64,000 nt of DNA from Dongia deserti (GTDB lineage: Bacteria > Pseudomonadota > Alphaproteobacteria > Dongiales > Dongiaceae): assembly GCF_003574735.1 (NCBI RefSeq), contig NZ_QORW01000020.1:1-64000 (forward strand), in the 5' to 3' direction. Under the pieces are notes generated by a model. It searched no databases and was not told the DNA's origin. It worked only from the letters and a program-made list of their open reading frames with translations. Numbering within the stretch: the stretch's first letter is position 1; each line of letters begins with the position of its first letter. Positions 1 through 64,000 of the stretch are shown piece after piece. A program made the position numbers and the translations under genes.

Positions 1-33
1 CCGCCTGCGCGCCAAGCGATGAAACAGCGCAGG

Positions 34-60
34 ACCTGAGGGGCTGCTTACACCTCAGGT
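34..60. repeat. Short hairpin overlapping the capsid stop codon
   Basis: Arms of 8 bases (acctgagg at 34-41, cctcaggt at 53-60) with an 11-base loop. It overlaps the capsid stop codon and has no T-run, so it may be an attenuating or mRNA-end structure rather than a full intrinsic terminator. Confidence 0.3.
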
Positions 61-1290
61 GATGAGGCCGAAGTCGCCGTACACGAACGCTTCCGGACGA
101 TACGTCGCGAGAACAACCCTCTCCTCGGCACGCACGGTGACGAGGTTCTTCACGAAGTTGTCGCGATCTTCGGTGCTGATCTCGACCGCGGTCTCTTCGC
201 GCTCGAATAGCTCGCAGCCGATGGCGAACTGCCCGACCAAGAACTTGTCGCGCTCCATTGCCGTGCTCAAAGCGACAGGCTTCTTGAACAGCATCGGCTC
301 CGCGGTGGAGAGGGGACCGCCAGGAATCAAATAGTGCCCGTCCTCGGCCTTCTCCTGGAGGATCAGCTGCCAGTCCGTCGGATGCATGACGATGCCGTCC
401 GGCTCATGGTCGATCGCCCGGAGCTGAGCGATCGCCGCGCCGATGAAGTCGGCCTTGCTCGTCAAGCTGAGGCCGGTCGGCGCGGCGAACGCCGTCGCGT
501 CGATCGTCAGGCCCGACAGGTTCTGTCCCGTGCCGCTCCCGAAGAGAAGCTGCTGGTCCTCCTTGAGCTGGACGCCATATCGCATGCGGCCATCGAGGAA
601 GCTTTGCAGCCGGGGCTCGTCGGCGAGGATTTGCTTCGACGCTCGCGTTGTGTGCGCGATGGTGATGGGCGTCGCGGTCACCAGCTCGAACGTGAGCGTG
701 GACTCCGGCTTCTCCTCGCCCTCGGTCACCGGCCTGGCGTTGTTGGTGAAGCCGGTTTCGCGATTGTACTCGACTGTGCCCGAGCCCGTGGTAGTGACCG
801 TCATGAGATCGCGGACGCGGACCGCACGCTGCGCCGGGCCGATGATCTCCGGCCGATGATCGCGCGCGCCGCTGGGGCCGTTCGGCGGGCCCGAGAGGAT
901 CGCCGCGTTGACCGTGAAGCGCGACCGGCCGTGAGCCTCGCAGCCCTTCGCCGCATTGCGCAACACGTCCGGCTCGAGCGCAGCAACGAACGAGCTGGCG
1001 GACGCGCCGCCATACCTCAGGCGGGCGAGGACGCCGGTACGCGCGGCGACCACCTTCTCGAGATCTTCGTTGCGGGTCTGGAGCGCGTCGATTCTGTCTT
1101 CGAGCTTCTCGATCTTCTTGGCCTGCTCATCGCCGACGCGCGTGAGTTCCACCTTCACCTCCGCCAGCGTGCGCATGAGGCGCGCGCTAACGTCACCCTC
1201 ATCGTTGCGCACGGTGCCGATGACGCCGGCCGGACGGTCCGCAGCGCAAAGCACGGCAAGCGATACCGCTGGTAGTCTGGATTTACTCAT
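55..1290 (-). CDS. HK97-fold phage major capsid protein
   Basis: Structural protein that builds the icosahedral head of a tailed phage or a capsid-forming satellite. The 411-residue product has a heptad-rich charged segment at about residues 35-75 (VKVELTRVGDEQAKKIEKLE), like the scaffolding delta region of HK97 gp5. A typical HK97-family shell follows, with a VTEGEEKPES segment and a C-terminal part carrying GDF. Length is normal for the family (about 380-420). I place the start at 1290 because a GAGG ribosome-binding site lies about 10 bases upstream; longer in-frame starts add low-complexity Arg/Pro sequence. No prohead protease is seen upstream, so maturation may be encoded to the left. 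It is the last gene visible in the leftward element. The assignment as a capsid is secure; whether it belongs to a prophage or a satellite is inference. Confidence 0.87.
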   Translation of the reverse strand: MSKSRLPAVSLAVLCAADRPAGVIGTVRNDEGDVSARLMRTLAEVKVELTRVGDEQAKKIEKLEDRIDALQTRNEDLEKVVAARTGVLARLRYGGASASSFVAALEPDVLRNAAKGCEAHGRSRFTVNAAILSGPPNGPSGARDHRPEIIGPAQRAVRVRDLMTVTTTGSGTVEYNRETGFTNNARPVTEGEEKPESTLTFELVTATPITIAHTTRASKQILADEPRLQSFLDGRMRYGVQLKEDQQLLFGSGTGQNLSGLTIDATAFAAPTGLSLTSKADFIGAAIAQLRAIDHEPDGIVMHPTDWQLILQEKAEDGHYLIPGGPLSTAEPMLFKKPVALSTAMERDKFLVGQFAIGCELFEREETAVEISTEDRDNFVKNLVTVRAEERVVLATYRPEAFVYGDFGLIT

Positions 1291-1539
1291 GGAGATTTGC
1301 CTCTTTTCTGAGGCGGGATCGGAAGGCATCGCGTGCACACCCCAATCGCCGCCGTTGTTACACGGTAGTCTCACGCGCTCATTGCGCGTTCGACCGGTTG
1401 CGACTGGGTGTGGCAGCGCCCGACATGCCACGTGATCCAGGCGAGGCGGGGTTCTCCCGTCTCTAGGCAGCGCCCGGCATGCCCTGTCGCAACCGTCACC
1501 GATTCGCCTCCGTCGCGTCAATGCCGTCGTATAGAGTCG

Positions 1540-1785
1540 TCAATGCCGCACCTGATCGGTCCCGATTGCATCGAACGCGCCGGACTCGATCTTGTCGCCC
1601 AGCTCGCGAAAGCACCGCGCCGCCATCTCCGACCCGACCAGCTGCACCTGGCCGATCGCCGCCGCCGCTGCGAGCTCTCGCATGAGAATCGACGCAGACA
1701 CACCCCGCTTGCCCGCCAGATCGATTGCTGACCTCACGATGAAGATCGCTTGCTTCGCCTGTTCGTCTTCGATGTTCCGATCCAT
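1540..1785 (-). CDS. Small hypothetical phage-element protein (81 aa)
   Basis: I do not recognise a family. The 81-residue product is Ala/Glu-rich and probably all-helical, opening MDRNIEDEQAKQAIFIVRSA and containing MRELAAAAAIGQVQLVGSEM. The start at 1785 follows a strong ribosome-binding site (GGAGG, spacing 6), which supports translation. It lies between the replication genes and the capsid gene in the same direction, with untranslated gaps of about 250-275 bases on each side. By position it could be a regulator or a packaging/morphogenesis accessory, but nothing in the sequence decides this. Confidence 0.55.
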   Translation of the reverse strand: MDRNIEDEQAKQAIFIVRSAIDLAGKRGVSASILMRELAAAAAIGQVQLVGSEMAARCFRELGDKIESGAFDAIGTDQVRH

Positions 1786-1869
1786 GGTCCACCTCCGTGA
1801 TGTTGATCGTTTAGATTCGATGCGCCGGCAAAATAATCGGCGGCGCCGGCGCAGCTCCACCGCACGCTC

Positions 1870-1886
1870 TAGATGCTGCGCATCTA
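1870..1886. promoter_or_regulatory. Perfect inverted repeat, possible operator
   Basis: TAGATGC-TGC-GCATCTA is a perfect 7-bp inverted repeat with a 3-base centre in the noncoding stretch upstream of the 81-aa gene. It has the same AGATRC-N3-GYATCT form as an inverted repeat inside the replication gene at 2843-2857, so both could bind the same element-encoded regulator. Function is inferred only from symmetry and position. Confidence 0.35.
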
Positions 1887-2060
1887 AGCGACTCTGCTGA
1901 CTCGAGTTTTTGAGAGCGGCTCGCGCGGCTGGAACGCAGAGGCCTCGGAAGGCCTCGAAAATCACGTCAGCCGCGAAAAAAATCTGCGCGTGACAGCCCC
2001 ACCGGTCCGGAATCGGCGCGCTCCAGACTTTTGACCCACCCTCCCCCGGCGCGAAGCGCA

Positions 2061-2261
2061 TCATCGGACCCGCCTCACGATCGTGCCGGCGCCGTCCTCG
2101 GCCTTGCGGCACGCGAACTCGTGCCCATACTTGCGCTTGTAGTAATTGGCGTTGCGGGTCGCCGCGTGAATGCCTTGCGGCACATGGAAGGTCTCGCCGA
2201 CCGCGACGGTGCGCCACAGGCTCGGCACTTCAGCTGCGTGCGCGAGGAGATTGGCGCTCAT
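2061..2261 (-). CDS. Small hypothetical protein (66 aa) coupled to replication genes
   Basis: No family recognised. The product is basic, and its C-terminal half (IHAATRNANYYKRKYGHEFA) looks like a nucleic-acid-contacting segment rich in Arg, Lys and Tyr. Its ATG overlaps the stop codon of the preceding gene in an ATGA arrangement at 2258-2261. It is therefore almost certainly the third cistron of a translationally coupled set with the two DnaA-N-like proteins. By context a small DNA-binding replication accessory is plausible, but this is inference. Confidence 0.6.
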   Translation of the reverse strand: MSANLLAHAAEVPSLWRTVAVGETFHVPQGIHAATRNANYYKRKYGHEFACRKAEDGAGTIVRRVR

Positions 2262-2542
2262 GCCGTTGCCCTCGCTGGCCGCACGACGATCTCAACGCGT
2301 TCGCAGCTCGGGCTCTCCCGGCGAAAGCAGTCCAGCAACGCATCGCCGTAGTGATTCGCGATCCAGTCTCGGGCGAAGCGGCCAGCGATCGCGACGCGGA
2401 CAGTCGCGCCGGTGTTGCTCTCGATCCAGGCATCCCGAAACCACGCCCGGAACATCACATCGCCGATGCGCTCCCGGAGGCGGTCGCCAGCAGGACCGAG
2501 CGCGTGCGGCTGTTCGAACTGGACGGCTGCTGTGTCAGTCAT
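2258..2542 (-). CDS. Small DnaA N-terminal-domain-like protein
   Basis: The 94-residue protein consists almost wholly of a module resembling the N-terminal domain of DnaA. It has a first helix (RLRERIGDVMFRAWFRDAWI) with the typical F..WF pair, a beta hairpin (TVRVAIAGRF), then ARDWIANHYGDALLDCF. In DnaA this domain binds DnaB helicase and other DnaA molecules. It has no AAA+ or DNA-binding domain, so it may recruit helicase or compete with host DnaA. It follows the initiator gene with an ATGA overlap (2539-2542), and the initiator's own C-terminus carries the same kind of module. Domain recognition is by eye from pattern, not from a profile search. Confidence 0.6.
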   Translation of the reverse strand: MTDTAAVQFEQPHALGPAGDRLRERIGDVMFRAWFRDAWIESNTGATVRVAIAGRFARDWIANHYGDALLDCFRRESPSCERVEIVVRPARATA

Positions 2543-3516
2543 CTTGGCTTCCTCACTTCGATCTCGAGGCGCGAGATCGCGAAGCCTGCGCGCCTCCAGC
2601 AGGCGATGACGGACTCGGCATAGTCGCGGATGATCCTCTCTCGGACGAACGCAGTGGCGGAGAGCGTCAGCGTTTCCTCATCGACGCGCTCGAACTTGAC
2701 GTCACGGAACCAGGTGGCGAAGGCGTGCTCGTTCTTCCTGCCGAGCATTTCCGCGAGCAGAGCGCCGGCATGGCCAAGATGGTTCCCTTGCCCTGGCGCA
2801 GCATCGGCCGCGCCCTCGCGCGCGCGCTCGCGTGCAGGGTTCAGATACGAAGTATCTGTAAGGGTAGGGAGGCCACCCGTGGCCTCCATTGCGGCCGGAT
2901 TTGGCCTCCTATCCTCGCCCAATGGAGGCCACCCGTGGCCTCCATTGGGGGGTTTATGGAGGCCACCCGTGGCCTCCATTGGAGGAGGCAAAGGACGCAC
3001 GCCGGTGCGTCCTTCCGACCCGGAAAGGACGCACGCCGGTGCATCCTTTCCCCGGCGAATGCGTGCATGCTCATGCACGCTTTTCCATGCCTCGTCGATG
3101 CGATCAGCGAGACGCCGGCCGGCGTTGGTCGCGGCCACCTGGCACCGCTCGAAGGCCGGCAGGTAGACGTTCGCAACGCCCTTTCCGCCATAGACGCGCC
3201 GGCCGTCGGCGCGCTGACCGAGATCGCGGCGCTGCACGATGAGATAGCCGCGGGCCTCGAGCTCGGCGATGGCGCGGCGCACGGTGCGGAGGCCAGCCCG
3301 CATCGCGGCAGCGATCGATTCCTGCCGCATGAACGTATCGCCCCTGTGCCGGTTGAAATGCGAGCCGATGATGCATCCGACTCGCAATGCTTTATCCGAG
3401 AGATCGGGATCGAGCGCCATCGCGTCGGTCCACTCCATGCGAAGCTGCTTAGGGATCAGGATCAGCTCGCCACCTGGTCGAGTGCTACCGGCCGATCGGC
3501 GGGCGAGTCGCGTCAT
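2539..3516 (-). CDS. Phage-type replication initiator (winged HTH plus DnaA-N-like C-terminus)
   Basis: The 325-residue protein has three parts. Residues about 20-140 form a helix-turn-helix region of the phage replication-protein-O type (SIAAAMRAGLRTVRRAIAEL is the recognition part, with a wing after RGYLIVQRR). Residues about 150-235 are a Pro/Gly-rich linker translated from an array of palindromic DNA. Residues about 245-325 form a DnaA-N-like helicase-loading module (HAFATWFRDVKFERV, then FVRERIIRDYAESVI). The plan resembles lambda O: an origin-binding N-terminus, an origin inside the gene, and a C-terminus that recruits helicase. The start lacks a strong ribosome-binding site and could lie a few codons further in. 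It is translationally coupled to the next gene. Confidence 0.72.
   Translation of the reverse strand: MTRLARRSAGSTRPGGELILIPKQLRMEWTDAMALDPDLSDKALRVGCIIGSHFNRHRGDTFMRQESIAAAMRAGLRTVRRAIAELEARGYLIVQRRDLGQRADGRRVYGGKGVANVYLPAFERCQVAATNAGRRLADRIDEAWKSVHEHARIRRGKDAPACVLSGSEGRTGVRPLPPPMEATGGLHKPPNGGHGWPPLGEDRRPNPAAMEATGGLPTLTDTSYLNPARERAREGAADAAPGQGNHLGHAGALLAEMLGRKNEHAFATWFRDVKFERVDEETLTLSATAFVRERIIRDYAESVIACWRRAGFAISRLEIEVRKPR
2843..3080. repeat. Array of palindromes inside the initiator gene, probable replication origin
   Basis: Three copies of the 20-mer ggaggccacccgtggcctcc (arms of 9 bp, centre CC) lie at 2868-2887, 2924-2943 and 2958-2977. Two copies of a second palindrome with arms aaggacgcac lie at 2991-3014 and 3025-3048. 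Single palindromes lie at 2843-2857 (AGATAC-GAA-GTATCT) and 3061-3080 (GCGTGCAT-GCTC-ATGCACGC). The 20-mers are read in two different frames by the gene (MEATGGLH against NGGHGWPPL), as are the second palindromes (KDAPACVL against GRTGVRPL). The conservation is thus of DNA, not peptide. This is what iterons in an intragenic phage origin look like. Confidence 0.6.
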
Positions 3517-3540
3517 GGTGAAACTCGATCGAAGCCACCA

Positions 3541-3744
3541 TCACGCCGCGCGGGCCGCGCGCGCGGCGGCGCGCTGGTCCAGCCATTCCTTCACTTCGGC
3601 CTCGATGTAGACGGCAGTGTTGGGGCCGAGCGCCACGGGCCTGGGAAAGCCATGGTCGCGAATCCAGCGGCTCAGCGTCATCCGATTGTTGACGATGCCC
3701 TGCGCTTTGAGGTCGCTGAACTTCAGATAGGTCGGGAGTTGCAT
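3541..3744 (-). CDS. AlpA-family / excisionase-like DNA-binding protein
   Basis: The 67-residue protein is a single MerR-like winged helix of the AlpA/MLD type. The start QLPTYLKFSDL leads into a helix-turn-helix with LSRWIRDHGFPRPVALG, followed by YIEAEVKEWLDQR. In prophages and PICI-type satellites, AlpA proteins activate excision and replication genes or act as Xis. The start at 3744 gives the compact family length; an upstream in-frame start would add unrelated residues. The C-terminus ends in an Ala/Arg repeat. It sits 24 bases before the initiator gene and is read in the same direction, as in the int-alpA-rep order of Gram-negative satellites. Confidence 0.78.
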   Translation of the reverse strand: MQLPTYLKFSDLKAQGIVNNRMTLSRWIRDHGFPRPVALGPNTAVYIEAEVKEWLDQRAAARAARAA

Positions 3745-3821
3745 CACGTCGCTCCGGTTCGTTGGACGTGACGCGGAATTATCTACATGGAGCGCGGATA
3801 CGCAAAAGGAAGTTTCGGAAG

Positions 3822-4325
3822 CTATTCGCGCGGTTTCTTTCCGTTGGGCATTTCCGCGAACAGCGGCCACACGTCCGGCGGAACGTCCCACTCACCGGCA
3901 AGCATTCTTTGCCCCTCCGGACCCCGGAGCGGGATGAGAACGGAGTTGCGCGGATACGTTGCGATCGCCTCGGCAAGTGACGTTTTCTCTGTGAACGCGC
4001 GCTCCCTCGGCCGACCCTCGTAGTACCTCTCTGCCTCGGTATGCAGCTTCGCCAGCGACGACGTGCCGTAGCCTGTCACCTCGGCGCCGAAGAGCTTTTT
4101 GGCGAACGCGGCGATGCGGTCGCACGCCGCGGTCTTGTATATGCCGTCACGCCGCATCAAGAATTCGACCGCCGTCCAGACTGCCAGCATATCGCCCCGG
4201 TTGCCCGGCGGATGTCCGCGCCCATTGCCGCTCGCCTTGGCCTTCTCCGTCACGCTCGGGGCACCATAGCGTTCGACAAGCCACGCCAGCGTCTCGAGAT
4301 CATCATCCGTCCAGGGCGCGCTCAC
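3822..4325 (-). CDS. Hypothetical protein coupled to the integrase (167 aa)
   Basis: No family recognised. I place the start at the GTG at 4325, which overlaps the integrase stop codon as GTGA (4322-4325), indicating translational coupling. The product begins VSAPWTDDDLETLAWLVERY, a helix-rich segment reminiscent of a SANT/Myb-like or HTH opening. It has a conserved-looking middle (WTAVEFLMRRDGIYKTAACD) and a proline-rich end. Coupling to the integrase suggests a role in excision, immunity or early regulation, but this is inferred from position alone. Confidence 0.6.
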   Translation of the reverse strand: MSAPWTDDDLETLAWLVERYGAPSVTEKAKASGNGRGHPPGNRGDMLAVWTAVEFLMRRDGIYKTAACDRIAAFAKKLFGAEVTGYGTSSLAKLHTEAERYYEGRPRERAFTEKTSLAEAIATYPRNSVLIPLRGPEGQRMLAGEWDVPPDVWPLFAEMPNGKKPRE

Positions 4326-5914
4326 GACGCCCTCGCCTTCCTGCCGCGCGCACTCCGCGCCTGGTCGATCGGCGTGACGGTCGCCGGCGCCGGCTCGACG
4401 ATGCTCAGCAGCTTGTGGGCCCATTGCTGCAGCGCGTCCCGCTTCTCGTCCTGATACTCATGCCAGTCGTAGTTTTTTTCGACACCCTTCCGGGAGTGCG
4501 AGATTACCCGCTCGCGCACGTGCTGTTCGACCTTCAACCCGGATAGCCGCGTCCGCACCGTGCGGCGGAGATCGTGAAACTCCCAATGCGTCGGCCCCCA
4601 CGCCCACACGTCGGATGGCGCGGCCGATCCAAACGCGGTCAGAATGCGCGCCTCAGCCTGTTTTGGCGACGTGATCTCAGTCACGCGGCAATAGCCCCAA
4701 CTCTCGCCGTGCCTAATGCCGACGATGCGGCCAACATCGGTTTCCTTGAACGGAGCGTGCCCCGTTGCGACCAGCTTCACGGTCTTGCCCTTGGCCGCGC
4801 GCTGCGTCGTGATGGAGACGGCCAGGCTTTGCCCAGGACGGGCCCTAGCCTCGCTCTCGTGCCGCCGCATCATGAGAACATCGAGCCTGTCCTTCATCTT
4901 GGAAAAGCCGTCTACGTGCTTCTCGCCATCTGTCGTGGTAAAGACGAAATCGCCTCCCTCGCCGGCCGTAATGCTGCGGAACAGATCGGCCGCGGCCGGA
5001 ACTAGCGGAACGATGTGGCCGGCTTCCATTTTCATGCGCTCCGGCGGGATCACGAGCGACGGCTCGGCCTTCGGATTGTCACGCCAGCCGGCGGGCTGGA
5101 TCTCCGGCCAGGACGCCTCGCCGATTTCGTCCCTGCGCTGCCCGGTCAAGACCAGAAGGCGCACCAGCGGGGCGTAGGGCTGCCCGAGCTCGCCGGCCGC
5201 ATGCCATACGTCGGACAACTCAGCATCGCTCAGGACGCGGTCGCGGGGCTTCCTGCGGCCGATCAGAGTCTTTGCGTCGATCGCCTTCGCGGGGTTGAAG
5301 CCTTCTTTCAGCCCATAGCCGCGGCCCGGCTGCGCCGCCCATTTGAACAAGCCGGAAATCCAGATCAAGGAATTGTGGGCGTGGTAGGGCGCCTTGCGAT
5401 CCACGATGGCCAAGATCGCGGCGCCGATGTCGTCCGACGTGATGTCCGTTATGGGCCTGTCGCTCCATCGCTTGCCCATCTCGCCCTGCAGGACCGACTT
5501 CGCCTCGCCGGCCTTCGCCAGCTTCGACGCGCGGCGCTGCAGATAGTCGACTACCACCACGGCCCAGGTGTTCGCCTTGCGCTCCGCCTCTTCGGCCCTC
5601 TTCCGCTCTTCCTCGGCGCGTTGGCGGGCCTCTTGTTCCCTCGGGTCAATCCCGCGCTGGATCAGCTCCAGCCATGCCCGGGCCTTGTCCCTGGCATCGG
5701 CCAGCGTGATCGCCCCGACTTCGCCAAGGGAGCGCGGCGTCGGGTGTTTCGGATTGAGGGGGAAGCGCGCCACCAGCACGTAGCTCTTCGAGCCGGCGTC
5801 TGTGACCCTGAGCCACATGCCCGGCACCACGCCGTCAGGAAGCATCAGGCGCTTTCCCTTTGGCGCCTTCAACGATGAGTTGACCTTGCGATCGGTGAGA
5901 GCATGTTTGCCCAT
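4322..5914 (-). CDS. int: Tyrosine-recombinase phage integrase (DUF4102 type)
   Basis: Site-specific recombinase that inserts and excises the element. The 530-residue product has an N-terminal DUF4102 arm-binding domain (LTDRKVNSSLKAP, then MWLRVTDAGSKSYVL), a SAM-like core-binding domain around residues 110-215, and a catalytic domain. The catalytic domain has the first Arg in TGQRRDEIGEASW, the HDLRRT box, a later His in ISHSRKGVEKNYDWHEY and the nucleophilic Tyr. An insertion of roughly 100 residues between the first Arg and the HDLRRT box makes it longer than the usual 400. The start at 5914 follows GAGGAG. It lies about 180 bases from the tRNA-Asn fragment, the normal position for an integrase beside its attachment site. 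Confidence 0.9.
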   Translation of the reverse strand: MGKHALTDRKVNSSLKAPKGKRLMLPDGVVPGMWLRVTDAGSKSYVLVARFPLNPKHPTPRSLGEVGAITLADARDKARAWLELIQRGIDPREQEARQRAEEERKRAEEAERKANTWAVVVVDYLQRRASKLAKAGEAKSVLQGEMGKRWSDRPITDITSDDIGAAILAIVDRKAPYHAHNSLIWISGLFKWAAQPGRGYGLKEGFNPAKAIDAKTLIGRRKPRDRVLSDAELSDVWHAAGELGQPYAPLVRLLVLTGQRRDEIGEASWPEIQPAGWRDNPKAEPSLVIPPERMKMEAGHIVPLVPAAADLFRSITAGEGGDFVFTTTDGEKHVDGFSKMKDRLDVLMMRRHESEARARPGQSLAVSITTQRAAKGKTVKLVATGHAPFKETDVGRIVGIRHGESWGYCRVTEITSPKQAEARILTAFGSAAPSDVWAWGPTHWEFHDLRRTVRTRLSGLKVEQHVRERVISHSRKGVEKNYDWHEYQDEKRDALQQWAHKLLSIVEPAPATVTPIDQARSARGRKARAS

Positions 5915-6095
5915 GCCGGTTGCTCCTCTAAGGACACTCGGGACAACAAGGACAACGCCGGGACAACAAAATGAGCCGTTAGCCGCTGTTATTCCCTGAT
6001 TTCGAGTGTTGTCGAGAAACGGGCCAATAGCAATGACTTTCCGCGATTCTGCGGGCTCGACTGTGATGCGATGTTGTCCGGAATGCTTTGTGTCC

Positions 6096-6146
6096 GACCG
6101 GCTGTTAACCGGTTGGTCGCTGGTTCGAATCCGGCCCGGGGAGCCA
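6096..6146 (+). other. 3' fragment of tRNA-Asn(GTT), putative attR
   Basis: The sequence carries the anticodon stem-loop ACCGG-CTGTTAA-CCGGT with anticodon GTT, a variable region, a T arm (GCTGG-TTCGAAT-CCGGC), the 3' acceptor strand and an encoded CCA at 6144-6146. The 5' acceptor strand and D arm are missing upstream, so this is not a functional tRNA gene. A 3' tRNA remnant beside an integrase is the typical scar of integration. Its orientation means phage DNA lies to the left and host DNA to the right. The complete tRNA-Asn should lie at the left end of the element, outside this window. Confidence 0.8.
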
Positions 6147-6217
6147 GTTTTGAACGGGTCGGAAGCCCATGGTTTCCGACCCGTCTTCATTTGATCCGGC
6201 CAATGCCTGCGCTCCCT

Positions 6218-7999
6218 TTACCGGGCCAGCAGCGGCACCTTTTGGCGCCGTACGGCGGTCGGTCCCAGGATCTGCGGCGTTTGATCGTACTCGAGCTCGG
6301 CGAGTTGCGCCCTGGTCTTGGCGACGAGCCGCTCGAAGCTGATTGACCGTTTGGCTGCGTTCTCGCGCCGCAGGATGTTGGCCAGCGAAAACGTGAAGGC
6401 GCCGTAGCTGACAGCGCCATGCCGGTACTCGTAGGACAACTGCTCCTCGCCGCAGGCCTCGATGATCAGCGGCAGATAGGGCCCGATCGGCTGCTTCCGC
6501 CTCCGCCCCTTCTTCAGCCGATCATACTCCCTGGCAGAGAGGCCGCGCAGCATGGCCGCCCGGCCCAGGCGCTTGGTCGCGCCGTTGTGGCCGAAATACT
6601 CGATGGCTGTTTCCTTCTGGCGCGTGAACGTCTCGTTGATCCGGTTGAAGTCCCGGCTCACCCACATCTGGCTCTTGATGTCCCATTTCAGTTCGCGGTG
6701 GCGGATATCGTCAGGCGGCGTCAATCCGCGCGGCCGATGGGCGCCATCCCGATGAATGCCACCGGAATGGCAGCAATCGAAAATCATGATCAGGCGGCAT
6801 TCATAGGGCAGTTGGCTATAGAGGCCGTATATCTGGTCGTCGGAAATCGCCTTCTCTGGCGTCCAGTCGAAATCCCAGGGTACCAGTACCTCGACCTGAT
6901 GGTCCGGCTCGAAGTCCTCGCCATATTGCGGAATCTTGGCGCCGTGACCGCTGTAGTAGAAGATGAGTTCGTCGCCCGGTTTCGGGTCGTCGAGCAGCCA
7001 TTTCAGGCGATCGAGAATGCCTTTGGCCGTCGCCCGCTCGTCAAGGCACGTCCGGATCGCTTCCGGCGGCACGCCGCATTCCTGCAGCACCGAGCTCATC
7101 GTGAAAACGTCATTGACGCAGCCTTCGAGACGATCGGGTTCGTTCGGATAGTTGTTGATGCCGATCAGCAGCGCTTTCTGCGTCTTGCGGCGGGGTGCCG
7201 GTGCGCCACGGGCCAATGTCCTCGGCATCGCTCCGATGACTCTCGCGCCTGTCGCTTCGGCGGAGATCGGCCGCCAAACGTTCGCGATCGTCGCCGGATG
7301 GCTGAGGTAGCGTTCGGCCGTGTGATCGGCGAAACCCGCGTCGTCGAACCGCGTATCCGTCTGACGGAAATTCGCCCCTTCCCATAGGCGGATCGGCGCC
7401 GTGAAGACGTCGTCCTCCTCATTATAGAGATGATGCCAGAAATCGACATCGAGCGGCTGGATACGGCCGTTGGTGATATTGCGTACGACAAAGGGGTTGC
7501 CGATCTGCGATCCCAGCGTGACGTATTTCGCGCGTTTCAGAACGTCGCGGATCTTGCCTTCCTGCGCATCGTCATGGCTGAAAGCGTCGTACGTGATCAA
7601 CGAGCCCAGGCTGTGCGCCAGAATGATATCGGGCTCGTTCTGGCGTACGGCATCCAGGATCCGTTGCCGGCTCGCGCGCTTGAAACCCTCCTCCTCGACC
7701 CAAGCGACGACGTAGCCGGCCGTCCACTGGATCTTGTCTGCGACGTCGGTGAGAACACCGCGCTTGCGGCGACTGATCGATGCAACCCCGCTGGCCGTCA
7801 GCTTCCAGAATGCCCGGGCACATTTCCAGGCTGTCAGCTTCGTCCTCTCGAAAATGTCGTCATAGGTGACGTACTCGCACACGGGTACAACACCTCCCGG
7901 GAAACTCTGCTTAAGCGCCGCGGTCCACCTTTCCTTCCAGTCGGACGTGCGATGGTCGCCAAGACCATGAACTCCCAGAACCCTCAATGACTTTGGCAA
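6218..7999 (-). CDS. Alpha/beta-hydrolase fused to a caspase-like (C14) peptidase domain
   Basis: The 593-residue protein joins two putative effector domains. Residues about 1-250 look like an alpha/beta-hydrolase: VHGLGDH near the N-terminus, a nucleophile elbow AHSLGS with Ser about 130, and candidate Asp and His before residue 230. Residues about 270-593 are a caspase/metacaspase-like domain. It opens ALLIGINNYP and has YYSGHG with catalytic His about 352 and DCCHSGG with catalytic Cys about 410. Caspase-like proteins cleave after Arg/Lys and often act in stress-induced cell death or phage defence. I favour the TTG start at 7999 because a GGGAGG site lies just upstream; an ATG at 8158 would run through the shared promoter region. 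It stands alone, read toward the attachment scar 72 bases away. The substrate of either domain is unknown. Confidence 0.8.
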   Translation of the reverse strand: MPKSLRVLGVHGLGDHRTSDWKERWTAALKQSFPGGVVPVCEYVTYDDIFERTKLTAWKCARAFWKLTASGVASISRRKRGVLTDVADKIQWTAGYVVAWVEEEGFKRASRQRILDAVRQNEPDIILAHSLGSLITYDAFSHDDAQEGKIRDVLKRAKYVTLGSQIGNPFVVRNITNGRIQPLDVDFWHHLYNEEDDVFTAPIRLWEGANFRQTDTRFDDAGFADHTAERYLSHPATIANVWRPISAEATGARVIGAMPRTLARGAPAPRRKTQKALLIGINNYPNEPDRLEGCVNDVFTMSSVLQECGVPPEAIRTCLDERATAKGILDRLKWLLDDPKPGDELIFYYSGHGAKIPQYGEDFEPDHQVEVLVPWDFDWTPEKAISDDQIYGLYSQLPYECRLIMIFDCCHSGGIHRDGAHRPRGLTPPDDIRHRELKWDIKSQMWVSRDFNRINETFTRQKETAIEYFGHNGATKRLGRAAMLRGLSAREYDRLKKGRRRKQPIGPYLPLIIEACGEEQLSYEYRHGAVSYGAFTFSLANILRRENAAKRSISFERLVAKTRAQLAELEYDQTPQILGPTAVRRQKVPLLAR

Positions 8000-8168
8000 G
8001 CCACCCTCCCCCCGTTTTTCAGGTCGAGTAACTATATCGCAGGTTGCAAATCCCGGCGACAACAAACGCGTTTCTCCCACTGCGAAGACACCGGGCGCAC
8101 GCCGCAGCCGGAGGAACGCGGCGACGAATGGGCCAAATTTTTGATTTGGCGGGCCCAACGCGAGCGCC

Positions 8169-8197
8169 TTGACAAACCGCCCCGCGCGCTATATTTA
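8169..8197 (+). promoter_or_regulatory. Sigma-70-type promoter with ArsR-type operator
   Basis: TTGACA at 8169-8174 and TATTTA at 8192-8197 are 17 bases apart and precede the arsR-like gene by about 35 bases. The AT-rich overlap (TTTAACCACATAGTTATTTA and a later TGGTTTA) forms an imperfect palindrome. This suggests autorepression by the ArsR-family protein. Confidence 0.55.
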
Positions 8198-8232
8198 ACC
8201 ACATAGTTATTTAACTTGATGGTTTATCACGG

Positions 8233-8589
8233 ATGACCCCAGACCGCCTCAGCGCCACCTTCTCCGCCCTCGCCGATCCGACGCGGCGCGCGATCCTGGC
8301 GCGGCTCACTTTGGGTGAGGCTTCGGTCAACGAATTGGCGGAACCATTCGACATGAGCCTCCCCGCCGTCTCCAAGCATCTGAAGGTGCTGGAACGTGCA
8401 GGGCTCATTGCGCGCGGGCGCGCGGCGCAGTGGCGGCCGTGCACGCTGCAGGCTGGTCCTTTGAAGGACATCGCCGATTGGGTCGAACAGTACCGCCGCT
8501 TCTGGGAGCAGAGCTTCGATCGCTTGGACGACTATTTGAAGGAACTTCAAGGCAAGGGAAAGAAACATGGCCCCAAAAAGCAACCCTGA
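8233..8589 (+). CDS. ArsR-family transcriptional regulator
   Basis: The 118-residue winged-helix protein has LADPTRRAILARL for the first helices, VNELAEPFDMSLPAVSKHLKVL for the helix-turn-helix and a wing ending RGRAAQWRPC. It lacks the CxC metal site of classical ArsR. It belongs to the subgroup that sits upstream of SRPBCC/AHSA1 genes, where the inducer is probably an organic or stress signal rather than a metal. Its last codons overlap the next gene by 23 bases, so the two are cotranslated. It likely represses its own operon through the palindrome at the promoter. Confidence 0.88.
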   Translation: MTPDRLSATFSALADPTRRAILARLTLGEASVNELAEPFDMSLPAVSKHLKVLERAGLIARGRAAQWRPCTLQAGPLKDIADWVEQYRRFWEQSFDRLDDYLKELQGKGKKHGPKKQP

Positions 8590-9043
8590 GACCGATCGCG
8601 AGATCGAGGAACGCACGCTCGTCCTCTCGCGCGTGTTCGATGCGCCGCGTACTCTCGTCTTCAAAGTGTGGACGCAGCCGGAGCATCTCGCGCGCTGGTG
8701 GGGCCCGCGCGGCTACAGCTTGATCACCTACAAAGCCGATGTGCGTGCCGGCGGCACGTACCGGTTCGGCACGCGCTCGCCGGAGAATACCGAGCATTGG
8801 GCGCACGGCACCTATCAGGAGGTGACGCCGCCCGAGCGGCTGGTCTTCACCCATGCCTGGGAACATCCCGACGGCTCGCCCAAGCACGAGACCGTCGTGA
8901 CGCTGAGCTTCGCAGAGCAGGGCGAAAAGACCAAGCTGACGCTCAAGCAGACCCTGTTCGAATCCGTCACAGCCCGCGACCTGCATCACGGCGGCTGGAG
9001 CAGCACGCTCGATTTGCTCGAAGAATACCTCGCTACACTCTGA
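8567..9043 (+). CDS. SRPBCC (AHSA1-like) family protein, copy 1
   Basis: The 158-residue START/Bet v1-like fold protein has the family opening VFDAPRTLVFKVWTQPEHLARWWGP and a long C-terminal helix. Members bind hydrophobic ligands; those in ArsR-linked operons have no settled function. Nearest relative in the window is the copy at 10159-10629 (DAPRALVFRAWSAPEH). It overlaps the arsR-like gene by 23 bases and is followed by a DUF899 gene, the same pair type repeated later in the operon. Confidence 0.86.
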   Translation: MAPKSNPETDREIEERTLVLSRVFDAPRTLVFKVWTQPEHLARWWGPRGYSLITYKADVRAGGTYRFGTRSPENTEHWAHGTYQEVTPPERLVFTHAWEHPDGSPKHETVVTLSFAEQGEKTKLTLKQTLFESVTARDLHHGGWSSTLDLLEEYLATL

Positions 9044-9056
9044 CAGGAGACAGACC

Positions 9057-9842
9057 ATGCAGCACCGCATCGTTTCCCGCGACCAGTGGCTTCAGGAGCG
9101 CACGGCTTTTCTGGCCAAGGAAAAGGAACTGACCAAGCTGCGCGACCGCCTGAGCGAAGAGCGCCGCGCGCTGCCGTGGGTCAAGGTCGAGAAGAGCTAT
9201 GTGTTCGACACGCCGGACGGAAAGAAGACCCTGGCGGACCTGTTCGACGGCCGCAGCCAGCTCATCATCAAGCACTTCATGCTGGCGCCTGGCCAGAAGG
9301 AAGGCTGCGTCGGCTGCTCCTTCGAATCCGATCACGCCCAAGCCGCGCTGGTGCATCTCGAGAACCACGACGTCTCTTATGTCGCCGTAGCACGCGCACC
9401 GCTCGCCGAGATCGAGGCCTTCCAGAAGCGCATGGGGTGGAGCTTCCGCTGGGTTTCCTCGTTCGGCAGCGACTTCAACTACGACTTCAACGTTTCCTTC
9501 ACCCCGTCACAGCTGGCCAACGGCACGGCCTTCTACAATTACCGCGCCGGGCCGGTGCCGCTCGAGGATTTGTCGGGCCTCAGCGTGTTCTACAAGGACG
9601 AGAAAGGCTCGATCTATCACACCTACTCGACCTTTGGCCGTGGCGCGGAGGAACGGCTGGGCACCTACGTCTTCCTGGACATCACGCCGAACGGCCGCAA
9701 CGAAACCGGCCCCAGCCATACGCTCGCCGATTGGGTCCGCCATCACGATCGCTATGGCGCGCCCGGCCACGTGAGCGCCGTCGGCCGCTGGGTTCCGGCG
9801 GAACAAGGTGCGGCTTGCTGCCATGGCAACGCCGCGGAATAG
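9057..9842 (+). CDS. DUF899 thioredoxin-like protein, copy 1
   Basis: The 261-residue protein has the DUF899 pattern: a long N-terminal helix (RDQWLQERTAFLAKEKELTK), LPWVKVEKSYVFD, then EGCVGCSF with a CxxC in a thioredoxin-like context. Later segments are FRWVSSFGSDFNYDF and GSIYHTYSTFGRG. Members resemble peroxiredoxin/thioredoxin folds, but the reaction is not established. About 60 percent of the residues look shared with the copy at 11708-12439. An extra Cys/His-containing tail (GAACCHGNAAE) is absent from copy 2. Confidence 0.85.
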   Translation: MQHRIVSRDQWLQERTAFLAKEKELTKLRDRLSEERRALPWVKVEKSYVFDTPDGKKTLADLFDGRSQLIIKHFMLAPGQKEGCVGCSFESDHAQAALVHLENHDVSYVAVARAPLAEIEAFQKRMGWSFRWVSSFGSDFNYDFNVSFTPSQLANGTAFYNYRAGPVPLEDLSGLSVFYKDEKGSIYHTYSTFGRGAEERLGTYVFLDITPNGRNETGPSHTLADWVRHHDRYGAPGHVSAVGRWVPAEQGAACCHGNAAE

Positions 9843-9868
9843 ACACCTCTCACGGTGGAGGGGCGATC

Positions 9869-10156
9869 ATGCTCTGCTGTGCAGTGGGTGTCGCGGCGGT
9901 CGCGACCGGAGCGATTGGATGGAGACGATTCCGACGTTTCTTTCCGGAGCGTCTGAATGCACAATCGCTCCTGGCCGCGGCTGTTACAGCGACGATCGTA
10001 CTATCGATCACAGCCTTGACGGTGGAGCATTTTTCGCACCACGCCGCCTATGCCAGCGACAGCACGGCATTGCTGCGCGATCTCGGCTCCCTGCCCCTCT
10101 GCCGCAGCGGCACGCCGGCCGATCGCATCACGGATCTTGCGAGTATTGAGGAGTAG
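9869..10156 (+). CDS. Small membrane protein (95 aa)
   Basis: No family recognised. The gene follows a clear ribosome-binding site (GGTGGAGGGG, spacing about 5) and ends two bases before the next start, so it fits the operon well. The product has a hydrophobic N-terminus (LCCAVGVAAVATGAIGW), then a second membrane segment (LLAAAVTATIVLSITALTV) and a His-rich tail (VEHFSHHAAY). It could be an inner-membrane partner of the redox-like proteins around it; that is speculation. Codon-position bias is not distinctive, so confidence is moderate. Confidence 0.5.
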   Translation: MLCCAVGVAAVATGAIGWRRFRRFFPERLNAQSLLAAAVTATIVLSITALTVEHFSHHAAYASDSTALLRDLGSLPLCRSGTPADRITDLASIEE

Positions 10157-10158
10157 TC

Positions 10159-10629
10159 ATGGCTGCGACAGCGAATGCCACCCGTGAAATGGCTCAGCAC
10201 GAGCTCGTCATCACCCGCACCTTCGACGCGCCGCGCGCGCTGGTCTTCAGGGCCTGGAGCGCACCGGAACATATGGTTCGCTGGCTCGGACCCAAGAACT
10301 TCTCGGTGCCATCCTGCACCATGGACTTCCGCCCGGGCGGCGCCTACCGCGCCTGCATCTGCTCGCCTGACGGCAACGAATACTGGATGCGCGGCATCTA
10401 TCGCGAGATCGTCGAGCCGGAACGGCTCATGTTCACCTTCTCCTGGGAGGAGGAAGGCGAACGCGGGCGCGAGAACCTCGTCACCGTGACCTTTGCCGAC
10501 CAGGGCAACAAAACACGCATGACATTCCGCCAGGCCTTCTTCGAAACTGTCGAAACGCGCGACTCCCACAACGAGGGCTGGAGCGAGTGCTTCGATCGCC
10601 TGGCGCAATTCCTCGCTGGCGAGCGTTGA
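10159..10629 (+). CDS. SRPBCC (AHSA1-like) family protein, copy 2
   Basis: The 156-residue AHSA1-type protein opens ELVITRTFDAPRALVFRAW, followed by WLGPKNFSVP and a middle strand region ending in TVTFADQGNKTRMTFRQ. It is a clear paralogue of the first SRPBCC gene of the operon. It begins 2 bases after the small membrane protein and is followed by a GST gene at 15 bases. Ligand unknown. Confidence 0.86.
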   Translation: MAATANATREMAQHELVITRTFDAPRALVFRAWSAPEHMVRWLGPKNFSVPSCTMDFRPGGAYRACICSPDGNEYWMRGIYREIVEPERLMFTFSWEEEGERGRENLVTVTFADQGNKTRMTFRQAFFETVETRDSHNEGWSECFDRLAQFLAGER

Positions 10630-10644
10630 GACTAGGAGGTAACC

Positions 10645-11295
10645 ATGAGGATCCAGGTAAGCGCGTTCCGCTGGGTGCCGCCTTTCGCTCGCGGCTACGT
10701 GCGTGATCTGCGCGTGCGCTGGGCACTCGAGGAAGCCGGCCTTCCCTACGAGGCGGTGCTGATCGACGGGCAGGTGCAGGGCTTCCCCGACTATCGCCAC
10801 TGGCAGCCCTTCGGCCAGGTCCCCGCCTATCGCGCCGACGGCGTCGAGATGTTCGAATCCGGCGCAATTGTCCTGCACATCGCGGCTCGATCGGAGGCAC
10901 TGGCGCCGAAGGATCCGGCCGGCTGGGCCCGCGTGATGACGTGGGTATTCGCAGCGCTCAACTCGGTCGAGCCGCACGTGCAGGGCCTGGCGCAGATCGA
11001 CATCTTCCACGCCGGCGAAGCCTGGACCACGGAGCGCCGTCCGCAGGTCGTCGGCATGATCGAGAAGCGGCTCGCGGCGCTGTCCACGTGGCTTGAGGGG
11101 CGCGACTATCTCGAGCACCGCTTCACCGCAGGCGACCTGATGATGACGACCGTGCTGCGCGCGATCAAAGACGACGCGATCCTCGCGCGCTTCCCGGTGC
11201 TGGACGATTATCGGCGCCGATGCGAATCCCGCCCCCCTTTCCGCCGCGCGCTCGACGCCCAACTGCGCGACTTCCAGGAGGCTATGTCATCATGA
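10645..11295 (+). CDS. Glutathione S-transferase family protein
   Basis: Cytoplasmic GST-like protein of 216 residues, close to the usual 200-220. The N-terminal thioredoxin-fold half has RDLRVRWALEEAGLPYEAV, the loop QPFGQVPAYR with the cis-Pro, and FESGAIVLHIA, which contacts glutathione. The all-helical C-terminal half has YLEHRFTAGDLMMTTVLRAI, the usual GST C-domain motif with its Asp. The start follows AGGAGG. It overlaps the next gene as ATGA and probably detoxifies or conjugates an electrophile in this stress-type operon. Confidence 0.88.
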   Translation: MRIQVSAFRWVPPFARGYVRDLRVRWALEEAGLPYEAVLIDGQVQGFPDYRHWQPFGQVPAYRADGVEMFESGAIVLHIAARSEALAPKDPAGWARVMTWVFAALNSVEPHVQGLAQIDIFHAGEAWTTERRPQVVGMIEKRLAALSTWLEGRDYLEHRFTAGDLMMTTVLRAIKDDAILARFPVLDDYRRRCESRPPFRRALDAQLRDFQEAMSS

Positions 11296-11696
11296 TGAAG
11301 ACCTATCACGGCAGCTGCCATTGCGGGGCGGTCCGCTTCGAATGCGACCTCGACCTCGCCAAAGGCACCAGCAAGTGCAATTGCTCGGCTTGTGCCAAGG
11401 GCCGCTTCTGGAAGGCGATCGTGATGGCGGATTCATTTCGCCTCAAGCAGGGCGCGGAGGCCCTGGCGGACTATCAATTTGGCCGGCACGTCATCCATCA
11501 CCAGTTCTGCAGGACCTGCGGCATCAAGCCCTTCGGCCACGCCAACGTGCAGGAGTTGGGTGGCGAATTCTATGCCGTGAACGTGGCCTGCCTGGATGAT
11601 GTCACACCCGAGGAACTGGCCGCCGCGCCTGTGCAGTATGAAGACGGCCGGAATGATCGCTGGGATGCAGCGCCTGCCGTGACACGTCATTTGTGA
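11292..11696 (+). CDS. GFA (glutathione-dependent formaldehyde-activating) family protein
   Basis: The 134-residue Mss4-like zinc protein has Cys clusters SCHCGAVRF, CNCSAC and CRTCG that bind two zinc ions in this family. Family members include glutathione-dependent formaldehyde-activating enzyme (Gfa), but most are uncharacterised. The ATG overlaps the GST stop codon (ATGA at 11292-11295), an informative link with a glutathione enzyme. An upstream in-frame start inside the GST gene is rejected because AGGAGG serves the ATG used here. Confidence 0.88.
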   Translation: MMKTYHGSCHCGAVRFECDLDLAKGTSKCNCSACAKGRFWKAIVMADSFRLKQGAEALADYQFGRHVIHHQFCRTCGIKPFGHANVQELGGEFYAVNVACLDDVTPEELAAAPVQYEDGRNDRWDAAPAVTRHL

Positions 11697-11707
11697 GGAG
11701 GAGCGAA

Positions 11708-12439
11708 ATGCAGCGTCCCGTCGTCTCCCGCGATGAATGGATCACTGCCCGCAAAGCCCTGCTGCTCAAGGAGAAGCAGCTCACGCGCCAGCGTGACCAA
11801 TTGGCTGCCGAGCGGCGCAAGCTGCCCTGGGTGAAGGTCGACAAGGCCTACGTCTTCGATGGCTCCAACGGCAAGGAAACGCTTGCTGATCTGTTCGATG
11901 GCCGCAGCCAGCTCGTTATCCAGCACTTCATGTTCGGCCCCGATTGGGAAGAAGGTTGCGTCGGCTGCTCTTTCGGCGCGGACCATGTCGACAGCGCGCG
12001 GCAGCATTTCGAGCATCGCGACCTTTCCTTCGCGGCGGTATCCCGCACGTCGGTTGCGAAGATCGAATCGTTCAAACGCCGGATGGGTTGGCGATTCAAA
12101 TGGGTCTCGTCGTTCGACAGCGACTTCAACTACGACTTCGGCGTCTCCTTTACCAGGGAACAGCTTGCAGGGGGCGAGGTCGTCTACAACTACGGGCCGA
12201 TCGAAAGCCAGATGGAAGATCTGTCCGGCATCAGCCTGTTCTACAAGGACGAGACCGGCTCCATCTTCCACACCTATTCGACCTATGCCCGCGGCGACGA
12301 GCTGCTGAGCACGGCCTACGCCTATCTCGACCTCGCTCCCAAAGGCCGTGACGAGGAAGGCCTGCCCTTCCCCTCCGCCTGGTGGCGGCACCACGACAAG
12401 TATGAGGATGAGGGTCTCAAGGCAAAGAAGATCGGCTAA
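11708..12439 (+). CDS. DUF899 thioredoxin-like protein, copy 2
   Basis: The 243-residue paralogue of the DUF899 protein earlier in this operon shares the opening (VVSRDEWITARKALLLKEKQ), LPWVKVDKAYVFD, the CxxC in EGCVGCSF, FKWVSSFDSDFNYDFG and GSIFHTYSTYARG. It starts 11 bases after the GFA gene behind a GAGGAGGAG site and closes the operon. No terminator is evident in the 22 bases before the convergent phosphatase gene. Confidence 0.86.
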   Translation: MQRPVVSRDEWITARKALLLKEKQLTRQRDQLAAERRKLPWVKVDKAYVFDGSNGKETLADLFDGRSQLVIQHFMFGPDWEEGCVGCSFGADHVDSARQHFEHRDLSFAAVSRTSVAKIESFKRRMGWRFKWVSSFDSDFNYDFGVSFTREQLAGGEVVYNYGPIESQMEDLSGISLFYKDETGSIFHTYSTYARGDELLSTAYAYLDLAPKGRDEEGLPFPSAWWRHHDKYEDEGLKAKKIG

Positions 12440-12461
12440 CAGAAGCGATCTTTGCTGACAC

Positions 12462-13013
12462 TCATCGCTCCGCCGAGCGCGCGCGATGTGCCATGAGCGA
12501 CAAATAGTGCTCCTGCTCGAACGACTGGATCGAGCCGGGGCGGGCCCCCCTCACCTGCTGGATCGCATCGCGGGCGCTGAAGCCATACTGCATGAGGATG
12601 AGCGACGCGACTGTTCCGGTCCGCCCGAGGCCGGCGTAGCAATGGATGAAGACGCGTCCGCCCTCCTGCAGCCTCCGGTCCAGGCGCGGCCAGAGATCGA
12701 CCCAGGCAGTCTCGAACCGATGGTCGGGCGCCATCATGTCGCAGATCGGCAGATGCAGCCATTCGACGCTGTGCTCGGCCAACGCCTCCGCTAGCAGATG
12801 CACAGGCGCGCCCGCTTCGGTCAGCTCATGCTCCTCCATCAGCGAGAGCATCGCGTGCGGCTTCCATTCCGCGATCGCCTTGAGGTCGTCCCTGAGGCTC
12901 TCGGGTGCGCGCACCAGTCCCAGCGGTGAGAGCCTCAGCCTATGGCCGGGGCAGCAGCCGAGGCCGAGGCGCCCGCCGTTTGGGAGTTTCAGTTCGTTGA
13001 ATGTGTAGTCCAT
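12462..13013 (-). CDS. Dual-specificity / tyrosine phosphatase-like protein
   Basis: Cysteine-based phosphatase of 183 residues with the P-loop HCYAGLGRTG (Cys125, Arg131). A candidate general-acid Asp lies in LPICDMMAPD about 30 residues before it. Typical of cyclin-dependent kinase inhibitor-type and prokaryotic dual-specificity phosphatases, with an Arg/Ser-rich tail. It is read convergently with the ArsR-led operon and starts just after a terminator, so it is probably monocistronic. Protein or small-molecule substrate cannot be predicted. Confidence 0.85.
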   Translation of the reverse strand: MDYTFNELKLPNGGRLGLGCCPGHRLRLSPLGLVRAPESLRDDLKAIAEWKPHAMLSLMEEHELTEAGAPVHLLAEALAEHSVEWLHLPICDMMAPDHRFETAWVDLWPRLDRRLQEGGRVFIHCYAGLGRTGTVASLILMQYGFSARDAIQQVRGARPGSIQSFEQEHYLSLMAHRARSAER

Positions 13014-13043
13014 GGCCGTATCATAGCACTTCGCGCCGAAAGA

Positions 13044-13070
13044 AAACCCCGGCCGCGAGAGCCGGGGTTT
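13044..13070 (-). terminator. Intrinsic terminator after the NMT1-like transporter operon
   Basis: Perfect 10-bp stem (aaaccccggc / gccggggttt) with a 7-base loop, followed on the minus strand by TTTTCTTTC. It lies just past the stop of the substrate-binding protein gene and ends the leftward pyrimidine transcripts. Confidence 0.85.
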
Positions 13071-13098
13071 CCGTCCTGATCTTCCGCCGGCGGCAGCT

Positions 13099-14109
13099 TT
13101 ACATCGCCAACGCTTTCTCGATCACCACATGGGTCCAGGCGCCTTCCGGCTTCTTGCTGATGACGGGGTCGGAGCCGCCACCCATCAGCGTGTCGACGGT
13201 GCGGTTGTAGGCCGCCTCGTCCAGGTAGCCTGTCCCCTTTGGGTTCTCGCCGACCAGCTTGGCGATCTCTCCCATCATGCGCTTCTGGTGCTTCTCAGTC
13301 TGCGCGCCGGTCTCGTCATTCTCCAGCGTGATCATCGCCGCCTCGTCCGGGTTGGCGACCGCATAATCCCAGCCCTTCATCGAGGCCTTCACGAATTTGG
13401 CCAGCCTCTCGACCATCGCCGGATCCTGCAGGCTCTTCTCAAGCGTGTAGAGCCCATCCTCGAGCGTCGCCACGCCCTGATCCTCGTACTTGAAGGTGGT
13501 CAACTGGTCCGGCTTCATGCCGGCATCGATCACCTGCCAGTATTCGTTATAGGTCATGGTGGAGATGCAATCGGCCTGCTTCTGCAGCAGCGGGTCGACA
13601 TTGAAGCCCTGCTTAAGCACCTTCACGCCGCCGGCGCTGCCATCGGTCTTGAGGCCCAGCTTGGCCATCCAGTTGAGGAACGGATATTCGTTGCCGCCAA
13701 ACCAGACACCGAGCGTCTTGCCGGCGAACTTGTCTGGCGAGGTGACGCCGCTGTCATTGCGGCAGGTCAGCATCATGCCGGACTTCTGAAACACCTGGGC
13801 GATGTTGACCAGCGGCACGCCCTTCTCGCGCGTCGCCAGCGCCGAGGGCATCCAGTCCACCACCACGTCGGCGCCGCCGCCGGCGATGACCTGGCTGGGG
13901 TTGATGTCCGGTCCACCCGGCTTGATCGTCACGTCCAGCCCGACTTCGTCATAGAAGCCTTTGTCCTTCGCCACGAAATAGCCGGCGAACTGGGCCTGTG
14001 TCACCCATTTCAATTGCAAGGTCAGCTTCTCGGCCGCCTCCGCCGCGCCCGCTGACAACGCCACTAACGCCGCCGCTGCAACTGCGCCCCTCCAAGTTCT
14101 CGCACGCAT
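13099..14109 (-). CDS. NMT1/SsuA-like ABC transporter substrate-binding protein
   Basis: Periplasmic binding protein of 336 residues with a Sec signal peptide (hydrophobic AVAAAALVALSAGAAEA, cleavage before EKLTLQLKW). The body is NMT1/THI5-like, with the LQLKWVTQAQFAGYFVAKDKG opening of pyrimidine/thiamin-precursor and taurine binders. It is the last gene of the set amidohydrolase-ATPase-permease-permease-SBP. Sitting behind an N-carbamoyl-beta-alanine amidohydrolase and under a RutR-like operator, it most likely imports a pyrimidine or a breakdown intermediate. Ligand identity is inference. Confidence 0.87.
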   Translation of the reverse strand: MRARTWRGAVAAAALVALSAGAAEAAEKLTLQLKWVTQAQFAGYFVAKDKGFYDEVGLDVTIKPGGPDINPSQVIAGGGADVVVDWMPSALATREKGVPLVNIAQVFQKSGMMLTCRNDSGVTSPDKFAGKTLGVWFGGNEYPFLNWMAKLGLKTDGSAGGVKVLKQGFNVDPLLQKQADCISTMTYNEYWQVIDAGMKPDQLTTFKYEDQGVATLEDGLYTLEKSLQDPAMVERLAKFVKASMKGWDYAVANPDEAAMITLENDETGAQTEKHQKRMMGEIAKLVGENPKGTGYLDEAAYNRTVDTLMGGGSDPVISKKPEGAWTHVVIEKALAM

Positions 14110-14132
14110 CGTCTGCCTCCTTGTTTATGCGT

Positions 14133-15296
14133 TCATCGACTGCGGTAAGATGGATGCCAAAATGTGAAACTGCGCTCGAGCAGTGCCAGGATGCCATATG
14201 AGGCCGATCCGGCGACGGCGGCGACCGCAATGGTCGCCCACACGACATCGACGTTCATGATCTGAACCTGGGTGCTGATGCGGAATCCCATGCCGCCCAT
14301 GCCTGAGCCGAAGAACTCCGCCACGATGCCGCCGATCAGCGCCAGGGTCGAGTTGATCTTGAGCGCGTTGAAGATGAAGGGCAGCGCCGCCGGTACCCGC
14401 AGCGCCCACATGGTCTGCCAATAGGTGGCACCATAAGACCGCATGAGGTCGAGCTCCATGCGGTCGGCGGCATTGAGGCCCGCCACGGCATTCACCAGCA
14501 TGGGGAAGAAGATCATGAAGACGATCACCGCCGTCTTGGATTCCCAGCCAAACCCGAACCACATGACCATGATCGGCGCGACGGCAACGATCGGCACGGC
14601 GCTGACCATGTTGCCGAGGGGTAGCAACCCGCGCTGCAGGAACGGCACGCGGTCGACGATCAGCGCCGTACCCAGCCCGAGCAGGTTGCCGAGGATGAAG
14701 CCGGTCAGAACGGCCTTCAGGAAGGTCTCCTTGAAATCGTTCGCAAGTGTCGGCGCCTCGCTCTTCAGGGCCTGGAAGATCTCAGTCGGCGCCGGCAGAA
14801 GAACGCGCGGGATCGCGAAACCCACGACGACCACCTGCCAGACATAAACCAGCGCCACGCCGAACAGGGCAGGCACCAGCAGGGCGTGGATCCGGCTGGA
14901 TGGCAGCGCCGAAATGTGCTGCATCACCGTCCAAGCGAACAGCATGATGCCAGCAATGACAAGCCAGAATCCCGGCGACGTCCTCACGCCGTCGATCAAT
15001 GCCGCGACGAAACCTTCGGAGGCGGTGCGCATCGCGAGTTCCGCAGTCGGCAGCATGATCGGGCCGACCGCCGCGATCAGCGCGGTAAGCGTCCCCAACC
15101 AGACCCACAGCTCTCCCTTGGCCCAGTGCCGCAGCCAGCGTTCCCCCGCCACGACCGCCGCAATGCCGAACGCGACGAAGGCGGCGGACAGCGGAAACTG
15201 CGACCAATAGACCTTGCCCTCTTCGTAGTAGCCAATCGGCAGAGCAAGGCCGACCGCCATGAGGAACGCGCTGACCCAGGCGTATCGCGGATTCAT
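14133..15296 (-). CDS. ABC transporter permease with extended N-terminal membrane region
   Basis: SsuC/TauC-type inner-membrane permease. The C-terminal 250 residues have the BPD_transp_1 fold with the EAA loop region DLMRSYGATYWQTMWALRVPAAL that docks the ATPase. The 387-residue length exceeds the usual 250-290 because about 130 residues at the N-terminus add three or four hydrophobic segments (FLMAVGLALPIGYY, FVAFGIAAVVAG, LTALIAAVGPIMLP, LVIAGIMLFAW). The ATG overlaps the stop of the previous permease gene as ATGA (15293-15296), confirming this start. It forms a heteromeric channel with the neighbouring permease. Confidence 0.87.
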   Translation of the reverse strand: MNPRYAWVSAFLMAVGLALPIGYYEEGKVYWSQFPLSAAFVAFGIAAVVAGERWLRHWAKGELWVWLGTLTALIAAVGPIMLPTAELAMRTASEGFVAALIDGVRTSPGFWLVIAGIMLFAWTVMQHISALPSSRIHALLVPALFGVALVYVWQVVVVGFAIPRVLLPAPTEIFQALKSEAPTLANDFKETFLKAVLTGFILGNLLGLGTALIVDRVPFLQRGLLPLGNMVSAVPIVAVAPIMVMWFGFGWESKTAVIVFMIFFPMLVNAVAGLNAADRMELDLMRSYGATYWQTMWALRVPAALPFIFNALKINSTLALIGGIVAEFFGSGMGGMGFRISTQVQIMNVDVVWATIAVAAVAGSASYGILALLERSFTFWHPSYRSR

Positions 15297-16186
15297 GCCC
15301 GGCCTCCAGTGCGGCGCAACGTCGCCCATTCGATCCCGGCGATCGAGTAGACCAACGTCATGCCGAGGATGGCCGCCAGCACCAGGGCCGACCAGATCTG
15401 CACCATCTGGCCGTAGTAGGAGCCCGCCAGCATGCGCGAGCCGAGGCCGCCCTCCGCACCGGTCGGCAGCTCGCCCACGATGGCCCCGACCAGGCTGATC
15501 GCGATCGCCACCTTGAGGCTCGCGAACAGGAACGGAATGGAGGCCGGCACCCGCAGCTTCCAGAAGATCTGCCAGCGGCTGGCATTGTAGGTGCGCATCA
15601 GATCCATCTGCTGCGGATCGGGCGAGCGTAAGCCCTTCACCATGCCGATCGTGACGGGGAAGAAGCACAGATACATCGAGATGATCGCCTTCGGCACCAG
15701 GCCTGTGACTCCGACGCTGGCCAGGATCACGATGATCATCGGCGCAATGGCCAGGATTGGGATCGTCTGCGAGGCGATGATCCACGGCATCAAGGAGCGG
15801 TCCAGCGTGCGCACATGAACGATGCCGGCCGCCAGCAGGATGCCGAGCAGAGTGCCGAATGCGAACCCGACGAGCGTCGCCGACGCGGTGATGTAGGCGT
15901 GGTAGACCAGCGAGCGCTTGCTGGTGACCTTGAGCGCGGCGGTCGAGTTCCACAGATCGACCGCGATCTGATCCGGCGCCGGCAGCACCGGCCGCTCCAT
16001 ATTCCAGGTGCCCTGGATCAACTCGCTGATCGAATAACCGGGATCGACCTGCTCTAGTTGCTCGGAGACGCGGTTGTAATTGAGCGCGATCGCCAGCGCA
16101 TACCACAGCACGATGATGATCGCGAGAACCGTGAAGATCGGCAGTACCCGCCCCTTCGGCGAAAGAAAGCCGAGCGCGGCGGTCAT
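15293..16186 (-). CDS. ABC transporter permease (SsuC/TauC type)
   Basis: Inner-membrane permease of about 297 residues. It has an N-terminal membrane helix (TVLAIIIVLWYALAIALNY), a periplasmic stretch, then the standard five- to six-helix BPD_transp_1 core. The EAA loop is LMRTYNASRWQIFWKLRVPA. I prefer the ATG at 16186 because GAGAGG precedes it; an ATG at 16204 overlapping the ATPase stop codon would add six residues. Partner of the second permease and of the ATPase immediately upstream. Confidence 0.86.
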   Translation of the reverse strand: MTAALGFLSPKGRVLPIFTVLAIIIVLWYALAIALNYNRVSEQLEQVDPGYSISELIQGTWNMERPVLPAPDQIAVDLWNSTAALKVTSKRSLVYHAYITASATLVGFAFGTLLGILLAAGIVHVRTLDRSLMPWIIASQTIPILAIAPMIIVILASVGVTGLVPKAIISMYLCFFPVTIGMVKGLRSPDPQQMDLMRTYNASRWQIFWKLRVPASIPFLFASLKVAIAISLVGAIVGELPTGAEGGLGSRMLAGSYYGQMVQIWSALVLAAILGMTLVYSIAGIEWATLRRTGGRA

Positions 16187-16196
16187 GCTCGCCCTC

Positions 16197-17048
16197 TCAG
16201 TCATACGAATGCCCGGCCTTCAGACCTTCACGGACCCGGTGCGCCAGCTCGATGGCCGCGGGCGTCTCGCGCGTCTCGAGCGTTCGATGATGCGGGAGGG
16301 TGCTGTCGATCACATCGACGATGCGGCCGGGGCGGGCGCTCATCACGACGATCCTGGTGGAGAGCAGAACCGCCTCGTCGATCGAGTGGGTGACGAAGAT
16401 CACGGTCTTGCGGGTCTTTTCCCAGATCTGCAGCAGCTCTTCGTTCATCCGGTCGCGCGTGATCTCGTCGAGCGCGCCGAACGGCTCGTCCATCAGCAGC
16501 AAGTGCGGATCGAACGACAAGGCGCGTGCGATGGAGACGCGCTGCTGCATGCCGCCGGAGAGCTGCCAGGGGAACTTCCTCTCGAAGCCATTGAGGCCGA
16601 CCAGCTCCAGGTAGCGCTTGGCCCTGGCCTCCCGCTCCTCTTTCGGCACACCCATGATCTCGTGGGGCAGCTCGACATTGCGCCGCACATTGCGCCAGGG
16701 ATAGAGCGCAGCTGCCTGGAAGATGTAGCCGTAGGAGCGCTTCAGCCGCGCTTCGCGCGGCGAGACGCCATTGACGGTAATCGTGCCTTCCGTCGGCTGC
16801 TCCAGGTCGGCGACGATGCGCATCAGAGTGGTCTTGCCGCAGCCCGACGGGCCGATCAGCGACACGAACTCGCCGGACCGGATCGCGAGATTGATGTTTC
16901 TGAGCGCAACGACCGGCGCATCGGCGGTCTGGAAGGTCAGGCCGAGATCGCGGATATCGATGATGACATCCGACGAAGCCGCCTTGCCATCAGGCCCGCG
17001 GCCGCGGATGGGTAGATCGACGACCTTGGCCGTCGGCTCAGAGGGCAT
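16197..17048 (-). CDS. ABC transporter ATP-binding protein (NMT1-type importer)
   Basis: Cytoplasmic ATPase of 283 residues with Walker A GPSGCGKTT, Q-loop region in GYIFQAAALYPW, signature LSGGMQQR, Walker B LLLMDEPFGALDE and the switch His in VTHSIDEA. Similar to SsuB/TauB. The start at 17048 overlaps the end of the amidohydrolase gene by 11 bases, indicating cotranslation. It powers import by the two permeases that follow. Confidence 0.9.
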   Translation of the reverse strand: MPSEPTAKVVDLPIRGRGPDGKAASSDVIIDIRDLGLTFQTADAPVVALRNINLAIRSGEFVSLIGPSGCGKTTLMRIVADLEQPTEGTITVNGVSPREARLKRSYGYIFQAAALYPWRNVRRNVELPHEIMGVPKEEREARAKRYLELVGLNGFERKFPWQLSGGMQQRVSIARALSFDPHLLLMDEPFGALDEITRDRMNEELLQIWEKTRKTVIFVTHSIDEAVLLSTRIVVMSARPGRIVDVIDSTLPHHRTLETRETPAAIELAHRVREGLKAGHSYD

Positions 17049-18276
17049 TGGCGCGCTCCACGACGGCGCGCAACAGGACATCGCAACCCGCACCGCAATC
17101 CTCGCGCGTGGCGCTCTCGATCTCGTTGTGGCTGATGCCACCCTCGCACGGGATGAAGATCATGCCCGTCGGCGCGACGCGGCTCATGTAGCAGGCATCG
17201 TGGCCGGCGCCGCTGATGATCGGCATGCTTGGCATGCCAAGTTCCTCTGCGCCCGCCTTCACCGCGCCGACACAGCTCGTGTCGAACTTCACCGGCGGCG
17301 AGTACCAGATCTCCTTGAAATCGAGCTCGAGGCTGTTCTTTGCCGCAGCTTCCTCGCAGGCAGCCTTTGCGCCGGCGGCCATCTTGGACAGCACCGCATC
17401 CTCCGGGTGACGCAGATCGATGGTGAAGAACACCTTGCCCGGAATCGTGTTGCGCGAGTTGGGGCTGGACTGGATGAGCCCGACGGTCGCGCAGGCGAAT
17501 GGCTGGTTGTCGTGTCCGATGCGGTTGATGGCGGTGACAACATGCGCCGCACCGACCAGGGCATCCTTGCGCACCTTCATCGGCGTCGGGCCGGCATGGG
17601 CCTCCTGCCCCACCATGGTCACCTCGAACCAGCGCTGGCCCTGCGCGCCCTGCACCACGCCGATGGTCTTCTTCTCGTTCTCCAGGATCGGGCCCTGCTC
17701 GATGTGCGTCTCGAAGAACGCGAACACCGGGCGACCGCCGACCTCTTCTGGGCCGTCATAGCCGATGCGCTTCAGCTCCTGGCCCATGGTCTTGCCGTCG
17801 AGGTCGGCGCGCGACAATCCGTAGTCCAACGGGAACACACCGGCGAACACGCCCGACGCGACCATGGCCGGGGCGAAGCGCGAGCCTTCCTCGTTGGTCC
17901 AGACCGCGACCTCGATCGGCCGCTGGGTCTCGTAGTTGAAATCGTTCAGCGTGCGCACAACCTCGAGGCCGGCCATGATGCCGTAGATGCCGTCGAACTT
18001 GCCGCCGGTCGGCTGGCTGTCGATATGGCTGCCGGTCATGACGGGCGACAGCGAATCGTCCTTGCCCGGACGGCGCGCGAAGATGTTACCCATCTTGTCG
18101 ATCTTGACAGTGCAGCCGGCGTCCTTCGCCCACTGGCAGAACAGGTCGCGCGCTTGGCGGTCGAGGTCGGTGAGGGCCAGCCGGCAGACGCCGCCCTTCT
18201 CGGTGGCGCCGATCTTGGCCATCTCCATAAGGCTGTCCCAGAGACGGTCGGCGTTGATGCGCAGATTGGTAGCCAC
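17038..18276 (-). CDS. N-carbamoyl-beta-alanine amidohydrolase (beta-ureidopropionase), M20 family
   Basis: Metal-dependent amidohydrolase of about 412 residues. In this context it should cleave N-carbamoyl-beta-alanine to beta-alanine, CO2 and ammonia, the last step of reductive uracil breakdown. Family marks are GSHIDSQPTGGKFDGIYG (metal His and Asp), the Glu pair in TNEEGSRF, FFETHIEQGPILE, VGQEAHAGPTPM and SGAGHDACYMSRV near the end. I choose the GTG at 18276 because GGGAGAG precedes it; an upstream ATG at 18309 lacks a good site. Relatives cleave N-carbamoyl-L-amino acids or allantoate; the linked pyrimidine genes favour beta-ureidopropionase. A RutR-like operator lies about 100 bases upstream. 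Confidence 0.85.
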   Translation of the reverse strand: MATNLRINADRLWDSLMEMAKIGATEKGGVCRLALTDLDRQARDLFCQWAKDAGCTVKIDKMGNIFARRPGKDDSLSPVMTGSHIDSQPTGGKFDGIYGIMAGLEVVRTLNDFNYETQRPIEVAVWTNEEGSRFAPAMVASGVFAGVFPLDYGLSRADLDGKTMGQELKRIGYDGPEEVGGRPVFAFFETHIEQGPILENEKKTIGVVQGAQGQRWFEVTMVGQEAHAGPTPMKVRKDALVGAAHVVTAINRIGHDNQPFACATVGLIQSSPNSRNTIPGKVFFTIDLRHPEDAVLSKMAAGAKAACEEAAAKNSLELDFKEIWYSPPVKFDTSCVGAVKAGAEELGMPSMPIISGAGHDACYMSRVAPTGMIFIPCEGGISHNEIESATREDCGAGCDVLLRAVVERANAL

Positions 18277-18375
18277 GTTCAAACTCTCCCAGTTGTTCGC
18301 CAGCCCCAAAATCAGAGACTTAGCGGCTTTTTATCGGATTCGCCGCCCATAATTTTGTAACGAGTTTGGCGCTGT

Positions 18376-18391
18376 CTGACCAAACGGTCAA
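18376..18391. promoter_or_regulatory. RutR-like operator upstream of the amidohydrolase operon
   Basis: CTGACCA-AA-CGGTCAA matches the RutR box (TTGACCA-NN-TGGTCAA) in 12 of 14 defined positions. It contains the stop codon of codA and lies 85 bases before the amidohydrolase start, marking an internal control point in the long leftward gene row. Confidence 0.65.
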
Positions 18392-19668
18392 CTCCGTTTC
18401 CGCAGGAAATCCGCGCTTTCCGGGCGTCCCGGCAGGTTGAGCCGCGCGGTCTGCGCTGGCGTTTCTGCGATCACCTTGCCGCGCCTGAGGACCGCCAGCC
18501 GCGTCGCGCGGACGCGGATCGCCTCGACCGGATCGACGGCCTGCAGGATGACCAGATCGGCGTTCTTGCCAGGTGCGATGCCGTAGCCCTCGAGCCCAAG
18601 GATGCGCGCGGGATTCTCGGTGACTGCGGCGAAGCAGGCGCGCATCGCGTCCTGCCCGGTCATCTGCGCGACATGCAGGCCCATGTGCGCGACCTCCAGC
18701 ATGTCGCCGGAGCCCATGCCGTACCAGGGGTCCATCACGCAATCGTGGCCGAAGGCGACGGTGAGGCCCGCCGCCATCAGCTCCGGCACGCGCGTCATGC
18801 CGCGGCGCTTCGGGTATGTATCATGGCGTCCCTGGATGGTGATGTTGATCAGCGGATTGGCGATCGCGTTGAGCCGCGCTTCGGCCATCAGAGGGATGAG
18901 CTTGCTGACATAGTAATTGTCCATGGAGTGCATGGAGGTGAGGTGCGATCCCGTCACCCTGCCCTGCAGCCCCAGGCGCTGCGTCTCGTAGGCGAGCGTC
19001 TCCACATGGCGCGACATCGGGTCGTCGGTCTCGTCGCAATGCATGTCGACCGGCAGGCCTCGCTCCGCCGCGAGCTCGCACAAGGCGCGAACCGAGGCCG
19101 CACCGTCCGCCATGGTGCGCTCGAAATGCGGGATGCCGCCGACCACGTCGACGCCGCGGTCGAGCGCGGTCTTGAGCAGCTCCATGGCGCCGGGCGCGCG
19201 GAACACGCCGTCCTGGGGGAAAGCGACAAGCTGAAGGTCGAGATAGGGTCTGACCTTCTTCTTCACCTCCAGCAGCGCATCGACCGCCAGCAGGCGCGGA
19301 TCGCAGACGTCGACGTGCGAGCGGATCGCGAGCAGCCCTTTGGCGACAGCCCAGTCGCAATAGGCCAAGGCCCGCTCGGCGATCGCCTCCTGGGTCAGCA
19401 GCGGCTTGAGCTCGCCCCACAATGCGATACCTTCGATCAACGTACCGGACTGGTTGAGGCGCGGCAGGCCGAGCGACAGGGTCGCATCCATGTGGAAATG
19501 CGCATCGACGAAGGGCGGGCTGACCAGGCGGCCCTTGGCGTCGATCTCCTTGGCGGCACTCGCATCCAAGGCCGGTCCGACCTTCACGATCTTGCCGCCT
19601 TCGATGCCGATATCGACGTCCTGCCGCCCGTCCGGCAGGTTGGCGCCGCGAATGATGAGATCGAGCAT
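18388..19668 (-). CDS. codA: Cytosine deaminase
   Basis: Metal-dependent deaminase converting cytosine to uracil and ammonia, feeding the reductive pathway encoded around it. The 426-residue product matches E. coli CodA in length. It has the metal motif VDAHFHMDATLSLGLPR, IRSHVDVCDP, MHCDETDDP with the catalytic Glu, SHLTSM and the late FGHDCVMDPWYGMG with the metal Asp. It lies 12 bases after the nucleoside-type permease gene. Isocytosine and creatinine deaminases are related, but the pyrimidine context supports cytosine. Confidence 0.88.
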   Translation of the reverse strand: MLDLIIRGANLPDGRQDVDIGIEGGKIVKVGPALDASAAKEIDAKGRLVSPPFVDAHFHMDATLSLGLPRLNQSGTLIEGIALWGELKPLLTQEAIAERALAYCDWAVAKGLLAIRSHVDVCDPRLLAVDALLEVKKKVRPYLDLQLVAFPQDGVFRAPGAMELLKTALDRGVDVVGGIPHFERTMADGAASVRALCELAAERGLPVDMHCDETDDPMSRHVETLAYETQRLGLQGRVTGSHLTSMHSMDNYYVSKLIPLMAEARLNAIANPLINITIQGRHDTYPKRRGMTRVPELMAAGLTVAFGHDCVMDPWYGMGSGDMLEVAHMGLHVAQMTGQDAMRACFAAVTENPARILGLEGYGIAPGKNADLVILQAVDPVEAIRVRATRLAVLRRGKVIAETPAQTARLNLPGRPESADFLRKRS

Positions 19669-19680
19669 GGGTCTCTCCGT

Positions 19681-20622
19681 TCAGCGCTCGCCCTTGCGAT
19701 AGGGGATCATCAGCGCTCGTGGATAGCCGGCGCGCCGCGACATCGCGATCAGCGCCAGGATCGACAGAATATAGGGCAGCATCAGGAACAGCTGATAGGG
19801 CAGATAGGCGCCGGCCAGCTGCTGCAGGCGCAATTGATACGCGTCGAACGCCGCGAACAGGATCGCGCCCAAAAGCGCCTTGCCCGGGCGCCAGGAACCG
19901 AACACCACCAGCGCGATGCAGATCCAGCCGCGCCCGTTCACCATGTCGAAATAGAACGAGTTGAAGGCCGACATTGTCAGAAAGGCGCCGCCCAGCGCCA
20001 TGAAGGCGCTCCCGACTGCCACCGCGCCGACGCGCAGCCACGTCACGTCGATGCCCTGCGCCTCCACCGCTGCGGGATTCTCGCCGACCGTGCGCACCGC
20101 CAAACCGATCGGCGTGCGGTAGAGCACGTAGGCCACCACGATCACCGCGACGAACGCCAGGTACGTCAGCGGCGTTTGGCGGAACAAAGCGTCGCCCAAT
20201 ATCGGGATCTGCGACAGCACGGGCACCTCGAGTGGCGCAAAGGTCTGGATCTTGGGGGGCGAGGTCACTTCGGGGAACGCAATGCGGTACGCATAGTACG
20301 TGAGCGAGGTGGCAAGAAGCGTAATGCCGATGCCCGTGACATGTTGCGACAGGCCGAGCGGCACAGTGAGAAATCCGTGCAGCAATCCGAAGGCTGCGCC
20401 GGCCAGCGCGGCTACAGCCACGCCGGTCCACAGATCCGCGCCATGATAGACCGCGACCCAGCCGGCGAAGGCGCCGACGGTCATGATGCCTTCGATGCCG
20501 AGATTGAGCACGCCGGCGCGCTCGCAGATCAGCTCGCCCAGGGTCGCGAAGATCAGCGGCGAGGCGATGCGGATCGCCGCCGCCCACAGGCTCGCCTCGA
20601 AGATGATGCTGATCCCGTCCAT
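19681..20622 (-). CDS. Nucleoside-type ABC transporter permease (BMP family), second subunit
   Basis: Inner-membrane permease of 313 residues in the BPD_transp_2 family, with LGELICERAGVLNLGIEGIM near the N-terminus, the hallmark of purine/pyrimidine nucleoside transporters of the BMP/NupQ type. About eight to nine hydrophobic segments follow, and AVRTVGENPAAVEAQGIDV in the cytoplasmic loop. It begins 2 bases after its partner permease. Likely imports nucleosides or pyrimidine bases for deamination by the next gene product. Confidence 0.88.
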   Translation of the reverse strand: MDGISIIFEASLWAAAIRIASPLIFATLGELICERAGVLNLGIEGIMTVGAFAGWVAVYHGADLWTGVAVAALAGAAFGLLHGFLTVPLGLSQHVTGIGITLLATSLTYYAYRIAFPEVTSPPKIQTFAPLEVPVLSQIPILGDALFRQTPLTYLAFVAVIVVAYVLYRTPIGLAVRTVGENPAAVEAQGIDVTWLRVGAVAVGSAFMALGGAFLTMSAFNSFYFDMVNGRGWICIALVVFGSWRPGKALLGAILFAAFDAYQLRLQQLAGAYLPYQLFLMLPYILSILALIAMSRRAGYPRALMIPYRKGER

Positions 20623-20624
20623 GC

Positions 20625-21674
20625 CTACCTCAGCTTCAGGCGGAAGCGGGTAAACAGCATGGCCGTCACCATGGTGAGCAGGGCGGTCGCGACCATCACG
20701 TTGGCGATGTAGTTGGGCACGCCGACCGTGCGGCTCATGGCGTCCGCGCCGACGAACATGGCGGCGACGAAGATCGCGGCGGCGATCACGCCGACCGGAT
20801 GCAACACCGCCAGCATGGCGACCACGATGCCCGTGTAGCCGAAACCCGGCGACAGATCGAGGGTGAGATTGCCCTTGAGGCCTGCCACTTCGCTGACACC
20901 AGCGAGTGCCGCAAGACCGCCGGAGAGCAACGCCGTCTTCGCCATCACCCAGTTCACCGGGATGCCGGCGAAGCGCGCGGCGCGTGGATTGAACCCAACC
21001 GTGCGCATCTCATAGCCGAAGGTCGTTCGCGCATTGATGAACCAGACGATAAGCGCCGCCCCGATTGCGATGATGAAACCAAAGTGCAGGCGCTTGCCCT
21101 GGATCAATTTGGGCAGGGCTGCATCGGCGATGACTCTCTTCGATTGCGGCCAGCCCAGGCCCATCGGATCCTTGAGCGGTCCGTCAAGCAGCATGCTCAC
21201 GAACAGGATCATGATGAAGTTCAGCAGCAGGGTCGTCACGACCTCGTCGACGCCGAAGTGCGTCTTCAGATAGGTCGGCCCGAGCAGGAGCAGCGCGCCG
21301 GCCATCATGGCGGCCACCATGATCATCGGGACGAGGATCTGCGCCGGCAGCGGTAGCGCGCCCGTGCCGAGCACCACGGTCATGATCGCGCCCGCATAGA
21401 GCTGCGCCTCCGCGCCGATATTCCACAGCTTGGCGCGAAAGGCGACGGCAACCGCGAGGCCGGTGAAGATCAGCGGCGTCGCGCGCGTCAGCGTTTCGAC
21501 CAACGCAAATTGCGTTCCGGCAGCGCCCCTGACCACGGCGGCGAACACGGAAAGCGGCGAAGCGCCGCCGATAAGCGCCAGGACCGCCGCGACGAGAAAA
21601 CTCACCGCGATCGCGACGAGCGGCGCGATCACCCAGATGCTGCGCGTCGGTTCGGTGCGCGGTTCAAGCCGCAT
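20625..21674 (-). CDS. Nucleoside-type ABC transporter permease (BMP family), first subunit
   Basis: Inner-membrane permease of 349 residues with LIFTGLAVAVAFRAKLWNIGAEAQ, typical of NupP-type subunits. Other marks are DEVVTTLLLNFI and the cytoplasmic loop EMRTVGFNPRAARFAGIPV. Eight to ten hydrophobic segments. The start overlaps the end of the ATPase gene by 11 bases. It pairs with the following permease as a heterodimeric channel. Confidence 0.88.
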   Translation of the reverse strand: MRLEPRTEPTRSIWVIAPLVAIAVSFLVAAVLALIGGASPLSVFAAVVRGAAGTQFALVETLTRATPLIFTGLAVAVAFRAKLWNIGAEAQLYAGAIMTVVLGTGALPLPAQILVPMIMVAAMMAGALLLLGPTYLKTHFGVDEVVTTLLLNFIMILFVSMLLDGPLKDPMGLGWPQSKRVIADAALPKLIQGKRLHFGFIIAIGAALIVWFINARTTFGYEMRTVGFNPRAARFAGIPVNWVMAKTALLSGGLAALAGVSEVAGLKGNLTLDLSPGFGYTGIVVAMLAVLHPVGVIAAAIFVAAMFVGADAMSRTVGVPNYIANVMVATALLTMVTAMLFTRFRLKLR

Positions 21675-23223
21675 GGGCTTCCCCGCCGAAGCCGTGACCG
21701 GCCATCATCAGGCCGAGGTGACGGATGGTCACGTCCTTGCGCGCCATCGGCGCCGACATGCGGCCGCGATACATCACGACGATGCGGTCGGAGAGCGTGA
21801 GCAGCTCATCGAGATCTTCCGAGATCAGCAGGGTTCCGGCGCCGCTGGCTCGCGCCTTCAAGAGCTGCTGATGCACATAGCGCACCGCGCCGATATCGAG
21901 GCCGCGAGTCGGCTGGTTGGCGAGGATGATGCGGGGATCGCGCGCCATCTCGCGGCCCAGGATCAGCTTCTGCATGTTGCCGCCGGAGAGGAGCCGCGTC
22001 GCGGCCTGCGGGCCTGGGCAGCGCACGTCGTAGTCCGCGATGATGCGGGTCGCAAAGTCGCGGACGGCCCTCCAGTCGATCAGGCCGCGTTTCGAAAAGG
22101 GCGCTTCGCGATAGCGCGCGGAGATGACGTTCTCTTCCAAGGACAGATCGCCCACCACACCGACCGCGTGCCGGTCTTCGGGGATGCGCGCGACGCCGGA
22201 GGAGACCATCCAGGCGGGATCGAAATGGTGGATCTCCTGCCCGAACAGGGTAAGCGAACCGTTGCTCGGCTTCACAATGCCGCTGATGACATCCGCGAGC
22301 GCACCCTGCCCGTTTCCGGACACGCCCGCGATGCCGATGATCTCGTTGCCGTGGAGTTCGAGCGAGACCTCCTGCAGGCGCGGATGCCCCTCGCCGGCCA
22401 GCGTGACGGCCTTCAGAGCCAGGGCGACCGGGCCAACGGGGATCGGCTCGACCTTCGGTTCAGGGATCGGGCGGCCAACCATCAGCTCGGCCAGTTCGTG
22501 ACGGTCCGTCTCGGCGGTGCGCCGCTCTGCCACCAGCTTCCCCTGGCGCAGTACCACGATGCGGCGGCTGACCGCCATCACCTCATGGAGCTTGTGCGAG
22601 ATGAAGATGATGGCGAGGCCACGTTCAACCAGCTTCTTAAGCGTGGCGAACAGGGCCTCGGTTTCTTGCGGCGTGAGAACGGCGGTCGGCTCGTCCAGGA
22701 TCAGGATGCGGGCGTCGCGGTAGAGCGCCTTCAGGATCTCCACGCGCTGCCGTTCGCCGACCGATAGATCGGCGATCCGCGCGTCAGGCCTGACGAGCAG
22801 GCCGAAGGTTTCCGACAGCCTTGCGAGTTTGGCCCGCGCGTCAGCATGTCTTGAGCGAGCGCGCCACAGCGGCTCAGTCCCCAGCACTACGTTGTCGAGC
22901 ACGGTCAGATTGTCGGCCAGGGTGAAATGCTGGTGCACCATGCCGATGCCGCGTGCCAGCGCTGCCTTGGGCGAGCCCGGTGGCAGGGCTTCTCCGAATG
23001 CTTCGATGCTGCCCTCATCGGCCACGTAATGGCCGAACAGGATGTTCATGAGCGTGGTCTTGCCGGCGCCGTTCTCGCCGAGCAGCGCCAGCACCTCGCC
23101 GCGATGCAGATCGAGGCTGATCGCATCGTTCGCCACCAGCGGGCCGAAGCGCTTGGTAATGCCGCTCAGTCGGAGGACGATTTCGTTCGCCGGGTTCGGG
23201 GGTTGAGTCGATTCAGACGGCAT
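21664..23223 (-). CDS. Nucleoside-type ABC transporter ATP-binding protein with two ATPase domains
   Basis: The 519-residue fused ATPase is typical of BMP-linked nucleoside and sugar importers. The first domain has Walker A GENGAGKTT, signature LSVGERQR and Walker B ILILDEPTAVLTP. The second has a degenerate Walker A (GVSGNGQGA), signature LLSGGNMQK and a weak Walker B region (IILANQPTRGLDIG, with Asn-Gln in place of Asp-Glu). The asymmetry is normal in this family. An N-terminal Pro/Asn-rich tail precedes the first domain. The element between this gene and the substrate-binding gene does not interrupt the reading direction. Confidence 0.9.
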   Translation of the reverse strand: MPSESTQPPNPANEIVLRLSGITKRFGPLVANDAISLDLHRGEVLALLGENGAGKTTLMNILFGHYVADEGSIEAFGEALPPGSPKAALARGIGMVHQHFTLADNLTVLDNVVLGTEPLWRARSRHADARAKLARLSETFGLLVRPDARIADLSVGERQRVEILKALYRDARILILDEPTAVLTPQETEALFATLKKLVERGLAIIFISHKLHEVMAVSRRIVVLRQGKLVAERRTAETDRHELAELMVGRPIPEPKVEPIPVGPVALALKAVTLAGEGHPRLQEVSLELHGNEIIGIAGVSGNGQGALADVISGIVKPSNGSLTLFGQEIHHFDPAWMVSSGVARIPEDRHAVGVVGDLSLEENVISARYREAPFSKRGLIDWRAVRDFATRIIADYDVRCPGPQAATRLLSGGNMQKLILGREMARDPRIILANQPTRGLDIGAVRYVHQQLLKARASGAGTLLISEDLDELLTLSDRIVVMYRGRMSAPMARKDVTIRHLGLMMAGHGFGGEAHAA

Positions 23224-23233
23224 AGCGACACCT

Positions 23234-23437
23234 CTTCCCCCCTTGTGGGGGAAGGATGCGGAGCCTTGGCGAAGGCAGTGAGCCTAGGCGAAGCTGGATG
23301 GGGGGTGACGCCGCACGAGCATTCGAATGGGTTCTCTGCGCTCTACGTTGCTCTGAGATGGCCAGCAATTCGTCATTGGTTGCCGACAGTCGTGCGGCGT
23401 CACCCCCCATCCCAACCTTCCCCCACAAGGGGGGAAG
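23234..23437. repeat. Long imperfect palindromic element (MITE-like)
   Basis: Left arm 23234-23318 and right arm 23390-23437 are inverted copies beginning with cttccccccttgtgggggaa at the tips and running through tggggggtgacgccgcacga. The left arm has an extra insert of about 37 bases, and the central loop is about 71 bases. It carries no gene and fits exactly between two operon genes. This is the shape of a non-autonomous mobile palindrome of the kind scattered in alphaproteobacterial genomes. Confidence 0.7.
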
Positions 23438-23473
23438 GGGCTCATCAAGCGCTGGCAACAAGCGAAATTACTC

Positions 23474-24481
23474 TCAGCCCGACTTGGGCTCGCTGTCGTC
23501 GATCTCGACGGTGAAGCTGCCGTCCTTGATGGCCTTCTCCTTCTCCGCCACCATGGCCATTGCCTCGGCCGGCACCTTGCCTTCGAAGGTGCCGAGCGGC
23601 GAGATGCTGCAGCCGCCCGCCTTCATGAAGGAATAGACGCCGTAGTCCTCGGCCTTGAAGCTGCCGGCCTTCACCGCGTTGATGGCAGCATCGAGCGTCG
23701 GCTCGAAGTGCCACAAGGCCGACACCACGACGGTGTCGGGATAGTCCGCTTGCGTGTCGATCACATTCCCGATCGCCACCACGCCGCGTTCCTTCGCGGC
23801 ATCGGAGACGCCAAAGCGCTCGGCATACATCACGTCGGCGCCGGAATCGATCTGGGCGAAGGCCGTCTCCTTGGCCTTCGGCGGATCGAACCAGGAGCCG
23901 ATGAACGCCACCTGGAACCTGGTGTCCGGCGCCGTCTCTCGCACGCCGTCCATGAATGCGTTCATCAGCCGGTTTACTTCCGGGATGGGGTAGCCGCCGA
24001 CCATGCCGATGTTCTTCTTCTTGGTCATGGCTCCAGCAATGATGCCCGTCAGGTACGAGGCGTCCTGGATATAGTTGTCGAACACGGCGAAGTTCGGCAC
24101 CGATTCGTCAGGCTTGAAGCTGGAGCCGATCAGGAAGGCGCGATCGGGATAGTCCCGCGCCACGGCGCGGGCGGCATCCTCCACCGCGAAGGCTTCGCCG
24201 ACGATCAGCTGATGGCCGGCTTCGCAATATTCGCGCATCACGCGCTCATAGTCGGTGTTCGCCACCTTTTCGGAGAAGGTGTATTCGATGTCGCCGCGCT
24301 GCTGCGCTGTAGTCGCGGCCTTGTGGATGCGGCTGACCCATTGTTGCTCCACCGGAACGGTGTAGATCGCGGCAGTCTTGATCTTGCCCGCCGCCAGACT
24401 CCGACGCGGCAGAGTGCCGAGCGCGGAAACGGCAGCGATCCCGCCCGTCGCGAGCAGGACATTACGACGTGAAAACAGCAT
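23474..24481 (-). CDS. BMP-family (nucleoside-type) ABC substrate-binding protein
   Basis: Periplasmic binding protein of 335 residues. The N-terminus SRRNVLLATGGIAAVSALG carries an Arg-Arg pair before a hydrophobic stretch, so export may be by Tat; a lipobox is absent, unlike many BMP lipoproteins. The body has the BMP features QWVSRIHKAA, EAFAVEDAARAVARDYPD, GAMTKKKNIGMVGGYPIPEV and ADVMYAERFGVSDAAKERG. It precedes its own ATPase and permeases, separated by the palindromic element. Ligand is probably a nucleoside or pyrimidine base, by context. Confidence 0.88.
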   Translation of the reverse strand: MLFSRRNVLLATGGIAAVSALGTLPRRSLAAGKIKTAAIYTVPVEQQWVSRIHKAATTAQQRGDIEYTFSEKVANTDYERVMREYCEAGHQLIVGEAFAVEDAARAVARDYPDRAFLIGSSFKPDESVPNFAVFDNYIQDASYLTGIIAGAMTKKKNIGMVGGYPIPEVNRLMNAFMDGVRETAPDTRFQVAFIGSWFDPPKAKETAFAQIDSGADVMYAERFGVSDAAKERGVVAIGNVIDTQADYPDTVVVSALWHFEPTLDAAINAVKAGSFKAEDYGVYSFMKAGGCSISPLGTFEGKVPAEAMAMVAEKEKAIKDGSFTVEIDDSEPKSG

Positions 24482-24564
24482 TTCTGCCCCCTATCTCCCT
24501 GTCTGTTGCCCGCTTCGCGGGCGCCTTCCCTGATCCTGTTTCCTGATCTTGCGCGCACTCTAGA

Positions 24565-25839
24565 CTATTCCGCGGCCTTGCGCATCGGGTTGCGCGGATC
24601 CTGCGTCCAGTTGAGATAGGGCTTGCCTGTATCAACCGAAACCATGCTGATGCAGTCCGGCACCGGGCAGACATGGGCGCATAGGTTGCAGCCCACGCAT
24701 TCCGCCTCGATCACCTCATACCGCCGCGTGCCGTTGTCCTTGATCTTGGCAATCGACTGGTGCGAGGTGTCCTCGCACGCGATGTGGCAGAGCCCGCACT
24801 TGATGCACTTGTTCTGGTCGATCCGGGCGATGCTCTTGTAGTTGATGTTGAGGAACTGCCAGTCGGTGACGTTCGGCACCGCCCTGCCCCGGAAGTCCTC
24901 GATGGTGGCGTAGCCCTTGCTGTCCATCCAGTGCGTGAGGCCGGAGATCATGTCGTCGACGATCTTGAAGCCGTAATGCATCGCCGCGGTGCAGACCTGC
25001 ACCGTCCCGGCCGACAGGCTGATGAACTCCGCCGCGTCGCGCCAGTTAGCGATGCCGCCGATGGCGGAGATCGGCAAACCAAAGGTATCCGGATCGCGCG
25101 CGATGTCCGCGACCATGTGCATGGCGATTGGTTTCACGGCCGGGCCGCAATAGCCGCCATGGGTGCCCTTGCCGTCCACCGTCGGCGTGGGCGCCATGAT
25201 GTCAAGGTCGATCGAGGTGATGGAGTTGATGGTGTTGATGAGAGAGACGGCATCGGCGCCGCCCTCCTTGGCTGCGCGTGCCGGCTTGCGGATGTCGGTG
25301 ATGTTGGGCGTCAGCTTCACGATCACCGGCATGCGCGTGTGCTGCTTGCACCACTTGGCGACCATGCCGACATATTCCGGCACCTGGCCGACCGCCGATC
25401 CCATGCCGCGCTCCGACATGCCGTGCGGGCAGCCGAAATTGAGCTCGACCGCGTCGGCGCCCGTATCCTCCACCAGCGGCAGGATGCCTTTCCAGGCCTC
25501 CTCCGTGCAGGGCACCATCAGCGAGACGACGACGGCGCGATCCGGCCAATCGCGCTTCACCTGCTTGATCTCGCGTAGGTTCACGTCCAGCGGGCGGTCG
25601 GTGATCAGTTCGATGTTGTTGAAGCCGATCATGCGCTGGTCGGCGGAATGCAGCGCGCCATAGCGCGAGCTGACATTCACGATCGGCGGATCCTCGCCCA
25701 GGGTCTTCCACACGACGCCGCCCCAGCCCGCCTTGAAGGCGCGCACGACGTTGTATTCCTTGTCCGTCGGCGGCGCGGATGCCAGCCAGAACGGGTTGGG
25801 CGACTTGATGCCGAGAAAGTTGCTGCGAAGGTCGGCCAT
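24565..25839 (-). CDS. preA: NAD-dependent dihydropyrimidine dehydrogenase, PreA subunit
   Basis: Reduces uracil or thymine to the 5,6-dihydro form together with PreT. The 424-residue protein has a dihydroorotate-dehydrogenase-like FMN barrel (residues about 1-330; NPFWLASAPPTDKEYNV, ELNFGCPHGMSERGMG, GGIANWRDAAEFI). At the C-terminus are two 4Fe-4S clusters (CIKCGLCHIACEDTSHQ and CVGCNLCAHVCPVPDC). The active-site Cys in FGCPHG is present. It follows preT by 26 bases. Length equals that of E. coli PreA (about 411) plus a short tail. Confidence 0.94.
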   Translation of the reverse strand: MADLRSNFLGIKSPNPFWLASAPPTDKEYNVVRAFKAGWGGVVWKTLGEDPPIVNVSSRYGALHSADQRMIGFNNIELITDRPLDVNLREIKQVKRDWPDRAVVVSLMVPCTEEAWKGILPLVEDTGADAVELNFGCPHGMSERGMGSAVGQVPEYVGMVAKWCKQHTRMPVIVKLTPNITDIRKPARAAKEGGADAVSLINTINSITSIDLDIMAPTPTVDGKGTHGGYCGPAVKPIAMHMVADIARDPDTFGLPISAIGGIANWRDAAEFISLSAGTVQVCTAAMHYGFKIVDDMISGLTHWMDSKGYATIEDFRGRAVPNVTDWQFLNINYKSIARIDQNKCIKCGLCHIACEDTSHQSIAKIKDNGTRRYEVIEAECVGCNLCAHVCPVPDCISMVSVDTGKPYLNWTQDPRNPMRKAAE

Positions 25840-25865
25840 GTCGGTTCTCCCTTTCCAGCCGTTCG

Positions 25866-27233
25866 CTATTTCGCGCCGCGGAGAGTGCGATCGATCGCGT
25901 GGGCGGCGACCTTACCGTCCTCGACGCCCTGTACCGTAAGATCGGTGCCGCTGGCGACGCAGTCGCCGCCGGCCCAGACATTGGCAAGCGAGGTCTTCAT
26001 TTCCTCATTCACCGCGATCTTGCCGTCCGCCAGATCGAGCGACTCACGGGCCTTGCCGTTGACCGGATCCTTCACGAACTTCTGCCCGATCGCCTTGAAC
26101 ACATGATCGCACGGGATCGCGAAGGTGTCGCCGGTGCCGACCAGGCGGCCGCGGTCATCCAGCGCGGTGCGCTCGAACTCCACTTCCTTGACCGCGCCGT
26201 TGTGCCCGATCAAGCGGACGGGGCGCGCCCAGTGCTTGATCTTGACGCCGTTGATCTGCGCGAACTCCTGCTCATGCCAGGTCGCGCTCATGTTCTCCGG
26301 CGCGCGGCGATAAACGAGCGTCACATCCTCGGCGCCAAGCTTCTTGGTCTGCACTGCGATATCGATCGCGGTATTGCCGCCACCGATCACAACGACCTTG
26401 CGGCCGACTTTTAGTTTGCCCTTGTCCGATGCCTGGCGCAGGTCAGCAATGTATCCGACCGCATCCATGACGCCGGATAGTTGCTCCTCGCCCTCCAAGC
26501 CTAGTGCATTAACGCCTGAGAGGCCGAGGCCCAGGAACACCGCATCGAAGTCGCGGCGGAGCTGATCAAGTGTGATGTCGCGGCCGAGTGCCTGGCCTGT
26601 CTTCACGCTGATGCCGCCGATGGAGAGGACAAAGTCCACTTCCGCCTGCGCGAAGTTATTGACTGTCTTGTAGGCGGCGATCCCGTACTCGTTGAGGCCG
26701 CCCAGCTTGTCCCTGGCATCGAAGATCGTGACATCGTGCCCGAGCATCGCCAGCCGGTGCGCGCAGGAGAGACCTGCGGGCCCGCCGCCGACGACCGCGA
26801 CGCGCTTACCGGTCGGCGCCTGGCGCGTGAAGGGATAGCGTCCGTTCTCCATCAGATGATCGACAGCAAACCGCTGCAGCATGCCGATATTGACCGGCTT
26901 GTCTTCCGACGTGTTCCGCACGCACTTGTCCTCGCACAGAATCTCCGTCGGGCAGACCCGCGCGCACATGCCGCCGAGGATGTTGGCTTCCAGGATCTTC
27001 TCCGCCGCGCCCAGCGTGTTGCCGGTGTTGATCATGCGGATGAAGTTCGGGATGTCGATCGAGGTCGGGCAGGCCTCGACGCACGGCGCGTCGTGACAGA
27101 AGTAGCAGCGGCTGCTTTCGATCAGCGCCTTCTTGCGATCGAGCGGCGGCTTGATGTCCTCGAAATTGGCGGCAATCTCATCCGGCCGCAGGCGGCCGGC
27201 GGCAATGTCCGGTGTTGCCGATTGCGTCATCAA
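25866..27233 (-). CDS. preT: NAD-dependent dihydropyrimidine dehydrogenase, PreT subunit
   Basis: Electron-transfer subunit that oxidises NADH and feeds PreA. The 455-residue product has an N-terminal Fe-S region (CYFCHDAPCVEACPTSIDIP, then CARVCPTEILCEDKCVR), an FAD site GGGPAGLSCAHRLA and an NAD(P) site VVIGGGNTAIDIA. A second FAD contact lies near the end (NVWAGGDCVASG). First gene of the long leftward row, divergent from the rutR-like gene; two RutR-type boxes lie in the 207-base gap. The family resembles the small subunit of glutamate synthase, but pairing with preA settles the name. Confidence 0.94.
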   Translation of the reverse strand: MMTQSATPDIAAGRLRPDEIAANFEDIKPPLDRKKALIESSRCYFCHDAPCVEACPTSIDIPNFIRMINTGNTLGAAEKILEANILGGMCARVCPTEILCEDKCVRNTSEDKPVNIGMLQRFAVDHLMENGRYPFTRQAPTGKRVAVVGGGPAGLSCAHRLAMLGHDVTIFDARDKLGGLNEYGIAAYKTVNNFAQAEVDFVLSIGGISVKTGQALGRDITLDQLRRDFDAVFLGLGLSGVNALGLEGEEQLSGVMDAVGYIADLRQASDKGKLKVGRKVVVIGGGNTAIDIAVQTKKLGAEDVTLVYRRAPENMSATWHEQEFAQINGVKIKHWARPVRLIGHNGAVKEVEFERTALDDRGRLVGTGDTFAIPCDHVFKAIGQKFVKDPVNGKARESLDLADGKIAVNEEMKTSLANVWAGGDCVASGTDLTVQGVEDGKVAAHAIDRTLRGAK

Positions 27234-27333
27234 CCCCTCCCATGGGTCTCAGCCACAAATTCACTCCGGCTCGAGGTCCGCCACGCGGCCCCTGAACCGA
27301 CACTGGCTTAGTCCACGAGCAGTGTGCGGAGAT

Positions 27334-27349
27334 TTGACCAATTGATCAA
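27334..27349. promoter_or_regulatory. RutR-like operator, site 1 of the preT/rutR gap
   Basis: TTGACCA-AT-TGATCAA is a near-perfect palindrome matching the RutR box TTGACCA-NN-TGGTCAA at 13 of 14 defined positions. It lies about 100 bases upstream of preT and about 90 bases upstream of the regulator gene, so it may control both. Confidence 0.75.
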
Positions 27350-27356
27350 GATTTTT

Positions 27357-27372
27357 CTGACCGAATGATCAA
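27357..27372. promoter_or_regulatory. RutR-like operator, site 2 of the preT/rutR gap
   Basis: CTGACCG-AA-TGATCAA is a weaker copy of the same box starting 23 bases after site 1, roughly two helical turns, which suggests cooperative binding of two dimers. Confidence 0.6.
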
Positions 27373-27440
27373 GTTTTTTCTTCCCTTCATCGCCGGGAGG
27401 GAGTCCAATATGAAACGATATCAAGAGGAGATCAGGTGTT

Positions 27441-28112
27441 TTGGCAGTAAGCGATCAAGTGAACGCTGACGTCGGCAACGGGGGCGGCGTGCGGCAGCGC
27501 AGCCGGGCCAGCATCGAGCGGCGCATTCTGGAGGCCGCGGAATCGGTTTTCGCCGAGGCGGGATTCAACGGCGCCACCACCGCGGAGATCGCACGCCGCG
27601 CGGCGATCCCCAAGGCCAATCTGCATTATTACTTCAACACCAAGGAAGAGCTGTATCAGCAGGTGCTGACCGGCATCGTCAACACTTGGCTGCACACCGC
27701 GGACGAGATCACGATCGATGCCGATCCGGCGCAGGCCCTCGCCCACTACATCACCGCCAAGGTCGAACTGGCGCGCGAGCGGCCCATCCCATCACGCGTG
27801 TTCGCCAACGAGATCATCCACGGCGCACCGCATCTCGGGAAATATCTCGGCAGTGAGCTGCGCGCCTGGGTCGATACGAAGGCCAAAGTGATCCGCGGCT
27901 GGATCGCCGCTGGCAAGATGCGCGACATCGACCCCAAGCATCTGCTGTTCATGATCTGGGCCAGCACGCAGACCTATGCCGATTTCGCCTCGCAGATCTC
28001 GGCCGTGCTGGGCAAGGAGCAACTATCACCGCAGGAATACAAGGCCGTCGCACGCCAGGTGACGGAGATCATCCTGCGCGGATGCGGCCTGACGCCGCCG
28101 ACTCAAATCTGA
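27441..28112 (+). CDS. rutR: TetR-family regulator, RutR-like
   Basis: Transcription factor of 223 residues. The TetR helix-turn-helix lies at about residues 25-75 (RRILEAAESVFAEAGFNGAT, then IARRAAIPKANLHYYFNTKE). A RutR-type ligand domain follows (SRVFANEIIHGAPHLGKYL, then WIAAGKMRDIDPKHLLFMIW). RutR senses uracil/thymine and releases its box when they are bound. I take the TTG at 27441, preceded by AAGAGGAG, as start; a GTG at 27459 is an alternative that would drop six residues. Matching boxes in the adjacent gap and before the amidohydrolase operon and hydA make it the likely regulator of the whole pathway. Confidence 0.85.
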   Translation: MAVSDQVNADVGNGGGVRQRSRASIERRILEAAESVFAEAGFNGATTAEIARRAAIPKANLHYYFNTKEELYQQVLTGIVNTWLHTADEITIDADPAQALAHYITAKVELARERPIPSRVFANEIIHGAPHLGKYLGSELRAWVDTKAKVIRGWIAAGKMRDIDPKHLLFMIWASTQTYADFASQISAVLGKEQLSPQEYKAVARQVTEIILRGCGLTPPTQI

Positions 28113-28124
28113 GCAGGATAAAGA

Positions 28125-28154
28125 GACGTCGCCGCGGAAAGCCGCGGCGACGTC
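28125..28154. terminator. Hairpin between rutR-like gene and a small convergent gene
   Basis: Perfect 13-bp stem (gacgtcgccgcgg / ccgcggcgacgtc) with loop aaag. On the minus strand it is followed by TCTTTAT; on the plus strand there is no T-run, so it ends the minus-strand gene better than the regulator gene. Confidence 0.7.
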
Positions 28155-28162
28155 ACAAGCGT

Positions 28163-28330
28163 TCAGTGCCGCGTCACTTTGGATCTGTCAGCCTTGCGCA
28201 TCATCATTTCCGACGCCACCTCTCCGGCAACGTCGATAAAGTGCGCGACTTCCTGCATGCGCAGTTCTCGCGCCATCTTGCTCAACCGAACGAGTTCCTT
28301 GCGAATATGGTTTTGGTCGACGTTACTCAT
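28163..28330 (-). CDS. Small hypothetical protein (55 aa)
   Basis: No family recognised. The 55-residue product (MSNVDQNHIRKELVRLSKMA, then HFIDVAGEVASEMMMRKADR) is mixed-charge and probably helical. The start at 28330 follows a GGGGA site, and a strong hairpin closes the gene, so it looks like a real monocistronic transcript. It is convergent to the regulator gene. An upstream in-frame ATG (28360) lacks a ribosome-binding site. Confidence 0.55.
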   Translation of the reverse strand: MSNVDQNHIRKELVRLSKMARELRMQEVAHFIDVAGEVASEMMMRKADRSKVTRH

Positions 28331-28781
28331 GTGTGCTTTCCCCTCATCTAGCAGCCACACCCAAAGGCCGCCCAGCCTGATCCCTTAAGCTGGCCCCTCG
28401 TTCGGGTCATCACCCCCACCCAGCGCCACAAAGGCTCTTCGGCCTTGGTGTCCCTGCATGGGCGATGAACACTCCATCATCAAATCGATCGATCCGACGT
28501 CGAATATCCCGCGGCACATCGCAATCGAGCCCCACTTTTCCTCGCCTTGCGGCGAGGTACTCTCGCGAGCGACGCCCCGAACGTTTGCCGACCGGAACAA
28601 AAAACCTCAGGCCGTCGGCAAGCCAAAGTGTCCACAGTTTTCTTGTACCGAGTCAAGCGCGGTCCTATTTCGAGGACGTAAAGCCGCGCGCCGTTGAATT
28701 GACAGGCAAAAACCGCGGCCTCGATATCCTGCTTTTATCATACGATTGGTGACGGCAATTCTCGCCGGGCGAAAAACAAAA
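28331..28781. other. Gap without a supported gene
   Basis: About 450 bases between the 55-aa gene and the hydA terminator. Short open frames on both strands have no ribosome-binding site and unconvincing composition, and I see no RNA gene or repeat. It probably contains the promoter of the 55-aa gene close to 28340-28400. Confidence 0.5.
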
Positions 28782-28802
28782 CGGCCGGCGAAACGCCGGC
28801 CG
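28782..28802 (-). terminator. Intrinsic terminator of hydA
   Basis: Perfect 9-bp GC-rich stem (cggccggcg / cgccggccg) with a 3-base loop. On the minus strand it is followed by TTTTGTTTTTC, a textbook rho-independent terminator just past the hydA stop codon. Confidence 0.9.
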
Positions 28803-28825
28803 CTTCAAGGGGAGGAGGACTGCAA

Positions 28826-30292
<1,467 letters not shown>

Positions 30293-30334
30293 TCAATTTT
30301 TCCGGTGGGACTGCTCAGGCTGGCATCCCGAGAC

Positions 30335-30350
30335 TTGTCCAATTGGTCAG
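30335..30350. promoter_or_regulatory. RutR-like operator upstream of hydA
   Basis: TTGTCCA-AT-TGGTCAG matches the RutR box at 12 of 14 defined positions and lies 58 bases before the hydA start, where a repressor would block the promoter. Confidence 0.7.
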
Positions 30351-30401
30351 ATTCTACCGCAGGGTGAAGGGAGAGACCAGAAGGAATTCAGCGTGCCCGA
30401 G

Positions 30402-30448
30402 GATCAGCAAAAAAGGCAGGCCCCGAAAGCCTGCCTTTTCTGCTGATC
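30402..30448. terminator. Strong bidirectional intrinsic terminator
   Basis: Core stem aaaaggcaggc / gcctgcctttt (30411-30421, 30429-30439), loop cccgaaa, extended by gatcagc / gctgatc at the ends. A T-run is present on both strands (TTTTTT on the minus strand). On the minus strand it lies about 220 bases beyond tRNA-His and could end that transcript. Confidence 0.8.
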
Positions 30449-30668
30449 TTTCAGCGACGGATCGCTCTTGAGGCGACCCAGAGACCGTGTCATCCCAGAA
30501 CTTGGACCGTGGCTCGCGCCAACTCGAAAACGCACTGTCAGCCTGCGACCGACAGGCGCAGGAAGGTATCCCAGCTTTCCCCGGGAGTCACGCGGAAACT
30601 TCATGCCTGACCTGCATCGCCGGCATGTAGCATAACCGTCGCCTATGGCCGGCTAAGGAAAGGAAATT
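30449..30668. other. Gap between terminator and tRNA-His
   Basis: No convincing protein gene. Several short GC-rich stems are visible and the tract ends at a strong terminator. It could be the processed trailer of the tRNA-His transcript or a small RNA on the minus strand; neither can be decided from sequence alone. Confidence 0.35.
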
Positions 30669-30745
30669 TGGGGCGAGTGACCGGGATTGAACCGGCAACC
30701 CCCAGATCCACAATCTGGTGCTCTAACCAATTGAGCTACACCCGC
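30669..30745 (-). tRNA. tRNA-His(GTG)
   Basis: Cloverleaf on the minus strand: acceptor GCGGGTG pairing with CACTCGC, D arm GCTCAATTGGTTAGAGC, anticodon stem CCAGA-TTGTGGA-TCTGG with anticodon GTG, and T arm GCCGG-TTCAATC-CCGGT. It has discriminator C73 and an encoded CCA. The base before the acceptor is G at 30746 and pairs with C73, the G-1 identity element of histidine tRNA. Confidence 0.97.
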
Positions 30746-30976
30746 CACCGCGCCGGGGGTCTAAACCAGGGAGCCCGCCCGGTCAAGGGTTTGGGCGATA
30801 GTTGGGCTTGGTGAACTTCCCTTTCAACGACATGGCTGCTGTCGCCATTCCGCAAATTCCTGTCGGCGGGGACAGCCATCGGCCGTGGCCAAGTCCATAA
30901 AATCCGCCGCTGACTAAGGGGACCACCGGCGGCGGGCCCCATGACCGCAACGAGGACTGCGAAGAGGAAACAAGAG

Positions 30977-32164
30977 ATGCTTCAGTTGGCGAGCGGCATG
31001 AGCCGCCTTGGCACCGAATCCGCGTTCGAGGTCCTGGCGCGCGCCAAGGCGCTGGAGGCCCAGGGCAAGTCCATCATCAGCCTGTCGATCGGCCAGCCGG
31101 ACTTCCAGACGCCGGGCCACATCGTCGAGGCCGCGATCAAGGCGCTGAAGGACGGACATCACGGCTATACCCCGGCCAACGGCATCGCCCAGGTGCGCGA
31201 AGCGGTCGCCGCCGACCTCAACCGCCGCCACGGCGTGGAGGTCGATCCCGGCAACGTGCTAATCGTGCCGGGCGGCAAAGTCACCATGTATTTCGCGATC
31301 TCGATGTTCGGCGAGCCTGGCGCCGAGATCATCTATCCCAACCCCGGTTTCCCGATCTACGAATCCGTCATCAAGTTCGTCGGCGCGACGCCGGTGCCGC
31401 TGCCGCTGCTCGAAGAGAACGGCTTCGGCTTCAAGGCGGAGGATGTGCTGTCGCGCATCACACCAAAGACGCGCCTCATCATCATCAACTCGCCCGCCAA
31501 CCCGACCGGCGGCATCTGCGTGAAGGCGGAGATCGATAAGCTGGTCGCCGGCCTCGCGCAGCATCCCAATGTGGCCATCATGTCGGACGAAATCTATTCC
31601 GAGATGCTCTATGACGGGAACGTGCACACCAGCCTCCTGAAGTACCCGGAGATCGCTGACCGGCTGATCGTTCTGGACGGCTGGTCCAAGACCTACGCGA
31701 TGACCGGCTGGCGCATGGGCTATTCAGTCTGGCCGAAATCGCTGATCGACCACGCGACGCGGCTCTGCATCAATGTGCATTCCTGCGTGAACGCAGCCGC
31801 GCAATGGGCCGGCATCGCGGCCTTGACGGGTCCGCGCGGCGAAATCGACAAGATGATGAAGGCGTTCGACGAGCGCCGGAAGTTTGTCGTCACCGAACTG
31901 AACAAGCTCCCCGGCGTCTCCTGCATCACGCCGCTCGGCGCGTTCTATGCCTTCCCCAACATCAAGAATACAGGCCTCAAGTCGAAGCAAATGGAAGTCG
32001 GCCTGCTCGACGAAGCGGGCGTTGCCTCGATTGCCGGAACCAGCTTCGGCTCCTACGGCGAAGGCTATCTGCGCATCTCCTACGCCAACAGCCTGGAGAA
32101 CATCGCCGAAGCGATGCGCCGCATGCGCGGCTTCCTGGAGCAGCACCGCAAAGCGGCGGAGTAA
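30977..32164 (+). CDS. Class I/II PLP-dependent aminotransferase
   Basis: Fold-type I aminotransferase of about 395 residues, aspartate/aromatic-like. It has LSIGQPDFQTP near the N-terminus, GYTPANGIAQVREAVA, IINSPANPTGG, MSDEIYSEMLYDG and the PLP lysine in SKTYAMTGWRMGY (GWSKTYAMTGWR). The Arg of YLRISYANS near the C-terminus binds the substrate carboxylate. I choose the ATG at 30977, with GAGGA 9 bases before it, over 30941, which lacks a site. Substrate cannot be set; a pyruvate/alanine or aspartate role is possible and no link to beta-alanine is shown. Confidence 0.87.
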   Translation: MLQLASGMSRLGTESAFEVLARAKALEAQGKSIISLSIGQPDFQTPGHIVEAAIKALKDGHHGYTPANGIAQVREAVAADLNRRHGVEVDPGNVLIVPGGKVTMYFAISMFGEPGAEIIYPNPGFPIYESVIKFVGATPVPLPLLEENGFGFKAEDVLSRITPKTRLIIINSPANPTGGICVKAEIDKLVAGLAQHPNVAIMSDEIYSEMLYDGNVHTSLLKYPEIADRLIVLDGWSKTYAMTGWRMGYSVWPKSLIDHATRLCINVHSCVNAAAQWAGIAALTGPRGEIDKMMKAFDERRKFVVTELNKLPGVSCITPLGAFYAFPNIKNTGLKSKQMEVGLLDEAGVASIAGTSFGSYGEGYLRISYANSLENIAEAMRRMRGFLEQHRKAAE

Positions 32165-32183
32165 ACTCAGGCAACAGCTTGGG

Positions 32184-32217
32184 AAGAAATGGGCCGGCGC
32201 AATCCGGCCCATTTCTT
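32184..32217. terminator. Bidirectional terminator between convergent genes
   Basis: Perfect 14-bp stem aagaaatgggccgg / ccggcccatttctt with a 6-base loop, symmetrical A/T ends on both strands. It lies between the aminotransferase and the convergent DoxX gene and serves both. Confidence 0.88.
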
Positions 32218-32626
32218 ATTTGGCGAACACGCTGCGGTCCCAGTGGCGCAGCAGGAACAGCGCCAGGAAGCCGCCGAGCACCGGCACGCCCGCGATGAAC
32301 AAGTGATTGATGGGATCGCCCCAGGGATTGATGAGTTCGCGCCACGTCACCAGCACGGTGATCGTGTGCAGGGCCAAGGCGGCGCCGTAGACGACGGTGC
32401 GGAACAGGCCCAGGATCATGCAGAGTGCGATGGCAATCTCCGCTGCGCCGAACACGTAACCGAGCGTCTGCGACACATCCAGTCCGTAGAAGTGGCTCCA
32501 GATCATGATGTTGGACTGGGGCACGACGAACTTCTCAACGCCCCACTGCAGCAGGAACAAGCCGAGCGTAATGCGCAGCGCCAACAGAGCGCGGAACAGT
32601 GCCTTCGAAAGAGCTTCGTCTGGCAT
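32216..32626 (-). CDS. DoxX-family membrane protein
   Basis: Inner-membrane protein of 136 residues with four hydrophobic segments (LLALRITLGLFLLQWGVEKF, YVFGAAEIAIALCMILGLF, GAALALHTITVLVTW, IAGVPVLGGFLALFLL), the DoxX/SURF4 topology. The family includes quinol oxidase subunits and uncharacterised redox proteins. It is monocistronic and convergent with the aminotransferase. Function is not predictable beyond the family. Confidence 0.8.
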   Translation of the reverse strand: MPDEALSKALFRALLALRITLGLFLLQWGVEKFVVPQSNIMIWSHFYGLDVSQTLGYVFGAAEIAIALCMILGLFRTVVYGAALALHTITVLVTWRELINPWGDPINHLFIAGVPVLGGFLALFLLRHWDRSVFAK

Positions 32627-32734
32627 CGGATCCTCCTGATGTTCTCACCGACTACCTGGGCAGCGGTGTTACCGTACCCTGCGTAGAAAGGGCACTGTCA
32701 GGAAGTGACAGCAAGCGATATGGCCGGCCAGCTA

Positions 32735-33496
32735 CTAGCTGGGGGGAGATGCTGCACCCGCCTCCGCGACGATCATATCGGCGAGCTTGGCGTAGCCGGC
32801 GGCCTTGAGCCTCTCCACTTGGCCCTGATCGGAGCTCGCACGATTGATGGAAGCGCTGATCGCGCTGTTTTCGATCGACTCCGGCAGGATCATGCGCCAG
32901 CGGCCAGTTTCCACCTCGATGATCGCCGCCTTCAACCGGATGCGCATGTCCTGCGATTCATCCGGAACGACAGCACCGACAATCGGAACCCACGAGATGG
33001 CCTTGGTGACGCCGCCTGACCGCAGAGCTTCCAGTTCACCCCAATAGACCAGGATATGCCGATAGCCACCCTGTGCGGCCGCCAGGCGGAGCCGTTCGCC
33101 GAATGAGCCCGGCTGCGCGGTGCTGGCCGTGTTGGCATGCGGGTAAGCGGGCCGGCTTGGAACGCCGGAGAACGGTGACACTTGGAAGTGGTGCTTGAGC
33201 GCGTCAGTCATGAATTCATCCGGCACCAAAGCACCGGATTGCACGACCAGCAGCGGCTTGCCAAGCTCGGCCGCGACGGGACGGTTGTCCGCCAGGGCGG
33301 CCTTGATGTCGCCGCCGAACTTCTGGTCGCGCTCTTGCGGAACAAACAGGTCGAGCTCGTCGATCTCGCCTTGATAGAAGGCGTTCCTGCCGTAATAACC
33401 GTCCTCCTGATAGCCGGAATTCGAGATGGAGCGCGAACTGCAGGCGCCGAGGGCAGCCGCCAGCAGCGCCAGCGCCATGACGCAGGTCCGAAACAT
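32735..33496 (-). CDS. Putative lipoprotein of unknown function
   Basis: Secreted lipoprotein of 253 residues. The signal peptide ends in the lipobox LGAC (Cys19), followed by SSRSISNSGYQ. Beyond this I recognise no domain. There is a helical segment (ERLRLAAAQGGYRHILVYWG), a VPIVGAVVPDE stretch and a C-terminal helix. Similar lengths occur among periplasmic or outer-membrane lipoproteins of unknown role. Neighbours give no clue. Confidence 0.72.
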   Translation of the reverse strand: MFRTCVMALALLAAALGACSSRSISNSGYQEDGYYGRNAFYQGEIDELDLFVPQERDQKFGGDIKAALADNRPVAAELGKPLLVVQSGALVPDEFMTDALKHHFQVSPFSGVPSRPAYPHANTASTAQPGSFGERLRLAAAQGGYRHILVYWGELEALRSGGVTKAISWVPIVGAVVPDESQDMRIRLKAAIIEVETGRWRMILPESIENSAISASINRASSDQGQVERLKAAGYAKLADMIVAEAGAASPPS

Positions 33497-33676
33497 CGAT
33501 GTCCCCTGTCTTACCGTAGACCGGACTTCACTACCGCCACGCTGCGGCTAGAATGCGGCGGGATTGGGGAAAGACCGGGACGAAGAAAAGTTTGCGTGCC
33601 CTGTCGAAATCCGCCGCGGTCGAACGTCATTGAGCCGGCGGTGCATGGGCGCCGCAGCAACGGCCAGGAGATGATC

Positions 33677-34027
33677 ATGAAATACATGCTGCTGATCTAC
33701 GGTGACGAAGAGAAGATGCGCGCGATCCCCAAGGAGGACGCCAGCAAGATGCTGCCGGCCTATTTCGCCTATACCGAGGCGCTGAAGAAGGCGGGCATTC
33801 TGCTGAGCAGCGATCGCCTGCAGTTCACGAGCAACGCCACGACGATCCGCATCCGCGACGGCAAGACCAATGTGGTGAACGGCCCGTACGCGGAGGCCAA
33901 GGAGCAGTTGGCCGGCTATTACCTCATCGATGTGCCCGACATGGACAGCGCCCTGTCCTGGGCCTCGCGCTGCCCTGGCGCCAGCTCCGGTACGGTCGAG
34001 GTCCGGCCGGTCTGGGTGATGCAGTAA
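33677..34027 (+). CDS. YCII-related (DGPF-type) protein
   Basis: Small ferredoxin-like-fold protein of 116 residues. The DGPF/YCII pattern has MKYMLLIYGDEEKM at the start, a middle FTSNATTIRIRDGKTNVVNGPYAEAKEQLAGYY and ALSWASRCPG near the end. It lies 8 bases before an ECF sigma factor gene. This pairing defines the ECF42-type group, where the small protein probably senses or transmits the signal. The start at 33677 has AGGAG six bases upstream. Confidence 0.9.
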   Translation: MKYMLLIYGDEEKMRAIPKEDASKMLPAYFAYTEALKKAGILLSSDRLQFTSNATTIRIRDGKTNVVNGPYAEAKEQLAGYYLIDVPDMDSALSWASRCPGASSGTVEVRPVWVMQ

Positions 34028-34035
34028 GTAGGTCC

Positions 34036-35292
34036 GTGACGACAAGGCAGGGCGAGCAGCCGGGCCACGTGGCGGCGGAAGCCATCGCGCGCCGGAGCTA
34101 TGGTAAGCTGGTCGCCTTTCTTGCCGCGCGCACGCGCGATGTTGCAGCGGCGGAGGACGCCCTGTCGGATGCCTTCGCCGCCGCGCTCGCCGAATGGCCA
34201 GCACATGGAACTCCCAGGCGACCCGAAGCGTGGCTGCTGGCGGTGGCGCGGCGCAAAGCGATCGATGCCGCGCGGCGCCGCCACACCTGCGATGCCGCCG
34301 CAACCGACCTGCGCCTGATGGCCGAAGAGATTGAAGGCCGCATGACGAACGCATCGGAGATTCCCGATGAGCGCCTGTCGCTGATGTTCGCCTGCGCGCA
34401 TCCGGCAATCGATGCCTCCATTCGCGCGCCACTAATCCTGCAGACCATTCTCGGCTTCGATGCGGCAACCATCGCATCGGCATTCCTGGTGGCACCGGCA
34501 ACGATGAGTCAGCGCCTGGTGCGCGCGAAGCAGAAGATTGCGATAGCGGGCATTCCGTTTCGCACTCCCGAGCGCGCCGATCTGCCGGAACGTTTGGACG
34601 CGGTGCTGGAAGCAATCTACGCCACCTTCACCGAAGGCTGGTCCGATCCCGTCGGCACGGAAGCAAAGCGGCGCAACCTGGCCGAAGAGGGAATCTGGTT
34701 GGGCAGGCTCGTCGCGTCGCTGCTGCCGGACGAGCCGGAGGCACTCGGTCTGCTCGCGCTCATGCTCTATGCCGAAGCACGGCGAGCAGCGCGGCGCGAT
34801 GCCCAAGGCGACTATGTCCCACTGGAAGAGCAGGACACTGCGGTCTGGGACGCGGCACTCATCACTGAAGCGGAAACGCTGCTGCGCGCCGCCAGCATGA
34901 AGGGCGCACTCGGGCGGTATCAGCTGGAAGCGGCGATCCAGTCCGCTCACGTGGTGCGTCGCCTCGCCGGCCGATCCGATTGGGATGCCATCACCCAACT
35001 CTACGATGCGCTATTCGCCCTCACCCGATCGCCGGTGGTGGCGGTCAATCGCGCGATCGCAATCGCCGAGACGCGCGGCCCGGCGGCGGGCTTGGCTGAA
35101 CTCGACGCATTGCACGCGCATCGGCAGTTGGCCGCGTATCAGCCGTACTGGGCGGCGCGGGCCGGATTGCTCGCCCGGTCCGGCGCAGCGGCGGAAGCGG
35201 ATCGGGCGTACGAGCTGGCGATTGGACTGGAATCCGATCCGGCCGTCCGGGGCTTTCTGGAGCGGCGCCGAGAAGCGATCTGGGCGCGATAG
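34036..35292 (+). CDS. ECF42-type RNA polymerase sigma factor
   Basis: The 418-residue extracytoplasmic-function sigma factor is much longer than a standard ECF (about 190). The first 170 residues hold sigma region 2 (EDALSDAFAAALAEWP, then PEAWLLAVARRKAIDAARRR) and region 4 (LILQTILGFDAATIASAFLVAPATMSQRLVRAK). A C-terminal helical, TPR/SnoaL-like extension (LGLLALMLYAEARRAARRD, VVAVNRAIAIAETRGPAAGL) replaces a separate anti-sigma factor. It begins with GTG just after the YCII gene, and the two form a unit of the ECF42 type. Target genes are unknown. Confidence 0.92.
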   Translation: MTTRQGEQPGHVAAEAIARRSYGKLVAFLAARTRDVAAAEDALSDAFAAALAEWPAHGTPRRPEAWLLAVARRKAIDAARRRHTCDAAATDLRLMAEEIEGRMTNASEIPDERLSLMFACAHPAIDASIRAPLILQTILGFDAATIASAFLVAPATMSQRLVRAKQKIAIAGIPFRTPERADLPERLDAVLEAIYATFTEGWSDPVGTEAKRRNLAEEGIWLGRLVASLLPDEPEALGLLALMLYAEARRAARRDAQGDYVPLEEQDTAVWDAALITEAETLLRAASMKGALGRYQLEAAIQSAHVVRRLAGRSDWDAITQLYDALFALTRSPVVAVNRAIAIAETRGPAAGLAELDALHAHRQLAAYQPYWAARAGLLARSGAAAEADRAYELAIGLESDPAVRGFLERRREAIWAR

Positions 35293-35384
35293 CGCATCTG
35301 CCCAAATTGCAGGCACAGTCGCACAAATCTTGGGCAAAGAGGGCGTTGGACATGGCCCAAAAATGGCGCAAAGCTGGGTGTTGA

Positions 35385-35789
<405 letters not shown>

Positions 35790-35865
35790 CCAGAACCCGT
35801 TGTGGGGGGCACCGGCGGCCTGACCGCCGGACTAGTCAATCATCTTCAGAGATCAGGAAGGTATC

Positions 35866-37275
35866 ATGTCGAGCGTCAGAAAAGTGTTGGATCTCATCAA
35901 GAAGGAAGAGATCCAGTATGTCGATTTCCGTTTCACCGATCCCATGGGCCAGTGGCAGCATCTGGCGCATCACGTGTCGACCATCACCGAGGAATTCCTG
36001 ACCGAAGGCGTGATGTTCGACGGTTCGTCGATCACGGGCTGGAAGGCCATCAACGAATCCGACATGACGCTGATGCCGGACTGCGACACCGCGGTGCTGG
36101 ACCCCTTCTCCGCCCAGAAGCTGCTGGTCATCTTCTGCGACGTCGCCGAGCCGCTGACCGGTCAGGCTTACGGTCGCGACCCGCGCTCGATCGCCAAGAA
36201 GGCGGAAGCCTATGTGAAGAGTTCCGGCGTCGGCGACACCTGCTATTTCGGCCCAGAGGCGGAGTTCTTCGTGTTCGATGACGTCCGCTACGACGTCAAG
36301 ATGAACGAGACCTATGTCTATCTCGACTCCGAAGAGGGACCGTACGTCTCCGGCAAGAAGTTCGAAGAAGGCAACCACGGCCACCGCATGAAGGTGAAGG
36401 GCGGCTACTTCCCGGTAGCGCCGCTGGATTCGGGCGGTGACCTGCGCTCGGAGATGCTCTCCACCCTCGCCGCCATGGGTGTCGAGGTGGAGAAGCACCA
36501 CCACGAAGTCGCGCCGAGCCAGCATGAGCTGGGTGTGAAATTCGGCACGCTGGTGCACTGCGCCGACGCGATGATCAAGTACAAATACGTGGTGAAGAAC
36601 GTCGCACACGCCTACGGCAAGACAGCGACCTTCATGCCGAAGCCGGTCAAGGGCGACAACGGCTCGGGCATGCACGTGCATCAATCGATTTGGAAGGGTG
36701 GCAAGCCGCTGTTCGCGGGCAACGGCTATGCTGATCTGTCCGAGACGGCGCTCTACTACATCGGCGGCATTATCAAGCATGCCAAGGCCATCAACGCCTT
36801 CACCAACCCGACAACGAACAGCTACAAGCGCCTGATCCCCGGCTTTGAGGCTCCGGTGTTGTTGGCCTACTCCTCGCGCAACCGCTCGGCCTCCTGCCGC
36901 ATTCCGTACGTGGCGAGCCCGAACGGCAAGCGCGTCGAGGTCCGCTTCCCCGATCCGCTCGCCAATCCGTACCTGGCCTTCTCGGCCATGCTGATGGCGG
37001 GCCTGGACGGCATCCAGAACAAGATCCATCCGGGCGACCCGATGGACAAGAACCTCTACGATCTGCCGCCGGAAGAGCTGGCTGACGTGCCGACCGTGTG
37101 CGGCAGCTTGCGCGAAGCGCTGCAGTCGCTGGAGGCCGACCACGCCTTCCTGCTCAAGGGCGACGTGTTCAACAAGGACTTCATCGAGGCTTACTCGGCA
37201 CTCAAGTGGGAAGAGGTGTATGCCCTCGAGCACACGCCGCACCCGATCGAGTACCAGATGTACTACTCCAACTAA
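35866..37275 (+). CDS. glnA: Type I glutamine synthetase
   Basis: Dodecameric ATP-dependent enzyme joining ammonia to glutamate. The 469-residue product has [10 protein letters not shown], the metal-binding EAEFF region, [20 protein letters not shown] and the adenylylation site NLYDLPPEE with Tyr398. Family features of GSI-beta are complete. It forms an operon with glnB and ends at a terminator about 35 bases downstream. Confidence 0.97.
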
Positions 37276-37308
37276 AACCCTACCGCGGCCTGCGACCCGC
37301 GGAATACC

Positions 37309-37351
37309 GATCGCCCGCCCCAGATGTCTCCCTCGGGCGGGCGATCTTTTT
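37309..37351 (+). terminator. Intrinsic terminator after glnA
   Basis: 12-bp stem gatcgcccgccc / gggcgggcgatc with a 14-base loop and TTTTTG on the plus strand. It ends the glnBA transcript. Confidence 0.85.
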
Positions 37352-37410
37352 GTTTGACATCGTATCGGCTAGCTTGGGCGCTCACTTCACCCCCTATTGC
37401 GAGCTGGCCC

Positions 37411-38553
37411 ATGACCACCAATTCTCTCTCCCTCGAAACCCTCTGCGCGCAGGCGATGGGCTGGATCGAGCCGACGACCAAGGCAATCGTCCAGCCGGTT
37501 CACGTGGCGACCACCTATCTGCGTGACGAGGACAACGAATACAGGTCCGGCCGCTCCTATATTCGCGAGGACAATCCGACCTGGGACCAGGTGGAGGAGC
37601 TGCTGACGCGGCTGGAAGGCGGTGCTGCGACCCTGCTGTTCTCCGCCGGCATGGCGGCAGCGACCGCATCCTTCCTGGCGCTCCGGCCCGGCGATCACGT
37701 CGTGGTGCCGCAAGTCATGTATTGGGGCCTGCGCAAATGGCTGCTCGGGCCCGCGACCGATTGGGGCCTGAGGGTCGATCTCGTGGACATGGCCAGCCTC
37801 GATGCCGTGCGCACAGCCATGCGGCCGGGCAAGACCAAGATCATCTGGGCGGAGACGCCGTCCAACCCCATGTGGCAGGTGTTCGATCTGAAGGCGCTGG
37901 CGGAGATCGCCCATGGCGCCGGCGCTCGCCTGGCGGTGGATTCGACCTGCGCGACGCCGATCCTGACGCAGCCGATCGCGCTCGGCGCCGATCTCGTCAT
38001 GCACGCCGCCACCAAATACCTGAACGGCCATTCCGACGTGCTGGCCGGCTCTCTCACGACCGCGCGGCAGGATGAATTCTGGCAGCGCATCTGCGGCGTG
38101 CGCACGAGTTGCGGTGCCGTGCTGGGCAGTTTCGAGGCCTGGCTGTTGCTGCGCGGCATGCGCACACTGCCGCTGCGCGTGAAACAAGCCTCTACCAACG
38201 CGCTCTACCTGGCGGAACAGCTGGAGCGCCATCCCGGTGTGGCACAGGTGCTCTATCCCGGCCTTCCCAGCCACCCGCAGCACGAGCTTGCGACGCGCCA
38301 GATGCAGGGCGGCTTCGGCGGCATGCTCTCCATCCGCGTCAAAGGCGGCGAAGCGGCAGCGATCCGGTGCGCCGCCCGGGTGCAGCTGTGGAAGCGGGCC
38401 ACCTCGCTCGGCGGAGTGGAAAGCCTGATCGAGCATCGCGCTTCGATCGAAGGTGCGGGCACGCCGGTTCCGGGTGACCTGCTGCGCCTGTCCACCGGTA
38501 TCGAAAAGGCTGAGGACCTGCTGGCAGACCTGTCCCAAGCCCTGGCACCATAA
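37411..38553 (+). CDS. Cys/Met metabolism PLP-dependent enzyme (cystathionine beta-lyase-like)
   Basis: Fold-type I PLP enzyme of 380 residues. It has PVHVATTYLRDEDNEY near the N-terminus, ATLLFSAGMAAATASFLAL, WAETPSNPMWQVFD, the Schiff-base Lys in HAATKYLNGHSDVLAG (Lys about 198) and ATSLGGVESLIEHRAS near the end. Members include cystathionine beta-lyase, gamma-synthase and O-succinylhomoserine sulfhydrylase. The sequence fits the beta-lyase side but does not fix the substrate. It is read from its own promoter after the glnA terminator. Confidence 0.86.
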   Translation: MTTNSLSLETLCAQAMGWIEPTTKAIVQPVHVATTYLRDEDNEYRSGRSYIREDNPTWDQVEELLTRLEGGAATLLFSAGMAAATASFLALRPGDHVVVPQVMYWGLRKWLLGPATDWGLRVDLVDMASLDAVRTAMRPGKTKIIWAETPSNPMWQVFDLKALAEIAHGAGARLAVDSTCATPILTQPIALGADLVMHAATKYLNGHSDVLAGSLTTARQDEFWQRICGVRTSCGAVLGSFEAWLLLRGMRTLPLRVKQASTNALYLAEQLERHPGVAQVLYPGLPSHPQHELATRQMQGGFGGMLSIRVKGGEAAAIRCAARVQLWKRATSLGGVESLIEHRASIEGAGTPVPGDLLRLSTGIEKAEDLLADLSQALAP

Positions 38554-38664
38554 ATAGCCGGCACATCAGGGAAACGGGCGTTTGCTGTACGGCTCTTAGT
38601 AGTCTCTTTACCGCTCCGCCTTAGCCTTAGGCGCCAACAGCCTCGATTAAAGGTGGCGGGTGCC

Positions 38665-40332
38665 ATGAACATTTGGGGAAAGATGATGGTGTCGGCCGGT
38701 GGCGCCGTGCTGGCAACCATGCTGGTGGGCGCGGTCGGTCTTTTCGGCATGGAGCGAATCAATGGCGCCATCTCGACCCAGGTCGCCGTGGGATCGCTGC
38801 TGAAGCAGCACATGGCCGCCGACCTCGGCCGCGCCAAGCTGGTCAATGTGGTGGAGCGCGCCATCCGCATCGGGCGCATGAACCGCAACGAAGGGCCGGC
38901 CATTGTCGAAGGGGCCAAGGCCGATGTCGGCGCGCTGGTGCCGAATTTGGTTCAACAACCGCCTGAAATGCTGCCCGAGGATTTGGGCAGAGAGGTGATG
39001 GAGGCGCACGCCGCCATGCGATCCTTCACCGACCAGGTGAGCTCGCTGGTCGAGATGGCGTTCGCCGACAATTACAAGGCGAACCAGGGGCTCGAGCCAT
39101 TCCTGGGCCTGTCCAAGGAACTCACGCAGCGGATGGCGGACCTCAGCAACAAGCTCGAGGCCGTCAGTGAAGCCACGGCCGCGGAGACCGCCGATCTCAA
39201 GCAGACACTGATGATGGCCATGATTGGCGTCATCCTGGTTGCCGTCATCGGACTGATCGCCTTCAACCTCGTAGTTTCCCGCTCCGTCTCGCGCCCAGTC
39301 GCCCTGGTCACCAGCATCATGGGGCGCATGGCCGGCGGCGAGCGTGCGATCGACATACCGGCGATGAACCGCTCGGACGAGATCGGCCAGATGTATGCCG
39401 CGCTCTCCTCCTTCAAAGAAAGCCTCAGCCACGCCGATCGCCTGGCGGAACAGGAGCAGGCCGCGGCCGAGGCGCGCGCCAAGCGTGGCGACCGGATGGA
39501 GGCCATATGCCACAGCTTTGACCAGACGATCACAGATTTGCTCAAGGGGTTCGAGGACGTCATGAGCGAGCTGCGCCGGTCGGCCGAGAGCATGGCGGAA
39601 GCAGCGCGCCAGACCGAAGCCGAGGCGAAGGCCGCCAACACCGCCTCGCAGTCGGCGGGCAGCAACGTCAACTCTGTTGCCGGCGCGACCGAGGAACTGG
39701 TCGCGTCCGTGGGCGAGATCGGACGCCAGACCGAGCGCTCGTCGGAGATCGCGGCCCGTGCAGCGGCGCGCGCGAGCGAAACCGACAAGCAGATCCAGGG
39801 CCTGGCAGATGCCGCACAGAAGGTTGGCGATGTGGTCAAGCTGATCACCGACATCGCCGAGCAGACCAACCTGCTGGCACTCAATGCGACGATCGAGGCC
39901 GCCCGCGCTGGCGAAGCCGGCAAAGGATTTGCAGTGGTCGCCAGCGAAGTGAAGAACCTCGCCAACCAGACCGCCCATGCGACCGAGGAAATCGCGCAAC
40001 AGATCGCTGCGATCCAGGGCGAGACCAAGACCGCGGTCACCGCGATCCAAGGCATCTCCGGCATCGTCGGCGAGATCAACCAGATTGCTGCCGCCATCGC
40101 CGCCGCGATCGAGCAACAGGACTCGGCCACCCGCGAGATCGCGCGCAACGTCGAAGGCGCGTCGAGCGGTACTCGGTCGGTGAGTACCAGCATAGGGCAT
40201 GTCTCCGAGGCAGCCACCGAAACAGGCGGCGCCGCCAAGGCCATGCTCGGTGCGGTTGCCAAATTGGCCGATCGGTCAGCTCAGGTTCAAAGCAAAGTCA
40301 GCGACTTCCTGCGCGACGTCCGAAGCGCATAG
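38665..40332 (+). CDS. Methyl-accepting chemotaxis protein
   Basis: Membrane chemoreceptor of 555 residues. The first membrane helix is at about residues 8-28 ([20 protein letters not shown]). A periplasmic four-helix-bundle-like domain follows to about residue 180, then a second helix ([20 protein letters not shown]). After this come a HAMP region ([20 protein letters not shown]) and a long cytoplasmic signalling coiled coil with the conserved hairpin [20 protein letters not shown]. The start chosen (38665) follows AAAGGTGG; a GTG at 38653 is less likely. No che genes adjoin it, so it is an orphan receptor with unknown ligand. Confidence 0.9.
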
Positions 40333-40422
40333 CGCGGGAACTACTTAGCACTTACTCCGTTTTGTCCTCGCCGGGGCTCTTGCTGGCGACCGGCGCCCGC
40401 TTAACGGCTCCTTAAGGCTGTT

Positions 40423-40439
40423 TGGCATAAGCTTTGCTC
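40423..40439 (+). promoter_or_regulatory. Candidate sigma-54-type promoter before the DUF1194 pair
   Basis: TTGGCATAAGCTTTGCT has GG at 40425-40426 and GC at 40437-40438 (GG-N10-GC), and lies about 58 bases before the first DUF1194 gene. The match is good but no enhancer-binding site was identified. Confidence 0.5.
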
Positions 40440-40496
40440 AAAGGGAGGTGATGCAACGATTCGGCGGTCGCCGTTAGTCGGCGACTGGAGGTTGAC

Positions 40497-41231
40497 ATGC
40501 TTCGCTGTGTACGACTCGCGTTCCTTACCCTTTTCTGCGGCGCGCTGAGCTGCTTGCACGCAGCCGCTGCCGAAGAACTGAGCACCGACGCCAACATTAT
40601 CACCGGCCTCGATGTCTCGAGTTCTATCAATGCCCAAGAAACAATGCTGCAAATAGACGGCATGGCCCAGGCCATCCGCTCGCCGGCGATTCTCGCCGCG
40701 ATCCAGCACGGACAGCACGGCCGGATCGGCTTCGCGGTGTTCGTTTGGGCCGACGGTGACTATCCCGAGCTGGTCTCATGGCGGACCATCGGCTCGCAAG
40801 AGGACGCGGAAGCAACCTCTCAGGAGATCTCGTCTCGGCTTGACGCCCTGCTATCGTCAGCCACGCGCTCGGTCGGCACACTGACGAATCTGTCGGGTGC
40901 GATGGACCATGCGTCCGACATGCTCGCGCAGGCGCCCTATCGCGCCAAGCGCGCGGTCGTCAATATCATCGGGAATGGTGAGGACAACGTCGGTGAAGAT
41001 CCGCAACGCGCCCGGGCTGACCTGCTGGCGCGTGGCGCCACCATCAATGGCGTCGTGGTCGGCGGCGATCCTGCGGTGCTCAACTACTATCGCAATCGGG
41101 TGATCGGCGGAAGGACAGCCTTTGTGCTGCCGGCCGATAACGCCGAGACGCTGGTCCAGGTGTTCGCGATGAAGTTCGTATCGGAGATCGCGCTTCACGT
41201 TCAACCGGCCGAACGGCCGGACCGGTTGTAA
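40497..41231 (+). CDS. DUF1194 (vWA-like) secreted protein, copy 1
   Basis: Probably periplasmic protein of 244 residues. A signal peptide is followed by ANIITGLDVSSSINAQE, a MIDAS-like DxSxS motif of von Willebrand factor A folds, then FAVFVWADGDYPELV and NIIGNGEDNVGEDP. DUF1194 proteins are common in alphaproteobacteria and have no assigned role. Its neighbour is a paralogue, with which it shares length and all motifs. Confidence 0.86.
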   Translation: MLRCVRLAFLTLFCGALSCLHAAAAEELSTDANIITGLDVSSSINAQETMLQIDGMAQAIRSPAILAAIQHGQHGRIGFAVFVWADGDYPELVSWRTIGSQEDAEATSQEISSRLDALLSSATRSVGTLTNLSGAMDHASDMLAQAPYRAKRAVVNIIGNGEDNVGEDPQRARADLLARGATINGVVVGGDPAVLNYYRNRVIGGRTAFVLPADNAETLVQVFAMKFVSEIALHVQPAERPDRL

Positions 41232-41287
41232 GCTCAAACGAATATTCGGCTTGACGCCCTCCCGCGGCGGGGCGAAAGCTATGCTTC

Positions 41288-42013
41288 GTGCGCCGTCTGC
41301 TTACACTCGTTTTTTTGGGCTGCGCCCTATTCGTTGGCCGCATCGGCCTCGCGGACAGCGTTAGGACGGATGCCAATATTGTCACGGGCCTCGACCTCTC
41401 CGGCTCGATCGAGGCCCCTGACGCGCGGCTGCAGATGGACGGCATCGCAATGGCGATCCGCTCGCCGCAGATCATCGCCGCGATCAAGTATGGAACCCAT
41501 GGCCGCATCGGCTTTGCTTTGTTCGTGTGGGCCGACGGCAACTATCCTGTGCTCGCCGCCTGGCGCCTGATCAGCTCACCGGAGGAAGCTCTGGCGGTCT
41601 CGGAAGAAGTCGCCGAGCAGTTGCGCGCCATTCGGGCCTCCGACATCGTGGTCAGGCTCGGCGCGCTCACCGATGTCTCAGGCGCCATCGATTATGGCCG
41701 CGAGATGTTGCAGGCCGCCCCCTTCGACACCAACCACCGCATTATCAACATCGTCAGCAACGGCGTCGATAACGTGGGTGAACACGCCTGGTTGGCGCGT
41801 GACCGCGCGATCGCCCAGGGCGTGACGATCAATGGCATCGCGCTGGGCCGTGACCGGACCATCTACGACTATTTCAAGCGCGAGGTCATTGGCGGTCCAC
41901 AGGCCTTCGTCTTCTCCGCTACCGATCCCGAGCACATGGTGGAGGTGCTGGCACGCAAATTCACGACCGAGATCGTCTCGACGACAGACCCGACTGATCA
42001 GGGGTTCAGATAA
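41288..42013 (+). CDS. DUF1194 (vWA-like) secreted protein, copy 2
   Basis: Tandem paralogue of the preceding gene (241 residues; ANIVTGLDLSGSIEAPD with DxSxS, FALFVWADGNYPVLA, NIVSNGVDNVGEHA). The signal peptide is LLTLVFLGCALFVGRIGLA. The GTG start at 41288 is used because the ATG at 41281 is out of frame. Its 3' end overlaps the convergent carbonic anhydrase gene by 16 bases. Confidence 0.85.
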   Translation: MRRLLTLVFLGCALFVGRIGLADSVRTDANIVTGLDLSGSIEAPDARLQMDGIAMAIRSPQIIAAIKYGTHGRIGFALFVWADGNYPVLAAWRLISSPEEALAVSEEVAEQLRAIRASDIVVRLGALTDVSGAIDYGREMLQAAPFDTNHRIINIVSNGVDNVGEHAWLARDRAIAQGVTINGIALGRDRTIYDYFKREVIGGPQAFVFSATDPEHMVEVLARKFTTEIVSTTDPTDQGFR

Positions 42014-42531
42014 CTTGCGGCTAGCTCGGCGTAGTGCTGCGCCGTGTAGCCGAAATATTTCAGTTCCGCGTCGGTCAGCGTCCGCATGAGCTTGGCCGGA
42101 CTGCCCGCCCACAGCTCGCCGCGCTTCACGCGCTTGCCCGGTGTCACCAGCGCGCCGGCCGCGACCATGGCGCCCGATTCCACGACCACACCATCCATGA
42201 CGCAGGCTCTCATGCCGATGAAGCACCCGTCTTCCAGCGTGCAGGCGTGGATCAGTGCCATGTGACCGATCGTGACATCCGATCCGATGAATGTCTTCGT
42301 GCCGGCCGCGCCTTCGCGTTCATGATTGATGTGGACGATCGTGCCATCCTGGATGTTGGTGCGTGCGCCGACCCGGATCGTATTGTCGTCGCCGCGCAAC
42401 ACGCAGCCATACCAGATCGAGGCCTGCTCCCCGATCACGACGTCACCGATCACGACAGCCGTCTCGGCGATGAAGGCACTGGCGGCGACGGTGGGTGTCA
42501 CGCCATGGTGCGTGCGGATGAGGCCGGCCAT
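41998..42531 (-). CDS. Gamma carbonic anhydrase-like hexapeptide protein
   Basis: Left-handed beta-helix protein of 177 residues with hexapeptide repeats (VVIGDVVIGEQASIWYGCVL, then RTNIQDGTIVHINHEREG, with zinc-site His residues in VHINHE and IGHMALIHACTLE). The GDDNTIRVG stretch is typical. It is trimeric in the family; activity as a carbonic anhydrase is not proven for all members. It starts 9 bases after the argC stop and is probably cotranscribed with argC. Confidence 0.88.
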   Translation of the reverse strand: MAGLIRTHHGVTPTVAASAFIAETAVVIGDVVIGEQASIWYGCVLRGDDNTIRVGARTNIQDGTIVHINHEREGAAGTKTFIGSDVTIGHMALIHACTLEDGCFIGMRACVMDGVVVESGAMVAAGALVTPGKRVKRGELWAGSPAKLMRTLTDAELKYFGYTAQHYAELAASYLNP

Positions 42532-42540
42532 GCGATGCTC

Positions 42541-43587
42541 CTATGGGAACAGGGGCAATTGCTCGAGCGCCGTTTCTTCCGGGAATCCGGCCATCACGTT
42601 CATGTTCTGCACCGCCTGACCGGACGCGCCCTTCACTAGGTTGTCCTCCACCGACATCAGGATGGCGCGGTTCGGCACGCGATCGGCATGGACCGACATG
42701 AGGACAAAGTTGCTGCCGCGGACGTGGCGCGTCGCAGGGACCGCGCCGTTGGGCAGGACGCGCAGGAAATACTCGTCGCGATAACGCTCCGACAAGGCGG
42801 CGCGCAAATGATCGGCCGTGACGCCGGGCGCCATCTTTACATAAATGCTGGCGAGAATGCCACGGCTCATCGGCATCAAGTGCGGCGTGAAGTTGACGAT
42901 GATCGGCTTGCCGGCGGCTTCCGACAGCCCCTGCTCGATCTCCGGCGCATGGCGATGGTTGGCAACACCGTAGGCATGGGTGCCCTCGGTCACTTCCGAG
43001 TAGAGGCTGCCCAGCTTCACGTCGCGTCCGGCACCGGTCACGCCCGACTTCGCATCGATGATGATGTCGTCGACCTCGACCAGCTTCTTCTCGAGCAGCG
43101 GGATCAGGGGCAATTGCGCGGCAGTCGGATAGCAGCCGGGATTGGCGACCAGGCGCGCCTTGCGCACCGCATCCCGCTTGATCTCGGTCAAGCCGTAGAC
43201 CGCTTCCTTCTGCAAGTCAGGCGCGTGATGCTCGTGCCCGTACCAGGTGGCGTAGGAGGCGATATCCGAGAGCCGGAAATCGGCGGACAGGTCGACGATC
43301 TTGAGATGCCGCGGCAGCTTGGCAATGACCTCCTGCGTCAGGCCGTGCGGCAGGCCGCAAAACACGAAATCGACGCCGTCCCACTCGACATCATCGATCT
43401 TGCTCAACGTCGGCAGATCCAACAGCTGAAGCTGCGGAAAGACGTCGGCGGCGGGTTTGCCCGCCTGCCGGTCTGCGGTCAGCGCAACGATGTCGACCTG
43501 CGGATGGCGCGACAGCAGGCGCACCAGCTCGGCGCCCGTGTATCCGCTGGCGCCCAGGATCGCGACCCGAAGCTTGTTGCTCGCCAT
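42541..43587 (-). CDS. argC: N-acetyl-gamma-glutamyl-phosphate reductase
   Basis: NADPH-dependent third step of arginine synthesis. The 348-residue protein has the nucleotide loop GASGYTGAEL, FCGLPHGLTQEV, the catalytic Cys152 in NPGCYPTA and the C-terminal GASGQAVQNMN. Length fits type 1 ArgC. It is followed 9 bases later by the gamma carbonic anhydrase-like gene in the same direction. Confidence 0.95.
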   Translation of the reverse strand: MASNKLRVAILGASGYTGAELVRLLSRHPQVDIVALTADRQAGKPAADVFPQLQLLDLPTLSKIDDVEWDGVDFVFCGLPHGLTQEVIAKLPRHLKIVDLSADFRLSDIASYATWYGHEHHAPDLQKEAVYGLTEIKRDAVRKARLVANPGCYPTAAQLPLIPLLEKKLVEVDDIIIDAKSGVTGAGRDVKLGSLYSEVTEGTHAYGVANHRHAPEIEQGLSEAAGKPIIVNFTPHLMPMSRGILASIYVKMAPGVTADHLRAALSERYRDEYFLRVLPNGAVPATRHVRGSNFVLMSVHADRVPNRAILMSVEDNLVKGASGQAVQNMNVMAGFPEETALEQLPLFP

Positions 43588-43749
43588 TTTCCGACCTCGA
43601 CAGGGTGTGCCCGTTCCGGGGGAGTGCTATCGAAAGCGAGGCCCCCCGACAACAGAAATCATTGTGGCAGGGCCGATTGGCAAGCCTGGCCGCCCGCCCT
43701 ACTCTGGGTCGAAATCAAGTCCGGATTCTGCCATTGGAAAGGGGATTTC

Positions 43750-44304
43750 GTGGCGCTACTGATCGGGGGGCTCATTCTCTTCATCGGTATCCACGTCCTG
43801 CCGACCTTCGCCGGCCTGCGGGGCGTGCTGATCGCAGGGTTGGGCGAAAAGGGTTACAAGATCCTGTTTTCGGTTGTATCGGTCGCGGGACTTATCCTGA
43901 CCGGCGCCGGCTACGGCCAGGCGCCACAGCAGCAAATCTTCGAGCCCTCGCAGACGGGCCGCATTTTTCTGCCGGCCGCCATGGCGGTCGCCTTCGTGCT
44001 GGTCGCAGTCGCCAACATCCCCGGGCGCATCCGCCGCGTGGTACGGCACCCGATGCTGGCCGGAATTCTGATCTGGGCCGTCTTCCACTTATTGGCGAAC
44101 GGCGACCTGGCATCGAACATCCTGTTCGGTTCCTTCGCCTTGTGGGCAGTGTTCGCGATCCTCTCGGCCGAATATCGCGGCAAACGCCTGGGCAGCGGCC
44201 AAGGCAGCCTCAAGCTCGACTTGGTGGGCGCCGTCGTGGGCCTGCTGGTCTATGCAGTTGTCTTCTACTTCCACGCTGATCTGTTCGGCGTCTCGCCAGT
44301 TTGA
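43750..44304 (+). CDS. NnrU-family membrane protein
   Basis: Inner-membrane protein of 184 residues with five hydrophobic segments (LIGGLILFIGIHVLPTFAGL first, then ILFSVVSVAGLILTGAGYG). Members occur near denitrification genes, but this copy has no such neighbours, so nitrite/NO function should not be assumed. Start is a GTG at 43750 with AAGGGG seven bases upstream. Confidence 0.84.
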   Translation: MALLIGGLILFIGIHVLPTFAGLRGVLIAGLGEKGYKILFSVVSVAGLILTGAGYGQAPQQQIFEPSQTGRIFLPAAMAVAFVLVAVANIPGRIRRVVRHPMLAGILIWAVFHLLANGDLASNILFGSFALWAVFAILSAEYRGKRLGSGQGSLKLDLVGAVVGLLVYAVVFYFHADLFGVSPV

Positions 44305-44316
44305 CGTCGCCGCGCG

Positions 44317-45489
44317 TCAAGCCAAGCGCCGCCAGGCCTGCTCCTCCAGCGCCTCGTTAAAGGCGTTAGACGACCACTCCTCCGCCAGCGCCCTCAGCAT
44401 GAGCTGAGCCTGCGTTTCAGGCGCGAGGCCGTAGAGCGGCGGGTCGCGATCCAGGTTGGTTGGGAAGGAGTAGCCTTCAGCGCAAGCGGCCACGGCGTTC
44501 GCGCACTCTTCGGGGCTGAGCTCGCCATCGTCGCGCGTCGCCAGCAGAGCGGGATAGAGCGCCTGACTCATGCGCGTGCGGTCCACGCTTTCCATGGCAC
44601 GACCGTAGGCGGACGACACCTGCAGCAGGTTCGCAATGCGTTTGACGTCCGTGGTGCGGTTGCTGCCGGCCGCGTGGAACAAGGCAGGATTGAAGAACAC
44701 CGCGTCGCCCTTGTGCAGCGGCAGCTGGATGCGGTGGCGCCTGAAATACTCGATGAACTCCGGCCTCCGCCAGGCGAGATAGCCGAGCTCGTAGGTCTGC
44801 GAATACGGCAGATAGAGCGTCGGCCCAGTCTCCACCGGCATGTCGCAATGGGCGACCGCACCCTGCAACGTCAGGACCGGCGACAGGCGATGCGCATGCA
44901 TCGGGAACTGCGCCAGCACGTCTGCCGTCTGGAATCCCATGTGGTAATCGCGGTGCGGCTGCTGCGCCTCGCCGCCCGGATTGACGACGTTGATCTGCGA
45001 CGTGATCTGATAGCCAGGTCCGAGCCAGGCCTCGCTCGCCAGCGCGATCGGCATATTGCCGTAGTAGCGCGCGAACAGGTGCGGATCGCGCAAGCACAAT
45101 TTCTCGAGCGCGTTCCAGATCCGGTCGTTGGCACCGGGTTTGGCGAAGTGATCACCGGCGTTGTCTCTGCTGGCACGCTGCTCCGCGATCATGGTGAAGA
45201 ACCGATCGCTCGCCGCATCGACCACTGCGGGATCGGGAAAGGCGTCTCGGAACAGCAGGATGCCGGGACCGTCCATCAGCGCCCGCGCCCACTCCCCCAT
45301 CAGCGCCTTACGGCTCTCCGGCTCGGCGGCGGCGCGGCGGATGTCAGTGCCTTCGTAGGTCAGCACGTTCGAGTGAACGGCATTGGCCATGGGATAGTCG
45401 GCGAGCCGCGCGTGACGCTCCACCAGACGGCGGAAATCCTCAAGCCGGCAATCGGCGTCGCTGATCCAGATGCGCTGCGCCTGTTCCAT
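44317..45489 (-). CDS. Phytanoyl-CoA dioxygenase-like (PhyH) oxygenase
   Basis: Fe(II)/2-oxoglutarate-dependent oxygenase-like protein of 390 residues. The HxD metal pair lies in QQPHRDYHMG and the distal His in FFNPALFHAAGSN, with a downstream Arg (VKRIANLLQ) expected to bind 2-oxoglutarate. It is longer than minimal PhyH (about 280). Start at 45489 is preferred; in-frame sequence upstream is not family-like. Substrate unknown; it is read convergently with nnrU. Confidence 0.83.
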   Translation of the reverse strand: MEQAQRIWISDADCRLEDFRRLVERHARLADYPMANAVHSNVLTYEGTDIRRAAAEPESRKALMGEWARALMDGPGILLFRDAFPDPAVVDAASDRFFTMIAEQRASRDNAGDHFAKPGANDRIWNALEKLCLRDPHLFARYYGNMPIALASEAWLGPGYQITSQINVVNPGGEAQQPHRDYHMGFQTADVLAQFPMHAHRLSPVLTLQGAVAHCDMPVETGPTLYLPYSQTYELGYLAWRRPEFIEYFRRHRIQLPLHKGDAVFFNPALFHAAGSNRTTDVKRIANLLQVSSAYGRAMESVDRTRMSQALYPALLATRDDGELSPEECANAVAACAEGYSFPTNLDRDPPLYGLAPETQAQLMLRALAEEWSSNAFNEALEEQAWRRLA

Positions 45490-45523
45490 GCCGCAACAGT
45501 GCCGCAAGCCGCCTGAAAAGACA

Positions 45524-45547
45524 AAGGCCGGGACAATGCCCGGCCTT
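45524..45547 (-). terminator. Intrinsic terminator after rpsI
   Basis: 9-bp stem aaggccggg / cccggcctt with a 6-base loop; on the minus strand it is followed by TGTCTTTTC. It closes the rplM-rpsI transcript just past the stop codon. Confidence 0.85.
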
Positions 45548-45571
45548 CGCTGGTTGCTCGTTCTGGAGCGC

Positions 45572-46075
45572 TTAGCGTTTCGAGAACTGGAAGCTCCGGC
45601 GCGCCTTCCGGCGGCCATACTTCTTGCGCTCGACAGTGCGCGGGTCGCGGGTCAGGAACCCACCCTGCTTCAGCGCGGGGCGAAGATCCGGCTCGAACAG
45701 GGTCAAGGCACGGCTGATGCCGTGGCGGACCGCGCCGGCCTGGCCGGAGAGGCCGCCGCCGAGCACGGTGCAGACGACGTCGAACTGGCCCGTGCGGTTC
45801 ACGACGCCAAAGGGCTGGTTGATCATCATGCGCAGCACCGGCCGGGCGAAATAGACCGTGCTGTCGCGGCCGTTGACGGTGATCTTGCCGCTGCCGGGCT
45901 TGATCCAGACGCGGGCGATGGCGTCCTTGCGCTTGCCGGTCGCGTAGGAGCGGCCCTGGGCGTCGACCTTGCGCTCGTACCTGGGCGCGGCGGCCGGCTG
46001 CTGCGTACCGCGGGCGACGGTGCCGAGATCCCTGAGGTCCTTCAGGTCCGTGACGCGGCTGGTTTCGTTGCTCAT
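45572..46075 (-). CDS. rpsI: 30S ribosomal protein S9
   Basis: Ribosomal protein of 167 residues with the S9 core [20 protein letters not shown] and [14 protein letters not shown], and the tail [17 protein letters not shown] whose last Lys-Arg contacts P-site tRNA. An N-terminal extension of about 35 residues is usual in alphaproteobacteria. It begins one base after the rplM stop, the universal L13-S9 order. Confidence 0.97.
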
Positions 46076-46076
46076 G

Positions 46077-46541
46077 TTACGCGCTCCGCTTGTTCTTCGG
46101 GTTCATGGCTCCGACATCCAGCGTCTCGGGCTGCTGGGCGGCATGCGGATGATCGGCACCGGCGAATACGCGCAGGTTCTTCATCTGCTGGCGGCCGAGG
46201 GGACCGCGGGGCACCATGCGCTGCACCGCCTTCACGATCGCGCGCTCCGGGAAACGGCCACCCAGGATCTTGCCCATGGTGACTTCCTTGATGCCTCCGG
46301 GATGGCCGGTGTGCCAGTGAAAAACTTTGTCGTTGAGCTTGTTGCCCGTGACCTTCACCTTGGCCGCATTGATGATAACGACGTTGTCGCCACAATCGAC
46401 ATGCGGTGTGTAGGTCGGCTTGTGCTTGCCGCGCAGGCGGTTCGCCACGATCGAGGCAAGGCGGCCCAGCACGACGCCGTCGGCGTCGATCAGGACCCAC
46501 TTCTTGACCACCTCGCTCGGCTTGGCGGAATAGGTCTTCAT
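46077..46541 (-). CDS. rplM: 50S ribosomal protein L13
   Basis: Ribosomal protein of 154 residues. It has [49 protein letters not shown] and [20 protein letters not shown], all L13 signatures. Start at 46541 follows GGAGCAGATGAA. First gene of rplM-rpsI, read from the promoter at 46598-46626. Confidence 0.97.
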
Positions 46542-46597
46542 TTCATCTGCTCCTGTTGGCCGGCCCGGGAGCAAAGCCCTGCCGGCAGCCGGCGGAT

Positions 46598-46626
46598 CGT
46601 ATAGTGGAGCAGATTGAGCACGTCAA
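46598..46626 (-). promoter_or_regulatory. Sigma-70-type promoter of rplM-rpsI
   Basis: On the minus strand TTGACG and TATACG are separated by 17 bases and end about 57 bases before the rplM start. The match is close to consensus for a GC-rich genome. Confidence 0.6.
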
Positions 46627-46663
46627 TGGCGCTAAATCCATAAAAATCAATAACTTATTATTT

Positions 46664-46679
46664 TGGTATCATGATACCA
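46664..46679. promoter_or_regulatory. 16-bp perfect palindrome in an AT-rich intergenic tract
   Basis: TGGTATCATGATACCA is fully self-complementary and lies in a conspicuously AT-rich stretch 69 bases before the esterase gene and about 120 bases before rplM. GntR-type regulators bind similar TGGTATNATACCA-like sites. It is a likely operator, probably for the rightward operon; the protein is unknown. Confidence 0.55.
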
Positions 46680-46747
46680 CACAACTCGACCTCGCTCTTC
46701 TCGACTTTTCTACGGGGTTTGGGAATGATGGGTCGAAATGGACGACC

Positions 46748-47611
46748 ATGTCGCCCGACCCTGACTACGACCTATACAGCGACCAGGACCTGTCCCGGCA
46801 GATGATGCCGCGGATCGCGGTGCCGGATCACGAGCATTGGCTGGCCAAGGACCTGGGGCTTTCGGACGAACTCAAGGGCCGTATCTCCCTCATCCCAGAC
46901 GAGCGTTATGGCGCCGGGCCGCGGCAGGTCGCAGACCTGTTTCCGGCGACCCGCCCGGGCGGCCCCATCGTTCTGTTCTTCCATGGCGGCTTCTGGCGCA
47001 CCTTGTCCAAGGATCATGTCGGCCACGTGGCCGGACCGCTGGTCGAAGGGGGCGCGGCGGTGGTTCTGCCCGGCTACGACCTCTGCCCGGTCGTCTCATT
47101 GCTGACGGTGGTTACCCAGGCCAAGCAGGCCCTGCTTTGGACGCGGCAGCAGGCACGGCGGCTGAACGCCGATCCCGACCGCATCTACATCGCCGGCAAC
47201 TCGGCCGGCGCGCACTTGGCCGCCATGTTGATGATGGAAGATTGGACGCGCCACGGCCTGCCCCGCGCACCAATCGCAGGCGCGATCCTGGTCACCGGCA
47301 TTTATGACCTGCGGCCCATCCCGCGCATCCAGGTGAACGAGGATGTGCGGCTGTCCGCCGAGGACGTCGTGACGCTGAGCCCGCAATTCCTGCCGCTCCG
47401 TTGCCGGGTGCCGGCGATCGTTGCGGTCGGCAACGCCGAGCCGCCGCTTTGGATCGAGCAATCGCGGCGCTTCGCCGCCAAGCTGTCCGCCACCGGTGCC
47501 GACGTCCGGCTGATGGAGTTGCCGGGCCTGCATCATTTCTCGATCACCCATTCGCTGTCCGATTCAACCGCGCCGCTTACGCGCGCCTTACTTGATCTGG
47601 TTCACCGATGA
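46748..47611 (+). CDS. Alpha/beta-hydrolase esterase (HSL/kynurenine formamidase-like)
   Basis: Serine hydrolase of 287 residues. It has the oxyanion motif FFHGGFWR, the nucleophile elbow GNSAGAH (Ser about 147) and a late LPGLHHFS with the catalytic His. The pattern fits the hormone-sensitive lipase or arylformamidase group. Start at 46748 is the first ATG after the AT-rich tract. It overlaps the methyltransferase gene as ATGA and is controlled perhaps through the palindrome upstream. Confidence 0.86.
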   Translation: MSPDPDYDLYSDQDLSRQMMPRIAVPDHEHWLAKDLGLSDELKGRISLIPDERYGAGPRQVADLFPATRPGGPIVLFFHGGFWRTLSKDHVGHVAGPLVEGGAAVVLPGYDLCPVVSLLTVVTQAKQALLWTRQQARRLNADPDRIYIAGNSAGAHLAAMLMMEDWTRHGLPRAPIAGAILVTGIYDLRPIPRIQVNEDVRLSAEDVVTLSPQFLPLRCRVPAIVAVGNAEPPLWIEQSRRFAAKLSATGADVRLMELPGLHHFSITHSLSDSTAPLTRALLDLVHR

Positions 47612-48411
47612 CCACCATGAGCAGCCTCGCCATCCAACCTCTGTATGACAAGATTGGCGCCACTTATGACGCGACGCGGCATGCCGAGCCGGCCATCCTT
47701 GATGCGCTGACCGAGTTGCTGGACCTCCAGCAAGGAGCTGACGTGCTCGATATCGGCTGCGGCACCGGCAATTACACGACTGCGCTGGGCGCGCGCGGCT
47801 ACGCCATGCTGGGCCTCGATCGCTCGGGCCTGATGCTCCGCACCGCACGCACGAAGGCGCCCGGTTTGCTGCTGATCGGCGCGGACGCTGCCAATCTGCC
47901 CTTCCCCAATCGCACCTTCGACGGCGCGATCTGCACCCTCGCGATCCACCATTTCGATGACCTGGAAGCATCCTTCGCTGAAGCAGCACGCGTGCTCGAT
48001 CGCGGGCGCCTCGTAATTTTCACCGCGCTGCCGGAGCAGATCAAACGTTACTGGCTCAGCGCCTATTTCCCCGCGATGATGGCGGACGTGGCGGACACGA
48101 TGCCGGACTGGCATACGATCGAGATTTCGCTGCGGCGAGCCGGCTTCCGCACGTGGACACAGAAACTCCATTGGATGCCGGAACAACCGGTCGACATGCT
48201 CCTTTACAGCGGCAAGCACCAAGCCCATCTCTATCTTGACCAGCGGGTGCGGGCAAACATCTCCGCCTTCGCCAATCTGGCCGACCCGGACGAGTTGGGC
48301 GAAGGGCTCGAGCGTCTGCGCCGCGATCTGGCGCGAGGAAAGTTCGAGGATACCACGGCCGAATATGAAGACGTCGGCGGGGACTATTTGTTCATCGCCG
48401 CGCAAGTCTGA
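47608..48411 (+). CDS. Class I SAM-dependent methyltransferase
   Basis: Cytosolic methyltransferase of 267 residues with SAM motif I VLDIGCGTGNYTTAL, motif II GLDRSGLML, DAANLPFPNRTFDGAI and a late strand region VIFTALPEQIKRY. It is of the UbiE/arsenite-methyltransferase-like group. Substrate cannot be set. It starts inside the esterase stop codon (ATGA), so the two are coupled, and an enoyl-CoA hydratase-like gene follows. Confidence 0.85.
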   Translation: MTTMSSLAIQPLYDKIGATYDATRHAEPAILDALTELLDLQQGADVLDIGCGTGNYTTALGARGYAMLGLDRSGLMLRTARTKAPGLLLIGADAANLPFPNRTFDGAICTLAIHHFDDLEASFAEAARVLDRGRLVIFTALPEQIKRYWLSAYFPAMMADVADTMPDWHTIEISLRRAGFRTWTQKLHWMPEQPVDMLLYSGKHQAHLYLDQRVRANISAFANLADPDELGEGLERLRRDLARGKFEDTTAEYEDVGGDYLFIAAQV

Positions 48412-48428
48412 ACACCGGGAGAAGCGCC

Positions 48429-49262
48429 ATGGATATTGCCCTGACATCATTCGCCGACAGCGACCAGCCTAGGGTTTGCCCCGAGACCGATTTGATCCTG
48501 CGGGACGAGTTGGAGCACGGCATCGTACGATTGACGATGAACCGGGCCGAGGCACGCAATGCCCTCTCGCTGGAGATGATCCGCCAACTGATGACTCAGT
48601 TCGAATCGATGGCCCACGACGACAAGGTGCGCGTCGTGATCCTCGCCGGTGCCGGCCCCTGCTTCTGCGCCGGGCACGATCTGAAGGAGCTGCGCGCCAA
48701 TCCGGATATCGATTTTCATGGCAAGGTCTTCAGCCTAGTCGGCCGTCTGATGCTCGCCATCGCGGATTTCCAACGGCCCGTGATCGCGGAGGTGCAAGGT
48801 ATCGCGACGGCAGCGGGGTGCCAGCTGGTTGCGACGGCAGACATTGCAATCGCAGCGGAGGACGCGCGCTTTGCGACGCCCGGCGTCAATATCGGCCTGT
48901 TCTGCTCGACGCCGATGGTGGCGTTGAGCCGCGCGGTCTCGTCCAAGCATGCGATGGAAATGCTGCTGACGGGCGACATGATCGGCGCCAAGGAAGCGGA
49001 ACGCATCGGCCTCATCAACCGCGCGGTGCCCGCGAGCGAGCTGACCAATACGACAATGGCTCTGGCGCACAAGATCGCAGGCAAATCGATCCAGACGCTG
49101 AAGATCGGCAAGGGTGCGTTCTATCGACAGCTCGATATGGATTTGAAGCACGCTTATGACTATGCCGCGCATGTGATGACCGAGAACATGCAGGCGCTCG
49201 ACGCGGCGGAAGGCATCGATGCTTTCCTGCAGAAGCGGAAGCCGGTCTGGCAGGACTGCTAA
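48429..49262 (+). CDS. Enoyl-CoA hydratase/isomerase family protein (ECHDC3-like)
   Basis: Crotonase-fold protein of 277 residues. It has the opening RLTMNRAEARNALSLEMI, the first oxyanion segment CAGHDLKEL and the second IATAAGCQLVATADIAIA. In place of the usual catalytic Glu-containing PE motif it has ATPGVNIGLFCSTP, the pattern of ECHDC3 proteins, so hydratase activity is doubtful. It is third in the esterase-methyltransferase operon, 18 bases after the methyltransferase. Likely CoA-thioester binding; the reaction is unknown. Confidence 0.85.
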   Translation: MDIALTSFADSDQPRVCPETDLILRDELEHGIVRLTMNRAEARNALSLEMIRQLMTQFESMAHDDKVRVVILAGAGPCFCAGHDLKELRANPDIDFHGKVFSLVGRLMLAIADFQRPVIAEVQGIATAAGCQLVATADIAIAAEDARFATPGVNIGLFCSTPMVALSRAVSSKHAMEMLLTGDMIGAKEAERIGLINRAVPASELTNTTMALAHKIAGKSIQTLKIGKGAFYRQLDMDLKHAYDYAAHVMTENMQALDAAEGIDAFLQKRKPVWQDC

Positions 49263-49342
49263 AGACCTCGGGTTTGCCCGACTCGCCTGCTCGACTCTAG
49301 TGTTGGAGCTTTCACGCTTCGATATTGGAGCCTGCGTACCCC

Positions 49343-49822
49343 ATGAGCCGTCGCTATCCGCGCTGGACCACACTCGAATTTCTCGACTTCTGTCACCCGC
49401 GTATTCGCGAGATTTATAACTATTGGAACGGCAGGCGCGGCGACCGTTTGATGCCGCGGCGGGCCGATATCGATCCGATGGACCTGCCGAGCTTTCTACC
49501 CGGCATTGTCATGGTCGATGTCGGATATGAACCTTATAGCCTCACCTATCGTCTGGTCGGCACGCGCGAGGCGGAAGCGCGCGGGCATAATCCCACCGGC
49601 AAGAGCGTGTTCGACGGCTGGGACGGCCGTTCGCTCGACGACGTGCTGGAGAACTACCGGCTCGTGGTCGAGAAGAAGTGCGTGCTCTATGACGCCGACC
49701 GCACCATGGATCCGGAGCGCGACTGGCTGGAAGCCGGAACGGTCTTTCTACCGCTGTCCGACGACGGCGAGACGGTGAACAAGATTCTTATCTACACGGA
49801 ATACAAGGACCGGCAGGGGTAA
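49343..49822 (+). CDS. PAS-domain protein (PAS_5-like)
   Basis: Small protein of 159 residues almost filled by one PAS-like fold. It opens TTLEFLDFCHPRIREIYNYW and continues LPGIVMVDVGYEP, YRLVGTREAEARGHNPTGKS and a C-terminal sheet ending KILIYTEYKD. This group is frequent as single-domain proteins in alphaproteobacteria, where it may sense redox or a small ligand and act on partners. The ATG at 49343 is chosen over a TTG at 49325. It is not obviously in an operon. Confidence 0.82.
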   Translation: MSRRYPRWTTLEFLDFCHPRIREIYNYWNGRRGDRLMPRRADIDPMDLPSFLPGIVMVDVGYEPYSLTYRLVGTREAEARGHNPTGKSVFDGWDGRSLDDVLENYRLVVEKKCVLYDADRTMDPERDWLEAGTVFLPLSDDGETVNKILIYTEYKDRQG

Positions 49823-49841
49823 AGTCCCTTCAGCGCCCATT

Positions 49842-49882
49842 CCGTCACCCCGGACAGCCGCAAAGCGACATGATCCGGGGTC
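49842..49882. repeat. REP-like GC-rich hairpin
   Basis: Arms accccgga (49847-49854) and tccggggt (49874-49881) around a 19-base loop, starting with ccgtcaccc. It matches the general plan of the other intergenic hairpins near 57011 and 59416, suggesting a dispersed REP-like family. Confidence 0.5.
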
Positions 49883-49970
49883 TATGTATCCGGCGCATGA
49901 GCGGTTGAAGGATGCCCCCCGGCGCAGAGGCCGGTGAGGTGGTGTTGTTTGATAGGCCGCGGTATCCGCG

Positions 49971-51131
49971 CTACCGCGTCAGCACCTTCAGCGGGTCGAC
50001 GGCCTTGGTGCCTTGGCGCAGTTCGAAGTGCAGTTGCGGCGTGTCGACGTTGCCGCTGCTGCCGACGCGCGCGATGGTTTGGCCTTGGCCGACCTTCTCG
50101 CCCTTTTGCACCAGCAGCGATGAATTGTGTGCGTAAGCGGTGACCCAGCCGTCTTCATGACGCAGCAGCACCATGTTGCCGAAGCCACGCAGCTCATTGC
50201 CAGCATAGGCCACGACGCCCGCTGCCGAGGCCTTGACCGGCGCGCCGACCGGGGCCGCGATGTTGATGCCGTCGTTGCGCAGATTGTCGTTGGCCGGCCC
50301 GAACCTGGAGATGACCTTGCCGTCCACGGGCCAGATGAACGGGCTGTCGGGCCTGAGCGTTGGCAGCGGATCGCCAGACGGAACAGTCTTCGCCGCCGGC
50401 GGTGGCTCGATCTGCGCGGTCTGAGTTGGTGCTGAAGGTTCAAATGGCTTCGGCGTCGGCGCGGCTGACTGCACCGGCGCCGGTGTGGCCTGTGCCGGTG
50501 CCGGCTGTGCGGCGCCCTGCAACGGCGGCAACCCGCCCGATGTGATGCCGCCCGGCTGAGGCGTCGCAGCGACGTTGCCGCTTTGCGTCGGGACGGCCGC
50601 GGCACCTTGCGGCACGAACGGCTTCGGCTGCTGGCCGCCCGGCAAGGCAACGGGCTGCGGTGCGCTCGCGACTGTGCCCGGCGCATCGACGCTGGTCGGC
50701 AGCACGAGCGCCTGCCCGATCTGCAGCGTGTAAGGCGGGCCCAGTTTGTTGAGCTGAACGAGCGCGCTGACCGAAACGCCCTGACGCGCCGCGATGCCGG
50801 AAACGGTATCGCCCTTCTGGACCACATAGCTTCCGCGCGGCTGCAGGCTGAGCAGCTGGCCCGCCTTCAAGGCATACGGCGGATTGAGGCGATTGAGATC
50901 GATCAGCGTGCGGATCGGCGTGTTGGTGCGCTCCGACACGATCGCGACCGTATCCCCGGGCGCGACGACATACTGGCCGTTCCTGACCTCGCCGAAGGGC
51001 GAGTCAGCCGGCACGGCCGGATCGGGAGCCGGTGGCGCGGCGAGCATGGTGTCGAGATTGCAGCCGGCGAGCATCACCGCCGCGAGGGCGACGGCGAACA
51101 CGCCGCGGAGAGGGAGACGCTCACCCATCAC
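49971..51131 (-). CDS. nlpD: NlpD-like LysM/degenerate M23 lipoprotein
   Basis: Outer-membrane or periplasmic lipoprotein of 386 residues that probably activates amidases for cell division. The signal peptide ends LAGC. Two LysM repeats lie at about residues 50-150 (YVVAPGDTVAIVSERTNTP and YVVQKGDTVSGIAARQGV). A Pro/Gln-rich linker and an M23 domain at about residues 265-386 follow (GINIAAPVGAPVKA, PQLHFELRQG). The zinc-ligand motif HxGxD is replaced by NDGINI, so the peptidase is likely inactive, as in E. coli NlpD. It overlaps pcm by 4 bases and ends the serS-surE-pcm-nlpD set. Confidence 0.9.
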   Translation of the reverse strand: MMGERLPLRGVFAVALAAVMLAGCNLDTMLAAPPAPDPAVPADSPFGEVRNGQYVVAPGDTVAIVSERTNTPIRTLIDLNRLNPPYALKAGQLLSLQPRGSYVVQKGDTVSGIAARQGVSVSALVQLNKLGPPYTLQIGQALVLPTSVDAPGTVASAPQPVALPGGQQPKPFVPQGAAAVPTQSGNVAATPQPGGITSGGLPPLQGAAQPAPAQATPAPVQSAAPTPKPFEPSAPTQTAQIEPPPAAKTVPSGDPLPTLRPDSPFIWPVDGKVISRFGPANDNLRNDGINIAAPVGAPVKASAAGVVAYAGNELRGFGNMVLLRHEDGWVTAYAHNSSLLVQKGEKVGQGQTIARVGSSGNVDTPQLHFELRQGTKAVDPLKVLTR

Positions 51132-51808
51132 GAACGGCCGTTTTGCGCCGCGCGCGCGACGCGGCCCTCCTCCTCCGGCGGCGCGCCGCCGACCAGGGGC
51201 ACAAAGCGAACTTCGGAGAGGACTTCCTGGTGTAAGCCGTTCGGCATCTTGGTGAGCCGCAACAGCACCTGATCGCCACGCTCGGCTCCGACCGGCACCA
51301 CCATGATGCCGCCTTCCGCCAGTTGGTCCACCAGGACCTGCGGCACGGTATCGGCGGCAGCTGTCACGATGATGCGGTCGAACGGCGCCTGCTCCTTCCA
51401 GCCCTTGCCGCCGTCGGCGACCTTTGACGTGATGTTGTGGATGCGCAGCGCATGAAAGCGCGCTTCCGCTTCCTTGAGCAGCGATGCGAACCGTTCGATG
51501 GTGTAGACGCGCCGCGCCAGCCGCGATAGCACGGCGGCCTGGTAACCGGAGCCGGTGCCGATCTCCAGCACCTTGTGGCTCTTCTCGACCTGCAGGGCCT
51601 CCGTCATCAAGGCCACGACCTGCGGCTGGCTGATCGTCTGCCCCTGTGCGATCGGCAGCGCCTGATCCTCATAGGCCTGGTCGTGGAAATGTGGCAGCAC
51701 GAAGTGCTCGCGTGGAATGCGCTCCAGCGCGGCCAGCACGCGCGTATCCGTGATGCCCGCGCGCCGCAGGCTCATGATGAGGCGGATCTTGCGCGCTTGC
51801 AGGCTCAT
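51128..51808 (-). CDS. pcm: Protein-L-isoaspartate O-methyltransferase
   Basis: Repair enzyme that methylates isoaspartyl residues in damaged proteins. The 226-residue product has REHFVLPHFHDQAYEDQALP, QTISQPQVVALMTEAL, SAM motif I VLEIGTGSGYQAAVLSRL and FDRIIVTAAADTVPQ. It begins 4 bases inside the surE stop region and is translationally linked to both neighbours. Confidence 0.95.
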   Translation of the reverse strand: MSLQARKIRLIMSLRRAGITDTRVLAALERIPREHFVLPHFHDQAYEDQALPIAQGQTISQPQVVALMTEALQVEKSHKVLEIGTGSGYQAAVLSRLARRVYTIERFASLLKEAEARFHALRIHNITSKVADGGKGWKEQAPFDRIIVTAAADTVPQVLVDQLAEGGIMVVPVGAERGDQVLLRLTKMPNGLHQEVLSEVRFVPLVGGAPPEEEGRVARAAQNGRS

Positions 51809-52635
51809 CCCACTGCCCGCTTGCGTGTAGCCTTGGCGCGGACCGGCTTCATGTCCACGAAGCGCGCCGCGATCTTCGGCAAGGTCGCCTCATGAGTCGA
51901 ATCGCATTCGAGCGGAGTCACTGAAACCATGTTCTCCAGGATCGAGCCAAGATCGGTATGGGGATCCTTGGGATCGTCCGTCGGGAAATCACCGATCCAC
52001 AGCACGTCGCGGCCAAATGGATCCTTCGCCATCTTGACTTGCGTATGCTCGAGACGCCTGCCCTGCGGCGCGACCTTGATGCCGGTGACCCGCTCCGGCG
52101 GAACGGGCGGAAAGTTGACGTTCACCAGGATGGATTGCGGCCAGCTGCCGTTATAGAGCCGGCGGATGATCTCCGGCGCAAACTTCTCCGCTGTCTTCCA
52201 GTACAGCGTGTCGCCCTTGCGCACCTGGCTGAAGGCGATCGCGGGCAGGCCGAGCAAAGCCGCTTCGCGCGCGGCCGCGACCGTGCCGGAATAGAACACA
52301 TCCTCGCCGAGATTGGCGCCGCGATTGACGCCGGAGATCACGAGGTCCGGTGGGCGATCCATGATGATGTGCTTCACGGCCATCAGCACGCAGTCGCTAG
52401 GCGTGCCGCCGACCGCGAAGCGCCGTGGCCCGATCTTGTGGACCGGCAGCGGCCGGCGCAGCGTCAGGCCATGGCTGGCGCCGCTCTGCTCGGCCTCGGG
52501 CGCGATCACCCACACGTCCTTCGAGAGCGAGCGCGCGACGCGTTCCAGCACTTTTAGGCCAGGTGCGTGGATGCCATCGTCGTTGGAAACCAGGATGCGG
52601 GCTTCGGACAGACTTTTGAGCGGTGCCTTAGGCAT
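51805..52635 (-). CDS. surE: 5'/3'-nucleotidase SurE
   Basis: Metal-dependent nucleotidase of 276 residues with the N-terminal [13 protein letters not shown], the metal motif, then [45 protein letters not shown] and [12 protein letters not shown]. Length is normal. It overlaps serS by 8 bases and pcm by 4, the conserved alphaproteobacterial order. Confidence 0.96.
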
Positions 52636-53908
52636 TTGCTTTTGTGATTCTTTCCAGGCCGTTCATGTAGGGACGCAGCACGGCGGGAATGGCGACCGAT
52701 CCATCCTGCTGCTGGTAGTTCTCGAGGATGGCAACCAAGGTACGCCCAACCGCAAGGCCCGAGCCATTCAGCGTATGGACGAAGCGCGTACCCTTCTCGC
52801 CCGGTCTGCGGCAGCGCGCCTTCATGCGTCGCGCCTGGAACTCGCCGCAATTCGAGCAGCTCGAAATCTCGCGATAGGCGTTCTGGCCGGGCAGCCATAC
52901 CTCGATGTCGTAGGTCTTTTGCGCCGAGAAGCCCATGTCGCCGGTGCAGAGCGTGATGACCCGGTACGGCAGGCCAAGGCGCTTCAGCACTTCCTCCGCG
53001 CACGAGGTCATGCGGCGATGCTCTTCATCCGAATGATCGGGATGCGCGATGGAGACCAGCTCCACCTTCAGGAACTGGTGCTGACGGATCATGCCGCGCG
53101 TGTCCTTGCCCGCCGCGCCGGCCTCCGAGCGGAAGCACGGCGTCAGCGCGGTAAAGCGCCAGGGCAGCGCCGTCTCGTCGATGATCTCATCGGCCGCCAG
53201 GTTGGTGAGCGGAACCTCCGAGGTGGGGATCAGCCATAGGCCTTGCTCGGTGCGGAATTGATCTTCCGCGAATTTCGGCAGCTGGCCGGTGCCGAACAGG
53301 GCGCTGTCGCGCACCAGGAAGGGCGGCGAGACTTCGGTGTAGCCGAACTCTCCCGTGTGCAGATCGAGCATGAACTGCGCGATCGCGCGCTCCAGTCGCG
53401 CCAGTGCGCCTTTCAGCACGACGAAGCGCGCGCCAGAGAGCTTCGCCGCATCGTCGAAGCTCATCAGACCGAGCGACTCGCCGATCTCGAAATGCTGCTT
53501 GGGCGTGAAGGCGAAGTTCGGCTTCCCGCCGACCGCGCGCTCCTCGCGGTTGCTCTTTTCATCGAAGCCCTCCGGCACATCATCGGCCGGGAGGTTGGGA
53601 ATGCTGACGAGGATGCTCTCCAGCTCCTTCGCCGCCGCCTGCTCGGCCGCTTCCGCCTCCGCCATCTTGTCCTTGAGGGCCGCGACCTCCGCCATCACGG
53701 CACTGGCGTCCTGGCCCTTCGACTTCAGCTGGCCGATCTGCTTGGAGAGTTCGTTGCGGCGCGCCTGCATCTCCTGCCAGCTGGTCTGCGCGGCACGACG
53801 CTTGGCATCGAGCGCAATGATTTCGGCAGACAAGGGCGGCAAGTTGCGGCGCGCGCGGCCACGGTCAAAAGCCTCGGGGTCATCCCGAATCCATTTCACG
53901 TCAAACAT
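52628..53908 (-). CDS. serS: Seryl-tRNA synthetase
   Basis: Class II aminoacyl-tRNA synthetase of 426 residues. It has an N-terminal tRNA-binding coiled coil (residues about 30-105, [20 protein letters not shown]), motif 2 [21 protein letters not shown] region and motif 3 [19 protein letters not shown]. It charges serine to tRNA-Ser. First gene of serS-surE-pcm-nlpD. Confidence 0.97.
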
Positions 53909-53987
53909 GTGCGCACGCCGTCAAATTCATGAGCAAAGCTTGATGCGGGTTATAGGGACCAACGCCGATTCCGTAAAGCTGACACGC

Positions 53988-54476
53988 TCACCGTCCCGTG
54001 ACGGGCAGGGCGCCATCCGACTTCACGGTGCGGATCGCGAAGTTGCTGCGGATGTCGCGCACCATGGGCATGGTGAGCAGAGTCCGTGACAGGAACGCGT
54101 CGTAAGCGGCTAAATCTGCAACAACCACCTCCAACAGAAAATCGGCCTCGCCCGAGACCATGTGGCACGCCACCACCTCCGGCAGCGCCTGCATGGCTTC
54201 CTGGAAAGCCCGGGCGTTGTAGTCGCGGTGGCCGTCGACCTTCACGCCGATAAAGATCGTCATGCCGAGGCCAAGACGCCGCCGATCCACCTTCGCCTTG
54301 TAGCCGGCGATGTAGCCCTCCTCCTCCAGGCGCTTCACCCTGCGCAGGCAGGGCGAGGGCGAGAGGCCGACCCGCTCAGCCAACTCCACGTTGCTCAACC
54401 GGCCATCCTGTTGCAGCGCCGCCAGGATCTTGCTGTCCAGGGCGTCGAGCCCTGCTGAGGCATTTTCAGCTGCCAA
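53988..54476 (-). CDS. Lrp/AsnC-family transcriptional regulator
   Basis: The 162-residue regulator has a winged helix-turn-helix (LDALDSKILAALQQDGRLSN, then LAERVGLSPSPCLRRVKRLE) and a C-terminal RAM domain (ISGEADFLLEVVVADLAAY is the conserved region, with VSGEADF). It is divergent from a DMT transporter gene across a 123-base gap, so it may control that exporter in response to an amino acid, as LysE- and EamA-linked Lrp proteins do. Confidence 0.9.
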   Translation of the reverse strand: MAAENASAGLDALDSKILAALQQDGRLSNVELAERVGLSPSPCLRRVKRLEEEGYIAGYKAKVDRRRLGLGMTIFIGVKVDGHRDYNARAFQEAMQALPEVVACHMVSGEADFLLEVVVADLAAYDAFLSRTLLTMPMVRDIRSNFAIRTVKSDGALPVTGR

Positions 54477-54599
54477 ACTGAATTTCTCCGCTACTTTGTT
54501 GCTGCAACGATAGCGTATTGCGCCATCTTCGCAATGATTTTTGCGCAGTATCCGCCATATGTTCCAGCCTGAGAGCCGAAATTGGCAGGAACATGCGCC

Positions 54600-55535
54600 A
54601 TGCAGCGGATGACAGGCATTTCATCAAAACCGATGCTGGTGGGGTCGCTGGCAGCCTTGTCCTCAGTGCTGATCTGGAGTGGCTGGATCGTGTTCACCCG
54701 CCACGGCGTCACGACGGACGTGCCGCCTGTGACCCTCGGTCTTCTCCGCTACTCCATCCCCACCGTAATCATGTTGCCCCTCCTGCTGCGCAGCGGAGGA
54801 GCGTACAGGCGTGCCGGTTGGGCGAAATGCGCGATCATGATCTGCGGGTCGGGGGCGCCGTTCTTCCTGATCTGCTCGCTGGGCATGACCTTCGCCCCGG
54901 CGGCGCATGTTGGAATCATGCTGCCTGGCGTCATGCCGATGTTCGTCGCCCTGTTCTCCGTCCTGCTGTTCGGAGAACGCTTCGGCGGCGCCCGGCTGGT
55001 GGGCTACGGCCTGGTTCTGGCCGGCGTTCTCGCCCTGGGTGGGGCTGGTCTGCTCGAAGCTGGCGCCGGCGACTGGCGAGGCCACGCTTTGCTGCTGCTT
55101 TCAGCGGCTTCGTGGGCCTGCTTCACCCTGGCTTTCAAGCGCTCCGGACTGACGGCCTGGCAGGCGGCGGTGCTGATCAACGCGGTCTCCGTCGTCGTCA
55201 TGATCGCCGTCGACGCAATCCAGGGCGGTCCGCGCCTATGGGACATCCCCTGGCAGACCGTGGCCACCCAGGGCTTCGCCCAGGGTATCTTGTCCGGCTT
55301 GCTGGCCCTAGCAGCCTATGGCTATGCGGTGTCGGTCCTGGGCGCCTCCAAGGCCTCAGCGTTCGTGTCCCTGACACCTGCCCTGACGGCAGTGATCGCG
55401 GCCCTCACCCTCGCCGAATGGCCGGACGGGGTGACGATTGCGGCAGTCCTGATGGTGGGTGCCGGGGTTGCGCTGGCGAGTGGCGCTGCTTCTGGAATTT
55501 CCTTCAAACGCAAAGCCTTGCCGCAGCAGGGTTAA
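54600..55535 (+). CDS. DMT-superfamily (EamA) transporter
   Basis: Inner-membrane permease of about 311 residues with ten hydrophobic segments in two EamA repeats. The first is SLAALSSVLIWSGWIVFTRH to LALGGAGLL. The second begins ALLLLSAASWACFTLAFKRS and ends VTIAAVLMVGAGVALASG. Probably exports an amino acid or another metabolite. I prefer ATG 54600 (AGGA nine bases before) over a TTG at 54582. Divergent Lrp-type regulator adjoins it. Confidence 0.87.
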   Translation: MQRMTGISSKPMLVGSLAALSSVLIWSGWIVFTRHGVTTDVPPVTLGLLRYSIPTVIMLPLLLRSGGAYRRAGWAKCAIMICGSGAPFFLICSLGMTFAPAAHVGIMLPGVMPMFVALFSVLLFGERFGGARLVGYGLVLAGVLALGGAGLLEAGAGDWRGHALLLLSAASWACFTLAFKRSGLTAWQAAVLINAVSVVVMIAVDAIQGGPRLWDIPWQTVATQGFAQGILSGLLALAAYGYAVSVLGASKASAFVSLTPALTAVIAALTLAEWPDGVTIAAVLMVGAGVALASGAASGISFKRKALPQQG

Positions 55536-55664
55536 GCCACCGATGAGGCTGCTGGGGCGGGATAGCTGCCTTGCGCGGCCTACGCTTGCACCAGTCCAGG
55601 TTTCGCGATACGACCGCCGGCGAATTCGGGCGGCAGCGGGCCGCCCTCACGCTTTCAGGTCCTG

Positions 55665-56996
55665 ATGAAACAAAGTGCGTCCAAGGCCGCCCCCAAGGTC
55701 GGCATCGTCAGCCTCGGCTGTCCGAAGGCGTTGGTGGATTCCGAGCGGATCCTGACCAAGCTGCGGGCGGAGGGCTATGTCGTCTCGGATTCCTATGACG
55801 GCGCCGACGTGGTGATCGTCAACACCTGCGGCTTCCTCAACAGCGCCAAACAAGAATCACTCGATGCAATCGGCGAGGCGCTGAAGGAGAACGGCAAGGT
55901 CATCGTCACCGGCTGCATGGGCGGCAACGAGCAGGCGATCCGCGCGGTGCATCCCGGCGTGCTGTCGGTGACCGGTCCGCAGCAATACGAATCCGTGGTC
56001 AGCGCGGTGCACAAGGCGGTGCCGCCGAAGCACGATCCGTTCGTCGATCTGGTGCCGCCGCAAGGCTTGCGCCTGACGCCGCGGCACTACGCCTATCTCA
56101 AGATTTCAGAGGGCTGCAACAATCGCTGCACCTTCTGCATCATCCCCAGCCTGCGCGGGGACCTGGTCAGCCGGTCGGCGCGCGAGGTGCTGATCGAGGC
56201 GGAGAACTTGGCCAAGGCCGGCGTCAAGGAGCTGCTCGTCATCTCACAGGACACCAGCGCTTACGGCGTCGATCTGAAGTACGCTGAGAGCAAGTGGCGC
56301 GGCCAGATGGTGAAAGCGCGCATGACGGAGCTGTGCGAGGCTTTGAGTCAGCTCGGCATCTGGGTGCGGCTGCATTACGTCTATCCCTATCCGCATGTCG
56401 ATGAGGTCCTGCCGCTGATGGCGGAGGGCAAGATCCTGCCCTATCTCGACATCCCGTTTCAGCATGCCAGCCCGCGCATCCTCAAGGCGATGCGCCGGCC
56501 GGCCAACCAGGAGAAGGTTTTGGGGCGCATCCAGAGGTGGCGCGAGATCTGCCCCGACCTCACCATACGCTCGACCTTCATCGTCGGCTTCCCCGGCGAG
56601 ACCGAGGAAGAGTTCGACGAAATGCTGGACTGGCTGCACGAGGCCGAGCTGGACCGCGTCGGCTGCTTCAAATACGAACCGGTGGAAGGCGCCAAGGCGA
56701 ACGAAATCGCCGAGCTGGTCGACGAAGATGAGAAGCAGGACCGCTACGACCGCTTCATGGAAGCACAGCGCCAGATCAGCGAACGCCGGATGGCGAACAA
56801 GGTCGGCCGTACCCTGCCCGTCCTGATCGACGAGGTAGACGAGGACGGCGCCACCGGCCGCTCCCCCGCCGACGCGCCGGAGATCGACGGCAATGTCTAT
56901 CTCGACGGCGAGACCAAGCTGAAGCCGGGCGACCTGATGCAGGCCAAGATCACCCGGGCCGATGAGTACGACCTGTGGGGCTCTGTCGTCCGCTAA
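55665..56996 (+). CDS. rimO: Ribosomal protein S12 methylthiotransferase RimO
   Basis: Radical-SAM enzyme that adds a methylthio group to Asp88/89 of S12. The 443-residue protein has an N-terminal UPF0004 domain with [14 protein letters not shown] and conserved Cys in VNTCGFL and GCMGG, the radical-SAM cluster CNNRCTFC, and a C-terminal TRAM domain ([18 protein letters not shown]). The RimO-type SLGCPK start separates it from MiaB (about 440 aa, similar). Confidence 0.95.
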
Positions 56997-57010
56997 CTCC
57001 CTCTTCCGTC

Positions 57011-57034
57011 ATGGCCGGGCGAAGACCCGGCCAT
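57011..57034. repeat. REP-like GC-rich hairpin after rimO
   Basis: Arms atggccggg / cccggccat with a 6-base loop, flanked by ccgtc and atccaaat. Dispersed hairpins with this core occur widely in alphaproteobacteria; here it may also serve as a terminator between rimO and the convergent pabC. Confidence 0.6.
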
Positions 57035-57126
57035 CCAAATTTGCGTCAGAGTCGCGCTTACAGACTTGGATCACCGGGGTCCGACGGTTTGCGCCGGCGC
57101 CCGGTGATGACGGAAAAAGAACGGAC

Positions 57127-57963
57127 CTAACGCGGCGTCAGCGCGCGATAGGCTTCGCTGAGACGACGTGTCACGGTTCCGCTCGCCACGTCCCAGCTCT
57201 CGAAGCGGCGGATCGGCACGATCTCCAGCAGCGAGTTGGTCAGGAAGGCCTCTTCGGCCTTGGCAAGGTCGCCGTGGCTGATGCGCGTCTCTGTCACCTG
57301 CACAGCCAGCTCCTTGGCGAGATGCAGAACAGTGGCCCGTGTGATGCCGGGCAAGGCGCCTTCCTCGATCGTCGGCGTCAGCAGCGTGCCCTTGATCACC
57401 GCGAACAGGTTGCTGCGTGCGCCGCAGGCGATCGTACCCTTGTTGTTCAACAGCAGCGCCTCATCGGTGCCTTCCGCGGCCGCCTCCGCTTGCGCCACGA
57501 TGTTGTCGAGATAGCCGAGGGTCTTCAGGCGTGCCGTCAGCGAGCCTTCGTTGCGTCGGGCGCGCTTGGACGTCAGGACGGCAAAGCCACCTTCGGTCGC
57601 GGCCGGATGATAGGGAGAAACCGAAATAATAAGATTGGGATTGGGATCTTCCGGCGGCAGCAGCCCCCGTTGGCCCGGCCCACGCGTGAGCGTGACGCGC
57701 AGTGCGGCAGACGCGGCATCGAGATGATGCGCTTCCAGCGTCTCGTGCACGGCGGAGGCAATGTCCGGCACGTCGAGCGGCAACGGAATGCCAAGCTCCG
57801 CCGCCCCGCGCGCCAGACGCCCCAGATGGTCTTCGAGCTTGAAAACGTGTCCGCGATAGACACGGAGCGTCTCGAACAATCCATCGCCTAGCAGCAGCCC
57901 GCGGTCGGCGATGTCGATGCGCGCCTGCTCGCGTGGAACCAGGCGGCCGTTGAGCCAGATCAT
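57127..57963 (-). CDS. pabC: Aminotransferase class IV, probable 4-amino-4-deoxychorismate lyase
   Basis: Fold-type IV PLP enzyme of 278 residues. It has RGLLLGDGLFETLRVYRG, the PLP lysine in ARLKTLGYLDNIVAQAEA (Lys about 147), NNKGTIACGARSNLFAV and LPGITRATVLHLAKE. In the pab context it should release pyruvate from aminodeoxychorismate to give 4-aminobenzoate for folate. The ATG overlaps the pabB stop codon as ATGA (57960-57963). D-amino-acid or branched-chain aminotransferase is the main alternative. Confidence 0.86.
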   Translation of the reverse strand: MIWLNGRLVPREQARIDIADRGLLLGDGLFETLRVYRGHVFKLEDHLGRLARGAAELGIPLPLDVPDIASAVHETLEAHHLDAASAALRVTLTRGPGQRGLLPPEDPNPNLIISVSPYHPAATEGGFAVLTSKRARRNEGSLTARLKTLGYLDNIVAQAEAAAEGTDEALLLNNKGTIACGARSNLFAVIKGTLLTPTIEEGALPGITRATVLHLAKELAVQVTETRISHGDLAKAEEAFLTNSLLEIVPIRRFESWDVASGTVTRRLSEAYRALTPR

Positions 57964-59390
57964 GCCGCCGATCCGTGGGCGGGCTGAACGCCGCCTTGCG
58001 CCAGGACCTCGATCAGCGCCTTGGCCTTGGCGAGGCTCTCCTCGTATTCCGCCTGCGGATCGGAATCCGCGACGATGCCGCCGCCAACCTGGAGGGTCAG
58101 ATCCTGCCCCTGGATGCAATAGGTGCGGATGACGATGTTGCTGTCCATCCCGCCATCGGCGCTGAGATAACCGATCGAACCGCAATATGGCCCGCGCGAG
58201 GTCGGCTCCAGCTCCGCGATGATTTCCATGGCCCGGATCTTCGGCGCGCCGGTGACCGATCCGCCGGGGAAGCAGGCGCGCAGCAGATCGGCGGCACTGC
58301 GCCCTTCCGCCAACTCGCCGGTCACGACGGATACCAGGTGATGCACGGTGGCATAGCTCTCGAGGCCGAACAACGTCGGCACCTTCACGGAGCCGATCCT
58401 GCAGACGCGGCTGATATCGTTGCGCAGCAGATCAACGATCATCAGGTTCTCGGCGCGGTCCTTGGCACTCGCCAGGAGCTCCGCGGCGAGCGCCTTGTCC
58501 TCGGCCGGTCCGCGACCGCGCGGGCGCGTGCCTTTGATCGGCCGCGTCTCCACCCTGCGATCGGACACTTTCAGAAAGCGCTCGGGCGAGGATGAGAGAA
58601 TGCCGGTCGCGCCGAAATCGAGGTAGGCGCTGAAGGTCGCCGGGTTGCGTGTGCGCAGCGCCTGATAGAGCGACAGGCGGTCGAACCCCGACGGCAGCCT
58701 GGCGCGGAAGCGCTGGGTGATGTTGGCCTGATAGATGTCGCCCGCTTCGATGTAGTCGATGGTGCGACGCACGGCTTGCTTGAACTCCGCTGGAGCGAGA
58801 TCCGGCTTTGCCGCAATCGCCCAAGACGCTGCTGGCGATGTGTGTGATGTGCGGCGCAGCCGCTCGCGGGCCCAGCCGATCCGCGCCTCGGCGCGTTCAT
58901 GGCGCGCGGCCGGCGACGTCTCCGGATAGCCGCTCGCCAGCAACCAGGCGCGCCCTTCCACGTGATCGACGGCGAGCACGAGGTCGTAGAGACCGAGCAT
59001 GAGATCGGGCCAGGTGATATCGGAGCGGCCGTGAGCCGGCACCTGCTCGACATGGTGGCGCAGGCCATAGCCGAAATATCCGGCGAGGCCGGTCTGGAAC
59101 GGCGGCAGATCAGGCCGATGCTCGACGCTGTAGCGCTCGAACAGCTCGCCTATCACTGCGAACGGATCGCTGCCAATCTCGGCACCGTTCAGCCGCACGC
59201 CGGCGCGGTCCGCCTCGACCCGCGCGAAGGGGTCGATCCCGAGGAAGGAATAGCGGCCGAGGCGCTCATCCTTCAGCGCGCTATCGAACAGGGCCAAGCC
59301 GGGCCGATCCGCGAACGCACGACACCAAGCGACCGGATCGGGCGGCAGCTCGCCGGATGACAATTCCTGAGCTATGAGCTTGGTCTTCAT
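57960..59390 (-). CDS. pabB: Aminodeoxychorismate synthase component I
   Basis: Chorismate-binding enzyme of 476 residues that aminates chorismate with ammonia from a PabA glutaminase. It has YIEAGDIYQANITQRF, ETRPIKGTRPRG, LMIVDLLRNDISRVC and CFPGGSVTGAPKIRAMEII, all chorismate-binding-family signatures. The PIKGTRPRG box with Lys favours PabB over anthranilate synthase TrpE (PIAGT). Start at 59390 avoids an extension of 12 residues upstream. Linked to pabC by ATGA overlap. Confidence 0.91.
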   Translation of the reverse strand: MKTKLIAQELSSGELPPDPVAWCRAFADRPGLALFDSALKDERLGRYSFLGIDPFARVEADRAGVRLNGAEIGSDPFAVIGELFERYSVEHRPDLPPFQTGLAGYFGYGLRHHVEQVPAHGRSDITWPDLMLGLYDLVLAVDHVEGRAWLLASGYPETSPAARHERAEARIGWARERLRRTSHTSPAASWAIAAKPDLAPAEFKQAVRRTIDYIEAGDIYQANITQRFRARLPSGFDRLSLYQALRTRNPATFSAYLDFGATGILSSSPERFLKVSDRRVETRPIKGTRPRGRGPAEDKALAAELLASAKDRAENLMIVDLLRNDISRVCRIGSVKVPTLFGLESYATVHHLVSVVTGELAEGRSAADLLRACFPGGSVTGAPKIRAMEIIAELEPTSRGPYCGSIGYLSADGGMDSNIVIRTYCIQGQDLTLQVGGGIVADSDPQAEYEESLAKAKALIEVLAQGGVQPAHGSAA

Positions 59391-59415
59391 GGCGCGGAGG
59401 CTAGCACGCGGCCCC

Positions 59416-59629
59416 GTTCCCGTCATTCCGGGAGCGTCCTGGTTCGGGGTCCCGGCGTCGCTTTCTGATCAAGGCAACGGCCAGCCTCCGTCGCGTCCTT
59501 CACGACCCAAGCATGCCTCCAACGCCCAATGCAGGCAACCGGAGCAGGTTGGCCCCTTATTCGTGGTTGCCACGGTTGGGGCGCCGTTGAATGATGTTCC
59601 AGCGGTTGATTGACGAGGCTTAGGCTAGT
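59416..59629. other. Gap with a REP-like tract and the promoter region of the hybrid kinase
   Basis: About 200 bases with no supported gene. The tract starts with ccgtcattccggga and ends with GAGG about 12 bases before the kinase start. Sequence matches the REP-like pattern of 49842 and 57011 in part. It should hold the divergent promoters of pabB and the kinase, but no strong -35/-10 pair was picked. Confidence 0.4.
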
Positions 59630-62518
59630 TTGGCAACGCAGGCGGAAATCGGCAGAACGGCGTGGAGCGATCCACTCAGCGTCCGCGCATTGACGGGCGG
59701 CGCGATGATCGCTGCCGGTTACGTCCTGTGCTTCGGGGTGGGAATGGCGTTCGCCCTGGACACCGGGATTTCGGTGGTCTGGCCGCCAAGCGGGTTTGCC
59801 CTGGCCATCCTGCTGCGGTTCGGCATGCGGGCGATCGTTCCGATCTGGGTGGGCGCGGCAGCATCCAATCTGATCGACGGGAGCACATCGCCGTTCATAT
59901 CCGTGCTCATGCCGGGCCTAACCATCACGGAGCCGCTGATCGCCATTTTGCTGTTGCGCCTGGTCGGCTTCGACAGCTCCCTGCAGCGGTTGCGCGATAT
60001 TTCGGCCCTGGTCCTTGTCGGCGCGCCGATCAGCACATTGTTGAACGCGCTCGCCAGCCTCTACGTTCTCAGCAGTCTCGGCGTCACCACCTGGACCGAC
60101 TACGGATACAACGTGCTGGCCTGGTGGGCCGGCGATGCCGGCGGCATCATTACCATCGCCCCCGCGATCCTCATCCTGACCAATCATAGCGAACGTGTGA
60201 TCACGACCCAGAACTGGGTTGAGGCGGGCCTGCTCACGCTGCTCGGTTTTGCCGCGCTGCAATTGGCCGTGATGTGGCCAAACCTGAGCCACGGCGGTGC
60301 AGCGGCCTACATAGTTTTTCCGATCGTCGCGTGGGTGGCGCTGCGGGCCCCCCGGCGGGTCTCGATCGTCGTCGCGCTGTGCATCTCCGCGGTCGCGCTG
60401 GCAACGGCGAAATTGTCTGGCGAACGATTCCTGGGCGCGCATGACACCCTGTCCGAACTCGTCAGCCTGCAAAGCTTCGTGACCTGCCTCACCTTGACCT
60501 GCCTGCTTCTAGCTGCGCTCAGCCTGGACAAGGCGCAAATCGAGGCACGGCTGCGCGAGCGGGAACAGTTCCTGAGCCTGGCCATCCTGGGCAGCAATGA
60601 CGGCATCTGGGACTGGCGACCGAACGAGCACCGACTTTGGCTGTCGCCACGCTGGAAAGAACAGCTTGGCTATGCCGAGCACGAGCTTCCGCACTCGCTT
60701 TCGACCTGGTCGGCACTAGTCCATCGCGACGACCGCGACCGAGTGGCGCAGCGCTTTACCGACTTCCTCGAGGACCGCAGCGACAGCTTCGAGATGGTCC
60801 AGCGTTTCCGCCACAAGCTGGGCCATGACGTCCACATCCTGACGCGCGGCATCAAGATGAAGGATGATGAAGGCCGGGTGACGCGCGTGGTCGGCGTCCA
60901 TACCGATGTTACCGAGCTGCTGAGCGCTCAGGAGGAGCTGCGCCATCAGGCGGCGTCGCTGGCCGGCCTCGCACGCGATCTCGAGGAGCAGCGCCGCACC
61001 GCCGATGCCGCAAACACGGCGAAGTCGCAATTCCTGGCGACCATGAGCCATGAAATCCGCACGCCGATGAACGGCATCATCGGCATGCTATCGCTGATGC
61101 TGGATTCGAATCTCAATCAGGATCAGAAGAGATGGGCGTCGACCGCCCTGGATTCGGCGGAAACGCTGCTGACCATCATCAATGACATCCTGGATCTGTC
61201 GAAGCTCGACGCCGGCAAGACCGAGGTGGAGCTGCTGGACTTCGACGCGGCGGGCCTGATCGAGGGTGTGACCGCCCTTCTCAAGGTACGCGCCACAGCC
61301 AAGGGAATTGCGCTGCGCACCGATATCGCGCCAAACGTCCCGAAATGGCTCAAGTCCGATCCCACGCGCCTGCGCCAGATCCTGTTCAACCTGGTCGGCA
61401 ACGCGGTCAAGTTCACCCAGCACGGTGGAGTGGTGGTACATGCCTCCGTCGGCGCGATGCGCGGTGACAGCTGCGAGCTCCGGATCGGCGTCACCGATAC
61501 CGGCATCGGCATCGATCGTGACAAGATGGCGAGTCTGTTCGAGCCGTTCCAGCAAGGCGACACTGGGATGGCGCGGCGGTTTGGCGGCACGGGCCTTGGC
61601 CTCGCCATCGTAAGACGCCTGGTCAGGCTGCTGGGGGGCAGCGTCGCTGTCGAAAGCAAGTTGAATGAGGGCAGCACCTTCACCGTCATCCTGCCCTGCA
61701 CGATCGTCACCTCGCCGCTCGACCGACCGGCGGCGATCCCGCGGGGCACCGTCTCAGGCCCGCATCGCCGCGCATCGATCCTGATCGCGGAGGATAACGA
61801 GATCAACCGCGAGCTCGTCACGCAGATGCTGACACGGCTGGGCCATGACGCGACGGTGGTCAGCAATGGCCGGGAAGCGCTGACGGCCGCACAGACACGG
61901 GCGCTCGACCTTATTCTCATGGACATCCAGATGCCGGAGATGGACGGCGTCAGCGCCACCGCCGCCATACGGGCCCTGCCCGGCAGCCATGGCGGCACCC
62001 CGATCGTTGCTGTCACAGCGAATGCAATGGTCGGCGATCGCGAGCGGTATCTGGCCGCGGGGTTCGATGACTATCTCGCCAAGCCGCTACACCTGGAAGA
62101 ACTACAGGAAGTGATCGCGCGTTGGACCAACAGCGCGGCCTCGCCGGCGAACGGTGGAGAGCAGGCGGTCGCGCTGGATCAGCAGCGTGCGGCTGAGCTC
62201 AGGGGAGCCATGTCCGAGGCCGATTTCGCGGCCCTTATCGAGCGCCTGCCCAAGGAGATCGACGCACAGATCGAGCGTACGCAGCACGCGATCCGTGCCA
62301 ACGATGCCGATGGGGTGCGTGTCGCCTTGCGAGCGCTGCATGAGTCGGCATTCGACTTCGGCTTGCGCGAGCTGGCGGCCTTGTCGACTCGGCTTATCGG
62401 CGACAATGTGGACCTGGCTCAGATCATAGAACACACGAGTGCCATGCAAAGCGCGGTAACGCGGGCGAAGTCTGCGATCGACGTGCTTCGCGCGCCTTCA
62501 CGAGATTCGCAGGAATGA
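59630..62518 (+). CDS. MASE1 hybrid sensor histidine kinase with degenerate Hpt
   Basis: Membrane-bound hybrid kinase of 962 residues. The N-terminal MASE1 sensor (residues about 20-310) has some eight hydrophobic segments, starting [23 protein letters not shown] domain follows at about residues 320-450. HisKA has His474 in [11 protein letters not shown]. The ATPase domain has [19 protein letters not shown] and [10 protein letters not shown]. The receiver at about residues 715-835 has Asp765 in [11 protein letters not shown] and Lys in AKPLHLEEL. The C-terminal Hpt-like region (about 860-955) has Arg where the phosphoacceptor His is expected ([11 protein letters not shown]). Start is the TTG at 59630 with GAGG upstream; confidence in start is moderate. 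It overlaps the next gene as ATGA. Confidence 0.88.
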
Positions 62519-63993
62519 CCGGCAAGGGTGCCGCAAGCCTGACAATTCGTGCTGGAGCAATCGTCGCCTTGATCGCTCTCGGCTTGGCCATTGCGCTGGT
62601 CGCGTGGCAGGAGCGCCTGGCGAGCGCCGCGATCGAGACCTCATCTGATCCGGCGACCGTTCTTGGCATCAGCTTCTATTTGCGGCTCGCCATCCTGCTT
62701 CTGCTGATCGGGGCAGCGGCCGTGATATTGGTCGCCGTGCTGGTGGCGCGCGCACTGTCCATGGCGACGGAACGGTTGGTACCGGAGCAAGCGGTCGATC
62801 CTGGTACAACCGAGCGAGACGCGGCCGACCTGGCACCAAGCTCGGACCTGCCGGTGCCGCTGGCTCGGATGGGGCACCTGATGTCCGTCGGCAGTCTGCT
62901 TCGCGGGTTCTGCCATGAACTGAACAACGAGTTGGGCGCCGTCCAAGGATATGCCGAGCTGCTGTGCGGCGATACGCGCTTGAGCGAGCTGCATCGCCGC
63001 CAGGTTGCCCGCATCAGGGATGCGACCAGGACCGCTCTTGCCGATATCCGCAGCTTCGGCGCCGCGCTCGGCTGGTCTGGCGACCCGGTGCACATCACGC
63101 GGTTGGGGGAGATGGCAGCCGAAGCAGCCCGCTCCGCCCAGACCGCCATCGCGACCAAGATCGAGGTGGAGGTGCCGTCCGGTAGCGACGTGGAGGTAAC
63201 CGCGACCGAGGCGGAGGTCGGCCAGGCCATCTTGCACCTATGCGCCGCCGCGATTCCATTACTCGGCAAGCAGGATGCCCGCATTCGAATCCTGGTCGAT
63301 TCCGTCGTCGGAGCAACGTCGACAGCAGCCGCGGACGTCGCCATCAGCGGGCACCGGCTGGAGATCTGGTCGGATCCGATCGATCCGGAGCGCACCAAGA
63401 TCCAGTTCGGCGCCTTGCGTCCAAGCTGGCGCTATGGCCGCGTGCGCTTCGAATTCGAGGGTCATGGCTGGACGCGCGATCTGGTCGGCAGGATGTTCGA
63501 TATCGGCCAATCGGACGAGGCAGCGGCGGAAGTCGCCGCCATGGCGCTCCTGGGAACGCTCATGATCGAGACCGGCGGCGTCATCATGGTCGACACCTGC
63601 CCGAACAGGCAGACTACTACCACACTGCTGTGGCCGGCGCGCATTGCGCCTGAAGTCGGGGCGCCGCTGGAGCTCGACGCGCATGAGGATGAGCTTGATG
63701 CCCTGGTCATCCACACCTCCGAGGCGACGGCCGAAGAGCTTTCCCGCCGGCTGACGGGCTTCGGCCTGCGCGTTGCCTCAACGACCAGTACGGATTCTGC
63801 CATGGAGCTGGTCGCGGAGATGGGTGCGAGATGCCATGCGATCGTGCTGGCACAGTCCAGCGATGGAGCGGTCCTGGCGCGGCTGCGAGACAGCGGCGCA
63901 GCGCCGCGAGTCGTTCAGCTCGAGACGGTGCCGGAAGCGGAGGAACTGGAAAGGCTGGCAGCCGAATTGCGGCGACCGGAAGCGGTTACATGA
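62515..63993 (+). CDS. Histidine-kinase-like protein with degenerate ATPase and pseudo-receiver
   Basis: Membrane protein of 492 residues, partner of the hybrid kinase by its ATGA start. Two N-terminal membrane helices (AGAIVALIALGLAIALVAW and YLRLAILLLLIGAAAVILVAV) frame a short periplasmic loop. An H-box-like helix follows, GFCHELNNELGAVQGYAELL, with His134. The next region (AEVGQAILHLCAAAIPLLG, FEFEGHGWTRDLVGRMFDIG) sits where an ATPase would be but lacks a convincing N-box and DxGxG. The C-terminus DELDALVIHTSEATAEELSR resembles a receiver fold without the acceptor Asp or Lys. It resembles ChpT-type or pseudo-kinase phosphotransfer proteins. Function is inferred from fold resemblance only. 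Confidence 0.75.
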   Translation: MTGKGAASLTIRAGAIVALIALGLAIALVAWQERLASAAIETSSDPATVLGISFYLRLAILLLLIGAAAVILVAVLVARALSMATERLVPEQAVDPGTTERDAADLAPSSDLPVPLARMGHLMSVGSLLRGFCHELNNELGAVQGYAELLCGDTRLSELHRRQVARIRDATRTALADIRSFGAALGWSGDPVHITRLGEMAAEAARSAQTAIATKIEVEVPSGSDVEVTATEAEVGQAILHLCAAAIPLLGKQDARIRILVDSVVGATSTAAADVAISGHRLEIWSDPIDPERTKIQFGALRPSWRYGRVRFEFEGHGWTRDLVGRMFDIGQSDEAAAEVAAMALLGTLMIETGGVIMVDTCPNRQTTTTLLWPARIAPEVGAPLELDAHEDELDALVIHTSEATAEELSRRLTGFGLRVASTTSTDSAMELVAEMGARCHAIVLAQSSDGAVLARLRDSGAAPRVVQLETVPEAEELERLAAELRRPEAVT

Positions 63994-64000
63994 ATTGCCC

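Follow-up and report, generated by a model that had tools for sequence, protein, structure and literature searches.

The closest described systems include two kinds of phage satellite. The capsid-forming PICIs (cf-PICIs) average about 14 kb in size and are known mainly from enterobacteria and Firmicutes (PMC10803314), and their capsid proteins fall into three separate clades (PMC11389934). In the PICMI satellites of the Vibrionaceae, the genes follow the order integrase, a gene overlapping it (iolg), alpA and a replication gene (PMC10803314). The window analysed here, a stretch of 64 000 nt corresponding to bases 1–64000 of contig C13 in the Dongia deserti genome (6.13 Mb in 51 contigs), carries at its left end an element that can be compared with both. 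This is probably a small site-specific integrative element of the phage-satellite type with an HK97-type capsid protein of its own.

Eight genes, all read leftward, lie between window base 1 and a 55 bp att core at 6097–6151 (plus strand). Starting from the core, they encode an integrase, a 167 aa protein, an AlpA-family protein, a replication initiator (Rep), a DnaA-N protein, two small proteins of 66 and 81 aa and an HK97-type capsid protein, an order that had been given in the preliminary description and that is confirmed by the ORF coordinates and the profile matches. The core is the 3′ part of a tRNA-Asn gene, and an intact tRNA-Asn gene with an identical 55 bp core (C25:37313–37367) is found on contig C25, 3.7 kb from the contig end and in the fitting orientation. 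The tRNA-Asn scar reported earlier is borne out by the identity of the two cores, with the qualification that the tRNA-like stretch (6075–6146) amounts to the 3′ half only. Around the C13 core, four copies of the motif GGACAAC (5940–6079; direct at 5941, 5950 and 5961 and inverted at 6073) fall within about 160 bp, and the C25 core has two more within about 75 bp, compared with a background density of 0.11 per kb in a 400 kb sample of the same genome. From their sequence and position, we read these repeats as candidate arm sites of one integrase; their occurrence near both cores indicates, independently of the identity of the cores, that the C13 and C25 ends belong together. No clean empty tRNA-Asn site was found in congeners, in which the left flank and the tRNA are conserved and the right flank is different. 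Window base 1 is the end of contig C13 and interrupts the element just beyond the capsid stop codon; the sequence read, including the 3.7 kb on C25, comes to 9.8 kb.

The first gene after the core (4322–5914, minus strand, as for all of the genes below) encodes a 530 aa tyrosine integrase (PF13356, 1e-15; phrog_1, 1e-37) whose N-terminus is of the Arm-DNA-bind_3 type and which has about 95 additional aa ahead of the HxxR box. The gene for the 167 aa protein (3822–4325), to which profile searches assigned no family, begins within the integrase stop codon, the two genes sharing 4 nt (GTGA). It is followed by the gene for a 67 aa AlpA-family regulator/excisionase (3541–3744; PF05930, 4e-7; phrog_66, 2e-5). 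The order integrase, overlapping gene, alpA and replication gene is that of the PICMI satellites, with Rep occupying the place of the primase. However, PICMI satellites have a DUF3987/DUF5906 primase, a fis site and no capsid gene, whereas the window element has an HTH_36/DnaA_N Rep, a tRNA-Asn site and a capsid gene. With cf-PICIs it shares the integrase (PF13356/phrog_1), the AlpA-type regulator (PF05930), a replication gene in the leftward early block and an HK97 capsid gene of its own.

The 325 aa Rep (2539–3516; PF13730, 1e-9; PF11638, 2e-6; phrog_270, 3e-6) combines an HTH_36 winged helix with a C-terminal DnaA_N domain, and the 94 aa protein encoded next to it (2258–2542; PF11638, 5e-10) is a stand-alone DnaA domain I (DnaA_N). 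Overlaps of 4 nt link the Rep gene to the DnaA-N gene and the latter to the 66 aa ORF (2061–2261), a pattern suggestive of a translationally coupled operon; the 81 aa ORF (1540–1785) is of unknown function and matched no family in profile searches. Within rep lies an array of six palindromes (2868–3080) centred at 2877.5, 2933.5, 2967.5, 3002.5, near 3037 (this one imperfect) and 3070.5. Five of the six are spaced about 34 bp apart, a period that breaks the reading frame. Palindromes with perfect arms number five, whereas 2000 synonymous shuffles gave 0.5 on average and never more than 4. The array is probably the iteron origin of the element, in a position comparable to that of the lambda origin, which sits inside gene O. 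Repeats 33 bp apart are also present in the Rep of the G291 element discussed below, and the spacing of about 34 bp was absent from the Reps of the full prophages examined.

The gene at the contig end (55–1290) encodes a 411 aa HK97-type major capsid protein when read from its ATG; a 488 aa version of the ORF starts at a TTG far upstream. The HK97 assignment had already been made in the preliminary description, and the profiles (PF05065, 7e-46; TIGR01554, 5e-40) and the HK97 and D3 structures agree with it: the folded part is about 41–43% identical to the D3, phiXacJX1 and HK97 structures, and the AlphaFold model matches D3/HK97 with Foldseek E-values of 1e-33 to 1e-30. The N-terminal region is helical and scaffold-like, and alignment with HK97 shows that the cross-link triad is kept (Lys194, Asn382 and Glu389). 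The protein is thus a genuine HK97-type capsid protein. A weak match to the NCBIfam family-3 encapsulin profile (59.9 bits, with a cut-off of 180) and the lack of packaging genes in the readable sequence could point to a domesticated, encapsulin-like shell, but we rejected an encapsulin identity for the protein because its match to the HK97 capsid profile is far stronger; with a scaffold-like region, a cross-link triad and a gene located inside an att-bounded integrative element, such a shell is highly improbable.

In the comparison with the HK97/D3-type and Mesorhizobium P1-like siphophages, the capsid identity is about 42–43%, with the triad kept. Yet the window capsid gene comes without the upstream terminase–portal–protease genes and with a satellite-type left module. 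In a tree of 38 capsids, constructed without the published cf-PICI capsids (enterobacterial and Gram-positive clades), it lies on a long branch among the phage capsids, which a 100/100 split separates from those of the cf-PICI-like elements of the same class; the capsids of these elements lack the K/N/E triad. Many of the closer capsid relatives sit in full prophages. At the contig end, two stem-loops (1–66, minus strand; −27.6 kcal/mol, z = −2.1) come directly after the stop codon of the capsid gene.

The part of the element on C25 is also read leftward and encodes a CspA-like protein, a LamG protein, an HTH protein and one small ORF. The adhesin-like LamG protein (693 aa, with an NHL-like stretch and a LamG domain) is not expected in a cf-PICI. 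Its first 120 residues match a protein of Roseobacter phage CRP-6 that adjoins the portal gene; a structure prediction run without an alignment was uninformative (pLDDT of 32). Searches for close relatives of the LamG protein, of Rep and of the 167 aa protein returned almost none.

Tracing the element to the intact tRNA-Asn gene, as proposed in the preliminary description, thus led to C25 and to the genes of its last 3.7 kb, with the middle missing from the assembly: no direct overlap was found between the end of C25 and the start of C13, or between either of them and any readable contig. The portal, protease, connector and terminase genes that had been predicted, and that cf-PICIs carry, were not found on the readable contigs, and the stretch expected to carry them is the missing one. 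The portal (PF04860) and TerL (PF03354) profiles had no match in the readable contigs of the genome. A search of contig ends and small contigs with reference terminase, portal, protease, connector and tail proteins matched, in the readable ones, only Mu-like tape measures, which belong to two Mu-like prophages (on C24 and C33) encoding tail genes of the siphovirus type, and one weak protease-like sequence 13 kb inside C15, which we take for a host gene. Contigs C34–C36 were considered as the missing middle but not retained: a 90 bp overlap joins C34 to the end of the C33 Mu-like prophage, C36 is 84–87% identical to C34, and C35 (a J-like gene and fibres) was assigned to the Mu-like prophages by its content, without an overlap. 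Tail-shaft and lysis genes, which cf-PICIs do not have, were not seen in the 9.8 kb read; the earlier statement that tail and lysis genes are absent, made for about 6 kb only, is now extended to this longer stretch.

Nine contigs of 1.0–2.9 kb consist of N only and sum to 15.9 kb. Given the 9.8 kb read, these N-only contigs and the lack of phage modules elsewhere, the element should be no shorter than 9.8 kb and no longer than about 26 kb, unless collapsed repeats or contigs smaller than 1 kb conceal further sequence. The small size predicted earlier is supported, with bounds of about 10 and 26 kb. The full prophage of 35–60 kb that the preliminary description had set against its satellite reading was not found, with no matching phage modules on the readable contigs and an upper bound of about 26 kb. 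A complete temperate phage whose central part did not assemble would be in keeping with a capsid and a fibre-like protein on opposite sides of the gap and with a phage-type Rep containing internal repeats. We nevertheless regard it as improbable, because a unique stretch of 25–50 kb normally assembles into contigs of over 3 kb, whereas the contigs of this size carry no terminase, portal or tail genes, the two Mu-like prophages apart, and the N-only contigs of 1–3 kb add up to just 15.9 kb.

Relatives of the element occur in the same class, which the preliminary description gives as the Alphaproteobacteria. That of genome G767 (L214:6235–16218) is complete, with a length of 9.93 kb in a closed chromosome and its far end at an intact tRNA-Lys gene, and has to our knowledge not been described previously. 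Its genes encode, in order, an integrase, a protein whose gene overlaps that of the integrase by ATGA, AlpA, an AAA_25 RepA, an HK97 capsid protein, a TAC protein, a tape measure and a gp10-like protein; portal, terminase, protease and lysis genes were sought in it and none was found. The window element and the G767 element share the leftward integrase gene (30% identity between the integrases), the gene overlapping it by 4 nt, AlpA, a replication protein and an HK97 capsid, and in neither was a terminase or portal gene found. They differ in their replication proteins (HTH_36/DnaA_N Rep in the window element, AAA_25 RepA in G767) and in the tail genes (TAC, tape measure and gp10-like), which are those of G767. 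Moreover, the G767 capsid groups with the cf-PICI-like capsids and is without the triad, whereas the window capsid keeps it. Our assignment to the satellite type is based on the left module common to the window element and the PICMI satellites, on the readable layout common to it and G767, and on a capsid gene without other visible head genes.

Other elements of the class carry more of the virion. The G279 element (14.8 kb, bounded by a 48 bp repeat) has the canonical cf-PICI layout, with genes for AlpA, Rep, portal, a protease–capsid fusion, connectors, HNH, TerS and TerL. Those of G678, G847 and G794 (about 10–10.5 kb, at tRNA-Thr) encode TerL, capsid, protease, portal and integrase. A head module is combined with tail-shaft genes in G509, G838 (17.7 kb, att-bounded) and G464, in which no tail-tip, fibre or lysis genes were recognised. 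A canonical cf-PICI with protease, portal, connector and terminase genes hidden in the unassembled stretch would be a sub-case of the reading that we prefer, and the likelihoods that we attach to the two overlap for this reason. It would agree with the position of the capsid gene after int–alpA–rep, with a gap that, at up to about 16 kb, could accommodate a 6 kb packaging module and with the presence of cf-PICI-like elements in the class, such as that of G279. We hold this sub-case to be rather unlikely, as the packaging module is untraced in the readable sequence, the capsid stop codon is immediately followed by a structured stem-loop region, and the capsid falls outside the clade of those elements and has the triad that they lack. 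The capsid-forming satellite proposed in the preliminary description is upheld in part, by the small size, by the integrase–overlapping gene–AlpA–Rep core, by the capsid gene, by the lack of terminase, portal, tail-shaft and lysis genes in the readable sequence and by the complete capsid-bearing satellite-like elements of the class, among them G767 with its matching gene order; it is weakened by the adhesin-like protein at the left end, by the packaging genes not found and by the grouping of the capsid with those of phages.

The main rival to the satellite reading is a reduced, decaying prophage, in which the terminase, portal and tail genes would have been deleted and the capsid, Rep, integrase and fibre genes would remain by chance. 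The capsid does cluster with those of full phages, the LamG/NHL protein is similar to proteins from phage fibre regions, and the G291 element offers a possible parallel: bounded by an exact 17 bp repeat at tRNA-Ser, it keeps within 10.5 kb a protease, a capsid on a long branch within the full-prophage clade and a tape measure with 42% identity to its counterpart in a full prophage; it lacks both terminase and portal and has the appearance of a cut-down prophage. The phage-type capsid, the phage-like N-terminus of the LamG protein and the appearance of G291 also count against the satellite reading. Decay is nonetheless an explanation to which we give a minor share of likelihood: the readable genes are all open, with several 4 nt overlaps as in a working operon, the cross-link triad is intact, and the integrase–overlapping gene–AlpA–Rep core was not seen in the full-prophage stretches examined but is seen in G767.

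If the element is indeed a satellite, we infer the following steps and its dependence on a helper. The integrase, AlpA (as excisionase or activator) and probably the 167 aa protein would direct integration and excision at the 55 bp tRNA-Asn core. After excision, Rep would bind the palindromes within its own gene. DnaA domain I contacts the helicase, and for this reason we propose that the DnaA-N-like domains of Rep and of its small partner may recruit the host helicase. With a helper phage active, the capsid protein of the element would form self-cross-linking shells, and the helper would supply the tail and lysis functions, together with the portal and terminase unless these lie in the gap.

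We may also consider, tentatively and as an idea of low probability, that integrase–overlapping gene–AlpA–Rep elements of about 10 kb constitute a type of satellite, distinct from cf-PICIs, that recoats helper particles rather than assembling an entire head. Such a type would supply only some virion components, namely a capsid plus either a tape measure or an adhesin, and no terminase or portal, and the window element and that of G767 would represent two lineages that captured their capsids independently, one cross-linking as in HK97 and the other not. The window element and its complete relatives suggest that the class holds a variety of capsid-carrying satellite-like elements not reported before, which range from a full head module, through a head with a tail shaft, to a capsid with one or two tail parts. 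This gradient makes the route from prophage to satellite, and the question of which virion parts a satellite must own, amenable to testing. Finally, a single scan of genome contigs with the window capsid as the query gave two distant matches, and on C25 a stem-loop with a U-run is located immediately upstream of the CspA-like gene.

The canonical layout of a capsid-forming PICI, a phage satellite that encodes its own head genes, is found within Alphaproteobacteria, the class of Dongia deserti, in genome G279 (L167:5265–20000 and L256:1–4114). This element spans 14.8 kb, is associated with a 48 bp att repeat and carries the protease and capsid as one fused gene. Pieces resembling it are present in G110 (L168) and G276 (L170). 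A more compact family occupies tRNA-Thr in three genomes of the class (G678, L216:3454–14028; G847, L247:3561–13698; G794, L248:5991–16302), with each member of about 10–10.5 kb containing TerL, capsid, protease, portal and integrase genes. Within this family the capsids have diverged (35–37% identity), compared with 71–85% identity for TerL and the portal.

Integrase-bounded elements of another kind carry part of a tail in addition to the head genes. The G838 element (L251:1046–14816 with L259:16042–20000; 17.7 kb) has a 54 bp att repeat at tRNA-Thr, and elements of the same kind are found in G509 (L250/L260) and G464 (L252/L261). Their head genes (TerS/TerL, portal, protease, capsid and connectors) are accompanied by a tail terminator, tail tube, TAC and tape measure, and no tail-tip, fibre or lysis genes were recognized within them. 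These elements would therefore require a helper for the adhesion device and lysis only. In D. deserti itself, contigs C24 (start), C33 (end), C34, C36 and C35 hold two Mu-like prophages, both with siphovirus-type tail genes (tail parts 84–87% identical), which are possible tail donors.

Immediately outside the right att site of the D. deserti element lies a caspase-like ORF of 646 residues (6218–8158). In eight relatives, the surroundings of the same tRNA-Asn showed no homologue, and the right flank may thus itself be an island. Relative to the integrase of the complete, related 9.93 kb element in genome G767, that of the D. deserti element (4322–5914) is longer by approximately 95 residues in the stretch from the arginine box to the HxxR box. 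In G196, the C-terminal part of a related capsid gene survives as an orphan (L137:10001–10414; 53% identity to the D. deserti capsid over 78 residues) in otherwise chromosomal surroundings, and its ORF begins within an apparent tRNA remnant. Finally, ARAGORN calls a tRNA-Trp (L134:8453–8539) within the att-bounded element of G291.
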